Part shown: piece after piece, positions 1 through 64,000 of the stretch | How positions within the stretch are numbered: position 1 is the first letter of the stretch | Layout: every line of letters begins with the position of its first letter | From: Kangiella profundi | GTDB lineage: Bacteria; Pseudomonadota; Gammaproteobacteria; Enterobacterales; Kangiellaceae | Direction: 5' to 3' | Assembly (NCBI RefSeq): GCF_002838765.1 | Contig: NZ_CP025120.1 | Coordinates: 744,001-808,000 of the forward strand | DNA length: 64,000 bases | Translations under genes and position numbers: made by a program | Notes under the pieces: model-generated | Database searches by the model: none | What the model saw: the letters and a program-made list of their open reading frames with translations, nothing else | What the model was told of the DNA's origin: nothing

Positions 1-1
1 T

Positions 2-2632
2 ATGGGAAAATCTTTGGTTATAGTGGAGTCGCCTGCAAAAGCGAAAACCATTAATAAATACCTGGGAAAAGACTTTATCGTCAAATCGAGTATCGGTCAC
101 ATTCGTGATTTGCCCACCGGATCGCAAAATAAAAAACCGGTGGACGCCAAAGAAAGAGCCAGAAAGGCAGCTGCGACGCGTAAGCTCTCCCCGAAAGAAA
201 AAGCTAAACAAAAAGCGCTGAAAGAAAAAACGGCGCTTTTTGCACGTATGGGTATTAACCCAGAGAAGAGTTGGGAGGCGCAGTACGAAGTGCTTCCCGG
301 AAAAGAAAAAGTTCTCAATGAATTAAAGAAGCTCGCTAAAGATGCCGACACTATCTATCTGGCAACGGATTTGGATAGAGAAGGGGAAGCCATCGCTTGG
401 CACTTGCGCGAATTATTAGACGGCGATGAGAGTCGCTTTAAGCGCGTGGTCTTTAACGAGATTACCAAAAAAGCCATTCAGCAAGCGTTTTCAAAGCCTG
501 GTGAGCTGGATATGAATTATGTCAATGCACAACAGGCTAGACGTTTTCTGGATCGCGTTGTGGGCTTCATGGTATCGCCATTGCTATGGCGTAAAATTTC
601 TCGTGGTCTTTCCGCTGGCCGCGTTCAGTCTGTTGCAGTAAGGCTGCTGGTTGAACGTGAGCGTGAAATTCGTGCGTTTATTCCCGAAGAGTATTGGGAT
701 ATTCACGCGAATACCTTAACGCAGTCCAAAGATGATTTACGCCTGCAGGTCAATAAATACCAAGGCAAAAACTTCCGTCCAAACAGTGAAGAAGAGACCA
801 ACAAGGCGCTTGAAGTTCTTAAGTCGTCAGACTACAAAGTGGTTACTCGTGAAGATAAACCACAAAAAAGCAAAGCCCCAAAACCTTTTATCACATCAAC
901 CCTTCAGCAGGCTGCCAGTACCAGGCTAGGCTTTGGGGTCAAGAAAACCATGATGATGGCTCAGCGTTTATATGAAGCTGGCTATATCACTTACATGCGT
1001 ACTGATTCGACTAACTTGAGTGGGGATGCGGTTGAAGCCTGTCGCGATTACATCAAAACCAATATCGGTAAAGAATACCTACCGAAAGAGGCCAACAGTT
1101 ACAGTAGCAAAGAAGGGGCTCAGGAAGCTCACGAAGCGATTCGTCCATCAGATGTTGCTAAGAAAGTTGGTCATCTCAATGGCATGGAAAAAGACGCAGA
1201 GCGTTTGTATGACCTTATCTGGCGTCAGTTTGTCGCCTGCCAGATGTTGCCAGCAGAATTTGATGTAACCAGTTTGAAAGTTCAGGCTGGTGATTACGAA
1301 CTAAAAGCACGCGGTCGTGTGATGCGTTTTGACGGTTGGACCAAAGTCCTTCCGATGCAAAAGAAAAATGCTGAAGATGAAGAATTGCCGAATGTAAAAG
1401 AAGGCGAAATGCTTGAACTTAAAAAGCTTGAGCCCAAGCAGCACTTCACAAAACCGCCTGCACGTTATTCAGAGGCGGCTCTGGTAAAAGAACTGGAAAA
1501 GCGCGGTATTGGTCGTCCTTCTACCTATGCATCCATTATCTCGACAATTCAGGACCGTGGTTATGTTCGTTTAGAAAATCGTCGCTTCTATGCGCAGAAA
1601 ATTGGTGAGATTGTCACAGAGCGCCTGGTCGAGAGCTTCAACGATCTTCTTGATTACTCATTCACAGCTACCATGGAAAAACATCTGGATGATATTGCTT
1701 CGGGACGTCAGAACTGGAAGGTAACGCTGGATGAATTCTACGATGAGTTTTCGAAACAGTTGAAAAAGGCTGATGAAGAAGAAGCCGACGGTGGCATGCG
1801 ACGTAATGAAGCGGTCGAAACCGATATTCTGTGCGACAAATGTAAAACGAACCATATGGCGATTCGTAATGCCAGTACCGGTGTTTTCCTAGGCTGTATG
1901 GGTTACTCATTGCCGCCCAAAGAACGCTGCAAGAATACGGTTAATCTTATTCCGGGCGAAGAGTTTATTGCTGCCGACGAGGAAGAAGAAGCGCGTTATC
2001 TGCATGATAAGAAGCGTTGCAAGAAATGTAATTCGACCATGGATGATTATTTGGTAGATGAAAATACCAAATTGTATATCTGTGGTAATAACCCTGATTG
2101 CGATGGCTATGAAATTGAAAAAGGCGAATTCAAAATCAAGGGTTATGATGGCCCAGTTTTGGAGTGCGATAAGTGCGGCAGTGAAATGCAGTTAAAAACC
2201 GGTCGTTTCGGAAAGTACTTTGACTGCACCAACGAAGACTGTAAGAACACTCGTAAATTGCTTAAAAATGGCCAGCCTGCGCCGCCTAAAGCTGATCCGA
2301 TACCAATGCCTGATCTACAGTGCGAGAAAGTTGATGACCATTACGTTCTTCGTGATGGTGCTGCCGGTATCTTCCTTGCGGCAAGTAAGTTTCCGCGAAA
2401 TCGCGAAACTCGTGCGCCTGCAGTTGATGAGCTGATCACAGTAAAAGACAAACTGGATCCTAAGTATAAGTTCCTGGCAGAGGCACCACTCAAAGATCCA
2501 GACGGCAACCGTACTTTTGTAAAGTTCAGCCGTAAAACAGGTCAACAGTACGTTGCTGGTGTCAAAGATGATGGTAAAGCCAGCGGTTGGACTGCTTTTT
2601 ATGAAAATGGAAAGTGGGTACCTCAAAAGTAG
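2..2632 (+). CDS. topA: DNA topoisomerase I
   Basis: Type IA topoisomerase that relaxes negative supercoils behind transcription and replication. The frame opens with [17 protein letters not shown], the usual family start, one base into the window, so the N-terminus is complete but its promoter lies outside. A Toprim domain fills about the first 160 residues (DLDREGEA motif). The catalytic tyrosine is Tyr331 in [10 protein letters not shown]. Three four-cysteine zinc ribbons start near residues 611, 673 and 722, followed by a basic tail. The 876 aa length is close to the E. coli enzyme (865 aa). A strong terminator follows 48 bases after the stop. Nothing looks damaged. Confidence 0.98.
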
Positions 2633-2679
2633 CACCTGTAAAAATAAAGCGTATATTCGCACGTTGTTTGTTAAAATCG

Positions 2680-2710
2680 GCCTGTCATCAAACTGGTGAC
2701 AGGCTTTTTT
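2680..2710 (+). terminator. Rho-independent terminator of topA
   Basis: An 8-bp perfect stem, GCCTGTCA (2680-2687) with TGACAGGC (2697-2704), has a 9-base loop and is followed by six T. It lies between topA and the pyrD start, so pyrD needs its own promoter downstream of or within this hairpin. Confidence 0.9.
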
Positions 2711-2746
2711 GTACTAGGTTTAATTGAAATCAGTTGGGGCAACTGT

Positions 2747-3775
2747 ATGTATTCATTATTACGATCATTATTGTTTATGCTGGATGGCGAGCGTTCGCAT
2801 CACTTGTCGCTGAACAGTCTTAATCTGCTCAATCGGCTAAAGCTATCGGGCTTATTGTCACAACCCCTGGTTGATGACCCGGTCGAAGTGATGGGTATCA
2901 AGTTTCCAAACCGTGTTGGACTTGCTGCTGGCCTGGACAAAAATGGTGAATATATTGATGCCTTAAGCCACTTTGGTTTTGGTTTCATTGAAGTAGGAAC
3001 CGTGACGCCTCGTCCGCAGCCGGGTAACCCGAAGCCTAGACTTTTCAGGATTAAAGATGCCGAAGCGATTATTAATCGCATGGGTTTTAATAATGATGGT
3101 GTAGATGCTCTACTGAGTAACGTTGAAAAAGCCCGGTTCAATGGTGTACTGGGAATTAATATCGGTAAAAACTTTGATACGCCAGTGGAAAAAGCGGTTG
3201 ATGATTATCTGATCGGTATGGAGAAGATTTATCGTCGTGCAGATTATATGGTTGTAAATATTTCCTCTCCAAATACACCCGGACTTCGTGATTTGCAATT
3301 TGGTGAAACCTTGAAAAGCCTGTTGGAAAACCTGAAAAAGAAACAACAGGAGCTACATCAGGAACATAAAGTTTATAAGCCGTTAGCCATTAAAATTGCC
3401 CCAGATTTGTCTGCAACCGATATTGATCAGCTTGCTGATACCTTCAGACAATTTGAATTGGATGGCATCATTGCTACCAATACCACCTTTGATCGCAGTA
3501 AAGTCGAAGGCCTGAAACATGCTGAAGAACAGGGCGGCTTGAGTGGTAAACCACTGGCCAGCCAGTCCACCAAGGTAATTAAGCGTCTGGTAGAAGCTCT
3601 GGATGATTCAATCCCAGTCATTGGTGTTGGTGGGATTACTGATGAGCAGAGTGCTATCGATAAAATTGAGGCTGGAGCCAAACTGGTTCAGATTTACTCA
3701 GGGTTTATTTATCATGGTCCGCAGCTTGTATACGAAGTAGCGAAAGCCTTAAAAGAACACCAGCAGAACCAATAG
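2747..3775 (+). CDS. pyrD: Dihydroorotate dehydrogenase (quinone), class 2
   Basis: FMN enzyme of the inner membrane that oxidises dihydroorotate to orotate with quinone as acceptor, the fourth step of pyrimidine synthesis. The start at 2747 (MYSLLRSLLFMLDGE) is preceded by GGGG at 7 bases and matches the class 2 N-terminus. The longer open frame back to 2696 would start inside the topA terminator. The N-terminal helix region is the membrane/quinone site typical of class 2. The FMN-binding motif MGFNNDGVDAL is present. The serine-type catalytic base lies in SSPNTPGLRDLQ at residues 173-174, instead of the cysteine of class 1. At 342 aa it is close to E. coli PyrD (336 aa). Confidence 0.97.
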   Translation: MYSLLRSLLFMLDGERSHHLSLNSLNLLNRLKLSGLLSQPLVDDPVEVMGIKFPNRVGLAAGLDKNGEYIDALSHFGFGFIEVGTVTPRPQPGNPKPRLFRIKDAEAIINRMGFNNDGVDALLSNVEKARFNGVLGINIGKNFDTPVEKAVDDYLIGMEKIYRRADYMVVNISSPNTPGLRDLQFGETLKSLLENLKKKQQELHQEHKVYKPLAIKIAPDLSATDIDQLADTFRQFELDGIIATNTTFDRSKVEGLKHAEEQGGLSGKPLASQSTKVIKRLVEALDDSIPVIGVGGITDEQSAIDKIEAGAKLVQIYSGFIYHGPQLVYEVAKALKEHQQNQ

Positions 3776-3801
3776 CGCAAACTTTCAAAGCAAACCATTC
3801 T

Positions 3802-3830
3802 AATAGCCGTTATAATGACGGCTATTTCAT
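3802..3830 (+). terminator. Hairpin after pyrD carrying a TATAAT in its loop
   Basis: AATAGCCGT (3802-3810) pairs perfectly with ACGGCTATT (3818-3826) around a 7-base loop TATAATG, and TCATTT follows. It can end pyrD transcription. The loop is also a consensus -10 hexamer (3811-3816) placed to serve rlmL, although no good -35 hexamer stands 16-18 bases upstream. It may therefore be terminator and promoter at once; a similar arrangement is seen at 17983-18017. Confidence 0.55.
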
Positions 3831-3845
3831 TTATCGTTCGTGATC

Positions 3846-6002
3846 ATGCAATTTTATGCCAGCTGCCCCAAAGGCGTTGAAGCTCTGTTAATAGATGAGC
3901 TAACTTCGCTAGGCGCTTCCAATCTTAAAGAACATCCTTCCCATATCGTCTTTGAAGGTGATTTAGAACTCGCCTATAAAGCTTGTCTTCATTCGCGTTT
4001 AGCCAATCGTATATACCTGTGCCTGCTGGATGAGGAGTTTAACTCTGTTGAGGATATGTACCAGAAGGTCAATAGTATTGAATGGAGCTGGCACTTTGAT
4101 ATGCAGCAGACTTTCGTAGTTGATGCTATTGCGCGTAAAAACTCCGACATTCGACATTCAGGCTTTGCGGCGCAGAAAGTCAAAGATGCGGTGGTGGATT
4201 ATTATCAGGAACGATTTGAACAACGCCCATCGGTGGATAAAGACAATCCGGATTATCGTATTCATGCCATTATCAATGGCCGACAGCTTAAGATCGGTAT
4301 TGATTTGGCTGGACGTAGTTTACATCAGCGTGGTTACCGACCGACTTCAGGTCGCGCTCCAATCAAAGAGAACCTCGCCGCTGCTTTGTTAATTCGAGCT
4401 GGCTGGCCTGAGCTTTCGAAAAAAGGTTACAGCTTCCATGACCCCATGTGCGGAACAGGTACTTTGTTGGTTGAAGCAGCGATGATTGCCTGCGATATGG
4501 CGCCCGGGCTGTTTAACCCTTCTTTTTCATTCGAGAACTGGAAGCAACATGATGCAGAATTATGGCAAACGACTATCGCCACAGCTCGTCGTCAATTTAA
4601 TAAAAACAAATTGGCCCTAACTAATCGATTTATTGGCTCAGACAGCCACCGTAAGAGCCTGGACTTGGCTAAAGAAGTCATTCGCAATGCAGACTTTGCC
4701 GACTTCATAGAACTTAAGGAGCAGGATATTAGGCGCCCTACGCTCGAATTGTTTAATGAGCCGGGACTATTAGTTTCTAATCCGCCCTACGCGGAGCGCC
4801 TTGGTGAAGAAGATGAGGTCATGCAACTATATCGAGACTTTGGTGATTATATAAAAAGCCATTGTATCGGTTGGCAAGCAGCCATAATTACCAATGAGCC
4901 AGCATTTGCCAAAGCCATGGGTATGCGCTCACATAAGCAGTATAAATTTAAGAATGGTGCCATTGATTGCCAGCTATACCTGTTTGATGTGAAAGACGAG
5001 AACTTCTATAAGCCTTTCGATCCAACTGTTGTGAATCCAGACTGGGATAAGAACCTGTCCGATGGTGCTGTAATGCTGAAGAATCGCATTATTAAGAATC
5101 AGCAGCGCCTAAAATCCTACCTCAAGCAAAACGATGTAACCTGTTACCGTCTTTACGATGCAGACCTGCCTGAGTATTCAGCCGTTATCGATGTTTATGA
5201 TGGTATGGTTCATATTCAAGAATACGCACCGCCAAAAGACATTCCTGCTAAAGTTGCACAGCGACGTCTCAATGAAATAGTTCGTGTCACATCAGGGCTG
5301 TTACAGATTCCTGAGGCTGAAATTGCGCTTAAGCAAAGACAGCGTCAAAAAGGTGACTGGCAGTATCAGAAGCAAAGTGAAGAGGAGCAGTTCCAGGTGG
5401 TTAACGAGCAAGGACTCCAGTTTTATGTGAATCTTAACCGTTATCTGGATACAGGTTTGTTCCTTGATCATCGTAAAACACGAAAAATGATCATGGCTGA
5501 AGCTAAAGATAAGCGGTTCCTGAACCTTTTCGCCTATACCGGTTCGGTGAGTGTCTATGCGGCAAAGGGTGGGGCAAAAACTACCACTGTTGATATGTCC
5601 AAGACCTATTTGAATTGGGGGATAAAAAACTTTGGCTTGAATAATATTCCAATTTACGGTCATGAGTTTATTCAGTCGGATTGTTTGCAGTGGCTTGATG
5701 AAGTACAGGGAGAAAGAACGTTTGACTTGATTTTCCTGGATCCTCCGACCTTTTCTAACTCCAAGCGAATGGATACAACCTTTGATGTACAACGAGATCA
5801 GGTTGATTTAATCGAAAAGACCATGAATTTGCTGGATAGTAAAGGAAAGCTCTACTTTTCAAACAACTTCAAAAAGTTTGAAATGGAAAAAGTACTAATG
5901 GATACCTTTGATGTGCAAGAAATTACAGCAAGAACCTTGCCAATTGACTTTCAAAAGAGTCGAAATCATCACAGGTGCTGGTTAATTCAGCATAAAGGTT
6001 AA
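3846..6002 (+). CDS. rlmL: 23S rRNA (guanine-N2)/(guanine-N7) methyltransferase RlmKL
   Basis: Fused rRNA methyltransferase. In E. coli the N-terminal half makes m2G2445 and the C-terminal half m7G2069 in 23S rRNA. Seen here: a THUMP RNA-binding region at about residues 45-155, a first methyltransferase with NPPY at residue 312, and a second Rossmann methyltransferase with DPPTFSNSK from residue 632. The 718 aa length fits the fused protein (702 aa in E. coli). I chose ATG 3846 (MQFYASCPKGVEALL); an in-frame GTG at 3840 is the alternative, and neither has a clear ribosome binding site. A bidirectional terminator separates it from the minus-strand gene downstream. Confidence 0.96.
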   Translation: MQFYASCPKGVEALLIDELTSLGASNLKEHPSHIVFEGDLELAYKACLHSRLANRIYLCLLDEEFNSVEDMYQKVNSIEWSWHFDMQQTFVVDAIARKNSDIRHSGFAAQKVKDAVVDYYQERFEQRPSVDKDNPDYRIHAIINGRQLKIGIDLAGRSLHQRGYRPTSGRAPIKENLAAALLIRAGWPELSKKGYSFHDPMCGTGTLLVEAAMIACDMAPGLFNPSFSFENWKQHDAELWQTTIATARRQFNKNKLALTNRFIGSDSHRKSLDLAKEVIRNADFADFIELKEQDIRRPTLELFNEPGLLVSNPPYAERLGEEDEVMQLYRDFGDYIKSHCIGWQAAIITNEPAFAKAMGMRSHKQYKFKNGAIDCQLYLFDVKDENFYKPFDPTVVNPDWDKNLSDGAVMLKNRIIKNQQRLKSYLKQNDVTCYRLYDADLPEYSAVIDVYDGMVHIQEYAPPKDIPAKVAQRRLNEIVRVTSGLLQIPEAEIALKQRQRQKGDWQYQKQSEEEQFQVVNEQGLQFYVNLNRYLDTGLFLDHRKTRKMIMAEAKDKRFLNLFAYTGSVSVYAAKGGAKTTTVDMSKTYLNWGIKNFGLNNIPIYGHEFIQSDCLQWLDEVQGERTFDLIFLDPPTFSNSKRMDTTFDVQRDQVDLIEKTMNLLDSKGKLYFSNNFKKFEMEKVLMDTFDVQEITARTLPIDFQKSRNHHRCWLIQHKG

Positions 6003-6054
6003 ACTTTATTGACTACAAAGAACTCTATCCATACTTTGCCAACCAATAGGCATT

Positions 6055-6082
6055 AAAAAACCCAGCCGAAGCTGGGTTTTTT
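6055..6082. terminator. Bidirectional terminator between rlmL and the histone-like gene
   Basis: Six A, then CCCAGC (6061-6066), a CGAA tetraloop, GCTGGG (6071-6076) and six T. The symmetric A and T runs let it work for both convergent genes. Confidence 0.92.
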
Positions 6083-6100
6083 ATTAATAAGTCCTAAGAC

Positions 6101-6799
6101 TTACTTTTTCTTTTTAGCTACGCGCTTTTTAGCAGGAGCCTTTTTCTTGGCTGGTGCTTTTTTCTTAGCGGGAGCTTTCTTTTTAGCAGGAGCCTTTTTC
6201 TTGGCTGGTGCTTTTTTCTTAGCAGGAGCTTTTTTCTTGGCTGGTTTCTTTTTAGCTTTTGCTTTTGCCTTAGCAGCAGCGGCTTTAGCTTTAGCAGCAG
6301 CTTTCTTCTTGTCCGCAGCAGCTTTCTTTCTCGCTTTAGCAGCAGCGGCTTTAGCTTTAGCAGCAGCTTTCTTCTTATCAGCAGCAGCTTTCTTCTTAGC
6401 TTTAGCAGCAGCTTTCTTCTCTGCAGCAGCTTTCTTCTTAGCTTCTTTAGCAGCCCAGTCTTTTTCAAACTTGGCAATTGCTTTTTCTAAAGCAGCTTGT
6501 TTAGTTGCTGCGGCTTTTGCATCAGCTAGTGCAGACTTAGTAGTGTCGTGAGCTTTAACGGCCTGATTAACTGCAGTCTTAGCCTTACGAACAGCTTCTT
6601 TAGCTTTCTTGGCAGCGGCTTTCGCAGCTTTGGTAGACTTACCCTTAGCTTTGTCAGCAGCAGCTTTCGCTTTGTCACCTGCTTTCTTGGCAGCATCACG
6701 AGCTTTCTTTACTGCGGCTGCAGCTTTCTTTTCTGCCGCTTCAAGTTGCTTCATAGTTGTACCCTTAGAAGCAGATTTTTTTACTGGTTTTTTAGCCAT
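6101..6799 (-). CDS. Lysine/alanine-rich histone H1-like DNA-binding protein
   Basis: A 232 aa protein made almost only of Lys and Ala, resembling eukaryotic H1 tails and the low-complexity part of bacterial proteins such as AlgP. It probably binds DNA or RNA non-specifically; this is inference. A less repetitive helical N-terminal half (heptad-like Ala/Lys, with a short acidic-aromatic stretch EKFEKDWAAKEA-like near residue 115) leads into two 22-residue repeats and then six PAKKKA hexapeptides ending in RVAKKKK. The start at 6799 (MAKKPVKKS) has AGGGG 8 bases upstream; the ATG two codons earlier is too close to it. It stands alone with its own promoter. Homology cannot be judged reliably from such biased composition. 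Confidence 0.8.
   Translation of the reverse strand: MAKKPVKKSASKGTTMKQLEAAEKKAAAAVKKARDAAKKAGDKAKAAADKAKGKSTKAAKAAAKKAKEAVRKAKTAVNQAVKAHDTTKSALADAKAAATKQAALEKAIAKFEKDWAAKEAKKKAAAEKKAAAKAKKKAAADKKKAAAKAKAAAAKARKKAAADKKKAAAKAKAAAAKAKAKAKKKPAKKKAPAKKKAPAKKKAPAKKKAPAKKKAPAKKKAPAKKRVAKKKK
6131..6412. repeat. Tandem coding repeats in the histone-like gene
   Basis: Two nested periodicities. An 18-base unit encodes PAKKKA, with near-identical 54-base blocks starting at 6131 and 6185 (three units each). A 66-base unit (22 codons) repeats from 6281 to 6347. Copy number probably varies between strains by slippage or unequal recombination. These are coding repeats without spacers, so not a CRISPR. Confidence 0.85.
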
Positions 6800-6846
6800 G
6801 GTCATTTCCCCTGTGTTGCGAGATGTTTTGATTAAAATTCAATCAA

Positions 6847-6875
6847 ATTATACGGAAAGAAATTTAGAAAGTTAA
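6847..6875 (-). promoter_or_regulatory. Promoter of the histone-like gene
   Basis: On the minus strand TTAACT (6875-6870) and a perfect TATAAT (6852-6847) are separated by 17 bases. It sits about 50 bases upstream of the chosen start, in very AT-rich DNA. Confidence 0.6.
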
Positions 6876-6932
6876 TAATTAATTATGCTAAAGTTGCAAA
6901 TAACGAATCTTTTTTAATGTTTTTTAACAAAA

Positions 6933-7199
6933 ATGAATGATAAAACGCAAAAAATATTTTTTTATACAACTTTTGGTTGTCATTTGTGTGAAAAAGTAGA
7001 GGCAATGCTAACTGAAATTTCACACCAGTATAAGGAGCAATTCCACTATCAAATTATTCCTTTCGATATTATTGATGATGATAAAATTTTTGAACGATAT
7101 CGTTATTCAATTCCGGTTTTAAAAAAAGAAAATGAGGAAGAGGAATTAAACTGGCCATACGATTACGAACAACTTCGTCTTTGGCTAAATTTAAATTAG
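6933..7199 (+). CDS. Glutaredoxin-like protein (DUF836 type)
   Basis: An 88 aa thioredoxin-fold protein. The N-terminal strand FFYTTFGCHLC carries a CxxC redox pair, with a cis-proline-like SIPVL near residue 60, as in the DUF836/glutaredoxin family. It probably reduces disulfides or glutathione adducts in the cytoplasm; substrates are unknown. The gene is clearly richer in A+T than its neighbours, has no obvious ribosome binding site, and is divergent from the histone-like gene across an AT-rich gap. It appears to be a single-gene unit. Confidence 0.8.
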   Translation: MNDKTQKIFFYTTFGCHLCEKVEAMLTEISHQYKEQFHYQIIPFDIIDDDKIFERYRYSIPVLKKENEEEELNWPYDYEQLRLWLNLN

Positions 7200-7265
7200 T
7201 GTCCGATATAAATTTAACTTCCCATCCACTACTTCGATTCTCTCTTAAACTGACCGCTTAAACCT

Positions 7266-7307
7266 TTTTAGAAGATACGGTAGTTGCTTTGTTCATATCT
7301 TCTAAAA
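7266..7307. repeat. 12-bp perfect inverted repeat in the gap before psrA
   Basis: TTTTAGAAGATA (7266-7277) pairs exactly with TATCTTCTAAAA (7296-7307) across an 18-base loop. The 276-base gap 7200-7475 shows no credible gene. This hairpin is its main structure upstream of the psrA promoter, and it may end transcription of the glutaredoxin-like gene. Confidence 0.6.
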
Positions 7308-7404
7308 GTTTCATTCTTACTTTTTAGGACTCTTTATTAACTTGACCATTATTGGCTAGTTCCTATCCTTTCTAATCGTAATCACTCGTCCTTGATGCAG
7401 ATGC

Positions 7405-7448
7405 TTGACAAAGGTTGGGTTTGAACGTATGTTTCAAACAGTTGTTTG
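7405..7448 (+). promoter_or_regulatory. psrA promoter with PsrA-type operator
   Basis: A perfect -35 TTGACA (7405-7410) and TATGTT (7428-7433) are 17 bases apart. Overlapping and just after the -10 is CAAAC-AGTT-GTTTG (7435-7448). As I recall it, the PsrA consensus is C/G-AAAC, 2-4 bases, GTTT-G/C, so this fits. An overlapping outward palindrome, GTTTGAA (7419-7425) and TTCAAAC (7433-7439), shares the same half-site. A bound repressor would cover the -10, so the operon is probably autorepressed. Confidence 0.75.
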
Positions 7449-7475
7449 GAATTGATTGGGCAGGATAGTTAAAGC

Positions 7476-8105
7476 ATGACTAAAACTGAGTCGACTAAGA
7501 GTCGGATACTGGATGCTGCAGAGCAGCTCTTTGCAGAGCGGGGCTTTGCGGAGACTAGCCTTAGAACGATTACCACGCGGGCAAGAGTGAATCTGGCCAG
7601 CGTCAATTATCATTTTGGCTCAAAAAAGTCCTTGATTCAGGCGGTATTCGACCGTTTTTTGCAGGATTTCACTAAAGAGCTGAGTCTTGAGTTGATGACT
7701 TTAGAGCAACTTGAGCCCGTTCAGCTTGAAGCAGAAAAACTGCTTAATGCTCTTATCAAGCCTTTGCTTAGTCTGAATTCACGTCGAGATAATGCAATTT
7801 CTATTTTTATGCGTCTATTGGGACGAGCTTATGCAGAAACACAAGGCCACCTTCGTCGGTATGTAACCGATAAATATGGTCATGTACTGGTTCGCTTTAC
7901 TCATCTTTTCCAAAAAGGCTATCCCAGCCTGACCATCGACCAGATTTTCTGGCGATTGCACTACATGCTGGGCAGTATGATTTTTACTTTAGGTGGCAGT
8001 GAAGCATTACGTCAGATTTCACAGGCTGACTTTAATCGAGATTTGGGTGTTGAGGATGTGATCAAAGAAATGGTGCCATTCCTTGCAGCCGGTATGAAAG
8101 CGTAA
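7476..8105 (+). CDS. psrA: TetR-family fatty-acid-responsive regulator PsrA
   Basis: A 209 aa TetR-type repressor. The N-terminal helix-turn-helix (about residues 10-55, SRILDAAEQLFAERGFAETS and then VNYHFGSKKSLIQ) closely follows what I remember of Pseudomonas PsrA. PsrA-type proteins bind long-chain acyl ligands and derepress beta-oxidation genes; in pseudomonads PsrA also affects rpoS. The gene is followed after 28 bases by fadE with no terminator between, so regulator and target enzyme form one operon. The promoter upstream carries a matching operator. The C-terminal ligand-binding half is of normal length. Confidence 0.85.
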   Translation: MTKTESTKSRILDAAEQLFAERGFAETSLRTITTRARVNLASVNYHFGSKKSLIQAVFDRFLQDFTKELSLELMTLEQLEPVQLEAEKLLNALIKPLLSLNSRRDNAISIFMRLLGRAYAETQGHLRRYVTDKYGHVLVRFTHLFQKGYPSLTIDQIFWRLHYMLGSMIFTLGGSEALRQISQADFNRDLGVEDVIKEMVPFLAAGMKA

Positions 8106-8133
8106 CGTTGAATAATTTTTGAGGTAATTTGAA

Positions 8134-10605
8134 ATGATGGGTTTATTACAGATCGTTGTGATGTTGCTAGTGGTGGGCTTTTGCGCCTATCAGCGTATGG
8201 CAATGAAAAAAGCAATGATCATTAATGCTGCAGCTTTAGTTGTTTTATGGATTCATGGTGGGTTTACCTGGGGATTATTCATCTCACTACTGATCTTCGC
8301 AGTAGTTGCAACTTTCTATTTACTACCAGACTTACGAATTGACTGGATTTCCAGAAAAGCTTACTTGTTCATGCAAAAAGTATTACCGCCAATGAACGAG
8401 ACAGAAAAAACAGCTTTAGAAGCTGGTGATGTTTGGTGGGAAGGCGATCTGTTCCGCGGAAACCCTGACTGGAACAAAATGCTGACTATCGCAAAACCTG
8501 CTTTGACTGAAGAAGAGCAATCGTTTGTGGATAATGAAACTGAAGAGCTGTGTTCTATGCTTGATGATTGGGACATTGTTCATAAGCGTAAAGATTTACC
8601 ACCTGAAGTCTGGCAGTTCATCAAAGATAAAGGTTTCCTGGGAATGATTATTCCTAAAGAGTACGGTGGTAAAGGTTTCTCTGCACTTGCTCACTCGACG
8701 GTTGTAACCAAAATTGCAACGCGTAGCGGCAGTGCTGCTGTTACTGTCATGGTGCCTAACTCATTAGGACCAGGTGAGCTGTTACTGCATTACGGTACTC
8801 AAGAACAAAAAGATTACTATCTTCCTCGTTTGGCTAAAGGTGATGAGATCCCTTGTTTTGCTTTGACGTCACCAGTTGCCGGTTCTGATGCGGGTGCGAT
8901 TCCGGATAAAGGTATTGTCTGTAAGGGTGAGTATCAGGGTAAAGAAGTTCTGGGTATTAAGCTGACCTGGAATAAGCGTTATATCACCTTGGCTCCAGTA
9001 GCTACTATCGTTGGCCTGGCATTTAAGCTTTATGACCCTGATAACCTAATTGGTGATAAAGAAGATTATGGTATTACCTGCGCCTTGATTCCTGCGGATC
9101 ATCCTGGAGTTGAAATTGGTCAGCGTCACTTGCCAATGAATCAGGCGTTCATGAACGGTACGACTACTGGTAAAGATGTTTTCATTCCAATGGACATGTT
9201 GATTGGTGGTCAAGAGTTTGCCGGTCAAGGTTGGAGAATGTTGATGGAAAGCCTTGCTGCAGGCCGTTCTATTTCATTACCAGCGATGGGTACTGCGGTT
9301 GCTAAACTGTCCTATCGCATGACAGGCGCCTATTCATTAGTTCGTGAACAGTTCAAAACACCGATTGGTCGCTTTGAAGGTGTTGAAGAAGCCATGGCCC
9401 GCATTGCAGGTCTTGCTTATCGAACCGAAGCCAGTCGCGTGATGACTGCTGGAGCGGTTGATCTGGGCATTAAGCCATCAGTAGTATCTGCAATAGCGAA
9501 ATATCACATGACAGAAATGGGGCGTGAAATCATGAATCATTCAATGGATATTCATGGTGGTCGCGCCATTATCATGGGTGAGCGTAATTACCTTGCCAAT
9601 GGCTACATGAGTCAGCCAATTGGTATTACGGTTGAAGGCGCTAATATTCTGACCCGCAATCTGATGATCTTTGGTCAGGGTGCTATCCGTTGCCATCCTT
9701 ATGTTTTCCGCGAAATGTTGGCAGCACAAATGGAAGACACTGAAGAAGGTGTTAAGCGTTTTGATAGTCTTCTGTTCCGTCATATCGGTTATGGTGTCAG
9801 TAATTTTGCACGGACCTTTGCTTTAGGTTTAAGTGCTTCTAAATTTGCCAATAAGCCTGTTGGCGGACAAACCGGTAAATATTACCAGCATTTGACTCGT
9901 ATGAGTTCGGCATTAGCGTTAACCTCTGATATTGCCATGGGCATCTTAGGCGGTGACTTGAAGCGTAAAGAACGTTTATCAGCACGTTTGGCGGATGTAT
10001 TGAGCCATCTGTATATGTGTTCAGCAGTATTAAAATACTATCAGGATAATGACCGTCCTTTAGCCGACCTGCCTTATGTAAAGTGGAACATGGAATACGG
10101 TCTGCATAAAATTCAGGAAGCATTCTACGACTTCTACGAAAACTTCCCGATAAAGGCTGTGGGTAAAGTCTTACGCTTCATTGCTTTCCCATACGGCAAA
10201 AGCTATTCCTACCCATCCGATAAGCTGGAGCAGGAAATTGTTAAGCCGATGATGCAAAACTGTGAAATCCGTGACCGTATTACTGAATATGCTTATGTCG
10301 GTAAAACTGCCGATGATGTCACAGGTCGAGTCGAGCTGGCGTTCCTGAAAGTATTGGCAGCTGATGAAGTACGTCGTAAGTTACGTAAAGCCATGAAGGC
10401 TGGTGAGCTGGACAAGCATGCTACCAATATGGAGCGTATTGAACAGGCGATTGAAAAAGGCATTATCAATCAGGAAGAGCAGCAGATGCTGGTCGATGCC
10501 GAAGAAGCTCGTATGGATGTGATTCAGGTGGATGACTATTCACACGAAGAAATCTCTGGCGTGGTTGAAGATAAGCCTAAGAAGAAAAAGGGGAAATCTG
10601 CCTAG
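8134..10605 (+). CDS. fadE: Acyl-CoA dehydrogenase FadE
   Basis: FAD-dependent acyl-CoA dehydrogenase for the first oxidation step of fatty acid beta-oxidation. At 823 aa it is the large FadE class (814 aa in E. coli). About 75 N-terminal residues form hydrophobic membrane segments, followed by the acyl-CoA dehydrogenase N-terminal, middle (CFALTSPVAGSDAGAI) and C-terminal domains, then a FadE-specific C-terminal extension ending in a lysine-rich tail. GAGGT lies 8 bases before ATG 8134. It is cotranscribed with psrA and ends in a strong terminator, so its expression should rise when PsrA is released by acyl ligands. Confidence 0.95.
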   Translation: MMGLLQIVVMLLVVGFCAYQRMAMKKAMIINAAALVVLWIHGGFTWGLFISLLIFAVVATFYLLPDLRIDWISRKAYLFMQKVLPPMNETEKTALEAGDVWWEGDLFRGNPDWNKMLTIAKPALTEEEQSFVDNETEELCSMLDDWDIVHKRKDLPPEVWQFIKDKGFLGMIIPKEYGGKGFSALAHSTVVTKIATRSGSAAVTVMVPNSLGPGELLLHYGTQEQKDYYLPRLAKGDEIPCFALTSPVAGSDAGAIPDKGIVCKGEYQGKEVLGIKLTWNKRYITLAPVATIVGLAFKLYDPDNLIGDKEDYGITCALIPADHPGVEIGQRHLPMNQAFMNGTTTGKDVFIPMDMLIGGQEFAGQGWRMLMESLAAGRSISLPAMGTAVAKLSYRMTGAYSLVREQFKTPIGRFEGVEEAMARIAGLAYRTEASRVMTAGAVDLGIKPSVVSAIAKYHMTEMGREIMNHSMDIHGGRAIIMGERNYLANGYMSQPIGITVEGANILTRNLMIFGQGAIRCHPYVFREMLAAQMEDTEEGVKRFDSLLFRHIGYGVSNFARTFALGLSASKFANKPVGGQTGKYYQHLTRMSSALALTSDIAMGILGGDLKRKERLSARLADVLSHLYMCSAVLKYYQDNDRPLADLPYVKWNMEYGLHKIQEAFYDFYENFPIKAVGKVLRFIAFPYGKSYSYPSDKLEQEIVKPMMQNCEIRDRITEYAYVGKTADDVTGRVELAFLKVLAADEVRRKLRKAMKAGELDKHATNMERIEQAIEKGIINQEEQQMLVDAEEARMDVIQVDDYSHEEISGVVEDKPKKKKGKSA

Positions 10606-10624
10606 TTGGCGGGATTGCTTGAAG

Positions 10625-10651
10625 AAGCAGGGCATTGGCCCTGCTTTTTTT
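10625..10651 (+). terminator. Terminator of psrA-fadE
   Basis: AAGCAGGG (10625-10632) pairs with CCCTGCTT (10639-10646) around CATTGG and runs into seven T. Confidence 0.92.
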
Positions 10652-10655
10652 ATGC

Positions 10656-10669
10656 TTGATGTTCATCAA
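10656..10669. promoter_or_regulatory. FNR/Anr-type box upstream of leuA
   Basis: TTGAT-GTTC-ATCAA is a perfect match to the FNR/Anr consensus TTGAT-N4-ATCAA, lying between the fadE terminator and leuA. A possible leuA promoter, TTGGTC (10696-10701) to TATCTT (10720-10725) with an 18-base spacer, would put the box near -70, a position from which FNR-type activators can act. The promoter assignment is weak; the box itself is exact. Confidence 0.45.
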
Positions 10670-10814
10670 GAATCTATTAAGAGATAGAGAAAATGTTGGT
10701 CTAACCTGTCATCAAACCTTATCTTAGACCCTGAATATTTGGTATCCTTAAGGGATGAATAAAGATGGCCTAGCAGCCTGTGGTGCTTTTCGGCCCTATT
10801 GGAGTAGATATTAT

Positions 10815-11969
10815 ATGAGTCAGAAAGATAAATTAGTGATTTTCGATACAACCTTGCGTGATGGTGAGCAAAGCCCTGGCGCGTCAATGGACAAAGAAGA
10901 AAAACTGGAAATCGCTAAGCAGTTAGAGTTAATGAAGGTTGATGTGATTGAAGCCGGTTTTGCCATTGCCAGTCCTGGGGATTTTGAAGCGGTCAAACTA
11001 GTCGCGGATAACATTAAAGACAGCACCATCTGCTCACTTTCACGTGCAATGGAAAAAGATATTCAGGCTGCAGGAGACGCACTTAAAGGTGCAAACTCAG
11101 GCCGTATTCATACCTTTATTGCTACCTCGCCGTTGCACATGAAATACAAGCTGCAAATGGAGCCTGAGCAGGTCATCGAACATGCGGTTAAGTCTGTGAA
11201 GTTTGCGCGTAGTCTTTGTGATGATGTGGAATTCTCATGTGAAGATGCCGGTCGTTCTGAGTTGGACTTCATGTGTAAGATCATTGAGCAGGTGATTGAT
11301 GCTGGTGCTCGCACTATCAATATTCCGGATACTGTCGGATATAACCTTCCAGACCAGTACGCGAATACTATCCAACAGTTGATCGAGCGGATTCCTAATT
11401 CAGATAAAGCTATTTTCTCAGTTCACTGCCACAACGATCTAGGTCTTGCTGTTGCAAACTCCTTGGCAGCAGTACAGAAAGGTGCTCGTCAGGTCGAATG
11501 TACTATAAATGGACTGGGTGAGCGTGCCGGTAACGCTTCTTTAGAAGAAGTGGTTATGGCTATCAAAACCCGTCCAGATTACTTCAATGTGGAAGTGGAT
11601 ATTGATACTCGCCATATTGTTCCTACTTCGCAATTGGTTTCTAAGATCACTGGTTTTGCTGTGCAGCCTAATAAAGCGATTGTTGGTGATAACGCTTTTG
11701 CGCATGAGTCTGGTATTCACCAGGATGGCGTATTGAAGCATCGCGAAACCTACGAAATTATGCGCGCAGAGGATGTGGGCTGGGCTAATAATCGTATGGT
11801 ACTTGGTAAACACTCTGGACGTAATGCATTTAAGAGTCACTTGGCACAGTTAGGTGTGCAGTTTGATAACAATGAAGATTTGCATGATGCTTTTGTAGCT
11901 TTTAAGAAATTAGCCGACCAGAAGCACGATATTCTGGATGAAGATTTGCTAACGTTAGTAAAGCGCTAA
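10815..11969 (+). CDS. leuA: 2-isopropylmalate synthase, short form lacking the regulatory domain
   Basis: Condenses acetyl-CoA with 2-oxoisovalerate, the first committed step of leucine synthesis. The TIM-barrel signature [14 protein letters not shown] is at the N-terminus. HCHND metal ligands and the IPMS-type linker [19 protein letters not shown] with [14 protein letters not shown] follow. The protein stops at 384 aa just after these, so the roughly 120-residue C-terminal leucine-binding domain of ordinary LeuA (523 aa in E. coli) is absent, and the next gene begins 18 bases on. ATG 10815 has GGAG 10 bases upstream; an earlier ATG at 10755 adds residues unlike the family. A homocitrate-synthase-like role is a less likely alternative. 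No other leu genes are in the window. Confidence 0.82.
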
Positions 11970-11987
11970 GCTCGGTACTAACTTGTA

Positions 11988-12497
11988 ATGACTGTCTGGA
12001 ATCGTTCATATCTAGAAGCTATTGGCCTTCCTGTCTGGGTTTCCAGGCAGGGCGTTGCAGTTGACACAACGTCATCAGTTCATGATGTTCATTCAGAGAC
12101 CAAAAGCGAATTAAGTGCAGAAGCCTCGGTTGATATTCGTCATGAAACGAATGTTGGTTTTGTGCTGCTTTCAGGCAATACACAGGCCAAAGCTTTCCTG
12201 CTGGCTACAGCTAATGAAGACTTGGAGCAGCTACAGAACAACTTCAAGGTTCTTCAGCAAGTCTGGACACAATGGCAAGACACAGAGTTGCCTTTGGCGT
12301 TGGTAAAGCTGGTAGAGCAAAGTGATTCAATGACAGATTTTGAGCCTATTAAAAGTCTTAAGGGTAAGCGAGTATTACTTTCTACAGACCAACCAGCCGA
12401 ATTAGCCAACCTTACTACTGAACATGTTCCAAGCCTTAATTGGCAATCAGCCAATGATAAGAAAGGCTGGTGGCAACTGTTACAGAGTCTTGTCTAA
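11988..12497 (+). CDS. HolD-like protein, possible DNA polymerase III psi subunit
   Basis: A 169 aa protein not recognised with certainty. Its N-terminus (RSYLEAIGLPVWVSRQ) resembles the start of HolD, and its C-terminus (KRVLLSTDQPAELANL, then a tryptophan-rich helix KKGWWQLLQSL) resembles the HolD end pattern. It also sits directly before rimI, as holD does in E. coli. HolD bridges the clamp loader and single-strand-binding protein in replication. The middle is low in recognisable motifs and is longer than in E. coli HolD (137 aa). The gene follows leuA by 18 bases, so the two may be cotranscribed. The function is inferred mainly from position. Confidence 0.5.
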   Translation: MTVWNRSYLEAIGLPVWVSRQGVAVDTTSSVHDVHSETKSELSAEASVDIRHETNVGFVLLSGNTQAKAFLLATANEDLEQLQNNFKVLQQVWTQWQDTELPLALVKLVEQSDSMTDFEPIKSLKGKRVLLSTDQPAELANLTTEHVPSLNWQSANDKKGWWQLLQSLV

Positions 12498-12555
12498 TCC
12501 AGTTGTTTTATTAAACACTCCACCCAATCAATCTATCATTCCTGCTAACAAATAG

Positions 12556-13014
12556 ATGTTTTATCCCGATAATGACTATCATGTGCGCCAGCTGACCGAT
12601 GCTGATTTAGAGCAGGTGTGTGCCATTGAAAACAGAGCCTACAAACTACCTTGGTCCGAAAAAATTCATGCACAGTGTATCGAGTCAGGCTATCCCAGCC
12701 TGGTATTGGAGCAGGGCGGCGAAATTATTGGGTATGCCATTTTTAACTACTTGTATGATGAATGCCATCTCATGAACATTGTTACCGACCCTGGCTTTCA
12801 AGGCCTGGGAGTGGCGAGTGTATTAATTTCAGCTATGTATGAAAAGGCAAAAGAGGCAGGGATGATCAAGGTCATACTGGAAGTTCGTGCATCAAATCGG
12901 GTAGCGATTGATTTTTATCATAAGCAGGAGTTTGTAGAGATAGGCCTTCGCAAAGAATACTATAAGACAGCAGATGGTAGAGAGGACGCACTGGTAATGG
13001 AAAGACTGCTTTAA
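12556..13014 (+). CDS. rimI: Ribosomal protein S18-alanine N-acetyltransferase RimI
   Basis: GNAT acetyltransferase that in E. coli modifies the N-terminus of ribosomal protein S18. Length (152 aa) and motifs fit RimI: YKLPWSEKI near residue 30, HLMNIVTDPGFQGLGVAS as the acetyl-CoA loop, and LEVRASNRVAIDFYHKQEF with the typical NxxAxxFY segment. Only 58 bases separate it from the HolD-like gene. Its stop codon overlaps the stop of the convergent GGDEF/EAL gene by three bases, so there is no room for a terminator between them. Confidence 0.93.
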   Translation: MFYPDNDYHVRQLTDADLEQVCAIENRAYKLPWSEKIHAQCIESGYPSLVLEQGGEIIGYAIFNYLYDECHLMNIVTDPGFQGLGVASVLISAMYEKAKEAGMIKVILEVRASNRVAIDFYHKQEFVEIGLRKEYYKTADGREDALVMERLL

Positions 13015-16000
13015 GGAACTGATACCTCTACCGCTTTATTTGACTTGTTTGTAGTTAAAAAGACTTCAAATTGTTCTGTGACTAAAGGTCTGCTATACCA
13101 ATAGCCTTGAATTTCTTCACAACCTTTTTCTTTTAAGAATTCTAGCTGCTCTTGTGTTTCAACACCTTCTGCAATTGTGGTTTTATGCAGGCTATGAGCC
13201 ATTTGAATAATTGCTGTAACAATTGCCTGATCATCTATATCAGTCACAATATCTTTGATGAAAGACTGATCAATTTTCAGTTTATGTACAGCAAAGCGTT
13301 TAAGGTAACTCATAGACGAGTAACCAGTTCCAAAGTCATCGATTGAAACCTTGAAGCCTTGTTGGCTGAGTGCATCAATAGTTTTTCCTGCTACTTCAGG
13401 ATCTTTTAACGCTACTGCTTCAGTCAGTTCGATTTCGATATTACTAGGTGAAACGCCAGCTTCCTGAATAATATTTGAAATGCGTTCTACCAGATTTTGT
13501 TGATGGAATTGCAGTGCAGAAATATTGATTGCAACGATTATTTCGGGAAGGCCTTTGCTTAGCCATTGTTTTTGTTGTGTGGCTACTTGCTGCAATACCC
13601 ACTCGCCAATTTTCACAATTAAACCATTCTGCTCTGCAAGTGGAATAAATTCTGCTGGAGAGATTGCTCCCCATTCTGGATGCTCCCAGCGTAGAAGAGC
13701 TTCTGCTCCGACTATGGCGTTATCAGTCAGGCTGAGTTGTGGCTGATAAACCAGGTGAAATTGATCATTACTCAGAGCATCTTTCAGTGCCGCTGATAAT
13801 TGTAATGACCGAAGTGAATGTTCCTGCATTTCCTGAGCAAAGAATCTAAAAGAATTACGACCATCCTGTTTAGCACGGTACATTGCCGCTTCTGCTCGCA
13901 TCATTAACTTAACTGCACTGTTGCCATCATTTGGCGATAGAGCTAGTCCGATTGAGGTGCTTACTGAGAGTGCGTGTGAGTTGAATTTAATTTTACGCTG
14001 AATATTTTCAAGTAGCTTTTTAGAAATGATAGCAGCAGAGTGTTCGCTAGTGGCCGGAAGAACCGCAGCAAATGTATCTCCAGCAATTCTAGAAATAATT
14101 GATTGTTTACCAAGCTCAAAGCGTAATCGGTTAGCAACTTCTATTAAAATCAAATCACCAACTTGATGCCCAAGAGAGTCGTTAATAGTTTTAAAGTTAT
14201 CCAGATCGAGCCATATTACTGTCATGGTCTGTTTCTGTCTAAAGCTATCATCTAATAACTGCTGAAGACGCTCTTCGAGCATTTCCCGTTTTAACAAACC
14301 TGTTAGCTGGTCGTAATTTGATAGCTGATGTATTTTTTCTTCAGCGATTTTCTTGAGAGTAATATCTTCCTTGTGAGCAACATAATTAATGATTTTACCT
14401 TGTTCATTACGAACTGGATAAATCATGGCAAATTCTGTGTATTGAGAACCATCCTGACGTTGACTGATGAGTTCTCCTCGCCATGCTTCTCCTCTTGCCA
14501 ATTGTCGCCAGATACCTTTAAAGGTTTTGTCAGGGTCATTCTCGGCACTAAACTCTATGGGGCTTTTCCCAATCGCTTCTTGCTCACTAAAGCCAGTCGT
14601 TTCGGTAAAGGCTCGATTAACATATTGAATTTTTCCATCTGTGTCTGTAATAAGAACAGGGTATGGATTTTGATCGATGCCAGTGGAAAGGCGGCGTATG
14701 GTTGTATCCTGCCAGCGCTGTTTAATTAGATTCCAGATGGTATTTGCTAGTATTTGTAGAGTTTCAACATCCTGCTCATTATAGTCAGTCGCTTTATTGC
14801 CAACCCCAACCATCATTGTTACTTTGTTATTTTCTATAACTGGTAAGCTAATAAATCGTTTTAAATAAGCATGTCCATCGGGTAACCCCTTTTTAGCACT
14901 ACTATCCTGATAATTATTGATAACTACCGGACGCTTAGTGCGAATTGAATCAGCCCATATACCAGCCTGATCAATTGGATAGTGATTTTCAAAATTTGCT
15001 GTACAGTGGTGGGCCAGAGTATTGGTAGACCAAGTAACAATTTTGATTATTTTTTGGGTCTCATCAATAAAGTGAATAAATGCGATGGAGCTATCGGTAA
15101 GATTTTCTGCAGTATCTACACTGTGTTGCATAAAGTGTTTTTCACCTCCTACATGGAGGTGGTTCTGAAGCTCTAAAAGGTGTTTATTAAGCTTTGCTTC
15201 ATGAGCAATTTGTTGCTCGAATTCAATAGTACTACTAATGTCACGTGAGAGTATTAAAAACGTTGGGGGGTTCCCAGCTTGTGAAGCCTTTCGAGCAATT
15301 GATAGTTCAAAGGTATGCTCGCCAATTTGAGTATTTAACTTAATTCTTGCTCCTCTCGAGATACCGATTTTGTCTGCTACTTCCATGGCTTCAAAGCAGG
15401 TTTTGGCGGCTTCTTTACTCATAACCTGCTTGATGTTTTTACCCACCAGGTTTTCTGGCTTATCAATAAGCAGCTTGGGATCGCTGGAGTGAATCTCCAC
15501 ATGATTTCCCTTGGCATCAACCTCAACGAGAATGTCTGGAAGCGTATCAATTGTCGCAGATAGCTTTGCCTGAAGTTGTAACATGTTTATAAAGGGGCTT
15601 TGCACTGTTTCGACAAATAAACCTCTATATAGAAAACTAAAAGCAATAACTTTATAGACGTGTCCAATCAGGTTATACATATCCGATACGTTAGCATACA
15701 GAGTGAAAAAGAACTCACTCATGGCCATTGTTACCGCGGCAGCTACTAGCCAGTTGACGCCAAATTCTCTTACATGGCTTAGCTGTTTAATGAGCAAGAA
15801 TCCTGAAAACAAGTAAATGCCAATCAATACATATTCGGTAATTACCTTAAAACTTGTTAGCCCTTCTCCCGGAATAAATGTGGCTGGGACTGACTGGGGG
15901 AAGTAGAGAAACCAAATATGAAAGAGTGCAACTATAATCAAAGCTAGGACCAGCCAGAAGTAGCGTGAAATCTTAGTTAGTTTTTGCTCGACTTTGTAGC

Positions 16001-16406
16001 TAATGCAGGCCACAAATAATAATGTCAGAGCCATCATAAATCTTGCAGCCAGCCAGAAGTTAATAGCTTTTTCAGGGCCACTTGGTGTAATAAATGGGGG
16101 CATACCCTGATAAGAAATTGTATGGGTAATATCCAAATGGAGAACTGTGAGAGCTCCTGTACCTAATATTATAACCTTGGGGCTGGGTTGAAATTTCTGA
16201 GTAACCCAGGCAATACCGAACACCATGCAGGCAACGGCTATTGCAATAATTTCGAGGGTGGTATGGAGTGGTAGGTATGAGGCAAGACCTCGACTTAGCT
16301 CAGGTTCGGGTAAAACCAGAACAATACCCATTGAGATGACTAATGTAATAACCCAGGCTGACACGGAGCGGTCAGAGCTTTGAAGACTTCTGAGCTTTGT
16401 TAGCAT
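13011..16406 (-). CDS. MASE3-PAS-GAF-PAS-GGDEF-EAL cyclic-di-GMP signalling protein
   Basis: A 1131 aa inner-membrane protein. About 260 N-terminal residues form roughly eight membrane segments with the MASE3 pattern (HTTLEIIAI, SYQGMPPFITPSG). Then come a PAS (LSATIDTLPDILVEVD), a GAF-like domain, a second PAS with PAC, GGDEF and EAL. The GGDEF signature reads AGDTF at residues 775-779, so cyclase activity is unlikely. The EAL domain looks complete: EALLRW at 902, DDFGTGYSS at 1023 and EGVETQEQ. I infer a phosphodiesterase that lowers cyclic-di-GMP, possibly with a GTP-sensing degenerate GGDEF. It is transcribed alone and converges on rimI. Confidence 0.9.
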   Translation of the reverse strand: MLTKLRSLQSSDRSVSAWVITLVISMGIVLVLPEPELSRGLASYLPLHTTLEIIAIAVACMVFGIAWVTQKFQPSPKVIILGTGALTVLHLDITHTISYQGMPPFITPSGPEKAINFWLAARFMMALTLLFVACISYKVEQKLTKISRYFWLVLALIIVALFHIWFLYFPQSVPATFIPGEGLTSFKVITEYVLIGIYLFSGFLLIKQLSHVREFGVNWLVAAAVTMAMSEFFFTLYANVSDMYNLIGHVYKVIAFSFLYRGLFVETVQSPFINMLQLQAKLSATIDTLPDILVEVDAKGNHVEIHSSDPKLLIDKPENLVGKNIKQVMSKEAAKTCFEAMEVADKIGISRGARIKLNTQIGEHTFELSIARKASQAGNPPTFLILSRDISSTIEFEQQIAHEAKLNKHLLELQNHLHVGGEKHFMQHSVDTAENLTDSSIAFIHFIDETQKIIKIVTWSTNTLAHHCTANFENHYPIDQAGIWADSIRTKRPVVINNYQDSSAKKGLPDGHAYLKRFISLPVIENNKVTMMVGVGNKATDYNEQDVETLQILANTIWNLIKQRWQDTTIRRLSTGIDQNPYPVLITDTDGKIQYVNRAFTETTGFSEQEAIGKSPIEFSAENDPDKTFKGIWRQLARGEAWRGELISQRQDGSQYTEFAMIYPVRNEQGKIINYVAHKEDITLKKIAEEKIHQLSNYDQLTGLLKREMLEERLQQLLDDSFRQKQTMTVIWLDLDNFKTINDSLGHQVGDLILIEVANRLRFELGKQSIISRIAGDTFAAVLPATSEHSAAIISKKLLENIQRKIKFNSHALSVSTSIGLALSPNDGNSAVKLMMRAEAAMYRAKQDGRNSFRFFAQEMQEHSLRSLQLSAALKDALSNDQFHLVYQPQLSLTDNAIVGAEALLRWEHPEWGAISPAEFIPLAEQNGLIVKIGEWVLQQVATQQKQWLSKGLPEIIVAINISALQFHQQNLVERISNIIQEAGVSPSNIEIELTEAVALKDPEVAGKTIDALSQQGFKVSIDDFGTGYSSMSYLKRFAVHKLKIDQSFIKDIVTDIDDQAIVTAIIQMAHSLHKTTIAEGVETQEQLEFLKEKGCEEIQGYWYSRPLVTEQFEVFLTTNKSNKAVEVSVP

Positions 16407-16509
16407 ACTTATCGGGTCATCCCCCTTTTGGCAAAGTAGAAGCAGAATCTAGTTATGCTTTTTAGTACTGCATCTACGTAACACTGTTTATAGCAGTTTA
16501 TTAGGAAAT

Positions 16510-16559
16510 GCTCAACTAATCTTGAAATTTGCTGCAGTGTTGGAAATTAGTTGGAGAGC
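16510..16559. other. Inverted repeat in the gap before the YbdG-type gene
   Basis: GCTC-AACTAAT (16510-16520) can pair with ATTAGTT (16546-16552) and GAGC (16556-16559), with a three-base bulge. It lies in the 257-base gap between the divergent GGDEF/EAL and channel genes. The rest of the gap holds a TTGACA (16602-16607), with only a weak -10 (TAGCCT, 16-base spacer) toward the channel gene, and no ORF. Confidence 0.4.
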
Positions 16560-16663
16560 TCTTAGGACATAATGAATATAAGTCTTTTGCAGAGGATAAG
16601 CTTGACACAGACTTCTAAATAACTAGCCTAGTGGCAACTACTCGGTACTTTTAAAACCAAATT

Positions 16664-17968
16664 ATGCAGCAAAAAATTACAGAATGGCTGAAAAATCATG
16701 GCGTTGAGTTTTCGGACATAACAGCGCTTGCTTCAGTATTGGGGCTTATCGTCCTGATATCTGTAGTGGTTCACTTGATTCTACATCGTGTGGTTCTGCG
16801 CTTTGTGGAGAATAGAGCTCGCCAGTCCAAGAAGCTTTGGAAGCGCTCTTTATTCGAAAATAAGCTGTTTAACCGCTTTGCTCTGATGATTCAGGGTATC
16901 ATAATCTATATTCAGGCGGGACTCTGGTTAATGCCAGAATCTATTGTCTTGAACTGGATTCAGACCATTACCCTGTTGTGGATCCAGCTCTTTGCCTTGC
17001 TAACCATCTTCTCGTTTTTAGATGCGCTTTATTTAATGGGGCAAAAGAAAACTGAAGCCAAGGCATTGCCACTAAAAGGTATATTCCAGAGCATTAAAAT
17101 TGTGGCGGTGTTGGTAGTCGCCATTTTGGCTATTTCAATTTTAGCCGGAAAATCTCCAATACTGATTCTGAGTGGCTTAGGGGCCATGACGGCAGTAGTT
17201 ATGTTAGTGTTCAAGGATCCTATTCTTGGTCTGGTTGCGGGCATTCAACTATCTGCCAATGATATGCTGGAAGTGGGTGACTGGCTGGAAATGCCGCAAT
17301 ATGGTGCTGATGGTGATGTGATTGAAATTGGACTGACAACGGTCAAAGTTCAGAATTGGGATAAGACCATTACTACCATTCCAACCTATGCCTTAATTTC
17401 AAACTCATTCAAAAACTGGCGCGGAATGATGGAGTCGGGTGGGCGACGGATCAAGCGTTCGGTGCTGATTGATTCCAGCAGCGTTGAGTTTTTATCCGAT
17501 CAGGTTATTGAGAAATTAAGTAAGTCAAAGTTATTAGCTCCTTATCTCCAGCAGAAACTTGATGAAGTCAAAAAGTACAATGAAGAGAACGGGGTGGATA
17601 TGTCCTTAAGAATTAATGGTCGTCGTTTGACCAATCTTGGGACTTTCAGAGCTTATTTATTGAATTATCTAAAAAATCACGCTCAAATCCATCAAGAGCT
17701 GACTTTAATGGTTCGTCAGCTAGAAGCTTCTGCCAATGGGATTCCTTTGGAAATTTATGCCTTTACCAAGACTACTGACTGGGCTGTTTATGAGGGCATT
17801 CAGTCAGATATTTTTGATCATATTTTTGCGGTGCTGCCTGAATTTGGCCTGAGAGTGCATCAGTCACCAACTGGCTATGACGTCAGATCTCTGGCATTTG
17901 CCAGGGATGGAAGGGGACATGATCAACCAGCAACTGGGGCAAAAGCTGAACAAAATAAATCCAGCTAA
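16664..17968 (+). CDS. Mechanosensitive channel of the YbdG/MscM type
   Basis: A 434 aa MscS-family membrane protein, protecting cells against sudden hypo-osmotic stress. About four or five hydrophobic segments span residues 20-185. The last is the pore helix region GLGAMTAVVMLVFKDPILGL, followed by the MscS beta domain (DMLEVGDWLEMP, GDVIEIGLTTVKVQNWD, ITTIPTYALISNSFKNWR) and a long cytoplasmic C-terminus. Length and the GDWLEMP segment match E. coli YbdG (415 aa) rather than small MscS. Probably single-gene; a hairpin/promoter region separates it from prfC. No clear ribosome binding site precedes ATG 16664. Confidence 0.88.
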   Translation: MQQKITEWLKNHGVEFSDITALASVLGLIVLISVVVHLILHRVVLRFVENRARQSKKLWKRSLFENKLFNRFALMIQGIIIYIQAGLWLMPESIVLNWIQTITLLWIQLFALLTIFSFLDALYLMGQKKTEAKALPLKGIFQSIKIVAVLVVAILAISILAGKSPILILSGLGAMTAVVMLVFKDPILGLVAGIQLSANDMLEVGDWLEMPQYGADGDVIEIGLTTVKVQNWDKTITTIPTYALISNSFKNWRGMMESGGRRIKRSVLIDSSSVEFLSDQVIEKLSKSKLLAPYLQQKLDEVKKYNEENGVDMSLRINGRRLTNLGTFRAYLLNYLKNHAQIHQELTLMVRQLEASANGIPLEIYAFTKTTDWAVYEGIQSDIFDHIFAVLPEFGLRVHQSPTGYDVRSLAFARDGRGHDQPATGAKAEQNKSS

Positions 17969-17982
17969 TTGCCGTTCAAACT

Positions 17983-18017
17983 ATGACAACGGGCGGCAAA
18001 CGCTTATAATTGCCGCC
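17983..18017 (+). promoter_or_regulatory. prfC promoter overlapping a hairpin
   Basis: ATGACA (17983-17988) and TATAAT (18005-18010) are 16 bases apart, 45 bases before the prfC start. The -10 is flanked by an 8-bp inverted repeat, GGCGGCAA (17992-17999) and TTGCCGCC (18010-18017), followed by TTATT, which could also end transcription of the channel gene. The same design, a palindrome around TATAAT, appears at 3802-3830. Confidence 0.55.
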
Positions 18018-18054
18018 TTATTGCTTCCGCCCATGTTTTACCTAAGAGAGTCGC

Positions 18055-19644
18055 ATGTCGAAAACTGATTCAAAACTCGTGTCTCAAATTGAGAATCGCC
18101 GTACTTTTGCCATTATTTCACACCCGGATGCCGGTAAAACGACCATTACCGAAAAGGTTTTGTTGTTCGGAAACCAGATCCAGGAAGCCGGCGTAGTAAA
18201 AGGGCGTGGTGGTAAGCATGCGACTTCAGACTGGATGGAGCTGGAAAAACAGCGTGGTATTTCGGTTACTACTTCGGTGATGCAGTTTCCTTACGGTGGC
18301 CGTACTGTCAACCTGTTGGATACTCCAGGACACGAGGACTTCTCTGAGGATACTTATCGAACTTTAACTGCCGTTGATTCGGCGTTGATGGTTATTGATG
18401 CGGCAAAGGGTGTGGAAGCCAGAACCATTAAGTTGATGGAAGTTTGTCGCTTACGTGATACCCCTATCATTACCTTTATGAACAAGATGGATCGCGATAT
18501 TCGTGATCCAATTGAGCTGCTGGATGAAGTTGAAGATGTCTTAAAAATTAACTGCTCCCCAGTAACCTGGCCCATCGGCATGGGTAAGCAGTTCAAAGGT
18601 GTTTACCATATCCTTGAAGATAAGACCTACCTTTACCAATCTGGTCAGGGTCACAAGATTCAGGAAGAGCGGATCATTGAAGGTTTGGATAACCCGGAAC
18701 TTGATGAAGCTGTGGGCTATCTGGCTAACGATTTACGTGAAGAGTTAGAGCTTGTACAGGGCGCCAGCCACGAGTTTGATTTACAGGAATTTCTGGAAGG
18801 TAAGCTAACGCCAGTCTTTTTCGGTACGGCACTGGGTAACTTCGGGGTTAACCATATGCTGGATGGCCTGGTTAAATGGGCTCCTTCACCATTAGCCCGT
18901 GAGGCGGATGAGCGTATGGTTGAGGCGACCGAGCCAACCTTTTCTGCCTTCGTTTTCAAGATTCAGGCCAACATGGATCCACAGCACCGCGACCGTATTG
19001 CTTTCGCCAGAATTTGCAGTGGTAAGTACACCAAAGGGATGAAAATGCGTCATGTGCGTTTAAACCGTGATATGACGGTCAGCAATGCGTTGACCTTCCT
19101 GGCTGGTGATCGTGAGCATCTCGAAGAAGCCTATGCTGGCGATATCATCGGTTTGCATAATCATGGCACCATTCAAATTGGTGATACCTTTACTGAAGGC
19201 GAGGTTATGAAGTTTAAGGGCATTCCAAACTTCGCTCCTGAATTGTTCCGTCGCGTTCGTCTACGCGACCCTTTGAAGAATAAAGCGCTTATCAAAGGTT
19301 TGGTTCAGTTATCCGAAGAAGGTGCAACTCAGGTGTTCCGCCCGCAAAATTCAAATGACCTTGTGCTTGGTGCGGTCGGTGTGCTGCAGTTTGATGTGGT
19401 TGCGCATCGCCTCAAAAACGAATATAAAGTGGAATGTATCTATGAGCAGGTAAATGTCTCAACGGCACGCTGGGTAGAGTGTGACGATGAGAAGAAGTTT
19501 GAAGAGTTCAAGCGTAAGAATGCCGATAACCTGGCTCTGGATGGAGGGGACAACTGGACTTATTTAGCACCGACCATGGTTAATTTGAACTTAGCCATTG
19601 AGCGTTGGCCAGATGTTCGATTCTTTGAAACACGCGAGCACTAG
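18055..19644 (+). CDS. prfC: Peptide chain release factor 3
   Basis: GTPase that recycles RF1 and RF2 from the ribosome after peptide release. At 529 aa it equals the usual RF3 length. The P-loop SHPDAGKTT is at about residues 22-30, followed by [19 protein letters not shown] (switch I), [13 protein letters not shown] and the RF3-specific C-terminal domains. ATG 18055 has AAGAGAG just upstream. It has its own promoter and is followed after 50 bases by a TatD-family gene, as prfC and yjjV lie near each other in enterobacteria. Confidence 0.98.
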
Positions 19645-19694
19645 GTCAGTCGACATAAATCCTGTGCTGCAATGGAAAGGGTAGAGAATATAGG

Positions 19695-20492
19695 ATGTTC
19701 AGACCAAAGCGCAAAGAACCTGAAATTAAGTTATTCGACAGTCATTGTCATCTAGACTTCCCGGTTTTTGATAAAGACCGGGATGCCATTCTTAGCACCA
19801 TGCATAAAGTCGGAATCGAGGGTATCCTGATTCCCGGCGTCACACAGGATAAGTGGCGCTACCTGCGACAACTAGCGGCATTAAGACCTGATGTCCATGT
19901 TGCTCTGGGCTTACACCCCATGTTTCTAAAAGAGCATAAAAAACAACACCTACACGATCTTGAATTGGCTGTGACGGTTAATAATCTTTCGGCAATTGGT
20001 GAAATTGGTCTTGACTACTATGAAAAGGAAGCGGATCGAAAGACTCAGATTTCCTTATTCAAGGCACAAATTGAAATTGCTAAGTCAGCTGGCCTTCCAG
20101 TGATTTTGCATGTTCGTAAGTCTCATGAAGATATTCTGCTGTATTTAAAGACTTTGCACTTTGAACACGGCGGCATTGTGCATGCTTATAATGGCAGTAT
20201 GGAGCAGGCAAAGCGCTATCGCGACTTTGGCTTTAAACTCGGTTTTGGCGGTGCCATGACCTACCCAAGAGCGGTAAAACTTCGTGCCTTAGCTGCCGAA
20301 TTGCCTTTATCTGATATAGTTCTGGAAACGGATGCGCCAGATATGAAACCCTATAATTATACAAAAGACCATAACACCCCTCTGAATATCTTTCAGAATT
20401 TCAATAGCTTAGTTGAATTGCGAGAAGAGCCTGCGCATGAAATTGCAACTGCAACGACTCAAAACAGTAAGCAAATATTGGGTATTCAGTAA
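19695..20492 (+). CDS. TatD-family metal-dependent hydrolase (YjjV-like)
   Basis: A 265 aa TIM-barrel metal hydrolase. Metal ligands are visible in DSHCHLDF (about residues 15-22), GEIGLDYY, ILHVRKSH, HAYNGS and LETDAPDM, the full TatD set. Family members act as 3'-5' nucleases or D-aminoacyl-tRNA deacylases; the exact substrate here is unknown. Closeness to prfC suggests the YjjV subfamily. It probably shares the prfC transcript, since only 50 bases separate them and no terminator is seen. Confidence 0.9.
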   Translation: MFRPKRKEPEIKLFDSHCHLDFPVFDKDRDAILSTMHKVGIEGILIPGVTQDKWRYLRQLAALRPDVHVALGLHPMFLKEHKKQHLHDLELAVTVNNLSAIGEIGLDYYEKEADRKTQISLFKAQIEIAKSAGLPVILHVRKSHEDILLYLKTLHFEHGGIVHAYNGSMEQAKRYRDFGFKLGFGGAMTYPRAVKLRALAAELPLSDIVLETDAPDMKPYNYTKDHNTPLNIFQNFNSLVELREEPAHEIATATTQNSKQILGIQ

Positions 20493-20530
20493 GCAAAATC
20501 TCGTTATTTCACATTTATCTAAAGACCCTG

Positions 20531-20590
20531 TTGTTATTGGTTAAGTTTTAAGCTATAACAATTCGCGGTTTGCCTTTAGAAGGCTAACCG
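20531..20590 (+). promoter_or_regulatory. Promoter and 5'-end hairpin of the TonB-dependent receptor
   Basis: TTGTTA (20531-20536) and TATAAC (20554-20559) are 17 bases apart, putting +1 near 20566. A hairpin begins at that point: CGGTT-T-GCCTT (20566-20576), loop TAG, AAGGC-T-AACCG (20580-20590), ten pairs with one T-T mismatch and no T run. It would form the very 5' end of the mRNA and may protect it from decay. No Fur-type box was seen. Confidence 0.55.
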
Positions 20591-20642
20591 TCCTATAGCT
20601 GAAATATAACTAAACATAAACTAACAATAACGGGGTTTAAAA

Positions 20643-23540
20643 ATGGATAAAAAATCTATTTTCCCGCCTGCCAAAAAGCTGATGATCGCCACTGCAGTTC
20701 TTTCTGCGGTGAGCTTTAATAATGCTGTTTTGGCGGCAGAAGAGGAAGAAGCGGAGAGCATTGTTGTAACAGGTTCTCGTATTCGTCAGGCACAAGCTGA
20801 AGGTGCTAATCCGGTAAAAGTCTTAGATAGAGCAACTCTAGATCAATCTGGTTTAAAAACCATTGGCGACATTCTAGCCCAGTTGCCAGGTTCAGGTTCT
20901 GCACTGAATACTCGATTCAATAGTAGTGGTAACTTCGGTTTCCCACCAGATGGTGGTGGTGTAGGCGCTGGTGCAGCTCAGGTTGCATTACGTCACTTGG
21001 ATGCTAAAAGAACATTGGTGCTGGTTGATGGTCAGCGCTGGGTTAACGGTTCTTCAGCATCGGGGGTATCAAACTCTGTTGACTTAAATACGATACCTAT
21101 CAGTATTATCGATCGAGTTGAAATTCTAGAAGATGGCGCTTCATCAATTTACGGTTCTGATGCAATTGCTGGTGTTGTAAATATCATTACTCGTAAAGAT
21201 TTCGAAGGAATGGAGATCAATGCCTATGGTGGCATGTTTGATGAAGGTGATGGTGAAACCGGCCAATTTGATATTTCATTTGGTGCAAACTCAGATCGCC
21301 TGAATGTCTTTTTCAACGTCAGCCATTACGATCAACAGTCAGTAAAAGCACTGGACCGTGAGTTATCAAAAGTGCCTGTACCTTATACTGGCGTAACTCG
21401 TGGTAGTTCTGGTACTCCTCAAGGTCGTTTCTTGTTTGTTGACCCTAACGATCAAGTGAACGACTTGACTATTAACGATGGTGTTACCGGGATTCCTACC
21501 TATGATGTAAGTAACCCCGGTGGTCCTAACGACGACTTCCATGCGTTCACAAACAATGATCGTTTCAATTTCTCAACATACAATTTGTATGTCACACCAA
21601 GTCAACGCACCTCTATCTTTGGTCAGGTGAATTATCAAGTTTCTGATAATGTTAGTTTCTATACTAAGGCCATGTACAATAACCGAAAATCAACAAACCA
21701 GGCTGCTCCCGAGCCAATTTTCATTGGTCCAGATGCTGGCACAGGTGGTTTGGCTGATACGGTCGGTATTCACGAAACCAATCCCTATAACCCATTTGGT
21801 TTTACTCTGGATGAGAATAACTTAATCTTTATTGGACGTCGTCCGTTAGAGGGTGGCCCTCGTGTGTTCAAGCAAAATGTTGATACCACATTTATTGCAA
21901 TGGGCTTTAATGGTAGCTTCATGGCTGGCGATAATGACTATTATTGGGACGTTAACTACAGTCACGGTAAGAATGACGCACAGCAGACCACTTATGGTAG
22001 CTACAATATCCGCCGAATTAAAAATGCCCTTGGACCTTTAGCTGACTGTCAGGCATTAGAAGGTTGTGTGCCATTGAACCTAACCGGTGGTCAGGGTGAT
22101 GGTTCTGGAACTATTACTCGTGAAATGCTGGATTATATTCAGCCTGTCATGACAGATGTCAGCGATAATGTTATTGATACCTTCTCAGCAAACATTTCAG
22201 CGGACCTATTTGAAATGCCTGCAGGTTATTTCTCTTTCGCAGCCGGTATTGAGTCACGCGAGTATCGTGGTTCTTACCAGCCTGATGGGCTGGTTGTTGC
22301 CGGCGAAAGTAATGGTGTTCCATCAACACCAACTCGTGGTGAGTATGACGTTGATGAATATTATGCAGAGTTTAAAGTGCCATTGCTAAAAGATATGGCA
22401 GCGGCCGAAGAGCTAACTTTAACATTGGCTGCTCGCAACTCTGACTACAGTACCTTTGGTTCTGAAACAACAACTAAGTTTGGCGCTCTGTGGCGTGTAA
22501 CTGATGAGTTTATGATTCGTGGTGCTGTATCCGAAGGTTTCCGAGCGCCAAGTATCGGTGAGCTTTATGCCGGTGCTTCACGTTACGATGCAACCCTAAC
22601 TGACCGCTGCTCAAACTATGTTGGTACACAATTCCAAGAAGATTGCGAAGCGTTAGGCATTCCTGACACTTATCAGCAAACTAATCCTCAGATCTCTATC
22701 ACAACTGGTGGTAATCCAGATCTTGATGCAGAGCGTTCTGATAGCACTACTTTTGGTTTCGTTTATAGTCCTGGTTGGGCAGCAGAAGCTGATTGGATCA
22801 ACTCTTTAGATTTCAAAGCTACTTACTACAACCATGAAATTGAAGGTGCTGTGCAGGCAATTGATGCGCAGACTCAGTTGAACCTCTGTATTGAAACTCA
22901 AAACCCTGAGTATTGTAATGGAATTAGCCGCACTGCAGGTGGTGCTATTAATGGCTTCAATAACCGTCTGGTTAATATCGGTGTGATAGAAACCTCTGGT
23001 TACGATTTTAATATAAGCTATGTCAGCCCACAGTATGACTGGGGTACATTGAATGTTGATTGGACGAACACTATCGTCAATGAATACATTGAGGAGTCAT
23101 TAGGACTTCGTGAAGATATCGCTGGTATTGAGCGCAATGACTCTGGTATTCCTGAGTGGAAGTCAATGATTAGTACTACCTGGAAGCGTAATGACTGGAG
23201 TTTAGGTTGGACAATGCGCTATATCGATAGTTTGACTGAATCTTGCTCAGATACTTTGGATAATACACCTAACAGTTTAACTGCTTTAGGTTTATGTTCG
23301 AACCCAGGTGCTACCGATGCTGAATCAACCAATGAGTTAGATTCTCGTTTGTACCACGATCTTCAGTTTACTTATTATCCTGAAATTGATGGTATGGACA
23401 TGGAATTAACCCTTGGTATCAACAATGCACTAAACGAAGATCCACCAGCTTGTTTCAGCTGCTCTCTGAATGGTTATGACCCATCGGTCTACGATCCTGA
23501 AGGTAGCTTCAGCTATCTATCAATTAGAATGAAGTTCTAG
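20643..23540 (+). CDS. TonB-dependent outer membrane receptor
   Basis: A 965 aa outer-membrane barrel with an N-terminal plug that imports a ligand using TonB energy. A signal peptide (about residues 1-31, ending VLAAEE) is followed by the TonB-box-like [10 protein letters not shown]. The plug domain has [10 protein letters not shown] and [20 protein letters not shown]. The long barrel is rich in aromatic and Asn/Gly residues and ends in a terminal Phe (YLSIRMKF). The architecture is that of the large receptors common in marine gammaproteobacteria, which take up peptides, sugars or siderophores. No partner transporter or Fur site is near, so the substrate is unknown. It has its own promoter and terminator. 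Confidence 0.95.
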
Positions 23541-23560
23541 TTGTTGCAGGTAAGTTGGGG

Positions 23561-23584
23561 AATGGGGCTTCGGCCCCATTTTTT
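23561..23584 (+). terminator. Terminator of the TonB-dependent receptor
   Basis: AATGGGGC (23561-23568), a TTCG tetraloop, GCCCCATT (23573-23580), then T. A very stable UUCG hairpin. Confidence 0.93.
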
Positions 23585-23666
23585 ATGTCTTGTTGAAGTT
23601 GAACATTGGAAAATACTGCTGTTTGGTTTAATCTGAGCTCATCCTACAGCAAATACTAATGGCATC

Positions 23667-25430
23667 ATGTCCTCAACTTTATCCTCGTTTCAATTATTGG
23701 ATTTATTAAAAAAAGCAAACTGGATTTCCGAGGAGCAATTTCAGGCGTCCAGAATTCACTTGCGACAAGTGAATCCCAAGCTGCATCCTATCGAGCAAGT
23801 TGCCGATCTTTCCTTAACTCGTCACGACGATCACCGAAGCATCATTGATGAGGAGCTGCTCACCCAGTTTGTTGCAAAACTGTATAAGTTACCTTATGAA
23901 AAAATTGATCCGTTAAAAATTGATGTGGATGGCGTAACCAGAGTGATGTCTCTTGCCTATGCACAACGGCATAATATTTTGGTCATTCATGTTGATAAAG
24001 ATGCCGAGGTTGTCAAAGTTGCTGTGATGTATCCTGAAGACTTGTCCTGGCGCGAAAGCCTTGAGCAGGTTTTAAGAATGAAAATCGTGCCGGTGATGGG
24101 CAATCCAGCACTAATTAAACGCTACCAAAAAGAATTTTATCTGCTTTCGGCTTCTGTAAAAGGCGCCAACGACATAAAGCTACAAAAAGATAATACTGTA
24201 ACTAATCTTGAACAGCTCATTGAGCTTAAAGGAGCCGAAGAGGCTGACGCTAATGACCAGCACATTGTTCAGATTGTTGATTGGTTATTGCAGTATGCAT
24301 TTAAAGAGCGAGCCAGTGATATTCACATTGAGCCTAGACGAGAAGTAGGCAGAATACGTTTTCGAATTGATGGTGTTTTACATAAGGTTTATGAACTGCC
24401 CATATCAATCACCCATGCGGTAATCTCACGACTAAAAATTCTTGGTCGCATGGATCTTGCAGAGCGTCGTAAACCTTTGGATGGTCGTGTTAAAACCAAA
24501 AGTCCTGATGGTTCTGAAATTGAACTACGTTTATCGACGCTACCAACTGCTTTTGGTGAAAAATTTGTTGGACGTATTTTTGATCCAACCGTATTAACTC
24601 GTAATTTTGATGAGCTTGGTCTTGAAGCAGAAACTGAAGCGACCTGGCGCGATATGATAAGTCAGCCGACGGGTATTGTTCTGCTTACTGGTCCCACTGG
24701 GTCAGGTAAAACAACAACTCTGTATACATCACTTAAACTGCTGGCCACGCCTGAAGTAAATATCTGTACGATAGAAGACCCTATTGAAATGGTTGATCCA
24801 AACCTTAACCAGATGCAGGTTCACCATGATATTGATTTGGACTTTGCAGCGGGGGTCAGGGCTTTGCTTCGACAGGATCCTGACATCATTATGATAGGTG
24901 AGATTCGTGATAAAGAAACGGCTCAGATGGCGGTGCAGGCAGCTTTGACCGGTCACCTTGTGATATCAACGCTGCACACCAACGATGCACCTTCGGCGAT
25001 GACCCGTCTGATCGAGATTGGTGTTGAGCCCTATTTATTAAATGCAACCATGCTTGGGGTGATGGCACAGCGCCTGGTTCGTACTTTATGCAAATATTGC
25101 AAAGAAGAAGTTTCAACCGATCCCCTGGCGTGGAAAGCTTTGGTAGGAGAAAACCAAAAAGTACCGATGCCTGAAAAAATATTTCACCCCGTTGGCTGTG
25201 ATCGTTGTCGACACACGGGCTATCAGGGACGACAGGGCATTTATGAATTACTAAAAGTCACTGATGATCTTAAAACATTGGTTTATGAAGGGGCACAAAT
25301 TCGTCAATTACGAAAGCAGGGGATTGCCGATGGCATGAACCTACTAAGAGTCAGCGGTGCTTATAAAGTTGCCGCAGGTTTAACAACCATCGACGAAGTT
25401 TTAAGAGTAGCTCCTAGAGATACTAAATAG
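23667..25430 (+). CDS. GspE/PulE/PilB-family ATPase, stand-alone
   Basis: A 587 aa secretion-type ATPase. An N-terminal MshEN-like region (about residues 1-150, of the kind that can bind cyclic-di-GMP) is followed by the catalytic domain. That carries Walker A GPTGSGKTTT at 342-351, the Asp box, Walker B with DIIMIGEIRDKET, and His box STLHTNDAPSA. A four-cysteine zinc knuckle follows (CKYC and CDRC). Such ATPases drive pilus extension or type II secretion, but no inner-membrane partner, pilin or peptidase gene lies nearby. I cannot say which machine it serves. Confidence 0.88.
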   Translation: MSSTLSSFQLLDLLKKANWISEEQFQASRIHLRQVNPKLHPIEQVADLSLTRHDDHRSIIDEELLTQFVAKLYKLPYEKIDPLKIDVDGVTRVMSLAYAQRHNILVIHVDKDAEVVKVAVMYPEDLSWRESLEQVLRMKIVPVMGNPALIKRYQKEFYLLSASVKGANDIKLQKDNTVTNLEQLIELKGAEEADANDQHIVQIVDWLLQYAFKERASDIHIEPRREVGRIRFRIDGVLHKVYELPISITHAVISRLKILGRMDLAERRKPLDGRVKTKSPDGSEIELRLSTLPTAFGEKFVGRIFDPTVLTRNFDELGLEAETEATWRDMISQPTGIVLLTGPTGSGKTTTLYTSLKLLATPEVNICTIEDPIEMVDPNLNQMQVHHDIDLDFAAGVRALLRQDPDIIMIGEIRDKETAQMAVQAALTGHLVISTLHTNDAPSAMTRLIEIGVEPYLLNATMLGVMAQRLVRTLCKYCKEEVSTDPLAWKALVGENQKVPMPEKIFHPVGCDRCRHTGYQGRQGIYELLKVTDDLKTLVYEGAQIRQLRKQGIADGMNLLRVSGAYKVAAGLTTIDEVLRVAPRDTK

Positions 25431-25457
25431 CTTTTGATTGGATACGGTTTAGAGTTC

Positions 25458-25490
25458 AAAGGCTGATGTAAATATCAGCCTTTTATTTTT
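25458..25490. terminator. Bidirectional terminator between the ATPase gene and mltF
   Basis: AAAGGCTGAT (25458-25467) pairs perfectly with ATCAGCCTTT (25474-25483) around GTAAAT, followed by TATTTTT. The minus-strand mltF stop lies at its edge, so the hairpin can serve both converging genes. Confidence 0.85.
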
Positions 25491-27000
25491 CAGTATCATC
25501 TTGAGATTTGTCGCTTTCGGTTTCAGCAAGTGCTTCATCAGTTCCTAGAATGTTTTCTTCATCCTGACCATTGTCACCAATTTCCTCACCTTCCTGCATT
25601 GACTCTGTTTCAGGGTCTACCAGCTCGGAACCACCTGCCTTAGGTTCGGCTACTTGCTTGAGCACCTGATAGTACATGCGGATATTGTTCACGTATTTAA
25701 CTGGCTCATCCCCTCGGGCATACCCATAGCGGGTTCTTGAATACCATTTCTTCTGACGAAGCAGAGGCAGGTATTCTTTAACATCCAGCCACTTATCAGG
25801 ATTGGCTCCGTCACCTTCTGCCAGACGACGTGCATCTTCAAGATGGCCAAAACCCACATTGTATGCAGCCAGTGCAAACCAGGTTCGGTCTGGCTCTTCA
25901 ATACGATCAGGTATCTTTTCTTTAACCAGGCGTAAATAATCTGCTCCGCCTAAAATGCTTTGCTCCGCATCAAGACGGTTTTTAACACCAAGCTGTTTGG
26001 CGGTATTGAGGGTTAGCATCATCAAACCCCTTACGCCGGTTGGAGAGCGGGCGTGAGGTTCCCAGTGAGATTCTTGATAGCCCATGGCGGCCAGCAAACG
26101 CCAGTCCAGGTCATTCGCGGCTGCTTCGTAGAAATAAGGACGATATTTATCCAGTTTGTCTTCTATGGCCCGGAGAAACTCTCGATTGCCAACATAATCG
26201 AATTTGGACAAGTGGCCATAGTAACGCTCTGTCAGGTAGGCCAAAGTTCCGTCACCACGAATTTTTGAGAAAAACTCAATCGCTTTAATATACAAGCTAT
26301 TGTCTGTGCCTTTCGGGAAAGCCCAGGCCAATGGTTCAGGTTCAGATATGCTAAAGGCTACTGCCAGCTCCGGTTGAACCTGGCGAGCCAGCTGCAGCTC
26401 ATTAGAGTCTACAATGGTGTAATCGAAGGTACCGTCCAGCACACCATCTAGCAGGTCCTGTGGCGTCAAATCAGAACGCTCCGTCCAGCTTAAGTTGGGG
26501 TAATCTTGTTGTGCATTCAACAGTTCCTCTGAGTGGGAGCTGTTGGCAACTACGGTCAGGTTTTTATCAACCTGGCTGAAGTCGCGAGGACGATCATTGC
26601 CTTGCTTGTAAACAAGCTTACTGGTTATTTCCTGATAGGGTGGGCCAAAGCGAAGATATTCTTCACGCTGTTTAGTAACTGTTAATCCAGCTGCCGCAAA
26701 ATCAGCTCGACCACTGGAAACTTCACGCAAAATCTTGGCGATATCGTTTTCGGTCACAATCTGAACCCGCACACCGAGTTCATCCGCAAATAACTTTACC
26801 AAATCATATTCAAATCCGCTGAAACCCTCTTCACCGACATACATGGTGGTGGGAGATATGCGAGTATAAACTTTGATGTAACCTTGCTGCTGAACGCTTT
26901 CCAGCTGGTTTTTGGGTTCTTCGGTACAGCTTGTCAGAAACAAAGCAGACACGATAACTAGCGCTAAACCGAGTAACTTAATTGTAAGGCCTTGATTCAT
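25483..27000 (-). CDS. mltF: Membrane-bound lytic transglycosylase MltF
   Basis: Periplasmic muramidase that cleaves peptidoglycan with 1,6-anhydro product. At 505 aa it fits MltF. The N-terminal signal ends in LTSC with lipidation at Cys25, so it is probably an outer-membrane lipoprotein. A type 3 solute-binding domain (about residues 40-265) lies before the SLT lytic domain, whose catalytic Glu310 is in YQESHWEP. The last 55 or so residues are an unusual, strongly acidic tail. It is divergent from purL, an arrangement kept in E. coli. Confidence 0.93.
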   Translation of the reverse strand: MNQGLTIKLLGLALVIVSALFLTSCTEEPKNQLESVQQQGYIKVYTRISPTTMYVGEEGFSGFEYDLVKLFADELGVRVQIVTENDIAKILREVSSGRADFAAAGLTVTKQREEYLRFGPPYQEITSKLVYKQGNDRPRDFSQVDKNLTVVANSSHSEELLNAQQDYPNLSWTERSDLTPQDLLDGVLDGTFDYTIVDSNELQLARQVQPELAVAFSISEPEPLAWAFPKGTDNSLYIKAIEFFSKIRGDGTLAYLTERYYGHLSKFDYVGNREFLRAIEDKLDKYRPYFYEAAANDLDWRLLAAMGYQESHWEPHARSPTGVRGLMMLTLNTAKQLGVKNRLDAEQSILGGADYLRLVKEKIPDRIEEPDRTWFALAAYNVGFGHLEDARRLAEGDGANPDKWLDVKEYLPLLRQKKWYSRTRYGYARGDEPVKYVNNIRMYYQVLKQVAEPKAGGSELVDPETESMQEGEEIGDNGQDEENILGTDEALAETESDKSQDDTEK

Positions 27001-27094
27001 TTAGAAAATTATAATCTCAGCGGTTGTTTGCCAACATTATGACGGCAATAAGCCAAAAAGTGCAAATTAAAGCATTCAATTTCCCCTTTAGGAC

Positions 27095-27139
27095 TTATCA
27101 ATAACAGCCATTTAGAGTAAAATTTGCGCTCTTTCGCAA
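27095..27139 (+). promoter_or_regulatory. purL promoter
   Basis: TTATCA (27095-27100) and TAAAAT (27118-27123) are 17 bases apart. The -10 and what follows, GTAAAATTTGCGCTCTT, is nearly identical to the rpsP promoter region near 48269. TTGCG (27124-27128) and CGCAA (27135-27139) form a small palindrome. No PurR-type operator was seen. Confidence 0.55.
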
Positions 27140-27167
27140 TTCCTCCAGATTTACAGTCGAGATTGGT

Positions 27168-30100
27168 ATGCTCATATTACGCGGTAACCCTGCCTTTTCT
27201 AATTTTCAAAAAGCACATTTACTCAAAGAAGCGTCATCTATCAGTTCGCAAGTTATTGATATTTATGGTGAATACGTACACTACGTGGATACCAACAGCG
27301 AGTTGGCTGATGAAGAATTGAAGATTCTTGAACGATTATTGGAATACGGCCCAAGCCGACCAGCCAGTGAGCATACTGGGCAGCGCTTGATTGTGGTACC
27401 ACGCCCAGGAACCATTTCGCCATGGTCTTCGAAAGCAACCAACATCGCGCAAAACTGTAGTCTGGACAAAGTTGAGCGTATCGAGCGTGCAGTTGCGGTC
27501 TATTTCAAGACTAAAGATGGCGCTGAATTGGATGCTGATGTGGTTGCTCAACTAAAGCCACTTATTCATGACCGCATGACTCAGTCGGTATTCACTGAGC
27601 ACAGTCAGGCGGAAGTTTTATTTGAACAGCACCAGCCGAAACCTTTGGCTCATGTCGATATTTTAGGTGGTGGCCGTAATGCACTGGTCAAAGCCAACAC
27701 TGACATTGGTCTGGCTCTGGCGGAAGACGAAATTGATTATCTGGTAGAGAGTTTTACTAAATTGGGTCGTAATCCATCGGACGTTGAGCTGATGATGTTC
27801 GCCCAGGCAAACTCTGAGCACTGTCGCCACAAGATTTTTAATGCATCTTGGACTATTGATGGCATTGAGAAAGAGATGTCATTGTTCAAGATGATCAAAA
27901 ACACCTATCAGGTTAACTCTGAAGGTGTGCTGTCAGCTTATAAAGATAATGCTGCCGTATTTGAAGGCTTTACCGCGCATCGTTTCTTCGCCAACGCGGA
28001 AACCAATGAATACCAATATCACTTAGAGCCTGTTCACGTACTGTGTAAGGTCGAAACCCATAACCACCCAACCTGTATTTCGCCATACCCAGGTGCTTCT
28101 ACTGGCTCTGGCGGTGAAATTCGTGATGAAGGCGCAACCGGTATTGGTGGCAAACCAAAAGTTGGCTTGACTGGCTTTACTGTTTCAAACCTTAAACTAC
28201 CCGGTTATATCCAGCCTTGGGAAACGGATTACGGTAAGCCTGAGCGTATCGTTACTGCATTGGATATTATGCTTGAAGGCCCGATTGGTGGCGCCAGCTT
28301 CAATAACGAGTTTGGTCGTCCGGCAGTGAACGGTTATTTCCGTACTTTCGAAGAAGAATTCGACTTTGAGTACGGAAAGGAAGTACGCGGTTACCACAAG
28401 CCAATTATGATTGCAGGCGGTATGGGTAACATCCGTGAGCAGCATGTTGAGAAAAAAGAAATTAAGCCAGGTTACAAAGTGATTGTACTGGGTGGTCCAG
28501 CGATGTTGATTGGTCTTGGCGGTGGTGCTGCATCATCGATGGCCTCCGGTTCCAGTCAGGAAGATTTAGATTTTGCTTCGGTACAGCGTGACAATCCTGA
28601 AATGGAGCGTCGTTGTCAGGAAGTGATAGACCGTTGCTGGGCAATGGGTGAGAAAAACCCAATCGAATTTATTCATGACGTTGGCGCGGGCGGCTTGTCG
28701 AACGCGATTCCAGAATTAGTACATGATGGCGAGCGCGGCGGTAAGTTCGAATTACGCCGTGTGCCAAATGCTGAAAAAGGCATGGCGCCTGTTGAAATCT
28801 GGTGTAACGAAGCACAGGAACGTTATGTCTTAGCGGTATCTCCTGACAACCTTTCAAAGTTCGAAGAAATCTGTGGTCGTGAGCGTTGCCCATTTGCAGT
28901 GGTTGGCGAAGCGACAGAAGAACTACACCTTGAGCTAAACGATCAACACTTTGATAACAAACCTGTGGATTTACCAATGGATATTCTATTCGGTAAGCCA
29001 CCAAAGATGCATCGTGAAGCGACTACGTTGGCAGCACCGTCAACAGCACTTCCTCAAGTTGATGACATCAATGAAGCCGTTGACCGTATTCTGGCGCTAC
29101 CAGCGGTTGCGGATAAAACTTTCCTGATTACGATTGGCGACCGTACCGTTGGTGGTATGGTGTCGCGCGATCAGATGGTTGGCCCATGGCAGGTTCCAGT
29201 GGCTGACTGTGCGGTAACTACATCAACTCATAACAGCTACACTGGCGAAGCCATGGCGATGGGTGAACGTACTCCTGCAGCATTGCTTGATAGTGCGGCT
29301 TCTGCGCGTATGGCAGTTGGTGAAGCGGTTACCAATATTGCTGCTGCAAAGATTGATGACATTAAAAAGATTCGCCTTTCGGCAAACTGGATGGCCGCTG
29401 CCGGCGCTCCGGGCGAAGATGTGAATCTTTATAAAGCTGTTGAAGCAGTTGGCATGCAGTTATGTCCAGAGCTTGGTATCACTATCCCAGTTGGTAAAGA
29501 CTCAATGTCTATGAAAACCGTTTGGGAAGACAATGGCGAACAAAAGAGTGTTACTGCACCTCTTTCATTGATTATCACCGCATTTGCACCGGTAACTGAT
29601 GTACGTAAGAGTTTGACGCCTCAGTTGCGCACAGATAAAGACGGCGCTCCATTAGAGACTGAACTATTACTGTTAGATCTTGGTCGCGGCAAAAACCGCC
29701 TTGGTGCAACAGCCTTCACTCAGGTCTATAAATTACTTGGTACAGAGCCAGCCAACGTTGACTCAAGTGATGATCTTCGCAACTTCTTTAACGCCGTTCA
29801 GGCGCTGAATCACAACGATCTAGTTCATGCCTACCACGATCGTTCAGATGGTGGTTTATTAGCAACCTTGGTTGAAATGGGCTTTGCCGGAAACTGTGGT
29901 GTAAGCGTGGATTTGTCAGAGCTTAATGGCACAGCAGAAGAGATTCTGTTTAACGAAGAACTGGGCGCCGTGTTGCAGGTTCCTGCTGATAAACGCGATC
30001 AGGTTGAAGCTATTCTGGCAGAGTATCAGGTCAATGAATTTGCACACTTCATTGGTGAGCCAGCAGAAACTAAAACATTCAGCGTCACCAAAGACGGTAA

Positions 30101-31076
30101 CGACGTTATTTCGCGTGACATGAAAGACTTGCGTGCCATCTGGTCAGAACTGACCTACCGCATGCAGGCAATGCGCGATAACCCAGAATGCGCGCAACAG
30201 GAATACGACAGCAAGCTTGATCTGGATAACCCAGGTATCAAACCTGTAGCAACTTATAACGTTGATGAAAACATCGCTAAGCCTCTTATCTCATCTGGCG
30301 CACGCCCACGTGTTGCAGTGTTAAGAGAGCAGGGTGTAAACAGCCAGCTAGAAATGGCGGCTGCGTTCACCAAGGCAGGATTCGAGTGTATCGACGTTCA
30401 CATGAGCGACATCCTGTCAGGACGTGTGAGCTTACAAGATTTCACCGGCGCAGTTGCATGTGGTGGTTTCTCATACGGTGACGTACTGGGTGCAGGTGAA
30501 GGCTGGGCAAAATCGATTCTCTTCAACTCACGCGCGCGTGATGAATTCGAAGCCTTCTTCAATCGTCCTGATACCTTCAGCTTAGGTATCTGTAACGGTT
30601 GTCAGATGATGTCAAACCTCAAGGAATTGATCCCTGGCGCAGATCATTGGCCACACTTCGTGCGCAACCAGTCAGCACAATTCGAAGCGCGTTTCGCTAT
30701 GGTTGAAGTGGCAAAATCACCATCACTATTCATGACCGGCATGGAAGGCTCGCGCCTACCAATCGCTGTCTCACATGGTGAAGGCCGTGCAGAATTCAAA
30801 TCTGAAGAACTGGCAAAACAAGTCAACGAGTCAGGTTTAATCACCGCACGTTACATCAACAACTACGGCGATATTGCAGACACTTATCCAGCCAATCCAA
30901 ATGGCTCACCATTCGGTATCACCGGCCTCACTACAACTGACGGTCGAGTCACTATCATGATGCCTCATCCAGAGCGCGTAGCGCGTACGGTGCAGAATTC
31001 ATGGAGACCGGATGAGTGGAGAGAGGATGGGGCTTGGCAGAGGATGTTCTATAACGCCCGTCTTTCAATCGGTTAA
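27168..31076 (+). CDS. purL: Phosphoribosylformylglycinamidine synthase
   Basis: Large single-chain FGAM synthase, step four of purine synthesis, using ATP and glutamine. At 1302 aa it is the proteobacterial long form (1295 aa in E. coli). Seen in order: an N-terminal PurS-like part, two AIR-synthase-type halves ([34 protein letters not shown]), and a C-terminal glutaminase with nucleophile Cys1142 in GICNGCQMM and PHPERV near the end. ATG 27168 begins [14 protein letters not shown], as in the family. Divergent from mltF. No ordinary terminator follows; a structured repeat begins 21 bases after the stop. Confidence 0.98.
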
Positions 31077-31096
31077 AACTATCTTTTTTGCCTAAC

Positions 31097-31170
31097 ACTG
31101 CGTTACGAAGCTTTTTATCTTGCTCATGGACAACTAGTCCACTCCGCGAGCTAAAAAGCTTCAAGCCTTG
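31097..31170. repeat. Structured intergenic repeat, copy A
   Basis: Conserved block ACTGCGTTA (31097-31105) leads to outer stem GAAGCTTTTT (31107-31116) paired with AAAAAGCTTC (31153-31162). Inside are GCTC/GAGC (31122-31125 and 31148-31151) and an inner hairpin TGGAC-AACTA-GTCCA (31127-31141), flanked by CTCA before and CTCCGC after. CCTTG (31166-31170) closes the element. It starts 21 bases after the purL stop. A separate palindrome CCGCCAT-GA-ATGGCGG follows at 31179-31194. Sequence blocks are shared with copies at 46551, 63785 and 63920 while the stems differ. Confidence 0.85.
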
Positions 31171-31217
31171 TTTTACGACCGCCATGAATGGCGGGAATGT
31201 AGTAAGTCTATTTAGGA

Positions 31218-31541
31218 TCAACCTGCTAGCAACCTGTAAATTCCGATAACTGATGCTACAAAGGAGTAGCCAGATACAGCTACTGCAACCGTAGCCACTA
31301 CTAGAAAGCTAAAAAATCGCAAAGGCGATCCTTTTGAGATTTTATCCTTTAGCTTGTAAAGACTCCTAATTGCAATTACAGAAAGAACAAACAAAGAAGC
31401 TAATAAAAGCACGATTACTTCTTTGAAATATCCATTAATTATCGCAACAATGACCATAAAGGGGGCCAAGGTCGCGGAAATCGCGAATATTGTGTTAGCA
31501 AGTCCTTTTAATAATTTAGACGTGTTTGTTTTGGAATTCAT
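31218..31541 (-). CDS. Small membrane protein of unknown function
   Basis: A 107 aa protein I do not recognise. It has three or so hydrophobic segments (about residues 17-35, 40-58 and 75-103) with a short positive loop (KLKDKISKG) between the second and third, so it is probably an inner-membrane protein. No clear ribosome binding site precedes the start. It is the last of several minus-strand small genes between purL and gshA and looks like accessory DNA. Confidence 0.55.
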   Translation of the reverse strand: MNSKTNTSKLLKGLANTIFAISATLAPFMVIVAIINGYFKEVIVLLLASLFVLSVIAIRSLYKLKDKISKGSPLRFFSFLVVATVAVAVSGYSFVASVIGIYRLLAG

Positions 31542-31603
31542 AAGTTCATTGGTGGGAGAGTAAAGTCTTAGTTAATGTGTGCTGAGTTAAATTATTAAAC
31601 TAT

Positions 31604-31765
31604 TTACCAAAATACTTTGATGAGTTTTCCATATTCAAACTCAAACTTAACAGTAGTGCCCCAAAACAGATAGTTTCCTTCTTCCGAGACGATTTTGGGG
31701 TTATTAATTGCCTTTGGTTGATTTTTAAGAAACTGTAAGAGCTCTTCTTTTGATTTTCCCTGTTT
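31604..31765 (-). pseudogene. Remnant of a small gene, C-terminal part only
   Basis: This 53-codon frame reads like real protein (KEELLQFLKNQPKAINN, then EEGNYLFWGTTVKFEFEYGK, ending LIKVFW) but has a stop at once upstream and no start codon. It is therefore the tail of a gene that lost its beginning. The preceding 190 aa ORF ends five bases before it in another frame and could be a neighbour or a former fusion partner. The family is not recognised; length and position suggest an immunity or small soluble protein, which is speculation. Confidence 0.5.
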
Positions 31766-31770
31766 TTAAT

Positions 31771-32343
31771 TTACCCTGAATGTCCAATTTTCTTAACACA
31801 GAAACTAACATGATTAAGTGGTATGACTATTTGTTGATAGTCGCCAGCATGAGCATCTTCTTCAGTTAACAGGATATGGTCGAAGGGTGGGGATATATCG
31901 TACCATCCTCCGTCAATAGAAACGAAAGAATCAAAATCAAATTGTGTTAAATCTACTTCAGTTTCAGATAGCAAATCTATAACCGCAGATTTAGCAACAC
32001 ATATTAGCTTATGAGTTGGCTCCGCATTATGAAAAAACACTCTACTATGTCCAGCTGCCTCATAATCACTACCTGAGCCATAAATCACAAGTGATTCATT
32101 AGGTGAGCACACGACCCTTTCAACTAAAAGCTCCCAATTCGCTTGCGCCCAATCATAGAAATACTCTTCAAACGAAACTAAAAAAAACTTATCTTTCTCG
32201 ACTTTTAATTTATATATTTCATAGGATTTGGTAATCATTTGATAGTTGACGTTTAGAAAATCAATGAAATTATTAATAGCTGAATTTAAACGCGCAATGT
32301 TCATATTGATAAATCCATAAGTAAAATTAAGAATTAAAGCCAC
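31771..32343 (-). CDS. Hypothetical protein, possibly immunity-like
   Basis: A 190 aa soluble protein of unknown family. It is rich in aromatic and acidic residues (SFEEYFYDWAQANWELLVE, DFDSFVSIDGGWYDISPPF) with no signal peptide or membrane segment. The likely start may be internal, at the Met of MNIARLNSAINNF (codon 14), because the first residues are unlike the rest. Such acidic, aromatic small proteins in AT-rich clusters are often immunity proteins of polymorphic toxin systems, but no toxin is visible nearby. A gene remnant follows directly. Confidence 0.55.
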   Translation of the reverse strand: MALILNFTYGFINMNIARLNSAINNFIDFLNVNYQMITKSYEIYKLKVEKDKFFLVSFEEYFYDWAQANWELLVERVVCSPNESLVIYGSGSDYEAAGHSRVFFHNAEPTHKLICVAKSAVIDLLSETEVDLTQFDFDSFVSIDGGWYDISPPFDHILLTEEDAHAGDYQQIVIPLNHVSFCVKKIGHSG

Positions 32344-32415
32344 ATTGAATGTGGATTTCTTGGTGATGTAGCAATATAAAAAATATTAAATACTGAGTTC
32401 ATCACTTGTGATTAA

Positions 32416-32778
32416 TTATTTCTCTAACCATTCAACCGACTTTACAAACCATGTTGTTGGAATAAAGCGAACTCTAAATTTTTTTCGTATTTTCTTATTG
32501 TCTTGCAGGCAAATAAGGGCGAAATGGTTTTTATGCATCTCTACTTTTTTTAACTCAACATTTTGCTCTTTACACCAACTTTGTCCGACAAGGTTGATTG
32601 ATCGCTGTGTTAATTTGAAGTCGATAATGGAGTAAATGATGATAGGTAACACTAGAGCGCTAATACCGCCAACGATGTTTATTATTAATCTGGTTTCATT
32701 ACTAAATTCAAAAGAGGTCACTAGTTTAATTAAAAGGAACATTAAGCCATATAAGGCTGCAATTATAAGAGGGGCCAT
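32416..32778 (-). CDS. Hypothetical membrane protein
   Basis: A 120 aa protein with two N-terminal membrane segments (about residues 3-20 and 30-50). A basic soluble part with Trp and Cys (GQSWCKEQNVELKKVEMHK, KKFRVRFIPTTWFVKSVEWL) is probably cytoplasmic. No family is recognised. It lies in the AT-rich run of minus-strand small genes between purL and gshA, 72 bases upstream of the 190 aa ORF. Confidence 0.5.
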   Translation of the reverse strand: MAPLIIAALYGLMFLLIKLVTSFEFSNETRLIINIVGGISALVLPIIIYSIIDFKLTQRSINLVGQSWCKEQNVELKKVEMHKNHFALICLQDNKKIRKKFRVRFIPTTWFVKSVEWLEK

Positions 32779-32836
32779 TTCTATACTTTTATGAAATTAT
32801 TAGAGTATTTAAATACCTTGTATGGGTAACGGTACT

Positions 32837-33166
32837 CTATAATCCGGCCAATAACCCGGCCACTAACGCTGTCAGTAATACCATCAATACCACTTGCACG
32901 ATTGCTATCAGTACGGCTTTTAAAAAGGTTGTACCTAACACTAGCATGTAGGCGAGGGCGGCTACTGGAACGGTGACAATCCAGCCATAGGTTTGATCCA
33001 ATCCTGGAAACACTTGATTAAAGCCGTATTGGAACAATGCGGATACGATCAGGGCGAATAGGCAGGCGAAGAAGCCTGTGTTTTTGGCGCCGATAAATTT
33101 TGCTGCGAACTTTAGTGGTAGGACTAACAGTAGTACGACGATGAGTAAGCTAATTAAAGTGTCCAT
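32837..33166 (-). CDS. Small hydrophobic membrane protein
   Basis: A 109 aa, almost entirely hydrophobic protein with about four membrane helices and no polar domain (start MDTLISLLIVVLLLVLPLKF). The sequence is less AT-rich than the neighbours on its left, so it may belong to the core genome rather than to the accessory cluster. AAGGAAT lies a few bases before the start on the minus strand. Function unknown. Confidence 0.6.
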   Translation of the reverse strand: MDTLISLLIVVLLLVLPLKFAAKFIGAKNTGFFACLFALIVSALFQYGFNQVFPGLDQTYGWIVTVPVAALAYMLVLGTTFLKAVLIAIVQVVLMVLLTALVAGLLAGL

Positions 33167-33215
33167 TAGAGATTCCTTGTTGTTATATATTGAAGATTGT
33201 TCGTATGCTTAAAAC

Positions 33216-33974
33216 TTACTGAGGGAAGTTTATATCGGCAATACCTTCAAATTTGGGTTTTGCAAAATAGTATCCTTGGAAAAGCTCAATGCCAAATTCT
33301 TTGAGTGTGGCCCATTCTTCGTGGGTTTCAATGCCTTCGGCAATAACTTCAGACCCCAGGTCTTTGCAGACGGTTAAAATACCTTTAACTATGGCTTGTT
33401 TGCTTTTATGGCTGTCGATATTTCTAATTAAGCCCATATCCAATTTAACGATATCGGTTTGGATTTCACTAATGAGGGTTAGACCTGCATAGCCTGATCC
33501 GAAGTCGTCAATTGCTGTTAGAAAACCTCTGGATTTATAGTAAGTAACAATTTTTTTCAGGTGTTCAAGATCATCAACCTTTTCACCTTCTGTTATCTCA
33601 AAAATTATTCTATCTATTGGGAAGTTATATTTTTCCGCTGCGGCTAATGTCGTTCGTAAACATAACTCTGGCTGATAGATGGCATTGGGCATGAAGTTGA
33701 TGCTTAACTTCTGGTTAAAGTTTAGTTTAGAAGCGAGTTCTATGGCTTTTGTTCTGCAGGTTTGATCAAAGGGGTAGAGGTTGTCCGCATTAACATTCTT
33801 GAATACATCATTAGCTGACTCAGCATTGGTGCCTCTTACCAGCGCTTCGTGGGCGAAGACTGTCTGATTGGCGGTGTTGATAATGGGTTGAAAAGCCATT
33901 GAGATATCAAAGCCAAGCGCCTCCTTGTCTTTGCAACGAGAGCATCCGAAATTGTTATCATGGCTTTTACTCAT
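33216..33974 (-). CDS. EAL-domain cyclic-di-GMP phosphodiesterase
   Basis: A 252 aa protein that is nearly only an EAL domain. It has EALVRG near residue 43, INFMPN, FEITEGE, IDDFGSGYAG, VKLDMG, EGIETHEEW and FQGYYFAKP, so all metal and base positions are present and it should hydrolyse cyclic-di-GMP. The first residues (CSRCKDKEA) carry a CxxC that could bind metal or sense redox state. The domain most resembles the EAL part of BluF (YcgF), but no BLUF domain is attached. It is divergent from gshA and single-gene. Confidence 0.88.
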   Translation of the reverse strand: MSKSHDNNFGCSRCKDKEALGFDISMAFQPIINTANQTVFAHEALVRGTNAESANDVFKNVNADNLYPFDQTCRTKAIELASKLNFNQKLSINFMPNAIYQPELCLRTTLAAAEKYNFPIDRIIFEITEGEKVDDLEHLKKIVTYYKSRGFLTAIDDFGSGYAGLTLISEIQTDIVKLDMGLIRNIDSHKSKQAIVKGILTVCKDLGSEVIAEGIETHEEWATLKEFGIELFQGYYFAKPKFEGIADINFPQ

Positions 33975-34136
33975 AGTAGCACCTTATGCGATCTTGCCTT
34001 TGTTTAGTCCAGCTTGAGTTCTGGTTAGGTATTCAAGTGTTTTCCATACTACTGACAAGATTATTTATTGTAAACTTTATAATGACTTAGCCCTGTGGCA
34101 TAGTATTGGCTGCTCAATTCACACTGAATCTATTAT

Positions 34137-35705
34137 ATGCGTGACCCGAAACTGGATCGTGACGCTTTGGCGTTTGTGGAAGGCGAGTTGGCGGAGTGTT
34201 TGACTCGTTTGAATCGTGGCATTGAAAAAGAGAGCTTGCGTGTCACAGAGGATGGATACCTATCAACTAAACCTCATCCCAAGTCCTGGGGTTCTGCCCT
34301 TACTAATGAATTTATTACAACGGACTACTCGGAAGCTCTTCCAGAGCTGATTACCCCGGTTACTAATGACCGCCTTAAGCCACGTCAGTGGTTGCATGAT
34401 ATTCACCAGTTTATCTATCAGCACATGGATGATGAAATTCTATGGATTGGAAGTATGCCATGTATTCTGACTAAGGAAGATGATGTACCTCTGGCTGATT
34501 ACGGTACCTCGAATGTTGGCATGATGAAGCATATCTATCGTCGTGGGCTGGGTTATCGTTATGGTCGATATATGCAGGTTATTGCAGGCGTGCACTATAA
34601 TTTCTCACTTCCTGAGGATTTCTGGCCAAAATACCAACAGTTCAAGCAAAATAGCGGTAATTTAAAAGATTTTATCTCTACGCAGTATTTAGGCTTAATT
34701 CGTAATTATCTGCGTTACTGCTGGTTGCTGCCTTATCTTTATGGTGCATCGCCAGCAATTTGTCGCTCCTTCACCAAAGGCAAGGGTGGTTCACTGCTGG
34801 AAGATCATGGTGATGGCAGTTTGTATGGTAAGTATTCGACCTCTTTGCGCATGAGCGATCTGGGTTACCAAAACAATGCTCAGGCTAAATTTTCAATACG
34901 CCACAATGACTTAGATGAGTATATTGCTGAGTTAGAGCGAGCTATAAGAACTAAAGATGAGTTCTATGAAGAGCTTGGGGTTAAGGTAGATGGTGAATAC
35001 CGGCAGTTGAATGCCAATCTGCTCCAGATTGAGAATGAATACTACGCCAAAATCCGTCCTAAACGGGTTATTAATTCAGGCGAAAGACCGACTCAGGCAC
35101 TGAAAAGAGGCGGGGTTCAGTATGTGGAAGTTCGCTCACTTGACTTGAATCCTTTCGACCCAGTTGGTATAAGTCAGTCACAAATTGACTTTTTGGACGT
35201 CTTTTTGCTCTTCTGCTTGCTTCAGGAGAGCTGCAATCAATCGGATCGTGAGAATGCTGAAAACGACGAAAACTTCCGTCGTGCGGTGTATTACGGCCGA
35301 AAGCCTGACCTGGGACTGTTGAAATTTAATCGAGCAGTACCATTACAAGAGGCTGCATTGGCTATCTTTGAGGAAATGCGCCCAGTTGCAGTATTGCTTG
35401 ATAAGAGTAATCAGACTAAGGCCTATACTCAGGCTTTGGGTGAGGCAATAGAGATGGCAAAAGATCCTGATAAGACGTTGTCGGGTCAATTTCTCAATAA
35501 TATGTTGGCGTATGGGAAGGGTTATTTTGGTTACACCATGGACCTTTCGAAAAAAACGCGTCAGCAATTTCTTTCTGAGCACATCAACCCTGAGGTTGAG
35601 GCTCTGTTCGAGCGTGAAGCGGCTCAGTCGATTGAGAAGCAAAAGCAGATTGAGGAGAGTGACTCCTTAACTTTTGAAGAATATCTCAAGCAATATTTCG
35701 CCTAG
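34137..35705 (+). CDS. gshA: Glutamate-cysteine ligase
   Basis: First enzyme of glutathione synthesis, joining glutamate and cysteine with ATP. The 522 aa length matches the proteobacterial GshA class (518 aa in E. coli). The glutamate-binding start (LNRGIEKESLRV near residue 26) and EALPELITPV, HYNFSLP, YVEVRSLDLNPFDP and FLLFCLLQESC are typical. A TATAAT (34078-34083) lies 54 bases before the start, without a good -35. It is followed after 43 bases by putP. Confidence 0.97.
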   Translation: MRDPKLDRDALAFVEGELAECLTRLNRGIEKESLRVTEDGYLSTKPHPKSWGSALTNEFITTDYSEALPELITPVTNDRLKPRQWLHDIHQFIYQHMDDEILWIGSMPCILTKEDDVPLADYGTSNVGMMKHIYRRGLGYRYGRYMQVIAGVHYNFSLPEDFWPKYQQFKQNSGNLKDFISTQYLGLIRNYLRYCWLLPYLYGASPAICRSFTKGKGGSLLEDHGDGSLYGKYSTSLRMSDLGYQNNAQAKFSIRHNDLDEYIAELERAIRTKDEFYEELGVKVDGEYRQLNANLLQIENEYYAKIRPKRVINSGERPTQALKRGGVQYVEVRSLDLNPFDPVGISQSQIDFLDVFLLFCLLQESCNQSDRENAENDENFRRAVYYGRKPDLGLLKFNRAVPLQEAALAIFEEMRPVAVLLDKSNQTKAYTQALGEAIEMAKDPDKTLSGQFLNNMLAYGKGYFGYTMDLSKKTRQQFLSEHINPEVEALFEREAAQSIEKQKQIEESDSLTFEEYLKQYFA

Positions 35706-35748
35706 GGTAACGAACCCTGGACAAATTAATTTAACCTAGTGAGGTGTT

Positions 35749-37419
35749 ATGAACTATACCAAGTTCGATTTTTTGGGGATGACCGTAGGGCCAGTTGAGA
35801 TCGCCTTTTTGATCTATCTGGTGTTTATGATTGGTATTGGTATTTGGGCCTACAAACGAACTAATGACTCCAGCGATTATATGTTGGGTGGCCGTGGTTT
35901 GGGCGGTGCGGTAACCGCATTGAGTGCCGGCGCATCCGATATGAGTGGCTGGATTTTGATGGGCTTACCCGGAGCCATTTACTTTTCGGGTCTTTCTGAC
36001 TCGTGGTTGGCACTGTTTTTAATTATCGGTGCCTATCTTAACTGGAAGTTTATTGCCGGTCGTTTACGTGCCTACACTGAAATCGCGGACAATGCTTTGA
36101 CATTGCCTGATTATTTCGCAGGGCGATTCCACGATGCTGGCAAAGCGTTACGAATAGTAGCTGTTTTAGTCATGATTGTATTCTTTGGCTACTACATCGG
36201 TTCAGGCCTTGTTGCAGGTAGTAAGTTGTTTGAGTCAAGCTTTGGCTATGACTACAACACTGCGCTATTAGTCAGCTCTATCGTGATCATTTCTTATACC
36301 TTCCTTGGTGGTTTCCTGGCAGTTTCCTGGACTGATTTTTTCCAGGGACTGATTATTATGACAGCTCTGATTGTTGCGCCAATTGTGTTATTGGTGGAAT
36401 ACAATGGTCTTAGTGGTATTGTTGAAGCAACTCGTGAAATCAAGCCAGAAGCGGTAAGTTTTACCCAAGGGTTCTTTGACCTTGAGGGCTCCTTTAAATG
36501 GATTGCTTTCCTTTCATTGGCAGCCTGGGGTTTAGGCTATTTTGGTCAGCCACACATACTTGCTCGTTTTATGGCAGTTAAAAGTGTAAATACGGTGCCG
36601 CAAGCGCGTCGTATAGGTATGAGCTGGATGATTGTTTGTGTATTAGGCGCCGTGTTCATCGGTTTCGCCGGTATCGCTTTCTTCGGTGGTGACTTCAATG
36701 CTAAAGCGTATGTCTTATTATCAGCAGAAGATGTTGCTGTATTAAATACTGCTCCGGGTAGCGAAAAGGTATTCCTGTTATTAACGCAGGCGTTATTTAA
36801 CCCTTGGTTGGCCGGATTCTTATTGGCGGCAATTCTGGCTGCGGTAATGAGTACCATTGACTCTCAGCTTCTAGCTGTTTCAAGCTCGGTAACCGAAGAC
36901 GTTTACAAACCTTATATGCGTCCAAACGCCTCAGAGAAGGAGCTAGTGTGGGTTAACCGTTTTATAGTAATTCTGGTTGCTGGTATAGGTATCAGTGTAG
37001 CAATGGGTGACTCCAGAAATGTTCTCAATTTAGTGGGTCAAGCTTGGGCAGGTTTTGGTGCCTCTTTTGGACCAGTTATCATTTTCTCACTATTATGGCA
37101 GCGCATGACTCGTCATGGCGCGCTAGCCGGTATTGCAACTGGTGCGGTAACCGTATTGGTATGGGATGGGCTAGAAAAATTCTACACTAAGGAAGTTGAT
37201 AGAATTAACGAGTTTGGTCAAAAAGTACTGGATGGAAACGGAGATGTAATTGTGGATAAAGTTTTACAAGTACCGTTGTTTGGTTTGTATGAAATGCTAC
37301 CAGGCTTCATTCTTTCCTGTATTGCGATTGTGGTTGTTAGCAAACTGACTAAAGTTGCTGAGACAACTTATAACCAGTTTGACTGGTATCGCAACGAGTT
37401 TAAGAAGTATAAAAGCTAA
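35749..37419 (+). CDS. putP: Sodium/proline symporter PutP
   Basis: Inner-membrane Na+-coupled importer of the SSS family, about 13 helices over 556 aa. Typical parts are SDYMLGGRGLGGAVTALSAG, the Na+ site region ASDMSGWILMGLPGA, and TIDSQLLAVSSSVTEDVY. It supplies proline as nutrient or osmoprotectant. SD GAGGTG stands 6 bases before the start. Its stop shares a base with the start of the next gene (TAATG), so the two are translationally coupled. A loop insert near residue 480 (charged) is longer than in E. coli PutP (502 aa). Confidence 0.95.
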   Translation: MNYTKFDFLGMTVGPVEIAFLIYLVFMIGIGIWAYKRTNDSSDYMLGGRGLGGAVTALSAGASDMSGWILMGLPGAIYFSGLSDSWLALFLIIGAYLNWKFIAGRLRAYTEIADNALTLPDYFAGRFHDAGKALRIVAVLVMIVFFGYYIGSGLVAGSKLFESSFGYDYNTALLVSSIVIISYTFLGGFLAVSWTDFFQGLIIMTALIVAPIVLLVEYNGLSGIVEATREIKPEAVSFTQGFFDLEGSFKWIAFLSLAAWGLGYFGQPHILARFMAVKSVNTVPQARRIGMSWMIVCVLGAVFIGFAGIAFFGGDFNAKAYVLLSAEDVAVLNTAPGSEKVFLLLTQALFNPWLAGFLLAAILAAVMSTIDSQLLAVSSSVTEDVYKPYMRPNASEKELVWVNRFIVILVAGIGISVAMGDSRNVLNLVGQAWAGFGASFGPVIIFSLLWQRMTRHGALAGIATGAVTVLVWDGLEKFYTKEVDRINEFGQKVLDGNGDVIVDKVLQVPLFGLYEMLPGFILSCIAIVVVSKLTKVAETTYNQFDWYRNEFKKYKS

Positions 37420-37898
37420 TGAGTAACTTTGTTATCAGAGAAGCGGTGCGTGCAGACGCGCTGCTTATTCTTGGCTTCATCAAAGAGCTGGCTGACTATG
37501 AAAAGCTTTCTCATGAAGTTGTGGCAACGGTCGCTGATATTGAGCAGACCGTTTTTGCCAGCGATGCTCGAGCACACTGTCTAATAGCAGAATATGAAGG
37601 ACAGCCGGCAGGTTTTGCCCTCTACTTTTTTAATTACTCAACCTTTCTGGGTAAGTATGGCATTTATCTTGAAGACCTCTATGTTAAGCCAGAATTCCGG
37701 GGTAAGAAAATAGGTTATGGCCTATTACAAAAACTGGCCAAGATCGCTGTAGAAAAAGACTGTGCCCGCGTTGACTGGTCAGTGCTTGATTGGAATCAGC
37801 CAGCAATTGATTTTTATAAAAGTATTGGTGCCAAGCCAATGGATGAATGGACCGTGTTCCGTTTGACCGGTGATGCGTTGGATAATTTTGCCAAATAG
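37419..37898 (+). CDS. GNAT acetyltransferase, diamine/thialysine acetyltransferase-like
   Basis: A 159 aa GNAT enzyme. The acetyl-CoA loop is VKPEFRGKKIGYGLL, preceded by GIYLEDLYV and followed by WSVLDWNQPAIDFYKSIGA, the pattern of the spermidine/spermine or thialysine acetyltransferase group. It probably acetylates a small amine. Its start overlaps the putP stop by one base, which ties its expression to proline uptake. A terminator follows. Confidence 0.85.
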   Translation: MSNFVIREAVRADALLILGFIKELADYEKLSHEVVATVADIEQTVFASDARAHCLIAEYEGQPAGFALYFFNYSTFLGKYGIYLEDLYVKPEFRGKKIGYGLLQKLAKIAVEKDCARVDWSVLDWNQPAIDFYKSIGAKPMDEWTVFRLTGDALDNFAK

Positions 37899-37919
37899 AT
37901 AGTATTTTTGATTTATTTG

Positions 37920-37943
37920 AAGCCTCAATATGAGGCTTTTTTT
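37920..37943 (+). terminator. Terminator of putP-GNAT
   Basis: AAGCCTCA (37920-37927), loop ATA, TGAGGCTT (37931-37938), then T to 37943. Confidence 0.92.
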
Positions 37944-38030
37944 ATGGCCATTCTTTATTGCCTGAACTCACCCCAATTGCTACTCTATCGGCACTTAAAT
38001 TATTAAATCAGTCTTCAATTGGAATTTGTT

Positions 38031-39212
38031 ATGTCAAAGATCGGCACTCCGTTATCTAAAACGGCTAAAAAGGTCATGATGCTTGGTTCTGGCGAACTTG
38101 GTAAAGAGGTAGTTATCGAGTTACAGCGCTTCGGGGTAGAGGTGATAGCTGTAGACCGTTATGCCAATGCTCCAGCAATGCAGGTCGCCCATCGCAGTCA
38201 TGTTATTAACATGCTCAATAGTGATGCGTTAAAGCGTGTTATTGTGGAAGAGCAGCCGGATCTGATTGTGCCCGAAATTGAAGCAATAGCCACCGAGACA
38301 TTGCTGGAAGTGGAGAAAGATGGATTTACGGTTATCCCAACCGCTCGGGCAACTCGCCTAACCATGGATCGTGAAGGTATCCGTCGATTAGCCGCAGAAG
38401 ATCTTGGTCTTGAAACCTCACCTTACCGTTTTGCAGATACCTATGAAGAATATAAACAGGCCGTCGAAGCCATTGGCTTACCCTTTGTCATCAAGCCTGT
38501 CATGAGCAGCTCAGGTAAAGGGCAGTCGACGGTAAAAACTGAAGACCAGATTGACGCTGCCTGGAAATATTCGCAGGCTGGCGGGCGAACTGGGGAGGGG
38601 CGCGTCATCGTAGAAGGGTTTGTCGATTTTGACTATGAGATTACTTTGCTAACGGTTCGCTCAGTCAATGGCACACAATTCTGTGCTCCTATCGGTCACA
38701 TTCAAGAAGACGGCGATTATCGCGAGTCATGGCAACCGCAACCCATGTCTGAAAAAGCTTTGGCTGAAGCACAGCATATGGCTAAGGCAGTGACTGACGA
38801 CCTGGGTGGCTATGGTCTTTTTGGTGTTGAAATTTTTATTAAAGGCGACAAAGCTATTTTCAGCGAAGTATCACCCCGTCCTCATGATACTGGCTTAGTG
38901 ACCTTAATCTCTCAGGATTTGTCAGAGTTTGCATTGCATGCTCGTGCTATCTTAGGTCTACCTATTCCAGCGATACGTCAACAAGGTCCTTCTGCCTCTG
39001 CTGTAATTTTGGTGGAAGGTGAATCTCAAGAGGTTGAGTTTGGTAATCTTGATAAAGCTTTATTTGAAGCTGATACTCAGCTTCGTCTGTTTGGAAAGCC
39101 TGAGGTCAGTGGAAAACGCCGTATGGGCGTTGCCTTGGCTAAAGCCGATTCAGTTGAGCAGGCCAGAGCTAAAGCTCGCAATAGCGCGGCTAAAGTTACC
39201 ATTAAACTTTAG
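38031..39212 (+). CDS. purT: Formate-dependent phosphoribosylglycinamide formyltransferase
   Basis: ATP-grasp enzyme that formylates GAR with formate in purine synthesis, an alternative to PurN. The N-terminal [10 protein letters not shown] motif and ATP-grasp segments ([49 protein letters not shown]) are all present. ATG 38031 ([18 protein letters not shown]) gives 393 aa, as in E. coli, with GGA 7 bases upstream; a TTG at 38019 was rejected. Single-gene unit that ends in a long bidirectional hairpin facing hsp20. Confidence 0.97.
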
Positions 39213-39228
39213 CTCCCTGTAAATATAA

Positions 39229-39289
39229 AAAAAACTCTCTTGGGCCTAAGTGTCGTTGTTCATAAGAACATAGCCCAAGAGAGTTAAGT
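39229..39289. terminator. Bidirectional terminator between purT and hsp20
   Basis: AACTCTCTTGGGC (39233-39245) pairs perfectly with GCCCAAGAGAGTT (39273-39285). The 27-base interior holds a second small hairpin, TGTTC-ATAA-GAACA (39257-39270). An A run lies on the left. The 13-bp stem is the longest terminator-type stem in the window. Confidence 0.85.
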
Positions 39290-39300
39290 TTTACCTACCG

Positions 39301-39723
39301 TTAATTGATTTTTATTGATTTTTTTGGCTTTTCACTGCCAGCTCTTTTAGGCAAGTGAATGTTTAACATGCCATCTTTGAACTCTGCTTTGCATTGATCG
39401 GTATCAATATTGTCTGGGAGCGTAAAGCTTCGCGTAAAGCTACCATAGAAGCGTTCCAGTCTATGCTGCTTTTCATCTTTTTCTTCGTAGCGGCGCTCAC
39501 CCTGAACGCTCAGGATATTGTTTTCAATATTTATTTTTACGTCTTCTTTCTTAACTTCTGGCAGTTCTGCTTTAACCAGAAACTCATCTGCTTTTTCAAT
39601 AAAGTCTACTGCGGGGCGCCACTCGTTACCGAAGCCATTAGACATTTCGTCAAATAGGCCTGAAACAGGAAAGTTCATGAAAGACTCGATGTTTGAGAAA
39701 GGTTTCCACTTTGATAGTTGCAT
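39301..39723 (-). CDS. Small heat shock protein, Hsp20/alpha-crystallin family
   Basis: A 140 aa ATP-independent chaperone that holds unfolding proteins. The alpha-crystallin domain runs from about WRPAVDFIEKADEFLVKAEL to LNIHLPKRAG, with GMLNIHLPK as the typical last strand, and ends in an IKI-type motif (SIKIN) used for oligomer contact. The start at 39723 (MQLSKWKPF) has a perfect GGAGGTG 5 bases upstream; an upstream ATG at 39747 lacks one. It is divergent from a universal stress protein across a gap holding a perfect FNR/Anr box. Confidence 0.92.
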   Translation of the reverse strand: MQLSKWKPFSNIESFMNFPVSGLFDEMSNGFGNEWRPAVDFIEKADEFLVKAELPEVKKEDVKINIENNILSVQGERRYEEKDEKQHRLERFYGSFTRSFTLPDNIDTDQCKAEFKDGMLNIHLPKRAGSEKPKKSIKIN

Positions 39724-39781
39724 AATACACCTCCAAATTATGTACATTGCTATGCTAGACTAAATCTATCAACCTCCTACC

Positions 39782-39827
39782 ATTTTGATCTGGATCAAAA
39801 TACTGTAAGGTTGGAATAGGGTATAAA
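39782..39827 (+). promoter_or_regulatory. FNR/Anr box and class II promoter between hsp20 and usp
   Basis: A 20-bp palindrome ATTTTGATC-TG-GATCAAAAT (39782-39801) contains a perfect FNR/Anr box TTGAT-CTGG-ATCAA (39785-39798). TATAAA (39822-39827) lies so that +1 would be near 39834 and the box centre near -42, the standard class II activator position. On the other strand weaker -10 candidates (TAGTCT or TAGCAT near 39750-39762) could serve hsp20 from the same site. I infer low-oxygen activation of at least the usp gene. Confidence 0.75.
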
Positions 39828-39857
39828 TAAGACAGTTGTTAGACAAAGGAGAGAGTT

Positions 39858-40313
39858 ATGGGTTCATATCAACAAGTGTTAGTGGCACTGGATCTTCGTA
39901 AAGAAGGAGAGGCCATCATTCAAAAAGCAAAAAATGTCCTTGCCGAAGGTGGAGATCTACACCTGATTCATGTCGCTGAACCCATTGAAGCCGGTCTATG
40001 GGCGGGAGCACCTTTTGGGGCTGTTATCGTCAATACTGATGATATAGAACAAGAAGCAATAAAAGCCAAAACCAAACGTATTAATGAATTTGCAAAGAAG
40101 TATGGGGTGGCTGATGACCATTGCCATATTAAGGTTGGTAAGCCGTCTCGTGAAATTAAGAAATATGCAGAAGAGAGAAACTGCGATGTTATCGTAATAG
40201 GAACTCACGGCCAGCATGGCTGGGAACTATTGCTGGGTTCAACCGCCAACGGCGTATTGCATGGTTCGCCCTGTGATGTGCTGTGTGTTCAAATGCGAAA
40301 ACCGAAAGATTAG
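39858..40313 (+). CDS. Universal stress protein, UspA family
   Basis: A 151 aa single-domain Usp. It starts with the typical strand YQQVLVALDL and ends with the nucleotide-binding signature GTHGQHGWELLLGST (G-x2-G-x9-G-S/T), so it should bind ATP. Such proteins help survival in growth arrest, redox and low-oxygen stress. AGGAGAG precedes the start. The FNR/Anr-type promoter upstream fits the oxygen-limited expression known for many pseudomonad Usp genes. Confidence 0.92.
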   Translation: MGSYQQVLVALDLRKEGEAIIQKAKNVLAEGGDLHLIHVAEPIEAGLWAGAPFGAVIVNTDDIEQEAIKAKTKRINEFAKKYGVADDHCHIKVGKPSREIKKYAEERNCDVIVIGTHGQHGWELLLGSTANGVLHGSPCDVLCVQMRKPKD

Positions 40314-40328
40314 ACTTTAATAGTCCAC

Positions 40329-40358
40329 AAAAAAAGGAGCTCATCAGCTCCTTTTTTT
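40329..40358. terminator. Bidirectional terminator between usp and the RND exporter gene
   Basis: An A run, GGAGCT (40336-40341), loop CATC, AGCTCC (40346-40351) and seven T. Symmetric, serving both convergent genes. Confidence 0.92.
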
Positions 40359-40372
40359 GTGCTTAACTATTT

Positions 40373-42871
40373 CTAGTTGTTGGACTTATCAGTTTTAAGA
40401 GGCTTCACTGTTATCAGCATCAACGGAAGCAGGGTTAAGTTCAGGAATAAGGCTACCGCCATCGCAAAACCTGTTAAAAGACCAAAATAGATAGATGGGA
40501 TGAATTCAGACAGTGCCAGAATTGCAAAGCCGACAATAATGGTGACGCCCGTGTAGTAAATGGCTTTACCGATACTGCCATGACAGCGTTCCATGGTCGC
40601 CAAATAGTCATTGTCTTTTTTGAATTCATTCTTAAAGCGGTGTACATAGTGAATTGAATTATCCACTGCAATACCAATCACGATAGCCGCAATGGTAATC
40701 GTCATCATATCCATGGGTACGCCCATCCAGCCCATAATACCCAGTACCAGCGCAGCCGACAGTGCGTTCGGAATGGTGGCTAGAATAGCCAGCACGAATG
40801 AACGGAATAGCACCAGGAACATCAATAGAATAGCCAGATAAACAACGCCAATGGTCATTATCTGGGAGTCAAACAAGCTTTGTAGCATATTGTTGTAGAG
40901 CACCAGCATGCCAGTAAAGTGAACATGTTCCTGTTTGATACCAGCCTCATTCACAATAAAGTCGTTAATGTTTGCGATAAGGTCAGAGCGCTTGAGATCT
41001 GGGTTTGTTTCTTCTACACGGATATTGATTCGGGTTTGATCTCCGTCCTCTGAAAGGTATGGATCTAAAAGGGTTGCTCGAACATCGTCAGGCATTTCTT
41101 TGTGAACCAGAGACAAGGTCAATTCATCAGGATATTCTCCCTCATTCATCTCTTTTAGAACTTTAGTGGTTGTTGCTAACGATTGAACTTTACCTGTTAC
41201 CCCAAGACTATCAATGTAGTCATGGATTTTTTCTAAAGTTTCAAGCTTGCTTCGAGTAAACCAGTAGCCAGGATCATAGGTAGAACTATCGAATTCATCA
41301 CCGAATTCATCTTCAAACTCGTCATCGGCAAATAATGATTCCTCGTTCGGATCCGCATCTATCACAATGTCTAAAGGCGTTGTGCCGCCAAGTTCCTGAT
41401 CGATTACTGTCATGCCCTGATAGATTTCAGTGGAAGGCTTGAAGTAATCAATAAAACGGTTTTCAACTTTCAGCTGAGAAATGCCATAGGCGCTGAACAG
41501 AATCAGGAGCACGGCTAAAGCAAAGATGGCTGGCTTGAATTTTACGCTGATGTTGTAAATCCAGTGCGTAATTTTGTATGTGATACTTGAGCCACTTTGG
41601 TGCTTTTCAGTACTTAGAAGTTGGATAAAACTTGGGAATACAATAAAGGTAACAACAAAGCCCAGCACCAGACCAATGGTCATGATCCAGCCAAAGTCGA
41701 TTACTGGTCGAATGCCACTAATTAGTAGTGATATAAAAGCAACGATGGTAGTTAAAGCGGTATACAGACAAGGCCAATACATGGTCTTGATGGTTGCCTT
41801 TACACGCTCCATCTGTGAGCTGTCTGGGTTGTCGGAAATAAAATCACGATAATAAACTACCAGGTGGACATTAAGCGCCAGTACGGTAATCAATAATATT
41901 GACGGAAAGTTTGAGGATATTACCGTAATTCGCCAATCGAGATAACTTAACAGCCCTGCTAGAACCAGCACTGTGACCAGACAGGAAAATAATGGTATCA
42001 GTACCCATCGCACTTTGCCGAAGAATACAAATAAAGCAAGCATGATGAACAGAAGAATCCCAATACCAAATACCGTGATGTCATGTTGAATAAAATCCAA
42101 CATGTCATTGGTGATCATTGAAATGCCGCCTAAATATAGCTCGGCAACATCACGATAGTCGTCCATTATCAGTCTGACATCTGCAATGATCTGACTTGTG
42201 CGCTCGGATACTTGTTTGCTATACGCATCGAACTCATCTTCCAGTTGTGCCAGACGTTTTGCTTCTTCTTCAGTCAGTTTCTGCTGACTACGTTTTTGGC
42301 GCAAATCATCACGGGCATCAAGTAATGAGAAGTAGCGTTCATCTCGCTCAAAATTGACCTGTATGGCGCTGGTTTCGCCATTGTCACCAACTAGCAGATT
42401 TGTATAGAGTGGGCTGCTGGTAAACTCTTCCAGAGCTTTTTGTTTATCAACACCTTCATCCATCAAGGTCGGAATTTCTGCAGAAAGGGCTTCAGCATCC
42501 AGTTTGATGCCATCCAGTAATGGAACATTAAGAATGCTATTGATATTGGCAACAGTTGGCAGCTGCTGTAAGCGATTTACCAGATCCTGTAATGAAGCCA
42601 GAGCTTCCTCGTCCATTAAACCAACGTTAGGCTTCCACGTTATAATCAGGAAATCATCAGAGCCGTAACGCTCATTAACCTGACGGTAATAATTGAGTGA
42701 TTTATCATTTTCCAGTGTCAAAGATTCACCAGAGGCATCCAGGCGAAACTTAGGTAGCTGAGTAGCTGCAATAACTGAAAGAATAATGACCAGCGACAGG
42801 ACAATTATCGGATGGTTTAATATGACTTTCTGATACAGCCTGAAAAAGAAATTCTCTTTATTATGTGTCAT
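40373..42871 (-). CDS. RND/MMPL-superfamily exporter
   Basis: An 832 aa inner-membrane protein with the RND plan: one N-terminal helix, a large periplasmic domain, about five helices, a second periplasmic domain and five more helices. The helical blocks are sterol-sensing-domain-like (WRITVISSNFPSILLITVLA, TIAAIVIGIAVDNSIHYVHR). The second periplasmic part has a very acidic insert (about DDEFEDEFGDEFDSS, near residue 525). Relatives move lipids, hopanoids or fatty acids; the cargo here is unknown. It follows corB by 15 bases on the same strand and is probably cotranscribed with it. Confidence 0.88.
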   Translation of the reverse strand: MTHNKENFFFRLYQKVILNHPIIVLSLVIILSVIAATQLPKFRLDASGESLTLENDKSLNYYRQVNERYGSDDFLIITWKPNVGLMDEEALASLQDLVNRLQQLPTVANINSILNVPLLDGIKLDAEALSAEIPTLMDEGVDKQKALEEFTSSPLYTNLLVGDNGETSAIQVNFERDERYFSLLDARDDLRQKRSQQKLTEEEAKRLAQLEDEFDAYSKQVSERTSQIIADVRLIMDDYRDVAELYLGGISMITNDMLDFIQHDITVFGIGILLFIMLALFVFFGKVRWVLIPLFSCLVTVLVLAGLLSYLDWRITVISSNFPSILLITVLALNVHLVVYYRDFISDNPDSSQMERVKATIKTMYWPCLYTALTTIVAFISLLISGIRPVIDFGWIMTIGLVLGFVVTFIVFPSFIQLLSTEKHQSGSSITYKITHWIYNISVKFKPAIFALAVLLILFSAYGISQLKVENRFIDYFKPSTEIYQGMTVIDQELGGTTPLDIVIDADPNEESLFADDEFEDEFGDEFDSSTYDPGYWFTRSKLETLEKIHDYIDSLGVTGKVQSLATTTKVLKEMNEGEYPDELTLSLVHKEMPDDVRATLLDPYLSEDGDQTRINIRVEETNPDLKRSDLIANINDFIVNEAGIKQEHVHFTGMLVLYNNMLQSLFDSQIMTIGVVYLAILLMFLVLFRSFVLAILATIPNALSAALVLGIMGWMGVPMDMMTITIAAIVIGIAVDNSIHYVHRFKNEFKKDNDYLATMERCHGSIGKAIYYTGVTIIVGFAILALSEFIPSIYFGLLTGFAMAVALFLNLTLLPLMLITVKPLKTDKSNN

Positions 42872-42886
42872 GGATGAGTTCCAAGT

Positions 42887-44167
42887 TTAGATATCAGTTT
42901 CTGGAGCGCGATAAAGTTTGGGCATAATGCGCACGGTTTTAATTAAATTGTCTTTTACTTGCAGGATTTCCATTGGATAACCATATAAACGTAATCCAGT
43001 TGCAGCCTGTGGAATAGTTTCAAGATATTCAGTAATTAGGCCATTCAATGTTTTAGGGCCGTCAGTAGGTAAATACCACTTCATTGAGCGATTCAGCTCA
43101 CGAATGGTGATGGTTCCATCAACTAGATAGGTACCGTCATGCTGAGCTTGAATCTCTTTATTGATATTCGACATTTCAGTAGTGAAGTCGCCAACTATTT
43201 CTTCCAGAATATCGTCAAGAGTTACCAGCCCTTCAATATCGCCATATTCATCAACAACCAGCCCGACTCGGTCACGTTTACGCTGGAATTTCACAAGCTG
43301 GGTATGTAAAGGAGTACCTTCCGGAACATAATAAATGGGATCAAGGTAACTAAGAATTTCATCGATAGTAGGCTCTTCAAGCTCTAGAATTCTGCCGAAG
43401 TTGCGTGCGTGTAAAAAACCTTGTACCTGATCAATTTCTTCTTTGAATACCAATAGCCTGGTGTGAATACTGTTTCGAATCTGCTCTAAAATGAAATCCA
43501 TGTCATCAGCTAGATCGATACCAGCGATTTCATTGCGCGGAACCATGATGTCATCAACTGTTACCGTTTCAAGATCCAGAATACTCAGAAGCATTTTCTG
43601 GTGACGGCGCGGGATCATTGCTCCGGCCTCATTAACTACCGTTCTAAGCTCTTCCTGACTTAAATGATCTTCTCCTTCGGCTCCAGCATTGACGCCAAAC
43701 AGGCGTAGCAAACCATTAGCCAGAAAGCTGATGAGTTTAATAGCTGGTGATAATAACGTTGAAAGAGGTTTAAGAATCGGTGCTGCAAAGAACGCAATAC
43801 GCTCTGGGAATAAAGCCGCCAATGTTTTAGGCGTCACTTCGGCAAATATCAGAATGACTACAGTTAACATCAAAGTTGCAGCAAATATACCACCTTCGCC
43901 CCAGAAGCGAATGGCAATTACCGTTGCAATGGCTGAAGCAAGAATATTAACAATATTATTGCCGAGCAATATGAGCCCGAGAAGTTTGTCCGGACGCTTG
44001 AGCATTTTATAGACCCGCTTTGCGCTACGATCACCATTTTTTGCTCGGTGTTTCAATCGATAACGATTGAGGGACATCATTCCTGTTTCTGAACTTGAGA
44101 AAAATGCAGACAGGAAGATCAGAAGGCCAAGAATGATAAACAGGGTGCTGGTCGACAGAGATTCCAA
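42887..44167 (-). CDS. CorB/CNNM-type transporter (YfjD-like)
   Basis: A 426 aa membrane protein with an N-terminal CNNM (DUF21) region of about three to four helices (residues 5-140; FSSSETGMMSLNRYRLKHRA). Two CBS domains (from VDDIMVPRNEIAGID to about 335) and a C-terminal CorC/HlyC transporter-associated domain follow. The family is linked to Mg2+/Co2+ efflux or homeostasis. Next to ypjD and ffh, the order matches E. coli yfjD (corB). It is 3 bases downstream of ypjD and upstream of the RND gene. Confidence 0.92.
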   Translation of the reverse strand: MESLSTSTLFIILGLLIFLSAFFSSSETGMMSLNRYRLKHRAKNGDRSAKRVYKMLKRPDKLLGLILLGNNIVNILASAIATVIAIRFWGEGGIFAATLMLTVVILIFAEVTPKTLAALFPERIAFFAAPILKPLSTLLSPAIKLISFLANGLLRLFGVNAGAEGEDHLSQEELRTVVNEAGAMIPRRHQKMLLSILDLETVTVDDIMVPRNEIAGIDLADDMDFILEQIRNSIHTRLLVFKEEIDQVQGFLHARNFGRILELEEPTIDEILSYLDPIYYVPEGTPLHTQLVKFQRKRDRVGLVVDEYGDIEGLVTLDDILEEIVGDFTTEMSNINKEIQAQHDGTYLVDGTITIRELNRSMKWYLPTDGPKTLNGLITEYLETIPQAATGLRLYGYPMEILQVKDNLIKTVRIMPKLYRAPETDI

Positions 44168-44170
44168 AAA

Positions 44171-44962
44171 TTAACCTCGCTGCAGAATGTAATCCAGCAC
44201 CAGTTTACTGCCAACGTAACCTAACGCGAGGATGACGAAAGCAATAATGCATAGCCGAGCAAACCGAATACCACTTAAACGGGATAACTTATACCCAAGG
44301 TAAAATGTACAGAAGCTGAACCAAGCAAGAGCTGAAAGAACAATTTTGTGTAGCGACTGAGCTCGTAATGCAGTATCGGGCTGCATAAAGCCTAGAATCA
44401 GGGCGATACCCAGGCTGATAATTCCTGATAGCACCAAAGCTGATAGAAATTGCTCCATTTGCATTAATGGCGGTAATAGCGGATGGATAGATGCTGGACG
44501 GCTACGTAATTTTTTATGTAGAAACAACAACAGGATACTTTGGAAAGTAGCAATCAGAAGTAAGCTAAAACCAATAACTGATAGCCATATATGCCAGAAA
44601 GCAAGGGCGTTTCCCTTAAGCATTATGATGTTTGGTTTTTCAGGAACTATGTTTAATAGAGAAACAAAGCCAGCAAAAAGACAGGCGTACAGCATCAAAT
44701 GCGGGGTTTGATGGTTAAAACGATAAATGGCAATCAGCAACACCATGATCAGCGAAACTAGCGACAGGGTGTTGAATAGAGATAGATTTTGCCCGGTACC
44801 AGTTTCAATGGCCAGATAAAGCGCGTACAAATGAAGTGCGATTGGTGCCAGAGGCAGCCATTTTCCCCATTCTGGTACTTCTTTATCCGGGTGATTAAGG
44901 CGGAGAATAAAAAATACCGCCAATACAAGATAAGAAAGCCCGGTAATTATATCAATTAACAC
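44171..44962 (-). CDS. ypjD: Cytochrome c assembly-like inner membrane protein YpjD
   Basis: A 263 aa protein with about eight membrane helices and a CcsA/CcmC-type core, including a Trp/His-bearing segment ALAFWHIWLSVIGFSLL. The role in E. coli is unclear, though the domain handles haem in relatives. It starts with GTG (44962). It is divergent from ffh and followed at 3 bases by the corB-type gene, keeping the E. coli ypjD-yfjD order. Confidence 0.9.
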   Translation of the reverse strand: MLIDIITGLSYLVLAVFFILRLNHPDKEVPEWGKWLPLAPIALHLYALYLAIETGTGQNLSLFNTLSLVSLIMVLLIAIYRFNHQTPHLMLYACLFAGFVSLLNIVPEKPNIIMLKGNALAFWHIWLSVIGFSLLLIATFQSILLLFLHKKLRSRPASIHPLLPPLMQMEQFLSALVLSGIISLGIALILGFMQPDTALRAQSLHKIVLSALAWFSFCTFYLGYKLSRLSGIRFARLCIIAFVILALGYVGSKLVLDYILQRG

Positions 44963-45136
44963 TGCCTTAAGGCCTTTAGTTTGTTGGAATTTTCTTAAAC
45001 CGCCATTTTAGAGCAAAATAGCACTGAAACAAGCGCTATCTATGAGAATACTGCAACAAATACTACAACACGGGAGCTTGTATTTCGTTATAATGCCCCT
45101 AATTTTATAAAAGCCATTAATTTGAGATAAGCAACA

Positions 45137-46537
45137 ATGTTTGACAGTTTAAGTGATCGTCTCTCCGGTGCCCTGAAAACACTAAAAGGAAAGGGCAAAA
45201 TCAGTGAAGACAATATTAAGGATACGTTACGTGAAGTGCGCATGGCCTTGTTGGAGGCGGATGTTGCTTTGCCTGTGGTTAAAGCCTTTATTGGCGATGT
45301 AAAAGAGCGCGCTATGGGCGCAGAAGTTGGTAAGGCTCTCGATCCAGGCCAGGCTTTCATCAAAATCGTAAATGATGAATTGATTAAGGCGATGGGCGAG
45401 GCTAACGATGCCTTGAACCTGAGTGCCAAACCACCGGTCGTTATTTTGATGGCGGGTTTGCAGGGTGCGGGTAAAACGACCAGTGCCGGTAAACTGGCTC
45501 ATTTACTCAAAACTCGTGAAAAGAAATCTGTAATGGTTGCCAGTGCGGACGTTTATCGCCCTGCGGCAATTAAACAGCTGGAAACTGTTGCTGGTGAAGT
45601 TGGTGCCACCTTCTTCCCAAGTTCAACCGAGCAAAAGCCAATTGATATTGCTAATAACGCCATTAAAGAGGCGAAAAAGCAGTTTATTGATGTGGTCATT
45701 ATCGATACCGCCGGTCGCCTAGCCATTGATGAAGCCATGATGGAAGAGATCAAGGCACTACATGCCGCGATTGATCCTACAGAAACGCTCTTTGTGGTCG
45801 ACTCCATGACAGGTCAGGATGCGGCCAATACCGCCAAAGCTTTCAATGATGCTTTACCGTTAACAGGTGTCATTCTGACCAAAGCCGATGGTGATGCGCG
45901 TGGTGGTGCGGCTTTATCGATCCGTCATATTACCGGTAAGCCTATCAAGTTCATTGGTATGGGCGAGAAAATCGACCAGCTTGAACCATTCCACCCAGAG
46001 CGTGTGGCTTCAAGAATTCTGGGCATGGGCGATGTCCTAAGTTTAATTGAAGAAGTTGAGCGCAAGGTCGACAAGAAGAAAGCGGAAAAAGTTGCCAAGA
46101 AAATCATGAAAGGCAAAGGCTTCGATCTTGGTGATTTTCGGGACCAGCTTTTACAAATGAATAATATGGGTGGTATGGCCGGCTTAATGGACAAACTGCC
46201 GGGCATGGGGCAAATCCCAGAAGCTGCCAAACAAAAAGCCATGAACAACAAAATGACTGATCGCATGATTGCAATGATCAACTCAATGACCCCCAAAGAG
46301 CGCGCCCGCCCTGAGCTTATCAAAGGTTCTCGTAAGAAACGTATTGCCAATGGTTCAGGCACGCAAATTCAGGACGTGAACCGTTTGCTCAAGCAATTCA
46401 ATCAGATGCAGAAAATGATGAAGAAGCTTAAAGGCCCTGGTGGCATGATGAAAATGATGCGCGGCATGAAAGGTATGATGCCGCCGGGCGGTGGAATGGG
46501 TGGTGGGCCAGGTGGAATGCCTCCATTCGGTCGCTAA
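45137..46537 (+). CDS. ffh: Signal recognition particle protein Ffh
   Basis: GTPase of the SRP that brings nascent inner-membrane proteins to FtsY and the translocon. The N domain is followed by the G domain with GLQGAGKTT at 107-115, DTAGRLAID and TKADGDARGG. The M domain (about 300-466) is methionine-rich, with a Gly/Met/Pro tail that binds signal sequences and 4.5S RNA. At 466 aa it is close to E. coli (453 aa). A TATAAT (45089-45094) precedes it. No ordinary terminator follows; two structured repeats start 14 bases after the stop. Confidence 0.98.
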   Translation: MFDSLSDRLSGALKTLKGKGKISEDNIKDTLREVRMALLEADVALPVVKAFIGDVKERAMGAEVGKALDPGQAFIKIVNDELIKAMGEANDALNLSAKPPVVILMAGLQGAGKTTSAGKLAHLLKTREKKSVMVASADVYRPAAIKQLETVAGEVGATFFPSSTEQKPIDIANNAIKEAKKQFIDVVIIDTAGRLAIDEAMMEEIKALHAAIDPTETLFVVDSMTGQDAANTAKAFNDALPLTGVILTKADGDARGGAALSIRHITGKPIKFIGMGEKIDQLEPFHPERVASRILGMGDVLSLIEEVERKVDKKKAEKVAKKIMKGKGFDLGDFRDQLLQMNNMGGMAGLMDKLPGMGQIPEAAKQKAMNNKMTDRMIAMINSMTPKERARPELIKGSRKKRIANGSGTQIQDVNRLLKQFNQMQKMMKKLKGPGGMMKMMRGMKGMMPPGGGMGGGPGGMPPFGR

Positions 46538-46550
46538 AAGCTCCTAATAG

Positions 46551-46626
46551 CTTCGTTAAATATCCTTAACTTTTTGTCTCATTTACTTCTAGTAAACTAC
46601 GCCAAAAAGTTAAGGCATTTGCCTTG
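46551..46626. repeat. Structured intergenic repeat, copy C
   Basis: Block CTTCGTTA (46551-46558); outer stem CCTTAACTTTTTG (46564-46576) perfectly paired with CAAAAAGTTAAGG (46603-46615); then CTCA and an inner hairpin TTTAC-TTCTA-GTAAA (46582-46596), CTACGC, and CCTTG (46622-46626). Same order of blocks as the copies at 31097 and 63785, but both stems have different, still fully paired, sequences. It lies directly after ffh. Confidence 0.85.
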
Positions 46627-46672
46627 CTCTAGTAGCTTTTAAAATTCTTAGAATGGCTTAACTCACTGATTA

Positions 46673-46738
46673 CTTTGTTAAAAATCCTTTTCTCGCAGGT
46701 TACTTACTGAAGTAAGCGCCCAGCTTGGAAAGGATTTT
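46673..46738. repeat. Structured intergenic repeat, diverged copy D
   Basis: CTTTGTTA (46673-46680) is followed by outer stem AAAATCCTTT (46681-46690) paired with AAAGGATTTT (46729-46738). The inner hairpin is TTACTT-ACTG-AAGTAA (46700-46715), with CTC upstream and GCGCC downstream. The fold and the leading block match the family, but the loop is altered and the closing CCTTG is missing. It lies in tandem with copy C, filling the gap 46538-46798 together with it. Confidence 0.6.
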
Positions 46739-46798
46739 GTTTCGCACTAAGAGATTTCATTTAGCTAGAAAGTGTGTCCCAATTTAAGGCAAGGTCTA

Positions 46799-47497
46799 TC
46801 ACTTCTCTTCGGTAATAATTACGCTTCCTTTTTTTCTTTCCTCTTGAATGTACTCTTCCATAAGATCGATACCAGCCTTCATTTTCTTAAGATTCTCAGG
46901 CTGAATTTTCGCTGCAAATTCAAGACAGTCTTTACCGAAGGTGCTAACAAGATCTGGGATAGTGTTGCCTCCCCAAACGCTATTTATATTACATGCAACC
47001 TGAACCCTTTCGCAGGCGTTTACATTAATCTTAAGTCTGCTTCCAGTACATTTAGGGAATTCATCCTTCAGGTAAGCCAGGTAATTTTCCGCTACACCAA
47101 GGTTACTATACTGCCGGTAGATATCTGTTGATGACTTAACTATCTGTTCTTTTTGTTCTAGTGGGATGAGTGACTTTATATAGTCAAAATGCTGTGAAAG
47201 CTCTTTACTTCCGTCTTCTTTCGCTACTCTGGCCCAAGCGTAAGCCTTTTCAATATTTTTTTCGCCAGTCAATCCATTCATGTAGATGACGGATAAAATA
47301 TATTGAGAGTATTTGTCACCGGCCTTGGCTAGTTGTGAGTAAAGCTGTTGCGACTCTTCGTATTGTTCGTTTTGGAATAGCTCGTCTGCTTTTGCTATAT
47401 CGGACTCATTAATCACGTAAAACTCTTGGTTGCTAGCAAAAACTGTCTGAGAGCCAGATAGTAGAACGAAAGTAAGTAGTAATTTTTTGATATGCAT
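46799..47497 (-). CDS. Exported Sel1/TPR-like repeat protein
   Basis: A 232 aa protein with a clear signal peptide (MHIKKLLLTFVLLSGSQTVFA). One or two Sel1/TPR-like helical repeats follow (ADELFQNEQYEESQQLYSQL, YSQYILSVIYMNGLTGEKN, IEKAYAWARVAKEDG). The C-terminal part has four Cys (CTGSRL, NACERVQVAC, GKDC) that may form disulfides. Sel1 proteins usually mediate protein contacts in the envelope. Function unknown; single gene. Confidence 0.7.
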   Translation of the reverse strand: MHIKKLLLTFVLLSGSQTVFASNQEFYVINESDIAKADELFQNEQYEESQQLYSQLAKAGDKYSQYILSVIYMNGLTGEKNIEKAYAWARVAKEDGSKELSQHFDYIKSLIPLEQKEQIVKSSTDIYRQYSNLGVAENYLAYLKDEFPKCTGSRLKINVNACERVQVACNINSVWGGNTIPDLVSTFGKDCLEFAAKIQPENLKKMKAGIDLMEEYIQEERKKGSVIITEEK

Positions 47498-47646
47498 AAT
47501 CCTTTTTTCCTTTGCTCTTTAAATTGTTGCCATTTCTAAGACGTTACTGGAATTAGAACGGTGACAAAATATATTCAACTGAAACATGGGCTAGTAAGAC
47601 AGTAGAATGGGTCGGCTGCTGAGAATATACCTTACCTAGGTAAGTA

Positions 47647-47682
47647 AATCAGGATTAGGCTAATATCTACCTAACCCTGATT
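47647..47682 (-). terminator. Hairpin downstream of the zinc-ribbon gene
   Basis: AATCAGG-A-TTAGG (47647-47659) pairs with CCTAA-C-CCTGATT (47670-47682), twelve pairs and one mismatch. Read on the minus strand it is followed by TTTACTT, so it may end the zinc-ribbon gene. A separate 14-base palindrome CTTACCTAGGTAAG stands beside it at 47631-47644. The rest of the gap 47498-47702 shows nothing. Confidence 0.5.
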
Positions 47683-47702
47683 AATGTGAAGTGTGACAGA
47701 AG

Positions 47703-47996
47703 TTAAAAGTCAAACAGTTCGCCGAGCAGGCTTTTCTTCTTTTTGCGTTTGTAATGATCGTTATTGCTGTAGCCATGATCTCGATATTTGGATTCTTTGT
47801 AGAGATCATCACGATATCTAGGCTCTTGAGCTTGAGATTGTGGTGTTGCAGCTTGAGCGGGTGCTGAGCGTTCAATAATTTTATCCAGCTCCCCTCGGTC
47901 TAGCCAAACCCCGCGGCATTTGGGGCAATAGTCTATTTCAATTCCTTCACGAGTAGTCATGGCTAAATCAACACCGTCACAAACAGGGCATTGCAT
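47703..47996 (-). CDS. Zinc-ribbon protein, zf-TFIIB type
   Basis: A 97 aa protein with an N-terminal zinc ribbon (CPVCDG, then DYCPKCRGVWLDRGELDKII), the standard zf-TFIIB family signature. A Gln/Tyr/Arg-rich linker and a basic end (YKRKKKKSLLGELFDF) follow. Family members are widespread and uncharacterised, and nucleic acid or protein binding is only assumed. AAAGGAG precedes the start. Single gene, divergent from the rpsP operon across a 369-base gap that also holds a 14-base palindrome (48058-48071). Confidence 0.85.
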   Translation of the reverse strand: MQCPVCDGVDLAMTTREGIEIDYCPKCRGVWLDRGELDKIIERSAPAQAATPQSQAQEPRYRDDLYKESKYRDHGYSNNDHYKRKKKKSLLGELFDF

Positions 47997-48245
47997 TATG
48001 GTAACTCCTTTAACATTATGATTAATAATCGATGTATTTATTTATACCAATATCGGGGATACTTGAGTATCAATCAAGATTAAAGATTCGTCAGTAAATG
48101 TAACAACGCCGAATAAAAGCCATTAACTATAATTTTGACTGGGATTTTTGGAACGAATTTGTAGGGGCGGGGAAGCTAAACTCCCGCTATTTGCAAAATC
48201 TTTGGAATAGGACGGTAAATAAAGGGTTTTTTTTAGGTAAAATCG

Positions 48246-48275
48246 TTTCCAAATACCATGTATTTAATGTAAAAT
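48246..48275 (+). promoter_or_regulatory. Likely promoter of the rpsP operon
   Basis: TTTCCA (48246-48251) and TAAAAT (48270-48275) with an 18-base spacer, about 90 bases before the rpsP start. The -10 and discriminator GTAAAATTCGCGCTCTT differ from the purL promoter by one base. A G+C-rich discriminator after the -10 is typical of promoters under ppGpp control. A leader of about 85 bases follows; no fold is claimed. Confidence 0.55.
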
Positions 48276-48365
48276 TCGCGCTCTTAAAATTTTGAAAGCC
48301 CTTAAAAGCCTCAATTCCTGGCGCTTTTTGGGCTGTTTTGTACTTAAAACAGAGGATTTGAACGT

Positions 48366-48611
48366 ATGGTAACCATTCGTTTAGCTCGTGGTGGTTCTAA
48401 AAAACGCCCATTTTACCATGTAGTAGTTGCTGATGTTCGCGCACGTCGTGACGGCCGTTTCATCGAGCGTGTTGGTTTCTTCAACCCAGTTGCACGTGGT
48501 AACGAAGAGCGTTTACGCCTTGATAACGACCGTATCCAACACTGGATCGGTGAAGGCGCGCAAACAACTGACCGCGTAGCTGCTTTAATTAAACAAGCTA
48601 CTAAAGCTTAA
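48366..48611 (+). CDS. rpsP: 30S ribosomal protein S16
   Basis: An 81 aa ribosomal protein needed for 30S assembly; its start [20 protein letters not shown] is the S16 signature. First gene of the rpsP-rimM-trmD-rplS operon, with rimM 37 bases downstream. AGAGGA lies close before the start. Confidence 0.99.
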
Positions 48612-48648
48612 TTAAATCGTTGTAACAAACTGATTTAATAGGTTTTTT

Positions 48649-49170
48649 ATGTCTGAAGTTTTTAAGCCGCTGATTGTCGGTAAATTAAACGGAGCTTCTG
48701 GCATAAAAGGGTGGGTAAAAGTCTATTCTTATACCGACCCGAAGGAGAATATCCTGAATTATAGTCCATGGTATTTGAAGCTGGATGGCCAATGGCAAAA
48801 AGTTTCAATTATTAATGGGCGTGAACAGGGTAAGACTGTGGTAGCCCAGCTTGAAGGTTGTAATGACCGAAATACGGCTGAGAGTTACCGTGGCGTTGAG
48901 ATTGCAATCGAAGAGTCTCAACTGCCTCAGCTTGAAGATGGTGAGTATTACTGGCGTGATCTGATTGGATTAACGGTGGTAAACCTTGCTGGTGAAGAGC
49001 TGGGAACAGTCAAGAAAATGATGGAAACAGGTGCTAATGACGTATTAGTAGTTAAAACAGCTTCGAAAGAAGAGCTATTAATACCCTATGTACCTGAGTA
49101 TAGCGTGATGAAAGTCGATCTGGATTCTAAGCAGATTACGGTTGACTGGGAGTTAGACTATCAGTCATGA
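48649..49170 (+). CDS. rimM: Ribosome maturation factor RimM
   Basis: A 173 aa protein that helps mature the 30S head around S19. The N-terminal barrel (VGKLNGASGIKGWVKVYSYT) and the C-terminal PRC-type barrel (YYWRDLIGLTVVN, EELLIPYVPEYS) are both present. Second gene of the operon; trmD begins 19 bases after its stop. Confidence 0.97.
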   Translation: MSEVFKPLIVGKLNGASGIKGWVKVYSYTDPKENILNYSPWYLKLDGQWQKVSIINGREQGKTVVAQLEGCNDRNTAESYRGVEIAIEESQLPQLEDGEYYWRDLIGLTVVNLAGEELGTVKKMMETGANDVLVVKTASKEELLIPYVPEYSVMKVDLDSKQITVDWELDYQS

Positions 49171-49189
49171 ATGACATGAGGTTCAGCGC

Positions 49190-49957
49190 ATGAACATTCA
49201 TGTGATTTCTTTGTTTCCTGCCATGTTCGATGGCGTAATGGAACAAGGCGTAGTTGGCAGGGCGGTTAAGCAAGGTAAAGTGAACTTTGCGGTAACTAAC
49301 CCCAGGGACTTCACAACGGACAAGCATAGAACCGTTGATGACAGACCTTATGGTGGTGGCCCTGGCATGTTAATGATGACCCAGCCACTGACCGAAGCTA
49401 TACGTTACGCTGAAACTCGAATGAGTTTGCAGGAACCATCACAACCTGTTTACAAAATATATCTGTCGCCACAGGGACGCAGACTTAACCACCAGGTGGT
49501 TAAGGATTTGGCCGAGAAGCCTAACCTGTTACTAGTAGCAGGGCGTTATGAAGGTATCGATGAACGCATCATTGAATCAGAAATTGATGATGAAATTTCA
49601 CTCGGTGACTTTGTATTAAGTGGTGGCGAGATTGCAGCTATGGCTGTGATCGATGCAGTAGTCAGAATGCAGCCGGGGGTGCTCGGACATGAAGACTCTG
49701 CGGTTGAGGACTCTTTTGCGGAGGGTTTGTTGGATCATCCGCATTATACTAGACCTGAGGTTTTCGAAGGTCGGCAGGTCCCGCCCATATTGCTCAGTGG
49801 CGATCATGATAACATTCGTCGCTGGAGGCTGAAGCAATCTCTGGGGAGAACCTGGTTGAGACGTAAGGATTTGTTGGACGTCATGCAATTGAATGACGAG
49901 CAGCAAAAACTCTTACAGGAATTTATTGAAGAATACGAAGCACATTTGAGCAAGTAG
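49190..49957 (+). CDS. trmD: tRNA (guanine37-N1)-methyltransferase
   Basis: SPOUT-fold enzyme that makes m1G37 and so prevents +1 frameshifts. At 255 aa it equals the E. coli length. Signatures are [22 protein letters not shown], the knot segment ([22 protein letters not shown]) and [12 protein letters not shown]. Third in the operon; GAGG precedes its start. Confidence 0.98.
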
Positions 49958-50011
49958 TCTTCCAACGATTAATTTTGAACGAGCGAGAGCTCGAATGAGG
50001 AGCATACAGCC

Positions 50012-50368
50012 ATGAGTAACATCATCCAGCAATTAGAAGCTGAGCAAATGACTAAAGAAGTACCAACATTTGGTGCCGGTGATACCGTTATTGTTCAGGT
50101 TAAAGTTAAAGAAGGTAACCGTGAGCGTTTACAGGCTTTTGAAGGTGTTGTAATTGCAAAGCGTAACCGTGGTCTTAATTCTGCGTTCACAGTGCGTAAG
50201 ATTTCTTCTGGTGTAGGCGTTGAGCGTACATTCCAGACATACAGCCCACTGATCGACAGCATTGAAGTTAAACGTCGTGGTGATGTTCGTAAAGCGAAAA
50301 TCTACTACTTGCGTGAGCGTTCAGGTAAATCTGCACGTATTAAAGAAAAATTGGCTAATAGAAAGTAA
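50012..50368 (+). CDS. rplS: 50S ribosomal protein L19
   Basis: A 118 aa ribosomal protein at the 30S/50S interface; [20 protein letters not shown] and [16 protein letters not shown] are diagnostic. Last gene of the rpsP operon, with GAGGAG upstream and a strong terminator 17 bases after the stop. Confidence 0.99.
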
Positions 50369-50385
50369 TCGCCTTTTTTCTCCAG

Positions 50386-50413
50386 AAAAAGCAGTCTCAG
50401 GACTGCTTTTTTT
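50386..50413 (+). terminator. Terminator of the rpsP operon
   Basis: AAAAAGCAGTC (50386-50396), loop TCAG, GACTGC (50401-50406) and seven T. Confidence 0.93.
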
Positions 50414-50471
50414 GTGCCTGTATCATGGTAATCTGGTAAAGTCTATGCACTTTAGATTGTGATGTCCGGGT

Positions 50472-51359
50472 ATGAGCGAACAGATTATTGAACAGTTTTG
50501 CGATCAGGTATGGATGGAGCAGGGGTTATCTGATGCAACTTTGTCCAGTTATCGTAGCGATCTGAAATTATTCAGCAAATGGCTGCAGAAGCAGGGAAAA
50601 ACTTTAACTAACTCTGCCCCGTCAGATATTCAGCAATATCTAGCTGAACGCTACAGTAAACAATATAGCAGTCGCTCTACAGCTCGATTTCTATCTTCTG
50701 CGCGTAAATTTTACCGTTATCTTCTTCAGTCTAATCAGATTAAAGTTGACCCCACCCAACAGATTGAGAGCCCCAAGATACAACCACCTGTACCTAAGTC
50801 ACTGAGCGAGGATGAGGTTGATAATTTACTCAGCCAACCCGATCTGGATACAGCTCTTGGTTTGCGTGATAAAGCGATGTTGGAATTGCTCTATAGCAGT
50901 GGATTACGGATAACCGAACTTATCTCTGTCGAAATGAATCAGATTGGATTTCAGCAAGGCGTGATGCGAGTGATTGGTAAGGGTAATAAGGAACGCATAG
51001 TACCGATTGGTGAGGAAGCTCTACAGGCAATAGCGCAGTACATACGACACGGGAGGGCTGAATTGGCCAATGAAAAAGTGTCTGACTGGTTATTCTTGAG
51101 CACAAGAGGGCAGCGCATGACCCGCCAGACTTTTTGGCATCGTATAAAGTTTTATGCAAAAACTGCAGGTATTCGTAAACACCTGTCGCCCCATACCCTA
51201 CGTCATGCGTTTGCTACGCACCTACTTAATCATGGTGCTGATTTAAGAACCTTGCAAATGTTGTTGGGGCATAGTGATTTATCAACTACGCAAATCTATA
51301 CCTATGTTGCTAAAGAGCGGCTGAAGCAATTGCATAGCCAGCATCATCCTCGAGGTTAG
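50472..51359 (+). CDS. xerD: Site-specific tyrosine recombinase XerD
   Basis: Resolves chromosome dimers at dif with XerC under FtsK control. At 295 aa it is close to E. coli (298 aa). The N-terminal SAM-like domain (EQGLSDATLSSYRSDL) is followed by the catalytic domain with Arg in SSGLRITEL, HTLRHAFATHLL, LLGHSDLSTTQIYTYV and nucleophile Tyr276. The xerD-dsbC-recJ order, as in E. coli, favours XerD over XerC. Confidence 0.95.
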   Translation: MSEQIIEQFCDQVWMEQGLSDATLSSYRSDLKLFSKWLQKQGKTLTNSAPSDIQQYLAERYSKQYSSRSTARFLSSARKFYRYLLQSNQIKVDPTQQIESPKIQPPVPKSLSEDEVDNLLSQPDLDTALGLRDKAMLELLYSSGLRITELISVEMNQIGFQQGVMRVIGKGNKERIVPIGEEALQAIAQYIRHGRAELANEKVSDWLFLSTRGQRMTRQTFWHRIKFYAKTAGIRKHLSPHTLRHAFATHLLNHGADLRTLQMLLGHSDLSTTQIYTYVAKERLKQLHSQHHPRG

Positions 51360-51504
51360 TCAGGTTACCATTTTAGGGTGTAAAAGTTTGTAAATCGGCT
51401 TAATTCCTTGCCTTAGGCTAGCTAGAATGAAAAAACTAACGGTGCGCTCGTTATCTTTGGGTGAACCTTCTAAATTTTAATTGACGTCCTGGAGTTCCTA
51501 TTCA

Positions 51505-52263
51505 ATGAAAAAGCTGTTTGTTCTTTTAATCGTTAGCTTTTGTATACCACTTGCTACTGCAGCCAGTAAAGCTCTCAGCGAAGAGGAAATAATAGCAATG
51601 CTTGAAGCGCGCTTCCCGGGAGCGGTCATCGAGCATGTAGCTCCATCCGAAGTTGACTCCCTCTATTCTTTCGTACTGCAAGGAGACCTCTATTACATCT
51701 CCAATGATGGTAAGTATTTGATTGATGGAAAGATGCTGGATATTTCTGAAGAGAAAATTCGTAATATCTCAATGGAACGCATGAGTCAGATTGATCAGAT
51801 GAAATCACCAATGCGTAAGCGTGAAATGGCTAAAGTGAAAGATGACGACATGGTGATTTTCAAGGCACCCAATGAAGAGCATGTTATAAGCGTTTTTACT
51901 GACATCGACTGTGGTTACTGTCAGAAAATGCATCGTGAGCGTGATGATTATCTAAGTAGAGGGATTACCATTCGTTATCTGGCATTTCCAAGAGCAGGTT
52001 TGAACTCATCCTCAGCTGATAAACTAAAAGGTATTTGGTGTGCAAAGGATCAGCAGACAGCTATGACGGAAGCGAAAATTGACCGCAAGTATCGTGAAGG
52101 TAATTGTCAAACGCCATTCGCAGAGCAAATGAGTCTGGTTCGTAAATTCGGTATCCGTGGTACTCCAGGAATCATCCTGGAAAATGGTGACTTAATTGGT
52201 GGCTACTTGCCAGCTGAGATTATGCGTCAGCGCCTTGACCAGTTAAAGAAAGAGCAAAAATAA
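51505..52263 (+). CDS. dsbC: Thiol:disulfide interchange protein DsbC
   Basis: Periplasmic disulfide isomerase. ATG 51505 (MKKLFVLLIVSF) begins a signal peptide cut near ATAASKA, with GGAG 10 bases upstream; a TTG at 51481 was rejected. The N-terminal dimerisation domain carries YYISNDGKYLIDGKMLDI. The thioredoxin domain has the redox pair CGYC at residues 136-139 and the second Cys pair (WCAKD, GNCQTP) seen in DsbC, with cis-Pro in RGTPGI. It sits between xerD and recJ as in E. coli, followed by a terminator. Confidence 0.96.
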   Translation: MKKLFVLLIVSFCIPLATAASKALSEEEIIAMLEARFPGAVIEHVAPSEVDSLYSFVLQGDLYYISNDGKYLIDGKMLDISEEKIRNISMERMSQIDQMKSPMRKREMAKVKDDDMVIFKAPNEEHVISVFTDIDCGYCQKMHRERDDYLSRGITIRYLAFPRAGLNSSSADKLKGIWCAKDQQTAMTEAKIDRKYREGNCQTPFAEQMSLVRKFGIRGTPGIILENGDLIGGYLPAEIMRQRLDQLKKEQK

Positions 52264-52287
52264 GCTAATACCAAACCTTCCAAAAGG

Positions 52288-52319
52288 CCTGCTTTGTTTA
52301 TGATAAAGCAGGTTTTTTT
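52288..52319 (+). terminator. Terminator of dsbC
   Basis: CCTGCTTT (52288-52295), a 9-base loop, AAAGCAGG (52305-52312) and seven T. Confidence 0.92.
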
Positions 52320-52348
52320 CATTTTAGAGTGGCGCTAAATTTAATTTA

Positions 52349-52747
52349 CTATGGGTAGAGAAGTGCCAGAACATTCCTTCCATCGCTGGCCAGAATAGTA
52401 TAAGTGCGGCAGGCGGCATCGGTCGCCATTACCTCGAGCGGCGTCCCCATCATCTGAGCCGCCTCCAGTAAGTCCCAGGAAGGAAAGTCTTGATTTTCAC
52501 CCGTTCCTAGAATAACTACTTCGTAGCTTGCAATATCAAGTTCGGTTAAAGTTTGCTTATCCAGCTTTGAGACTTTATCTGGCAACAAATTGTCGTACAA
52601 GTCTTCAAGGCCAAGAGCAATTGGGACCTGATATGTCGCATCATTAATGATAATAGAACCTTTGCGATAGGATCGTATGGTGTAACGACCACTAGTCTTG
52701 TCTTGCGAAAAATCCATAGAAGGTTTTAATCGGTTGTGATGTGTCAC
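52349..52747 (-). CDS. Mth938-domain protein
   Basis: A 132 aa protein of the Mth938/NDUFAF3-like fold (ASYEVVILGTGENQDFPSWD, then LEVMATDAACRTYTILASDG). In mitochondria relatives assist complex I assembly; in bacteria the role is unknown. The first start is GTG 52747, while ATG 52717 (MDFSQDKTSGRYTIRSY) is also possible; neither has a good ribosome binding site. It is inserted on the opposite strand between dsbC and recJ, which are cotranscribed neighbours in E. coli. Confidence 0.85.
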   Translation of the reverse strand: MTHHNRLKPSMDFSQDKTSGRYTIRSYRKGSIIINDATYQVPIALGLEDLYDNLLPDKVSKLDKQTLTELDIASYEVVILGTGENQDFPSWDLLEAAQMMGTPLEVMATDAACRTYTILASDGRNVLALLYP

Positions 52748-52809
52748 TATAATAGCAACTCATTGATTGCCTGATCAAAGCGTCAATTTCTCAACAACTA
52801 ATAATTAAT

Positions 52810-54537
52810 ATGCAGAAACTCATTCGACAACGCCAGCTCAACCAAGAAGCTCAGCCTCTAACTTCCAGTCCGGTTCTCAACCGAGTGTACGCCTCTCGCG
52901 GAGTTGAAGATCCTGATGAGCTGGATTACAGCTTGACGAAACTTTTGCCATACCATCAATTGAAAGGGATAGACGCTGCGGTGAACCTTTTGTTTGAGGC
53001 TATTCATCAGCAAAGTCGCATTTTGATTGTCGGTGACTTTGATGCTGACGGAGCCACCAGCAGCGCTTTGACTAAATTGGTTTTAACCAGATTTGGTGCG
53101 AAGCATGTGGGCTTCCTGGTGCCAAATAGATTTGAGTTTGGTTATGGCTTGTCACCTGAGTTAGTTGAAGTTGCCAAAGAGTCTTGCCCAGATTTAATTG
53201 TTACTGTGGATAATGGCATATCCAGCATAGCTGGCGTCGAGGCTGCAAAAAAGCATGGAATTAAGGTGTTGGTTACGGACCATCACTTGGCAGGTGAACA
53301 ACTTCCAGAAGCTGATGCGATAGTCAATCCAAACCAGCCAGGCGATTTATTCCCCAGTAAAAATTTGGCGGGTGTTGGCGTAGTCTTTTATGTGTTATTG
53401 GCGCTGAGAGCTCGATTAAGAGAAGAGAACTGGTTCGAAAACCAGTCCATTGAGGAACCAAATTTAGCGCACTATCTGGATATTGTTGCATTAGGAACTG
53501 TTGCCGATGTGGTGCCTCTAGATGCGAATAATCGACTTTTAGTTCACAACGGATTGCGACTGATAAGAGCAGGCCGATGCCGACCGGGTATCAGTGCATT
53601 ATTGCAGTTAGCCAAGCGTCAACTGTCTAAAGTTACAGCTATGGATCTGGGTTTTGCGGTAGGCCCGCGTCTAAATGCAGCTGGTAGGCTTGATGATATG
53701 GCGATTGGTATCGAATGTCTGTTGTCAGAAAATGAAGCTAAGGCCAATGAACTTGCAGAAATTCTGCACAGCCTGAACAGCGACAGGCAGCAGGTTGAGC
53801 AGGAAATGCAGGACGAAGCATTGTCAAAGCTACAGGAAATAGACTGGCATAGTGATGAACGAGCTCACTCGATTTGTTTGTATGAACCACACTGGCATCA
53901 GGGCGTGGTTGGCTTGCTGGCTTCGCGTATCAAAGAGAGAGTGAACAAGCCCTGTATCGTTTTTGCCAATGCTGACGAGACTAGTGTAAAAGGTTCAGCG
54001 CGTTCGGTTAAGGAAGTACACATAAGAGATGCTCTGGCTTTGGTTGATAGTCGTCATCCGCAGTTAATAGAAAAGTTTGGTGGGCATGCAATGGCCGCTG
54101 GACTTTCGCTGGCACTAGATAATTTGGACTCTTTTCAGAAGGCGTTTGAGCAAGCGGTTACTGACCTGTTAAAAGGTAAACCTATCGAGGACGTTATTGA
54201 GACCGACGGTCCATTGAGTACTGAGGAGTTGACTTTAGATACTGCGCAAGAACTCAGTAATGCAGGTCCTTTTGGTCAGGGTTTTCCGGAGCCAGCGTTT
54301 GATGGTGAATTCGAGGTACTGAATCACCGGATTGTTGGAGAGAACCATTTAAAATTAACCTTGAGAAGCTCGGAGCAAGACAATGCCGTGCAGGCTATTG
54401 CCTTTAGAATAGATGTTGAGGAATGGTTAGCGCAGCCTGCCAGCAGAATTCGAGCAGTCTATAAGCCTGATATTAATGATTATTTTAATGTGCCAGAGCT
54501 GCAGCTTTTAATTCAGTATTTTGAACGTCTGGCTTAA
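52810..54537 (+). CDS. recJ: Single-strand-specific 5'-3' exonuclease RecJ
   Basis: Mn2+/Mg2+ DHH-family exonuclease used in RecFOR recombination and mismatch repair. At 575 aa it matches E. coli (577 aa). Motifs are DFDADGATSS (about residues 77-86), VTVDNGISS, VTDHHLAGE, VALGTVADVVPL and GPRLNAAGRLDD; then DHHA1 with GGHAMAAGLS and a C-terminal OB-like region. A 63-base divergent gap separates it from the Mth938 gene. A hairpin overlaps its end. Confidence 0.97.
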   Translation: MQKLIRQRQLNQEAQPLTSSPVLNRVYASRGVEDPDELDYSLTKLLPYHQLKGIDAAVNLLFEAIHQQSRILIVGDFDADGATSSALTKLVLTRFGAKHVGFLVPNRFEFGYGLSPELVEVAKESCPDLIVTVDNGISSIAGVEAAKKHGIKVLVTDHHLAGEQLPEADAIVNPNQPGDLFPSKNLAGVGVVFYVLLALRARLREENWFENQSIEEPNLAHYLDIVALGTVADVVPLDANNRLLVHNGLRLIRAGRCRPGISALLQLAKRQLSKVTAMDLGFAVGPRLNAAGRLDDMAIGIECLLSENEAKANELAEILHSLNSDRQQVEQEMQDEALSKLQEIDWHSDERAHSICLYEPHWHQGVVGLLASRIKERVNKPCIVFANADETSVKGSARSVKEVHIRDALALVDSRHPQLIEKFGGHAMAAGLSLALDNLDSFQKAFEQAVTDLLKGKPIEDVIETDGPLSTEELTLDTAQELSNAGPFGQGFPEPAFDGEFEVLNHRIVGENHLKLTLRSSEQDNAVQAIAFRIDVEEWLAQPASRIRAVYKPDINDYFNVPELQLLIQYFERLA

Positions 54538-54556
54538 ACAGAAAATAAGCCAGACG
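54526..54556. terminator. Hairpin overlapping the recJ stop
   Basis: CGTCTGGCTTA (54526-54536) pairs perfectly with TAAGCCAGACG (54546-54556), 9-base loop. It includes the recJ stop codon and ends ten bases before the converging lipoprotein gene. There is no T run, so the terminator role is uncertain. Confidence 0.45.
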
Positions 54557-54565
54557 CATTAGGGT

Positions 54566-54985
54566 TTACGACTGGCGCTCAGGTATCGCGGCATCGCAGG
54601 CTTCAGGATCGCCTGTCCAATTGGTAGTTACAACACGTCCTTCCTGGTTATATCCTACCTGCACACGGCAATGAACTTCTTCGCGGCCACCAAATAAGGT
54701 TGTGCCTATGCTACCGAAAAAGTTACCACCAAATCCGCCAACACCTACTCGCATAGAGGGCTTGTTCTTAATATCGCGGGTATTCCATTCAGCGTAGGTC
54801 AAGTCATTAACCTGTTGCTCTCCAGTTGGCAGGCCCCAGGTCTGAATTAAGGTTTCAATTTCAGCGCCCTGCCAGGCAGTAAGTTTACTATCGATTTCGG
54901 CCGGTTGTGCAGTACTACAACCTGATAACGATGCGCTCATTATGAGACCGATGAGGCTAAGCTTTATAACGGATTTTTGGATCAT
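54566..54985 (-). CDS. Predicted lipoprotein
   Basis: A 139 aa protein. The signal peptide ends in the lipobox LSGC (Cys23). The mature part has a short helical piece (WQGAEIETLIQTWGLPTGEQ, as in SmpA/OmlA-like and other small envelope lipoproteins), a Gly/Phe-rich stretch (VGVGGFGGNFFGSIGTTLFG) and two further Cys that could pair. Function unknown. The tail-to-tail arrangement with recJ leaves only 28 bases. Confidence 0.75.
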   Translation of the reverse strand: MIQKSVIKLSLIGLIMSASLSGCSTAQPAEIDSKLTAWQGAEIETLIQTWGLPTGEQQVNDLTYAEWNTRDIKNKPSMRVGVGGFGGNFFGSIGTTLFGGREEVHCRVQVGYNQEGRVVTTNWTGDPEACDAAIPERQS

Positions 54986-55176
54986 GACAGCTTCCTGTTT
55001 CTGCTCTTAATGAGTAAGAGTGTTGCAAAAGATGCGTCAACTTGCCAGTAATTGCTCTTAAATTAACCATATATCGTGACACTTTTGTAAATTTTATTGA
55101 GCAAATTCGCAACTTTGCCTTTCCTTCGCTAGAATGGCTACCATAAATTTACGATATTAAAAACAAGAGGATAGCA

Positions 55177-56016
55177 ATGAAATTACCTGTTGATACTGCC
55201 CAGATAACTAGCTTTGCCGAGAATAGCTGGCAAGTGATGATGGATTATGCGCCCAAAGTGATTTCTGCACTTGTGGTTCTGGTCATTGGTCTGATCATTA
55301 TTCGAATGATCGTCAATGGTGTTCGCAAAGCTTTTGAAAAGAAAAAGTTTGATGTCACATTGCAGCGCTTCTTGGTTAGCATGATTAGTATTTTGTTGAA
55401 AGCTGCGCTAGCCATTACCGTAATTGGCATGCTCGGCATACAAATGACAACCTTTGTTGCCATGCTGGGTGCTGCTGGTTTAGCTATCGGTTTGGCTCTT
55501 TCGGGGACATTACAAAACTTCGCCGGTGGAGTCATCCTTCTGATACTACGCCCTTACAGAGTAGGAGACTTTGTTGAAATGCAGGGGCACTCTGGAACCG
55601 TTAAAGAGATTCAGATTTTCAATACTATTATGACCACTCCAGACAACAAAACGATTATTATCCCTAACTCGCCAATCTCTACTGGCTCAATGATTAATTA
55701 CAGTACTCAGCCTAAGCGTCGTGTCGACTTTACCATTGGCATTGGATATGACGATGATATCGATAAAGCACGTGAAGTTATTTTAGGTGTCATCACAAAA
55801 GATGAGCGAGTCCATAAAGACCCTGAGCCATTCATCGCTGTTTCAGCACTGGCCGACAGTTCGGTCAATTTCGTGCTTCGAGTGTGGGCCGACAGTGGCG
55901 ATTACTGGGGGGTATACTTCGAGAATCTGGAAGCCATCAAAAAGGCACTAGATGCCAACAATATCAGCATTCCTTATCCACAAAGGGATGTGCACTTGCA
56001 TACTGTTGAAAAATAA
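55177..56016 (+). CDS. mscS: Small-conductance mechanosensitive channel MscS
   Basis: A 279 aa heptameric channel opened by membrane tension. Two N-terminal helices (about residues 25-48 and 63-85) are followed by the Gly/Ala-rich pore helix AMLGAAGLAIGLALSGTLQN near 95-115. The beta domain (RPYRVGDFVEMQGHSGTVKE, IIIPNSPISTG) and a C-terminal alpha/beta domain complete it. The length matches E. coli MscS (286 aa). AGAGG precedes the start; a TAGAAT (55130-55135) with a TTCGCA 18 bases upstream is a possible promoter. Terminator follows. It is the second MscS-family gene in the window. Confidence 0.95.
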   Translation: MKLPVDTAQITSFAENSWQVMMDYAPKVISALVVLVIGLIIIRMIVNGVRKAFEKKKFDVTLQRFLVSMISILLKAALAITVIGMLGIQMTTFVAMLGAAGLAIGLALSGTLQNFAGGVILLILRPYRVGDFVEMQGHSGTVKEIQIFNTIMTTPDNKTIIIPNSPISTGSMINYSTQPKRRVDFTIGIGYDDDIDKAREVILGVITKDERVHKDPEPFIAVSALADSSVNFVLRVWADSGDYWGVYFENLEAIKKALDANNISIPYPQRDVHLHTVEK

Positions 56017-56036
56017 GCCGTTTTTAGTGATTAATG

Positions 56037-56061
56037 AAGGCACCTTGGGGTGCCTTTTTTT
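56037..56061 (+). terminator. Terminator of mscS
   Basis: AAGGCACC (56037-56044), loop TTGG, GGTGCCTT (56049-56056), then T to 56061. Confidence 0.93.
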
Positions 56062-56190
56062 ATGTGCGAGAAAAATTCAGCACTAAAAGGTAGTGCCAAT
56101 AAAGGCTAGAAACTGTACAATTAGCGCCCAATTTTTAGCAGGTAAGGCTGTTTGGTCTTACTGAATATTAGTATTACGAGTAAGGTGGTT

Positions 56191-57534
56191 ATGCAGGTAC
56201 ATTTGAGTGCGCTAGGGTGTCGATTGAATGAGGCGGAGCTTCAGAACTGGGCAAAATCGTTCCAGCGTTTGGGTTTATCCCTAACTTCTGAAGCTGATGC
56301 TGCAGACCTGATCGTGCTTAATACCTGCGCAGTAACTGCCGAGGCGGCTCGCAAATCTCGTCAGACTGTGCGTCGCTTTCACCGTGCTAATCCTCAGGCT
56401 CGTAAAGTAGTTACCGGTTGCTATGCCTCGCTGGAGCCAGAAGAAGTTGCTCAGATCATGGGTGTTGATCTGGTGGTAGCCAATGAAGATAAAGATGTCT
56501 TAGTTGAACAGGCCAAACAGCTTCTGGATATTCCAGCTATGCCGGAATTTGCTACTGAACCGGGCGAAAGCGCTCTATTTGCCCGTAATCGCGAACGTGC
56601 ATTCATTAAAATTCAGGATGGCTGCCGTTATCGCTGTACCTACTGTATTGTCACGGTCGCGCGTGGAGAAGAGAAAAGCCGTACGATTCAGGATCTGATT
56701 GATGAAATTAACCAGTTACACGCCGAAGGTGTTCAGGAAATCGTATTGGCAGGAGTGCATGTAGGTGGTTATGGTTCAGATATTGATAGTAGCTTGTATA
56801 AACTAGTAGAAACAGTATTGGCGGAAACCGAAATGCCAAGAATTCGCTTTGCTTCCGTAGAGCCATGGGATCTGGGCGAAAACTTCTTTGAGCTATTTGC
56901 TAATCCACGATTAATGCCACACATGCATTTACCTATTCAAAGTGGAGCGGATAGCGTTTTAAGACGCATGTCTCGTCGCTGCAAAACCTCATCCTTTAGC
57001 GAGTTGGTTCATCAGGCAAGAACTCAGGTTCCAGGCTTTAATGTCACTACCGATGTCATTGTTGGCTTCCCCGGTGAAACCGATGAAGAGTTCGAACAAA
57101 CCATGCAATACATCGAAGAAGTAGGTTTTGGTCATATTCACATCTTTACTTATTCAGACCGTGAGGGTACCAAGGCCGCGCGTCTGCCCGGCAAGATTAG
57201 TAAAGAAGTTAAGAAGGAGCGAAGCCATCGTTTGCATGAGTTGGCGGCAAAATTGAAAGCGAAGGAGCTTGAACAGCAGGTGGGTATGACAGTACCAGTG
57301 TTGTGGGAAAGCTCTAACCAGTATACAGAAGATGGTAATCAGCGTTATTTTGGTTACACACCCAACTACCATAAAGTTGCAGTTGAAATTCCAGCTAACC
57401 TCAGCCCTGAGCGCTTAATATTGAATACCCGAATTGATAGTATCGATGCTGAAAATGGTTTCTTGAATGGAGTAATAATTGACGAAGTTCCACAAAGAGA
57501 ATCACCAGTCATTGCTGTAAAAACAATCGGCTAA
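56191..57534 (+). CDS. mtaB: tRNA t6A37 methylthiotransferase, MtaB-type
   Basis: Radical SAM enzyme with two Fe-S clusters. The N-terminal UPF0004 domain (ALGCRLNEAELQ, NTCAVTAEA, VTGCYA) gives three Cys for one cluster. The radical SAM core has CRYRCTYC (C-x3-C-x2-C) near residue 150, and a C-terminal TRAM-like region follows. MtaB converts t6A37 to ms2t6A37 in tRNA, improving lysine decoding. ATG 56191 has AAGGTGG upstream and gives 447 aa; a TTG at 56152 was rejected. E. coli lacks MtaB. MiaB or RimO are less likely from the GCRLNEAE motif. Confidence 0.88.
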   Translation: MQVHLSALGCRLNEAELQNWAKSFQRLGLSLTSEADAADLIVLNTCAVTAEAARKSRQTVRRFHRANPQARKVVTGCYASLEPEEVAQIMGVDLVVANEDKDVLVEQAKQLLDIPAMPEFATEPGESALFARNRERAFIKIQDGCRYRCTYCIVTVARGEEKSRTIQDLIDEINQLHAEGVQEIVLAGVHVGGYGSDIDSSLYKLVETVLAETEMPRIRFASVEPWDLGENFFELFANPRLMPHMHLPIQSGADSVLRRMSRRCKTSSFSELVHQARTQVPGFNVTTDVIVGFPGETDEEFEQTMQYIEEVGFGHIHIFTYSDREGTKAARLPGKISKEVKKERSHRLHELAAKLKAKELEQQVGMTVPVLWESSNQYTEDGNQRYFGYTPNYHKVAVEIPANLSPERLILNTRIDSIDAENGFLNGVIIDEVPQRESPVIAVKTIG

Positions 57535-57550
57535 TATTTTTCAAAAAATA

Positions 57551-57577
57551 AAAAGGGGCTAATTCAGCCCCTTTTTT
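57551..57577. terminator. Bidirectional terminator between mtaB and barA
   Basis: AAAAGGGGCT (57551-57560), loop AATTC, AGCCCCTTTT (57566-57575) and more T. The A and T runs are symmetric, fitting the convergent genes. Confidence 0.93.
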
Positions 57578-57596
57578 AATTGCTACTTCGGACAGC

Positions 57597-60449
57597 TTAG
57601 TTATCAGCTGTTTCCGGTTTTTCAGGTTTCAGGAATCGCTCGGCTTCTTTGTTGATGACTTCAAGTTCTGCTAACAGCTGTTCGTGTAACTCTTCAAGCT
57701 TGTTGTATTGTTGTTTTTTGAGAAGGGTCTCATAAACATTACTGAGGTGCTTTAGCTTTGGTGTGCCGACATAGCAACTGGCACCATGGAGTTTGTGTAC
57801 ATGTTGCAATAATTGATCAAAGTCCTGAGATTGGTAGGCGGCATGAATATTACGACCCGTTTCAAAGTTTGAGTCTACTAGCATTTTCAGCATATCTATG
57901 GCTAGTTGCTCATTATTGTTGGCCAGCTTTAAGCTTAAACTCCAGTCCAGAGATTGATTACGGTTTTCGTCCTCGCTCTCTTGTTCTTGAGTTGGAGTTG
58001 GATTGATATCAGAAGCTGCCTGAGTCCATTTCAATAGCAGGTTAACTAAGGCCTGTTCTGAAACAGGCTTGGTCATGTAGTCATCCATACCGGCTTCTAA
58101 TAGCTGCTCGCGTTCACTCGCCATGGCATGGGCGGTCAAAGCAATGATTGGAGTATTGAGGTTAGTACGATTCGCGCGGATAGTACGAGTGGCTTCCAGT
58201 CCGTCCATTTCCGGCATCTGAATATCCATTAGGATCGCGTCGTAAACTTTGTTTTTACTCAGTGATACTGCCTGCATGCCACTTTCTGCTGCATCAACTT
58301 TGATGTTGAGATCCTGGAGCAGGGTGGTGACCAGACGCAAATTCGCAGGGTTATCATCAACTGCCAGTACATAGAGATCTTTTAATAAACTGGCATCACC
58401 TACCGGTACTTCAGCAGGTTCCTTGCTGGAGTGTATCGAAGGCGTTTTCAATAGCTCGATTAAAGAGTTATAAAGAGCTCGGTGGGTGACCGGCTTGGTC
58501 ATGGCTCGGTTTACACCTATTGAGTGTAAATGCTCAAGGAAATCTGCGTTGCCAGCTGTGGTGAATGTAATGACTGGGCAGTAAAGTTGTGTCTGTGCTT
58601 TGTTACAAATATATTCGAGCTGCTGTTGGCGGCGACGGAAACGTTGGCCGCCGATAATGATTAATTCAATGCTTTTACCGCTTTGACTGTAGAGATCAAT
58701 TTCTGTCATCAAATCATCAATTTTATCAAAGGAGCGGACCAGCATTCCCCATTCCTCAAGAATCTGAGTAATAGACAAGCGAGTTGATGGGTGAGGGTCA
58801 AATACCAGCACCGATTTGTTGGCAAGAAACTCACCAGTTAGACCATCTTCTGGTAAAGCATCAGTTCGTTCGCACTGCAGGGTGAACCAGAAAGTGGAAC
58901 CTTCGCCCTGGGTACTGTTAACGCCAATATTGCCGCCCATTTTCTCGACCAGTGATTTAGATATCACCAGTCCCAGTCCAGTGCCACCGAATTCGCGCTT
59001 GGTCGAGCTGTCGGCCTGGCTAAAGGCTTTAAACAGGTTACGTTGTTGATCCTGTGTCAGACCAATGCCTGAGTCCTTGACCTGAATTTTAAGCTTAAGT
59101 CCCTTTTTGTTTTCTGACTCTACTTCAGCATAAAGCTCAACGCTGCCAGACTTGGTAAACTTGATAGCGTTGTTAACCAGATTGGTAATGATCTGTTTGA
59201 TACGAATTGGATCACCAAGAAGTGCTTTAGGCACATCTGAATAAATTAGTGATACCAGCTCAATACCTTTTTTGTTGGCGTTCGGGCCAAGCATTCGAAA
59301 AATGTCGTCAACACATTCGCGTAAGTCGAATGGATAGCGTTCAAAGGACATCTTGCCCGCCTCGATTTTCGAGTAGTCAAGAATGTCATCAATAATTGAT
59401 AAGAGGCTGGTAGCTGAGCGTTTAATATCAAACAGGAAGTCTTTCTGTTTATTGTTAAGCTCAGTTTTTAACAAGAGTTCGGTAAAGCCAATAACACCGT
59501 TCATCGGGGTACGAATTTCATGGCTCATGTTGGCCAGGAATTCGGTTTTAACTCTACTGGCTTCCAGCGCCTGACGTCTAGCGATATCCAGTTCGAGGTT
59601 GTTAACCTCAAGGGTTTCCAGTGTTTCGCGTAAATCTTCAGTGGCCTGATCAACCGCCAGCTGCATCTCATCCTGATTGTGCTCCATATTTTCAGCCATC
59701 AGGTTGATACCTTCCTGCAGGGTAAGCAGTTCAGCGCTTGCTTCTGATTCAATGCGAGTATCCAAACGGCCATCTTTGATGCGATTAATGCCCTCAACCA
59801 TTTTCTCAATCGGAGTAGTAACACTCATAGACATTCTGCGCGCCAAAAAACCACCAATCAGCAAACCAATCAAGGTAATGAATAGAGTTGTAAGAACGGT
59901 GTTATAGCGGCTGATTGCAGAAAATTCATCAGTCATCATTACCGCGACATAGCCTAGAAGCTGTGCGTTGGCCTGGCTATAGTTCTGCCAGGATTCATAT
60001 GTCTCAGGAAACTTTGAAATGATGGGAGCGTAAAACAATTTGCCCTGTTCGCTTTCAGCGGTTCGGGCAAAACGCATTAAATTATTAGATGAACCAGAGC
60101 GAGCCAGAGAATAAGGATTATCAATGCTCATCACACTGAGAGTCTCTGCGGAGCCAACAGAAGCTAATACGCGGTTGTTCTGATCAAAAATTGCAACAGC
60201 TATTAGGTCCTTGTCATTATCACGTGCAGCTTGCGCCATTTCGGCAAGGTTTTTTTCGTCGAGGGTAATTAGACCATATTCACTTGCTAATGCCAGGTGA
60301 GTTGCAATAGTTTTTCCACGTGCAGTTAGCGAATATTTACTGTCGTTAATATGGTTACTGATGAAGAGGGTTCCCAGTAACAGGGCAACCAAAATGGTTG
60401 GCGTTAACGCCAATGTCATAATACGTTTACTGATTCCCCAATCTTTCAT
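57597..60449 (-). CDS. barA: Hybrid sensor histidine kinase BarA
   Basis: A 950 aa tripartite sensor kinase of the BarA/GacS type, which acts on UvrY/GacA to control CsrA-binding small RNAs. In order: an N-terminal helix, a periplasmic domain, a second helix, HAMP, and HisKA with His310 in MSHEIRTPMNG. The ATPase follows (NLVNNAIKF, DSGIGL, GGTGLGL), then a degenerate receiver without the acceptor Asp (ELIIIGGQ). A complete receiver has Asp742 in LMDIQMPEMDG, and the Hpt domain has His885 in HKLHGAS. It lies back-to-back with a binding-protein gene upstream. The barA/rlmD neighbourhood agrees with E. coli. Confidence 0.95.
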   Translation of the reverse strand: MKDWGISKRIMTLALTPTILVALLLGTLFISNHINDSKYSLTARGKTIATHLALASEYGLITLDEKNLAEMAQAARDNDKDLIAVAIFDQNNRVLASVGSAETLSVMSIDNPYSLARSGSSNNLMRFARTAESEQGKLFYAPIISKFPETYESWQNYSQANAQLLGYVAVMMTDEFSAISRYNTVLTTLFITLIGLLIGGFLARRMSMSVTTPIEKMVEGINRIKDGRLDTRIESEASAELLTLQEGINLMAENMEHNQDEMQLAVDQATEDLRETLETLEVNNLELDIARRQALEASRVKTEFLANMSHEIRTPMNGVIGFTELLLKTELNNKQKDFLFDIKRSATSLLSIIDDILDYSKIEAGKMSFERYPFDLRECVDDIFRMLGPNANKKGIELVSLIYSDVPKALLGDPIRIKQIITNLVNNAIKFTKSGSVELYAEVESENKKGLKLKIQVKDSGIGLTQDQQRNLFKAFSQADSSTKREFGGTGLGLVISKSLVEKMGGNIGVNSTQGEGSTFWFTLQCERTDALPEDGLTGEFLANKSVLVFDPHPSTRLSITQILEEWGMLVRSFDKIDDLMTEIDLYSQSGKSIELIIIGGQRFRRRQQQLEYICNKAQTQLYCPVITFTTAGNADFLEHLHSIGVNRAMTKPVTHRALYNSLIELLKTPSIHSSKEPAEVPVGDASLLKDLYVLAVDDNPANLRLVTTLLQDLNIKVDAAESGMQAVSLSKNKVYDAILMDIQMPEMDGLEATRTIRANRTNLNTPIIALTAHAMASEREQLLEAGMDDYMTKPVSEQALVNLLLKWTQAASDINPTPTQEQESEDENRNQSLDWSLSLKLANNNEQLAIDMLKMLVDSNFETGRNIHAAYQSQDFDQLLQHVHKLHGASCYVGTPKLKHLSNVYETLLKKQQYNKLEELHEQLLAELEVINKEAERFLKPEKPETADN

Positions 60450-61481
60450 CTATTGTTCCATTTCATAATAAACATTTTCTAACATCTCGATCTGACCAAT
60501 TAACTCACCTAAAGTCAATTCTGAAAAACCGAGCAACCTGGCAATTCGGCGGTTTGCATCCAGCACAAACTTGTCGGGGTATTGATACCGCTCTTTTACC
60601 AGCCCATTTTCGATCTGATAGATTAAACCAGCAGTCTGTTCGCCTATTGTATAGGGCTTGCTGAATAATGCCAGCATCGCGCCTCCCTGCAACATGCTGG
60701 GTGAATTGCCGATCACTATCACTCGATGTCGGAAGCTGTTGTAGAGTAACGACTTTCTTGAGCGTCCAGGAGGGTAAATTCGATCAGTATCATGCAGCAT
60801 GATTCGACAACAATTGATCAATTGATTGATAGCATCTTGGGTCTGGAGTCTGGGCTTAACTATCAAGGATTTATAGGGCAAATTAAAAAAACGTGCCATC
60901 GATTCATAACGCCCTTTCATCTGCGAGTTATCCTGGCTGAAAAATGTTGCTGTCTGCGCCTGATAGATATTCAGGCTTTTGATGAGCGCAAAGTATCGTA
61001 GTAAAGGCTGCTCATGAGTGATGGCATAAAAGTCATCATGCGGATTTTGGCGCATGGACTCTATGCTATCGGCAGTATTCATAAGTGCAATAACCGGGCG
61101 CTTGGGCTGCTGCCTCATTATGTGTTCAAGCGCTTCCTGTCCAACGGTGATGATATAGTCTGCTTCTGAGTTATTGATATAGCTGGCCCAGTTGGGTTGT
61201 TTCTGCCAGAACAACAGGTTTTGCTTAAGGCCCAGGTCGTACTTTTCTTCCATGGTTTGTCTTAGTCCAAACAACAGTTCTTGTTCCTGTGGGCTGGAAT
61301 AGGGTCCTAGAACATCCACAGAAATGACCTTGCGACTTGGGTGTTCTGCCACAGCCATGGGTACTGCCAATACAAGGGCGAGTATCAAAGAGGCTATGCT
61401 AATCCATGGCAAAGGTTTCAAGCGGCTATTTCTCCAAGCTTTTTCTGGCAAAGTCGTTATAATGTGGGGCTTTCGTTGCAT
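60450..61481 (-). CDS. Periplasmic ABC-type substrate-binding protein
   Basis: A 343 aa protein with a long signal peptide (hydrophobic core ISIASLILALVLAVPMAVAE, residues 28-47). The two-lobed binding fold is of the ABC_sub_bind type (VISVDVLGPYSSPQEQEL, ADYIITVGQEALEHIM, KRPVIALMNT, TIGEQTAGLIYQIENGL). There is no ABC permease or ATPase nearby. Its stop codon abuts the barA ATG, so it is cotranscribed with the kinase. I infer that it delivers a small-molecule signal to the BarA periplasmic domain rather than to a transporter. Confidence 0.8.
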   Translation of the reverse strand: MQRKPHIITTLPEKAWRNSRLKPLPWISIASLILALVLAVPMAVAEHPSRKVISVDVLGPYSSPQEQELLFGLRQTMEEKYDLGLKQNLLFWQKQPNWASYINNSEADYIITVGQEALEHIMRQQPKRPVIALMNTADSIESMRQNPHDDFYAITHEQPLLRYFALIKSLNIYQAQTATFFSQDNSQMKGRYESMARFFNLPYKSLIVKPRLQTQDAINQLINCCRIMLHDTDRIYPPGRSRKSLLYNSFRHRVIVIGNSPSMLQGGAMLALFSKPYTIGEQTAGLIYQIENGLVKERYQYPDKFVLDANRRIARLLGFSELTLGELIGQIEMLENVYYEMEQ

Positions 61482-61569
61482 AATCTACCTTGCCCTATGG
61501 ATATAGGCAAGTACAGGCCTTTTGCTGAACTCAAAGAAGCCGGGCAAAGGCAAAAATTAGACCAATATT

Positions 61570-62337
61570 ATGAATATATTTGTATTTGATATCGAAACCA
61601 TTCCAGACATAGAAACAGGACGTCTTCTCAATGAGTTTGAGGGCTTGTCCGATGAAGATGTGGTAACCGCGATGGAGCATCTTCGTTATCAGCAGACTGG
61701 CACCACATTTCAGCCTTTGTATCTGCAAAAAGTGGTCGCCATTTCTGCCGTGTTTCGCCACGGCGATAAACTGACCGTCTGGTCATTGGGTGACGAACAG
61801 GCAGATGAGAAAGAGATTATTCAGCGTTTCTTTGATGGCATTGACCGTTTCACGCCAACTATCGTCTCCTGGAATGGCTCAGGCTTTGATTTGCCAGTGC
61901 TGCATTATCGTGCCATGAAGCATAATATTGCCGCTCCTAAATATTGGGATACGGGCGAAATGGATAGTCAGTTCAAGTGGAACAACTACATCAGCCGCTA
62001 CCATAGTCGTCATCTGGACTTAATGGACGTGATTGCCAGTTATAATCCACGCGCCAATGCGCCGCTTGATAAAATTGCCAGCATGTTGGGCTATCCCGGA
62101 AAAATGGGCATGAGTGGTGCTAAAGTCTGGGAAACCTATCATCAGGGCAACCTTAAGGCGATCCGCGATTATTGTGAGACAGATGTATTGAATACCTACC
62201 TGGTGTATCTGCGTTTTGAAGTGATGCGCGGTAATTTAAGTCAGCAGGATCTGGAAGCAGAAGAACAAAAGCTTCGTGACTATCTAAGGAGTGAAAATCA
62301 GCCGCATTTTAATGAATTTCTGGAAGCCTGGGGTTAA
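61570..62337 (+). CDS. DEDDy 3'-5' exonuclease, PolB-proofreading-like
   Basis: A 255 aa nuclease. Exo I DIETIPD at residues 7-13, Exo II SWNGSGFDLPVL near 98 and Exo III YCETDVLNTYLVY near 203 give the four acidic residues and Tyr of DEDDy exonucleases, related to the proofreading domain of B-family polymerases. No polymerase domain is attached. It is probably used in DNA or RNA end trimming; the substrate is unknown. A TATAAT (61458-61463) lies upstream, inside the N-terminus of the divergent binding-protein gene. It is followed after 75 bases by rlmD. Confidence 0.85.
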   Translation: MNIFVFDIETIPDIETGRLLNEFEGLSDEDVVTAMEHLRYQQTGTTFQPLYLQKVVAISAVFRHGDKLTVWSLGDEQADEKEIIQRFFDGIDRFTPTIVSWNGSGFDLPVLHYRAMKHNIAAPKYWDTGEMDSQFKWNNYISRYHSRHLDLMDVIASYNPRANAPLDKIASMLGYPGKMGMSGAKVWETYHQGNLKAIRDYCETDVLNTYLVYLRFEVMRGNLSQQDLEAEEQKLRDYLRSENQPHFNEFLEAWG

Positions 62338-62412
62338 TACTGGCCTTATAGGCCTGAGAGCATCAGGCATCCCTTTTATCGAATTTAATACCTATCAAAT
62401 TGAGAGTTAATC

Positions 62413-63759
62413 ATGGCAAGAAGACGTCGTAGAAAGCCGTTACCGACCGAACCCGTACGAGCAAGCATCCATGCCTTTTCCCACGAAGGGCGTGGCATCT
62501 GTAGCGTAGAAGGCAAAACGGTTTTTGTAGACAACGCCCTTAAAGGCGAAGAAGTATCCTTCCAATACACTGAAAAGCGCGGCAAGTTCGATGAAGGGGT
62601 TGCCATTGAGATTCACAGCGCTTCTGAGGATCGGGTAACTCCGCCTTGTGAACATGCGGATATTTGTGGTGGTTGCAGTCTGCAACACATGAGCAATCCT
62701 GCCCAGATAAACCACAAGCAAAATGTGCTGGTCGAGCAATTCGAGCACTTCGGTGGCTATTCGCACAAAAATGGTGATTATGAGCTGGTCGAGCCATTGC
62801 AGGCAGACGTTCTGGGTTATCGTCGTAAGGCACGTCTTGGTGTGAAATATGTGCCTAAAAAAGGTGGAGCATTGGTAGGCTTTCGTGAAAAACGCAGTAA
62901 CTTCCTGGCTAATATCGATTCATGTGTAGTACTCGATCCAAGGGTCGGCCAACTGATCACACCTCTAAAAAACATGATCAGTGAACTGGACAGCAATGAT
63001 AAAACGGCTCAACTGGAAGTTGCCATGGGCGATGACCAGGTCGCATTGGTTGTTCGTCATCTGGTTCCGTTAACCGAAAAGGATCAGAACCTCTGGATCG
63101 AATTCGGTAAAGAGCATGGGCTCTATATCTATCTGCAACCGAAAGGTCCGGATACCGTTCATTTGCTCTATGGCCCAGACACGCGTGACTGGCTGTCGTA
63201 TCGTTTTGATGATTATGATGTAGAAATGCTGTTCCACCCGATGGATTTTACTCAGGTCAACGCCAGCATTAATCAGAAAATGGTCAAGCGCGCCATCGAG
63301 TGGCTCGAACCCAAAGCAGAAGACCGTATTCTTGATTTATTCTGTGGTCTCGGCAACTTCACCATTCCATTAGCTACTCAGGCACAAAATGTGGTTGGTG
63401 TTGAAGGCAGCGAAGCCATGGTTGAGCGCGGACAGATGAATGCCAAGCACAATAATCTAAGCAACGTTGAGTTTCATGCCACCAATTTGCAAGATGACTT
63501 CACCCAGGAAGAATGGGCGCAGCAGGGTTTCAATAAAATACTGATCGACCCGCCCAGAAGTGGCGCACTAGATGTAGTGCAAAACATTACCCGTTTTAAT
63601 CCAGAACGAATTGTCTATGTATCCTGCAACCCGGCAACACTAGCGCGCGATGCAGGAGAGTTGAAGGAGAGGGGGTATAAGCTGGTGAAGGCGGGGGTTA
63701 TGGATATGTTTCCGCATACTTCCCATACTGAATCCATCGCTCTTTTTGAAATGATCTAG
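62413..63759 (+). CDS. rlmD: 23S rRNA (uracil1939-C5)-methyltransferase RlmD
   Basis: SAM-dependent enzyme that makes m5U1939 in 23S rRNA. The N-terminus is very basic (MARRRRRKPLP) with a TRAM domain. The Fe-S site follows (CEHADICGGC with a distal Cys). The Rossmann domain has DLFCGLGNFT, DPPRSGA and nucleophile Cys405 in VYVSCNPATLARD. At 448 aa it is close to the E. coli enzyme (433 aa). Divergent from the barA operon. Two structured repeats follow instead of a common terminator. Confidence 0.97.
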   Translation: MARRRRRKPLPTEPVRASIHAFSHEGRGICSVEGKTVFVDNALKGEEVSFQYTEKRGKFDEGVAIEIHSASEDRVTPPCEHADICGGCSLQHMSNPAQINHKQNVLVEQFEHFGGYSHKNGDYELVEPLQADVLGYRRKARLGVKYVPKKGGALVGFREKRSNFLANIDSCVVLDPRVGQLITPLKNMISELDSNDKTAQLEVAMGDDQVALVVRHLVPLTEKDQNLWIEFGKEHGLYIYLQPKGPDTVHLLYGPDTRDWLSYRFDDYDVEMLFHPMDFTQVNASINQKMVKRAIEWLEPKAEDRILDLFCGLGNFTIPLATQAQNVVGVEGSEAMVERGQMNAKHNNLSNVEFHATNLQDDFTQEEWAQQGFNKILIDPPRSGALDVVQNITRFNPERIVYVSCNPATLARDAGELKERGYKLVKAGVMDMFPHTSHTESIALFEMI

Positions 63760-63784
63760 TTTTAAATAGTCTTTTTCTCCCAAT

Positions 63785-63864
63785 ACTGCGTTATAAGACT
63801 TATTTGAGGTGCTCACGGACAACTAGTCCGCTCCGCGCCTCAAAAAGTCTTATGTCTTGTCTTG
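63785..63864. repeat. Structured intergenic repeat, copy B
   Basis: ACTGCGTTA (63785-63793). Outer stem ATAAGACTT plus TTTGAGG (63793-63801 and 63803-63809) pairs with CCTCAAA and AAGTCTTAT (63838-63853), with one bulged A. CTCA leads to inner hairpin CGGAC-AACTA-GTCCG (63816-63830) and CTCCGC. Two CTTG (63856-63864) close it. It begins 26 bases after the rlmD stop. The inner closing pair is C-G here and T-A in copy A, a compensatory change. Confidence 0.85.
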
Positions 63865-63919
63865 AAAGAAAAGTCCTGCTTTAAAACCATGCCGGGAAGA
63901 GCGTCGCTGACTTTTTATG

Positions 63920-63992
63920 CTTTGTTATAATTCTCAATGACCTTCTAGGTCACCTCCGCTCTTTCGCAACTCTTTGCCGCGAGCTTAAGCAT
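63920..63992. repeat. Structured intergenic repeat, diverged copy E
   Basis: CTTTGTTA (63920-63927), CTCA (63933-63936), inner hairpin TGACC-TTCTA-GGTCA (63938-63952) and CTCCGC (63954-63959) match the family. The outer pairing differs: ATGCTT (63917-63922) with AAGCAT (63987-63992). It is tandem to copy B and close to the window end, so its right side may be incomplete. Confidence 0.6.
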
Positions 63993-64000
63993 TTTAGTTA

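Follow-up and report, generated by a model that had tools for sequence, protein, structure and literature searches.

ERIC-like imperfect palindromes behind gene ends in Kangiella profundi, probable members of a widespread family of miniature mobile elements

The window analyzed here, a stretch of 64,000 nucleotides from Kangiella profundi (contig NZ_CP025120.1, positions 744,001 to 808,000), contains palindromic repeats immediately downstream of three genes, purL (copy A), ffh (copies C and C2) and rlmD (copy B) (Table 1). In copies A, C and B a long outer stem is followed by an inner stem of 5 bp that closes on a loop of 5 nt, and each copy is bounded by the blocks CTKCGTTA and (C/T)CTTG. As evidenced by direct reading and folding, they share an asymmetric internal loop in which TCA faces CTCC, or CTAC in copy C. 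A strict pattern scan of both window strands matched these three places only. An earlier note on this DNA had described three copies with shared unpaired blocks and covarying stems, and direct reading, folding and the scan found them as described, with some corrections of detail. The start of copy C was given correctly, but A and B each begin one base later than reported. The last block, given as CYTTG, reads TCTTG in copy B, and the outer stems, described as fully complemented, include by inspection one bulged A in that copy. The loop WWCTA is found in all three copies, but does not hold for the family as a whole.

Table 1. Repeat copies and their parts in the window, with E values of the covariance models R1 and R2.
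Feature	Position	Strand	Context or letters	R1 E	R2 E
TAAAAC	31074..31079	+	purL stop codon and putative start of the outermost arm of copy A		
Copy A	31098..31171	+	after purL	3.8e-18	3.4e-13
Copy A, outer stem	31107-31117 with 31152-31162	+			
Copy A, stem	31119-31123 with 31146-31150	+	CTTGC with GCGAG		
Copy A, internal loop	31124-31126 / 31142-31145	+	TCA / CTCC		
Copy A, inner stem	31127-31131 with 31137-31141	+	loop 31132-31136		
Copy C	46551..46627	+	after ffh	4.6e-10	1.2e-9
Copy C, stems		+	outer CCTTAACTTTTTG / CAAAAAGTTAAGG; inner TTTAC / GTAAA; 3' loop side CTAC		
Copy C2 (fourth copy)	46673..46745	+	second in tandem behind ffh	2.4e-4	
Copy C2, inner stem		+	CTTAC / GTAAG, GGT..GCC-type surround		
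Copy B	63786..63860	+	after rlmD	1.5e-17	1e-12
Copy B, stems		+	outer ATAAGACTT(A)TTTGAGG / CCTCAAAAAGTCTTAT; inner CGGAC / GTCCG		
Probable fifth copy, tip	63933..63959 (genome 807933-807959)	+	CTCAATGACCTTCTAGGTCACCTCCGC, pattern match		

By direct reading, the TAAAAC that includes the purL stop codon is complementary to GTTTTA at 31170-31175, and would form the start of the outermost arm of copy A; in the fold this arm is partly and weakly paired. The tip behind copy B probably belongs to a fifth copy, judging from its letters, and that element would reach or pass the window end. A similar type is present in four further loci (L199, L201, L291, L298).

In the window genome (2.65 Mb), a covariance model built from six own-genome copies, R1, matched 27 places at E<=1. 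For 21 of these, C2 among them, E was 2.4e-4 or lower; the tip of the probable fifth copy was absent from the 27. Among the nearest relatives of the window's RlmD protein (E <= 1e-150), the first that carries an organism name is labelled Kangiellaceae bacterium, at 86% identity. All 16 same-genus genomes, the window genome among them, were matched with 9-35 copies each at E<=0.001, and one of nine other genomes of the order. The repeat family that the earlier note had proposed, with its constant unpaired blocks and its covarying stems, was borne out across the genome. The resulting genus set comprises 143 distinct elements from 147 matches in 120 sources, namely the window and loci mostly fetched for R1 matches. 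In two own-genus alignments, both fitted to R1 and hence biased towards its structure, 89.2% and 90.5% of the stem cells were paired (57.7% and 57.3% after shuffling, 31-50% in slid controls), the covariation score was 0.75 and 0.77 (shuffled 0.19 and 0.18, slid 0.06-0.16), and changes on both sides occurred at 21 of 21 pairs in each.

Outside the genus, the core pattern GCTCATTTAC-N(2-6)-GTAAACTCCGC matched at least 119 stretches, for a chance expectation of about one match (given both strands of 257 Gb, and a pattern with 21 fixed bases and five gap lengths). Hosts among the matches listed include Pseudomonas, Halomonas, Salinicola, Marinospirillum, Methylophaga, Nitrosomonadales, Mariprofundales and Vibrio and, in the Bacteroidota, Alistipes, Tidjanibacter, Tannerella, Prevotellaceae and Lentimicrobiaceae; as many of these hosts are MAGs, single cases may be contamination. 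From named-genome loci found by this pattern we chose 36 elements, free of own-genus sequence. Their MAFFT alignment showed 88.3% pairing versus 73.3% after shuffling, with nine of nine outer-stem pairs altered on both sides and a tip stem that is invariant because the search pattern had fixed it. A second model, R2, was derived from these 36 elements, whose hosts belong to Pseudomonas, Halomonas, the beta-lineage and the Bacteroidota; it contains no own-genus sequence and matches copies A, B and C (Table 1). Chance is excluded as the source of the paired stems, and by their model matches the window copies and the elements of other genomes can be grouped as one family.

R2 matched 109 of 274 genomes of the class, and the family is thus present in many other gammaproteobacteria, as had been suspected for marine ones at the outset; copy numbers in this search are lower bounds, since at most 16 candidates were scored per genome. 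Two Vibrio elements, from loci that had been obtained through the core pattern, and one Candidatus Fukatsuia (Enterobacterales) plasmid element were matched at E 1.5e-8 to 9.5e-8. With blastn, one Pseudomonas copy matched 16 of 72,556 plasmid records (14 Pseudomonas, one Halomonas, one Candidatus Fukatsuia), and in six of the plasmid regions no annotated feature lay beneath the match, the Halomonas record holding one feature in total. The same copy found no match in phages or, with a cut-off of E 0.01, among 20,395 records of E. coli, and copy B had none in the plasmid records. Rfam returned nothing fitting the element, either at gathering score or at E up to 1 on nine loci; of its four matches, two are miRNA-type hairpins in L133, one is a tRNA and one, in L151, is a weak L20 leader that overlaps the element's 3' end.

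Several structural variants were seen along the way. An extra hairpin branch occurs at the second internal loop in L046, L053, L107 and L149, and a 187-bp variant with an extra hairpin branch in L037, L057 and other copies of G029, a Nitrosomonadales MAG. In the Mariprofundales loci L052, L076 and L111, TGTAACTACTCAG-type ends are accompanied by partial end repeats in tandem, and a string similar to these ends lies beside a G029 copy, in the 3' flank of L332. Locus L153 holds two elements of different types facing each other within about 300 bp (1270-1343 on the plus and 1501-1573 on the minus strand). Orthologous copies in four genus members (L302, L303, L316 and L319) differ by a compensated outer pair, GATTTTAG/CTAAAATC versus GATTGTAG/CTACAATC.

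At the sites behind purL, ffh and rlmD, members of the genus carry different element types or none. For each gene 18 loci were read, out of 19, 20 and 19 genomes with a match; two of these 54 loci, L222 and L258, end at contig ends, so that the right place falls outside the reading. No element is present in the roughly 230 nt read after purL in genomes G028 and G011, and type B stands after rlmD in four genomes (G000, G012, G003, G025) and at the purL site in four others (G014, G001, G007, G009). The elements are mobile, as copies occupy different sites in relatives. In G029 the end motif was counted 241 times, 124 of them forward and 117 reversed, with a control count of 0. Among its 23 complete copies with flanks, two of which (L352 and L354) have one 3' flank in common, 17 are bracketed by exact 4-bp direct repeats, two by 3-bp repeats and four by none. 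The 4-bp repeats are CTAA (five), TTAG (four), TTAA (two) and one each of GTAG, TTAT, AGAA, CTTG, ATAA and CTAC; 15 of the 17 have a central TA. In the complete genome G151, inspection by eye found identical 4-bp repeats at six of 12 copies (TTAA three, CTAG two, CTAA one), a one-base mismatch at three, no repeat at two and a lost left end at one. Stop triplets at both ends were likewise seen by eye in named loci L113 (twice), L078, L097 and L103, with mismatches elsewhere, and no target duplication was seen by eye at A, B or C. In recently expanded genomes the copies thus stand between direct repeats of 4 bp, most of which conform to YTAR.

No mobilizing enzyme or transposase was found, the G029 survey covering about 100 of the 241 end-motif places. 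DUF772 transposases are present in four of seven genomes; at eight of nine such places in these four genomes no end pair like that of the element was detected, with single partial matches at three. An end-pattern scan of G151 gave 29 matches, one pair of which lies 675 bp apart and delimits a composite (L416, G151:C1:882320-882994) in which an ERIC-like element encloses further palindromic units and where inspection showed no long open frame.

The position of the elements relative to genes is strongly biased in the window's genus. The nearest upstream ORF has the same sense in 128 of 143 elements and the opposite sense in 12, and none was assigned for three; these counts refer to uncurated ORFs of at least 80 codons, with own-genus orthologous copies counted separately. 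A stop codon lies 12-27 nt upstream of the CTKCGTTA block in 104 of the 128, and several of the remaining same-sense elements are second elements in tandem. Downstream of ten elements an antisense ORF ends within 50 nt, and for seven of the ten a same-sense stop codon is also present no more than 50 nt upstream. In the named loci (n=115) the sense preference is weaker than in the genus, with 54 same-sense and 43 opposite elements, 15 inside a predicted ORF and three without an upstream ORF, and in G029 five of 23 copies adjoin a stop codon. As CTAA and TTAG are reverse complements and about equally common in G029, insertion seems to be blind to orientation; together with the sense bias in the genus, this suggests selective retention. 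Note that 24 of the 27 R1 matches in the window genome run along the presumed replication fork, if the terminus is assumed opposite dnaA. A replication bias was set aside, given that 29 of 40 larger window ORFs run the same way (hand count, one overlapping ORF omitted).

According to the fold predictions, the strand opposite to the one read folds better. With RNA parameters this complement was the more stable strand in the genus set (117 of 143 elements), in the named loci (114 of 122) and in ERIC (five of five copies); with DNA parameters the corresponding numbers are 92, 112 and 5. The internal loops on the complement strand are rich in G and A, and on the top strand the second-loop columns contain C.T or T.C in 22 cells of alignment A3 and 29 of A4, against 0 and 1 for G.A. 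Wobble mismatches in three alignments, two of them model-fitted, number 83 G.T and 96 A.C on the top strand, a comparison of strand with strand within the elements alone that omits one conserved T.G column in each of A3 and A4. Selection on RNA pairing should favor G.U on the working strand, so that these near-equal counts fit better with pairing at the DNA level or with arm-copying mutation. Pairing therefore looks to be at the DNA level, and selection at the RNA level has become less likely.

For comparison we folded five copies of ERIC; the ERIC-PCR primers, in joined form, had matches in 5,373 of the 5,426 genomes of E. coli. R1 ranked the two E. coli ERICs top in two ERIC loci (6 kb), with weak E values of 0.065 and 0.071, and R2 matched them at a similarly weak 0.0088 and 0.029, the sole matches below E 1 in those loci. 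The blocks described in the earlier note agree with both ERICs at 18 of 23 positions, a value reached by one of 600 shuffled 3-kb strands; as the two ERICs are homologous, they count as one observation. In the reverse direction, an ERIC covariance model, R3, was applied to 138 kb of genus loci, and its top three matches are tips: L160 at E 0.011, window positions 46698-46721 in C2 at E 0.11 and L168 at E 0.31. Four further tips follow at E 0.48-0.65, with off-core matches from E 0.37, and A, B and C are unreported at E<=10. Of the three places that R3 reported in 15 named loci, the second and third (E 0.2 and E 6.7) are elements and the top-ranked one (E 0.081) is none. In view of the matching layout, the weak cross-model scores and the failure of R3 to report A, B and C, we call the elements ERIC-like and do not file them as ERIC.

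Taken together, we favor the reading, with a probability of roughly 70%, that the window copies are ERIC-like miniature inverted-repeat transposable elements (MITEs), non-coding imperfect palindromes of a common layout. Outward from the tip, this layout comprises the 5-bp stem, the TCA/CTCC internal loop, a further stem and often a small second loop, followed by a long, freely varying stem, the CTKCGTT/GCCTT loop and finally lineage-specific arms. An enzyme acting in trans would move the elements, reading the folded or cruciform form rather than the end sequence alone, and a TAA or TAG stop codon can supply the YTAR-type 4-bp target. Within the genus, copies in sense with the upstream gene would be preferentially kept, probably because the transcript benefits from a hairpin in its 3' untranslated region or tolerates it.

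The earlier note had taken the paired changes as a sign of selection on a folded nucleic acid. Paired change alone is insufficient for this, because template-switch correction of imperfect palindromes could also produce it; the persistence of mismatched loops speaks more clearly for selection. Such template switching is a mutational mechanism that copies one arm onto the other and would generate covariation without selection for a fold; that the paired changes arose mainly in this way we take seriously, at less than even odds. Near-identical type B copies in which two neighboring inner pairs have changed jointly (CGGAC/GTCCG, CTTAC/GTAAG, CGTAC/GTACG), the scarcity of one-sided relative to two-sided changes and the balance of wobble mismatches between strands all point this way. 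Arm copying should, however, erase mismatched loops, and TCA/CTCC and GTT/CCT persist from the genus to the Bacteroidota. It can in any case coexist with the ERIC-like MITE reading.

Immobile, cis-acting 3' untranslated RNA structures, terminators or stability hairpins kept for the host mRNA, would account for the position and sense bias behind stop codons in the genus, and a plain terminator-like hairpin was seen by eye after purL in some element-free relatives. We nevertheless consider them improbable in view of the target duplications and the movement between sites, the lack of a wobble preference on either strand, the occurrence of both orientations in other genera, and a terminator scan that was blank at A and B and gave one weak minus-strand site in the copy C region. 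A separate class of mobile palindromes that resembles ERIC through convergence rather than descent appears unlikely. It would agree with the weak scores between element and ERIC models, the lack of blastn similarity to E. coli and duplications of 4 bp versus the reported 2 bp, but is opposed by the shared succession of unpaired blocks, with TCA/CTCC flanking a stem of 5 bp and TGCGTT/GCCTT farther out, and by the R2 matches to Enterobacterales plasmid and pattern-fetched Vibrio elements at E 1e-8 to 1e-7.

Among known systems, integron attC sites and REP/BIME are also folded repeats between genes. The attC sites keep structure over sequence and have complementary R boxes; here, inspection shows CTKCGTTA and GCCTTG to be non-complementary, and attC was rejected. 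Rho-independent terminators, which have a T run behind a GC-rich stem, were rejected as well, the scan of three regions giving 0, 1 and 0 sites where 0.3, 0.4 and 0.7 were expected. MITEs moved by IS5-like DDE-type insertion sequences, which use YTAR targets, are likewise short and non-coding, with inverted arms and a target duplication of constant length, whereas in the present elements the arms vary between lineages and the tip is conserved. An insertion sequence with matching ends was not found at eight of nine DUF772 places or through the G151 end pattern. REPs are described in PMC3733652 as palindromes of 20-40 bp with a GTAG or CGTC tag, and were rejected as the elements exceed this size and no such tag was noticed by eye. 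The earlier note's view of the repeats as lacking known kin was not borne out, as they are mobile, have inverted terminal arms and target duplications and are built like ERIC/IRU; the outcome that the note had named as a refutation, membership in a described class, thus applies in part.

We know of no enzyme for ERIC. Passages of PMC2229807 describe ERIC with 7-bp ends, a target duplication and TA at the termini, and an effect on the transcript in Yersinia, where an ERIC in the 3' region of an mRNA is reported to affect its stability (PMC2229807, PMC10969869). Parts of PMC10969869 place ERIC in the Enterobacteriaceae and Vibrionaceae, and parts of PMC2759123 mention TA duplications, a variant in Vibrio and a transfer mechanism that has not been elucidated. 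In literature titles and abstract openings, a coverage that omits most subscription journals, no such elements were described outside these two families, and a text search for the core letters returned unrelated titles among the matches listed.

The present elements share with ERIC/IRU/RU-1 the character of multi-copy, non-coding, intergenic imperfect palindromes of about 130-150 bp. As in the ~127-bp ERIC palindrome with its end-to-end hairpin, a 143-bp element folds fully and genus copies are similar. On the matching strand E. coli ERIC reads TGCGTT - CTCA - CCCCAG - TCA - CTTAC - loop - GTAAG - CTCC - TGGGG - GCCTT, and the five folded ERIC copies have their loop order and TCA/CTCC tip repeated in the elements: TCA, a 5-bp stem, loop and stem, CTCC, and TGCGTT/GCCTT as the outer loop. 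In both, the better-folding strand is the complement. Stems and arms differ, most present elements having GC or GG/CC next to the tip loop where ERIC has CCCCAG/CTGGGG; the primary sequence consensus is not shared, as the Pseudomonas copy without a blastn match in E. coli illustrates. The duplication is mostly a 4-bp YTAR-type sequence, in G029 usually with a central TA, versus a reported TA, and the host range is far wider. The elements are probably ERIC-like MITEs. Such a family would account for a common unannotated feature at gene ends, offers a structural signature for searches and, with its recently expanded copies, sharp boundaries and clean duplications outside the enterobacteria, gives new places to seek the enzyme that moves ERIC. 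In a bolder version, to which we assign a low likelihood, ERIC would be the enterobacterial branch of a mobile class that extends across Pseudomonadota and Bacteroidota, with an enzyme that recognizes the folded complement strand by its G.A-rich loops and conserved tip while the ends diverge freely and pairing and loops are retained, and that makes a fixed 4-bp duplication, often at stop codons. Were this true, folded-strand recognition would make the movement of ERIC and its relatives a structure-guided DNA transposition.
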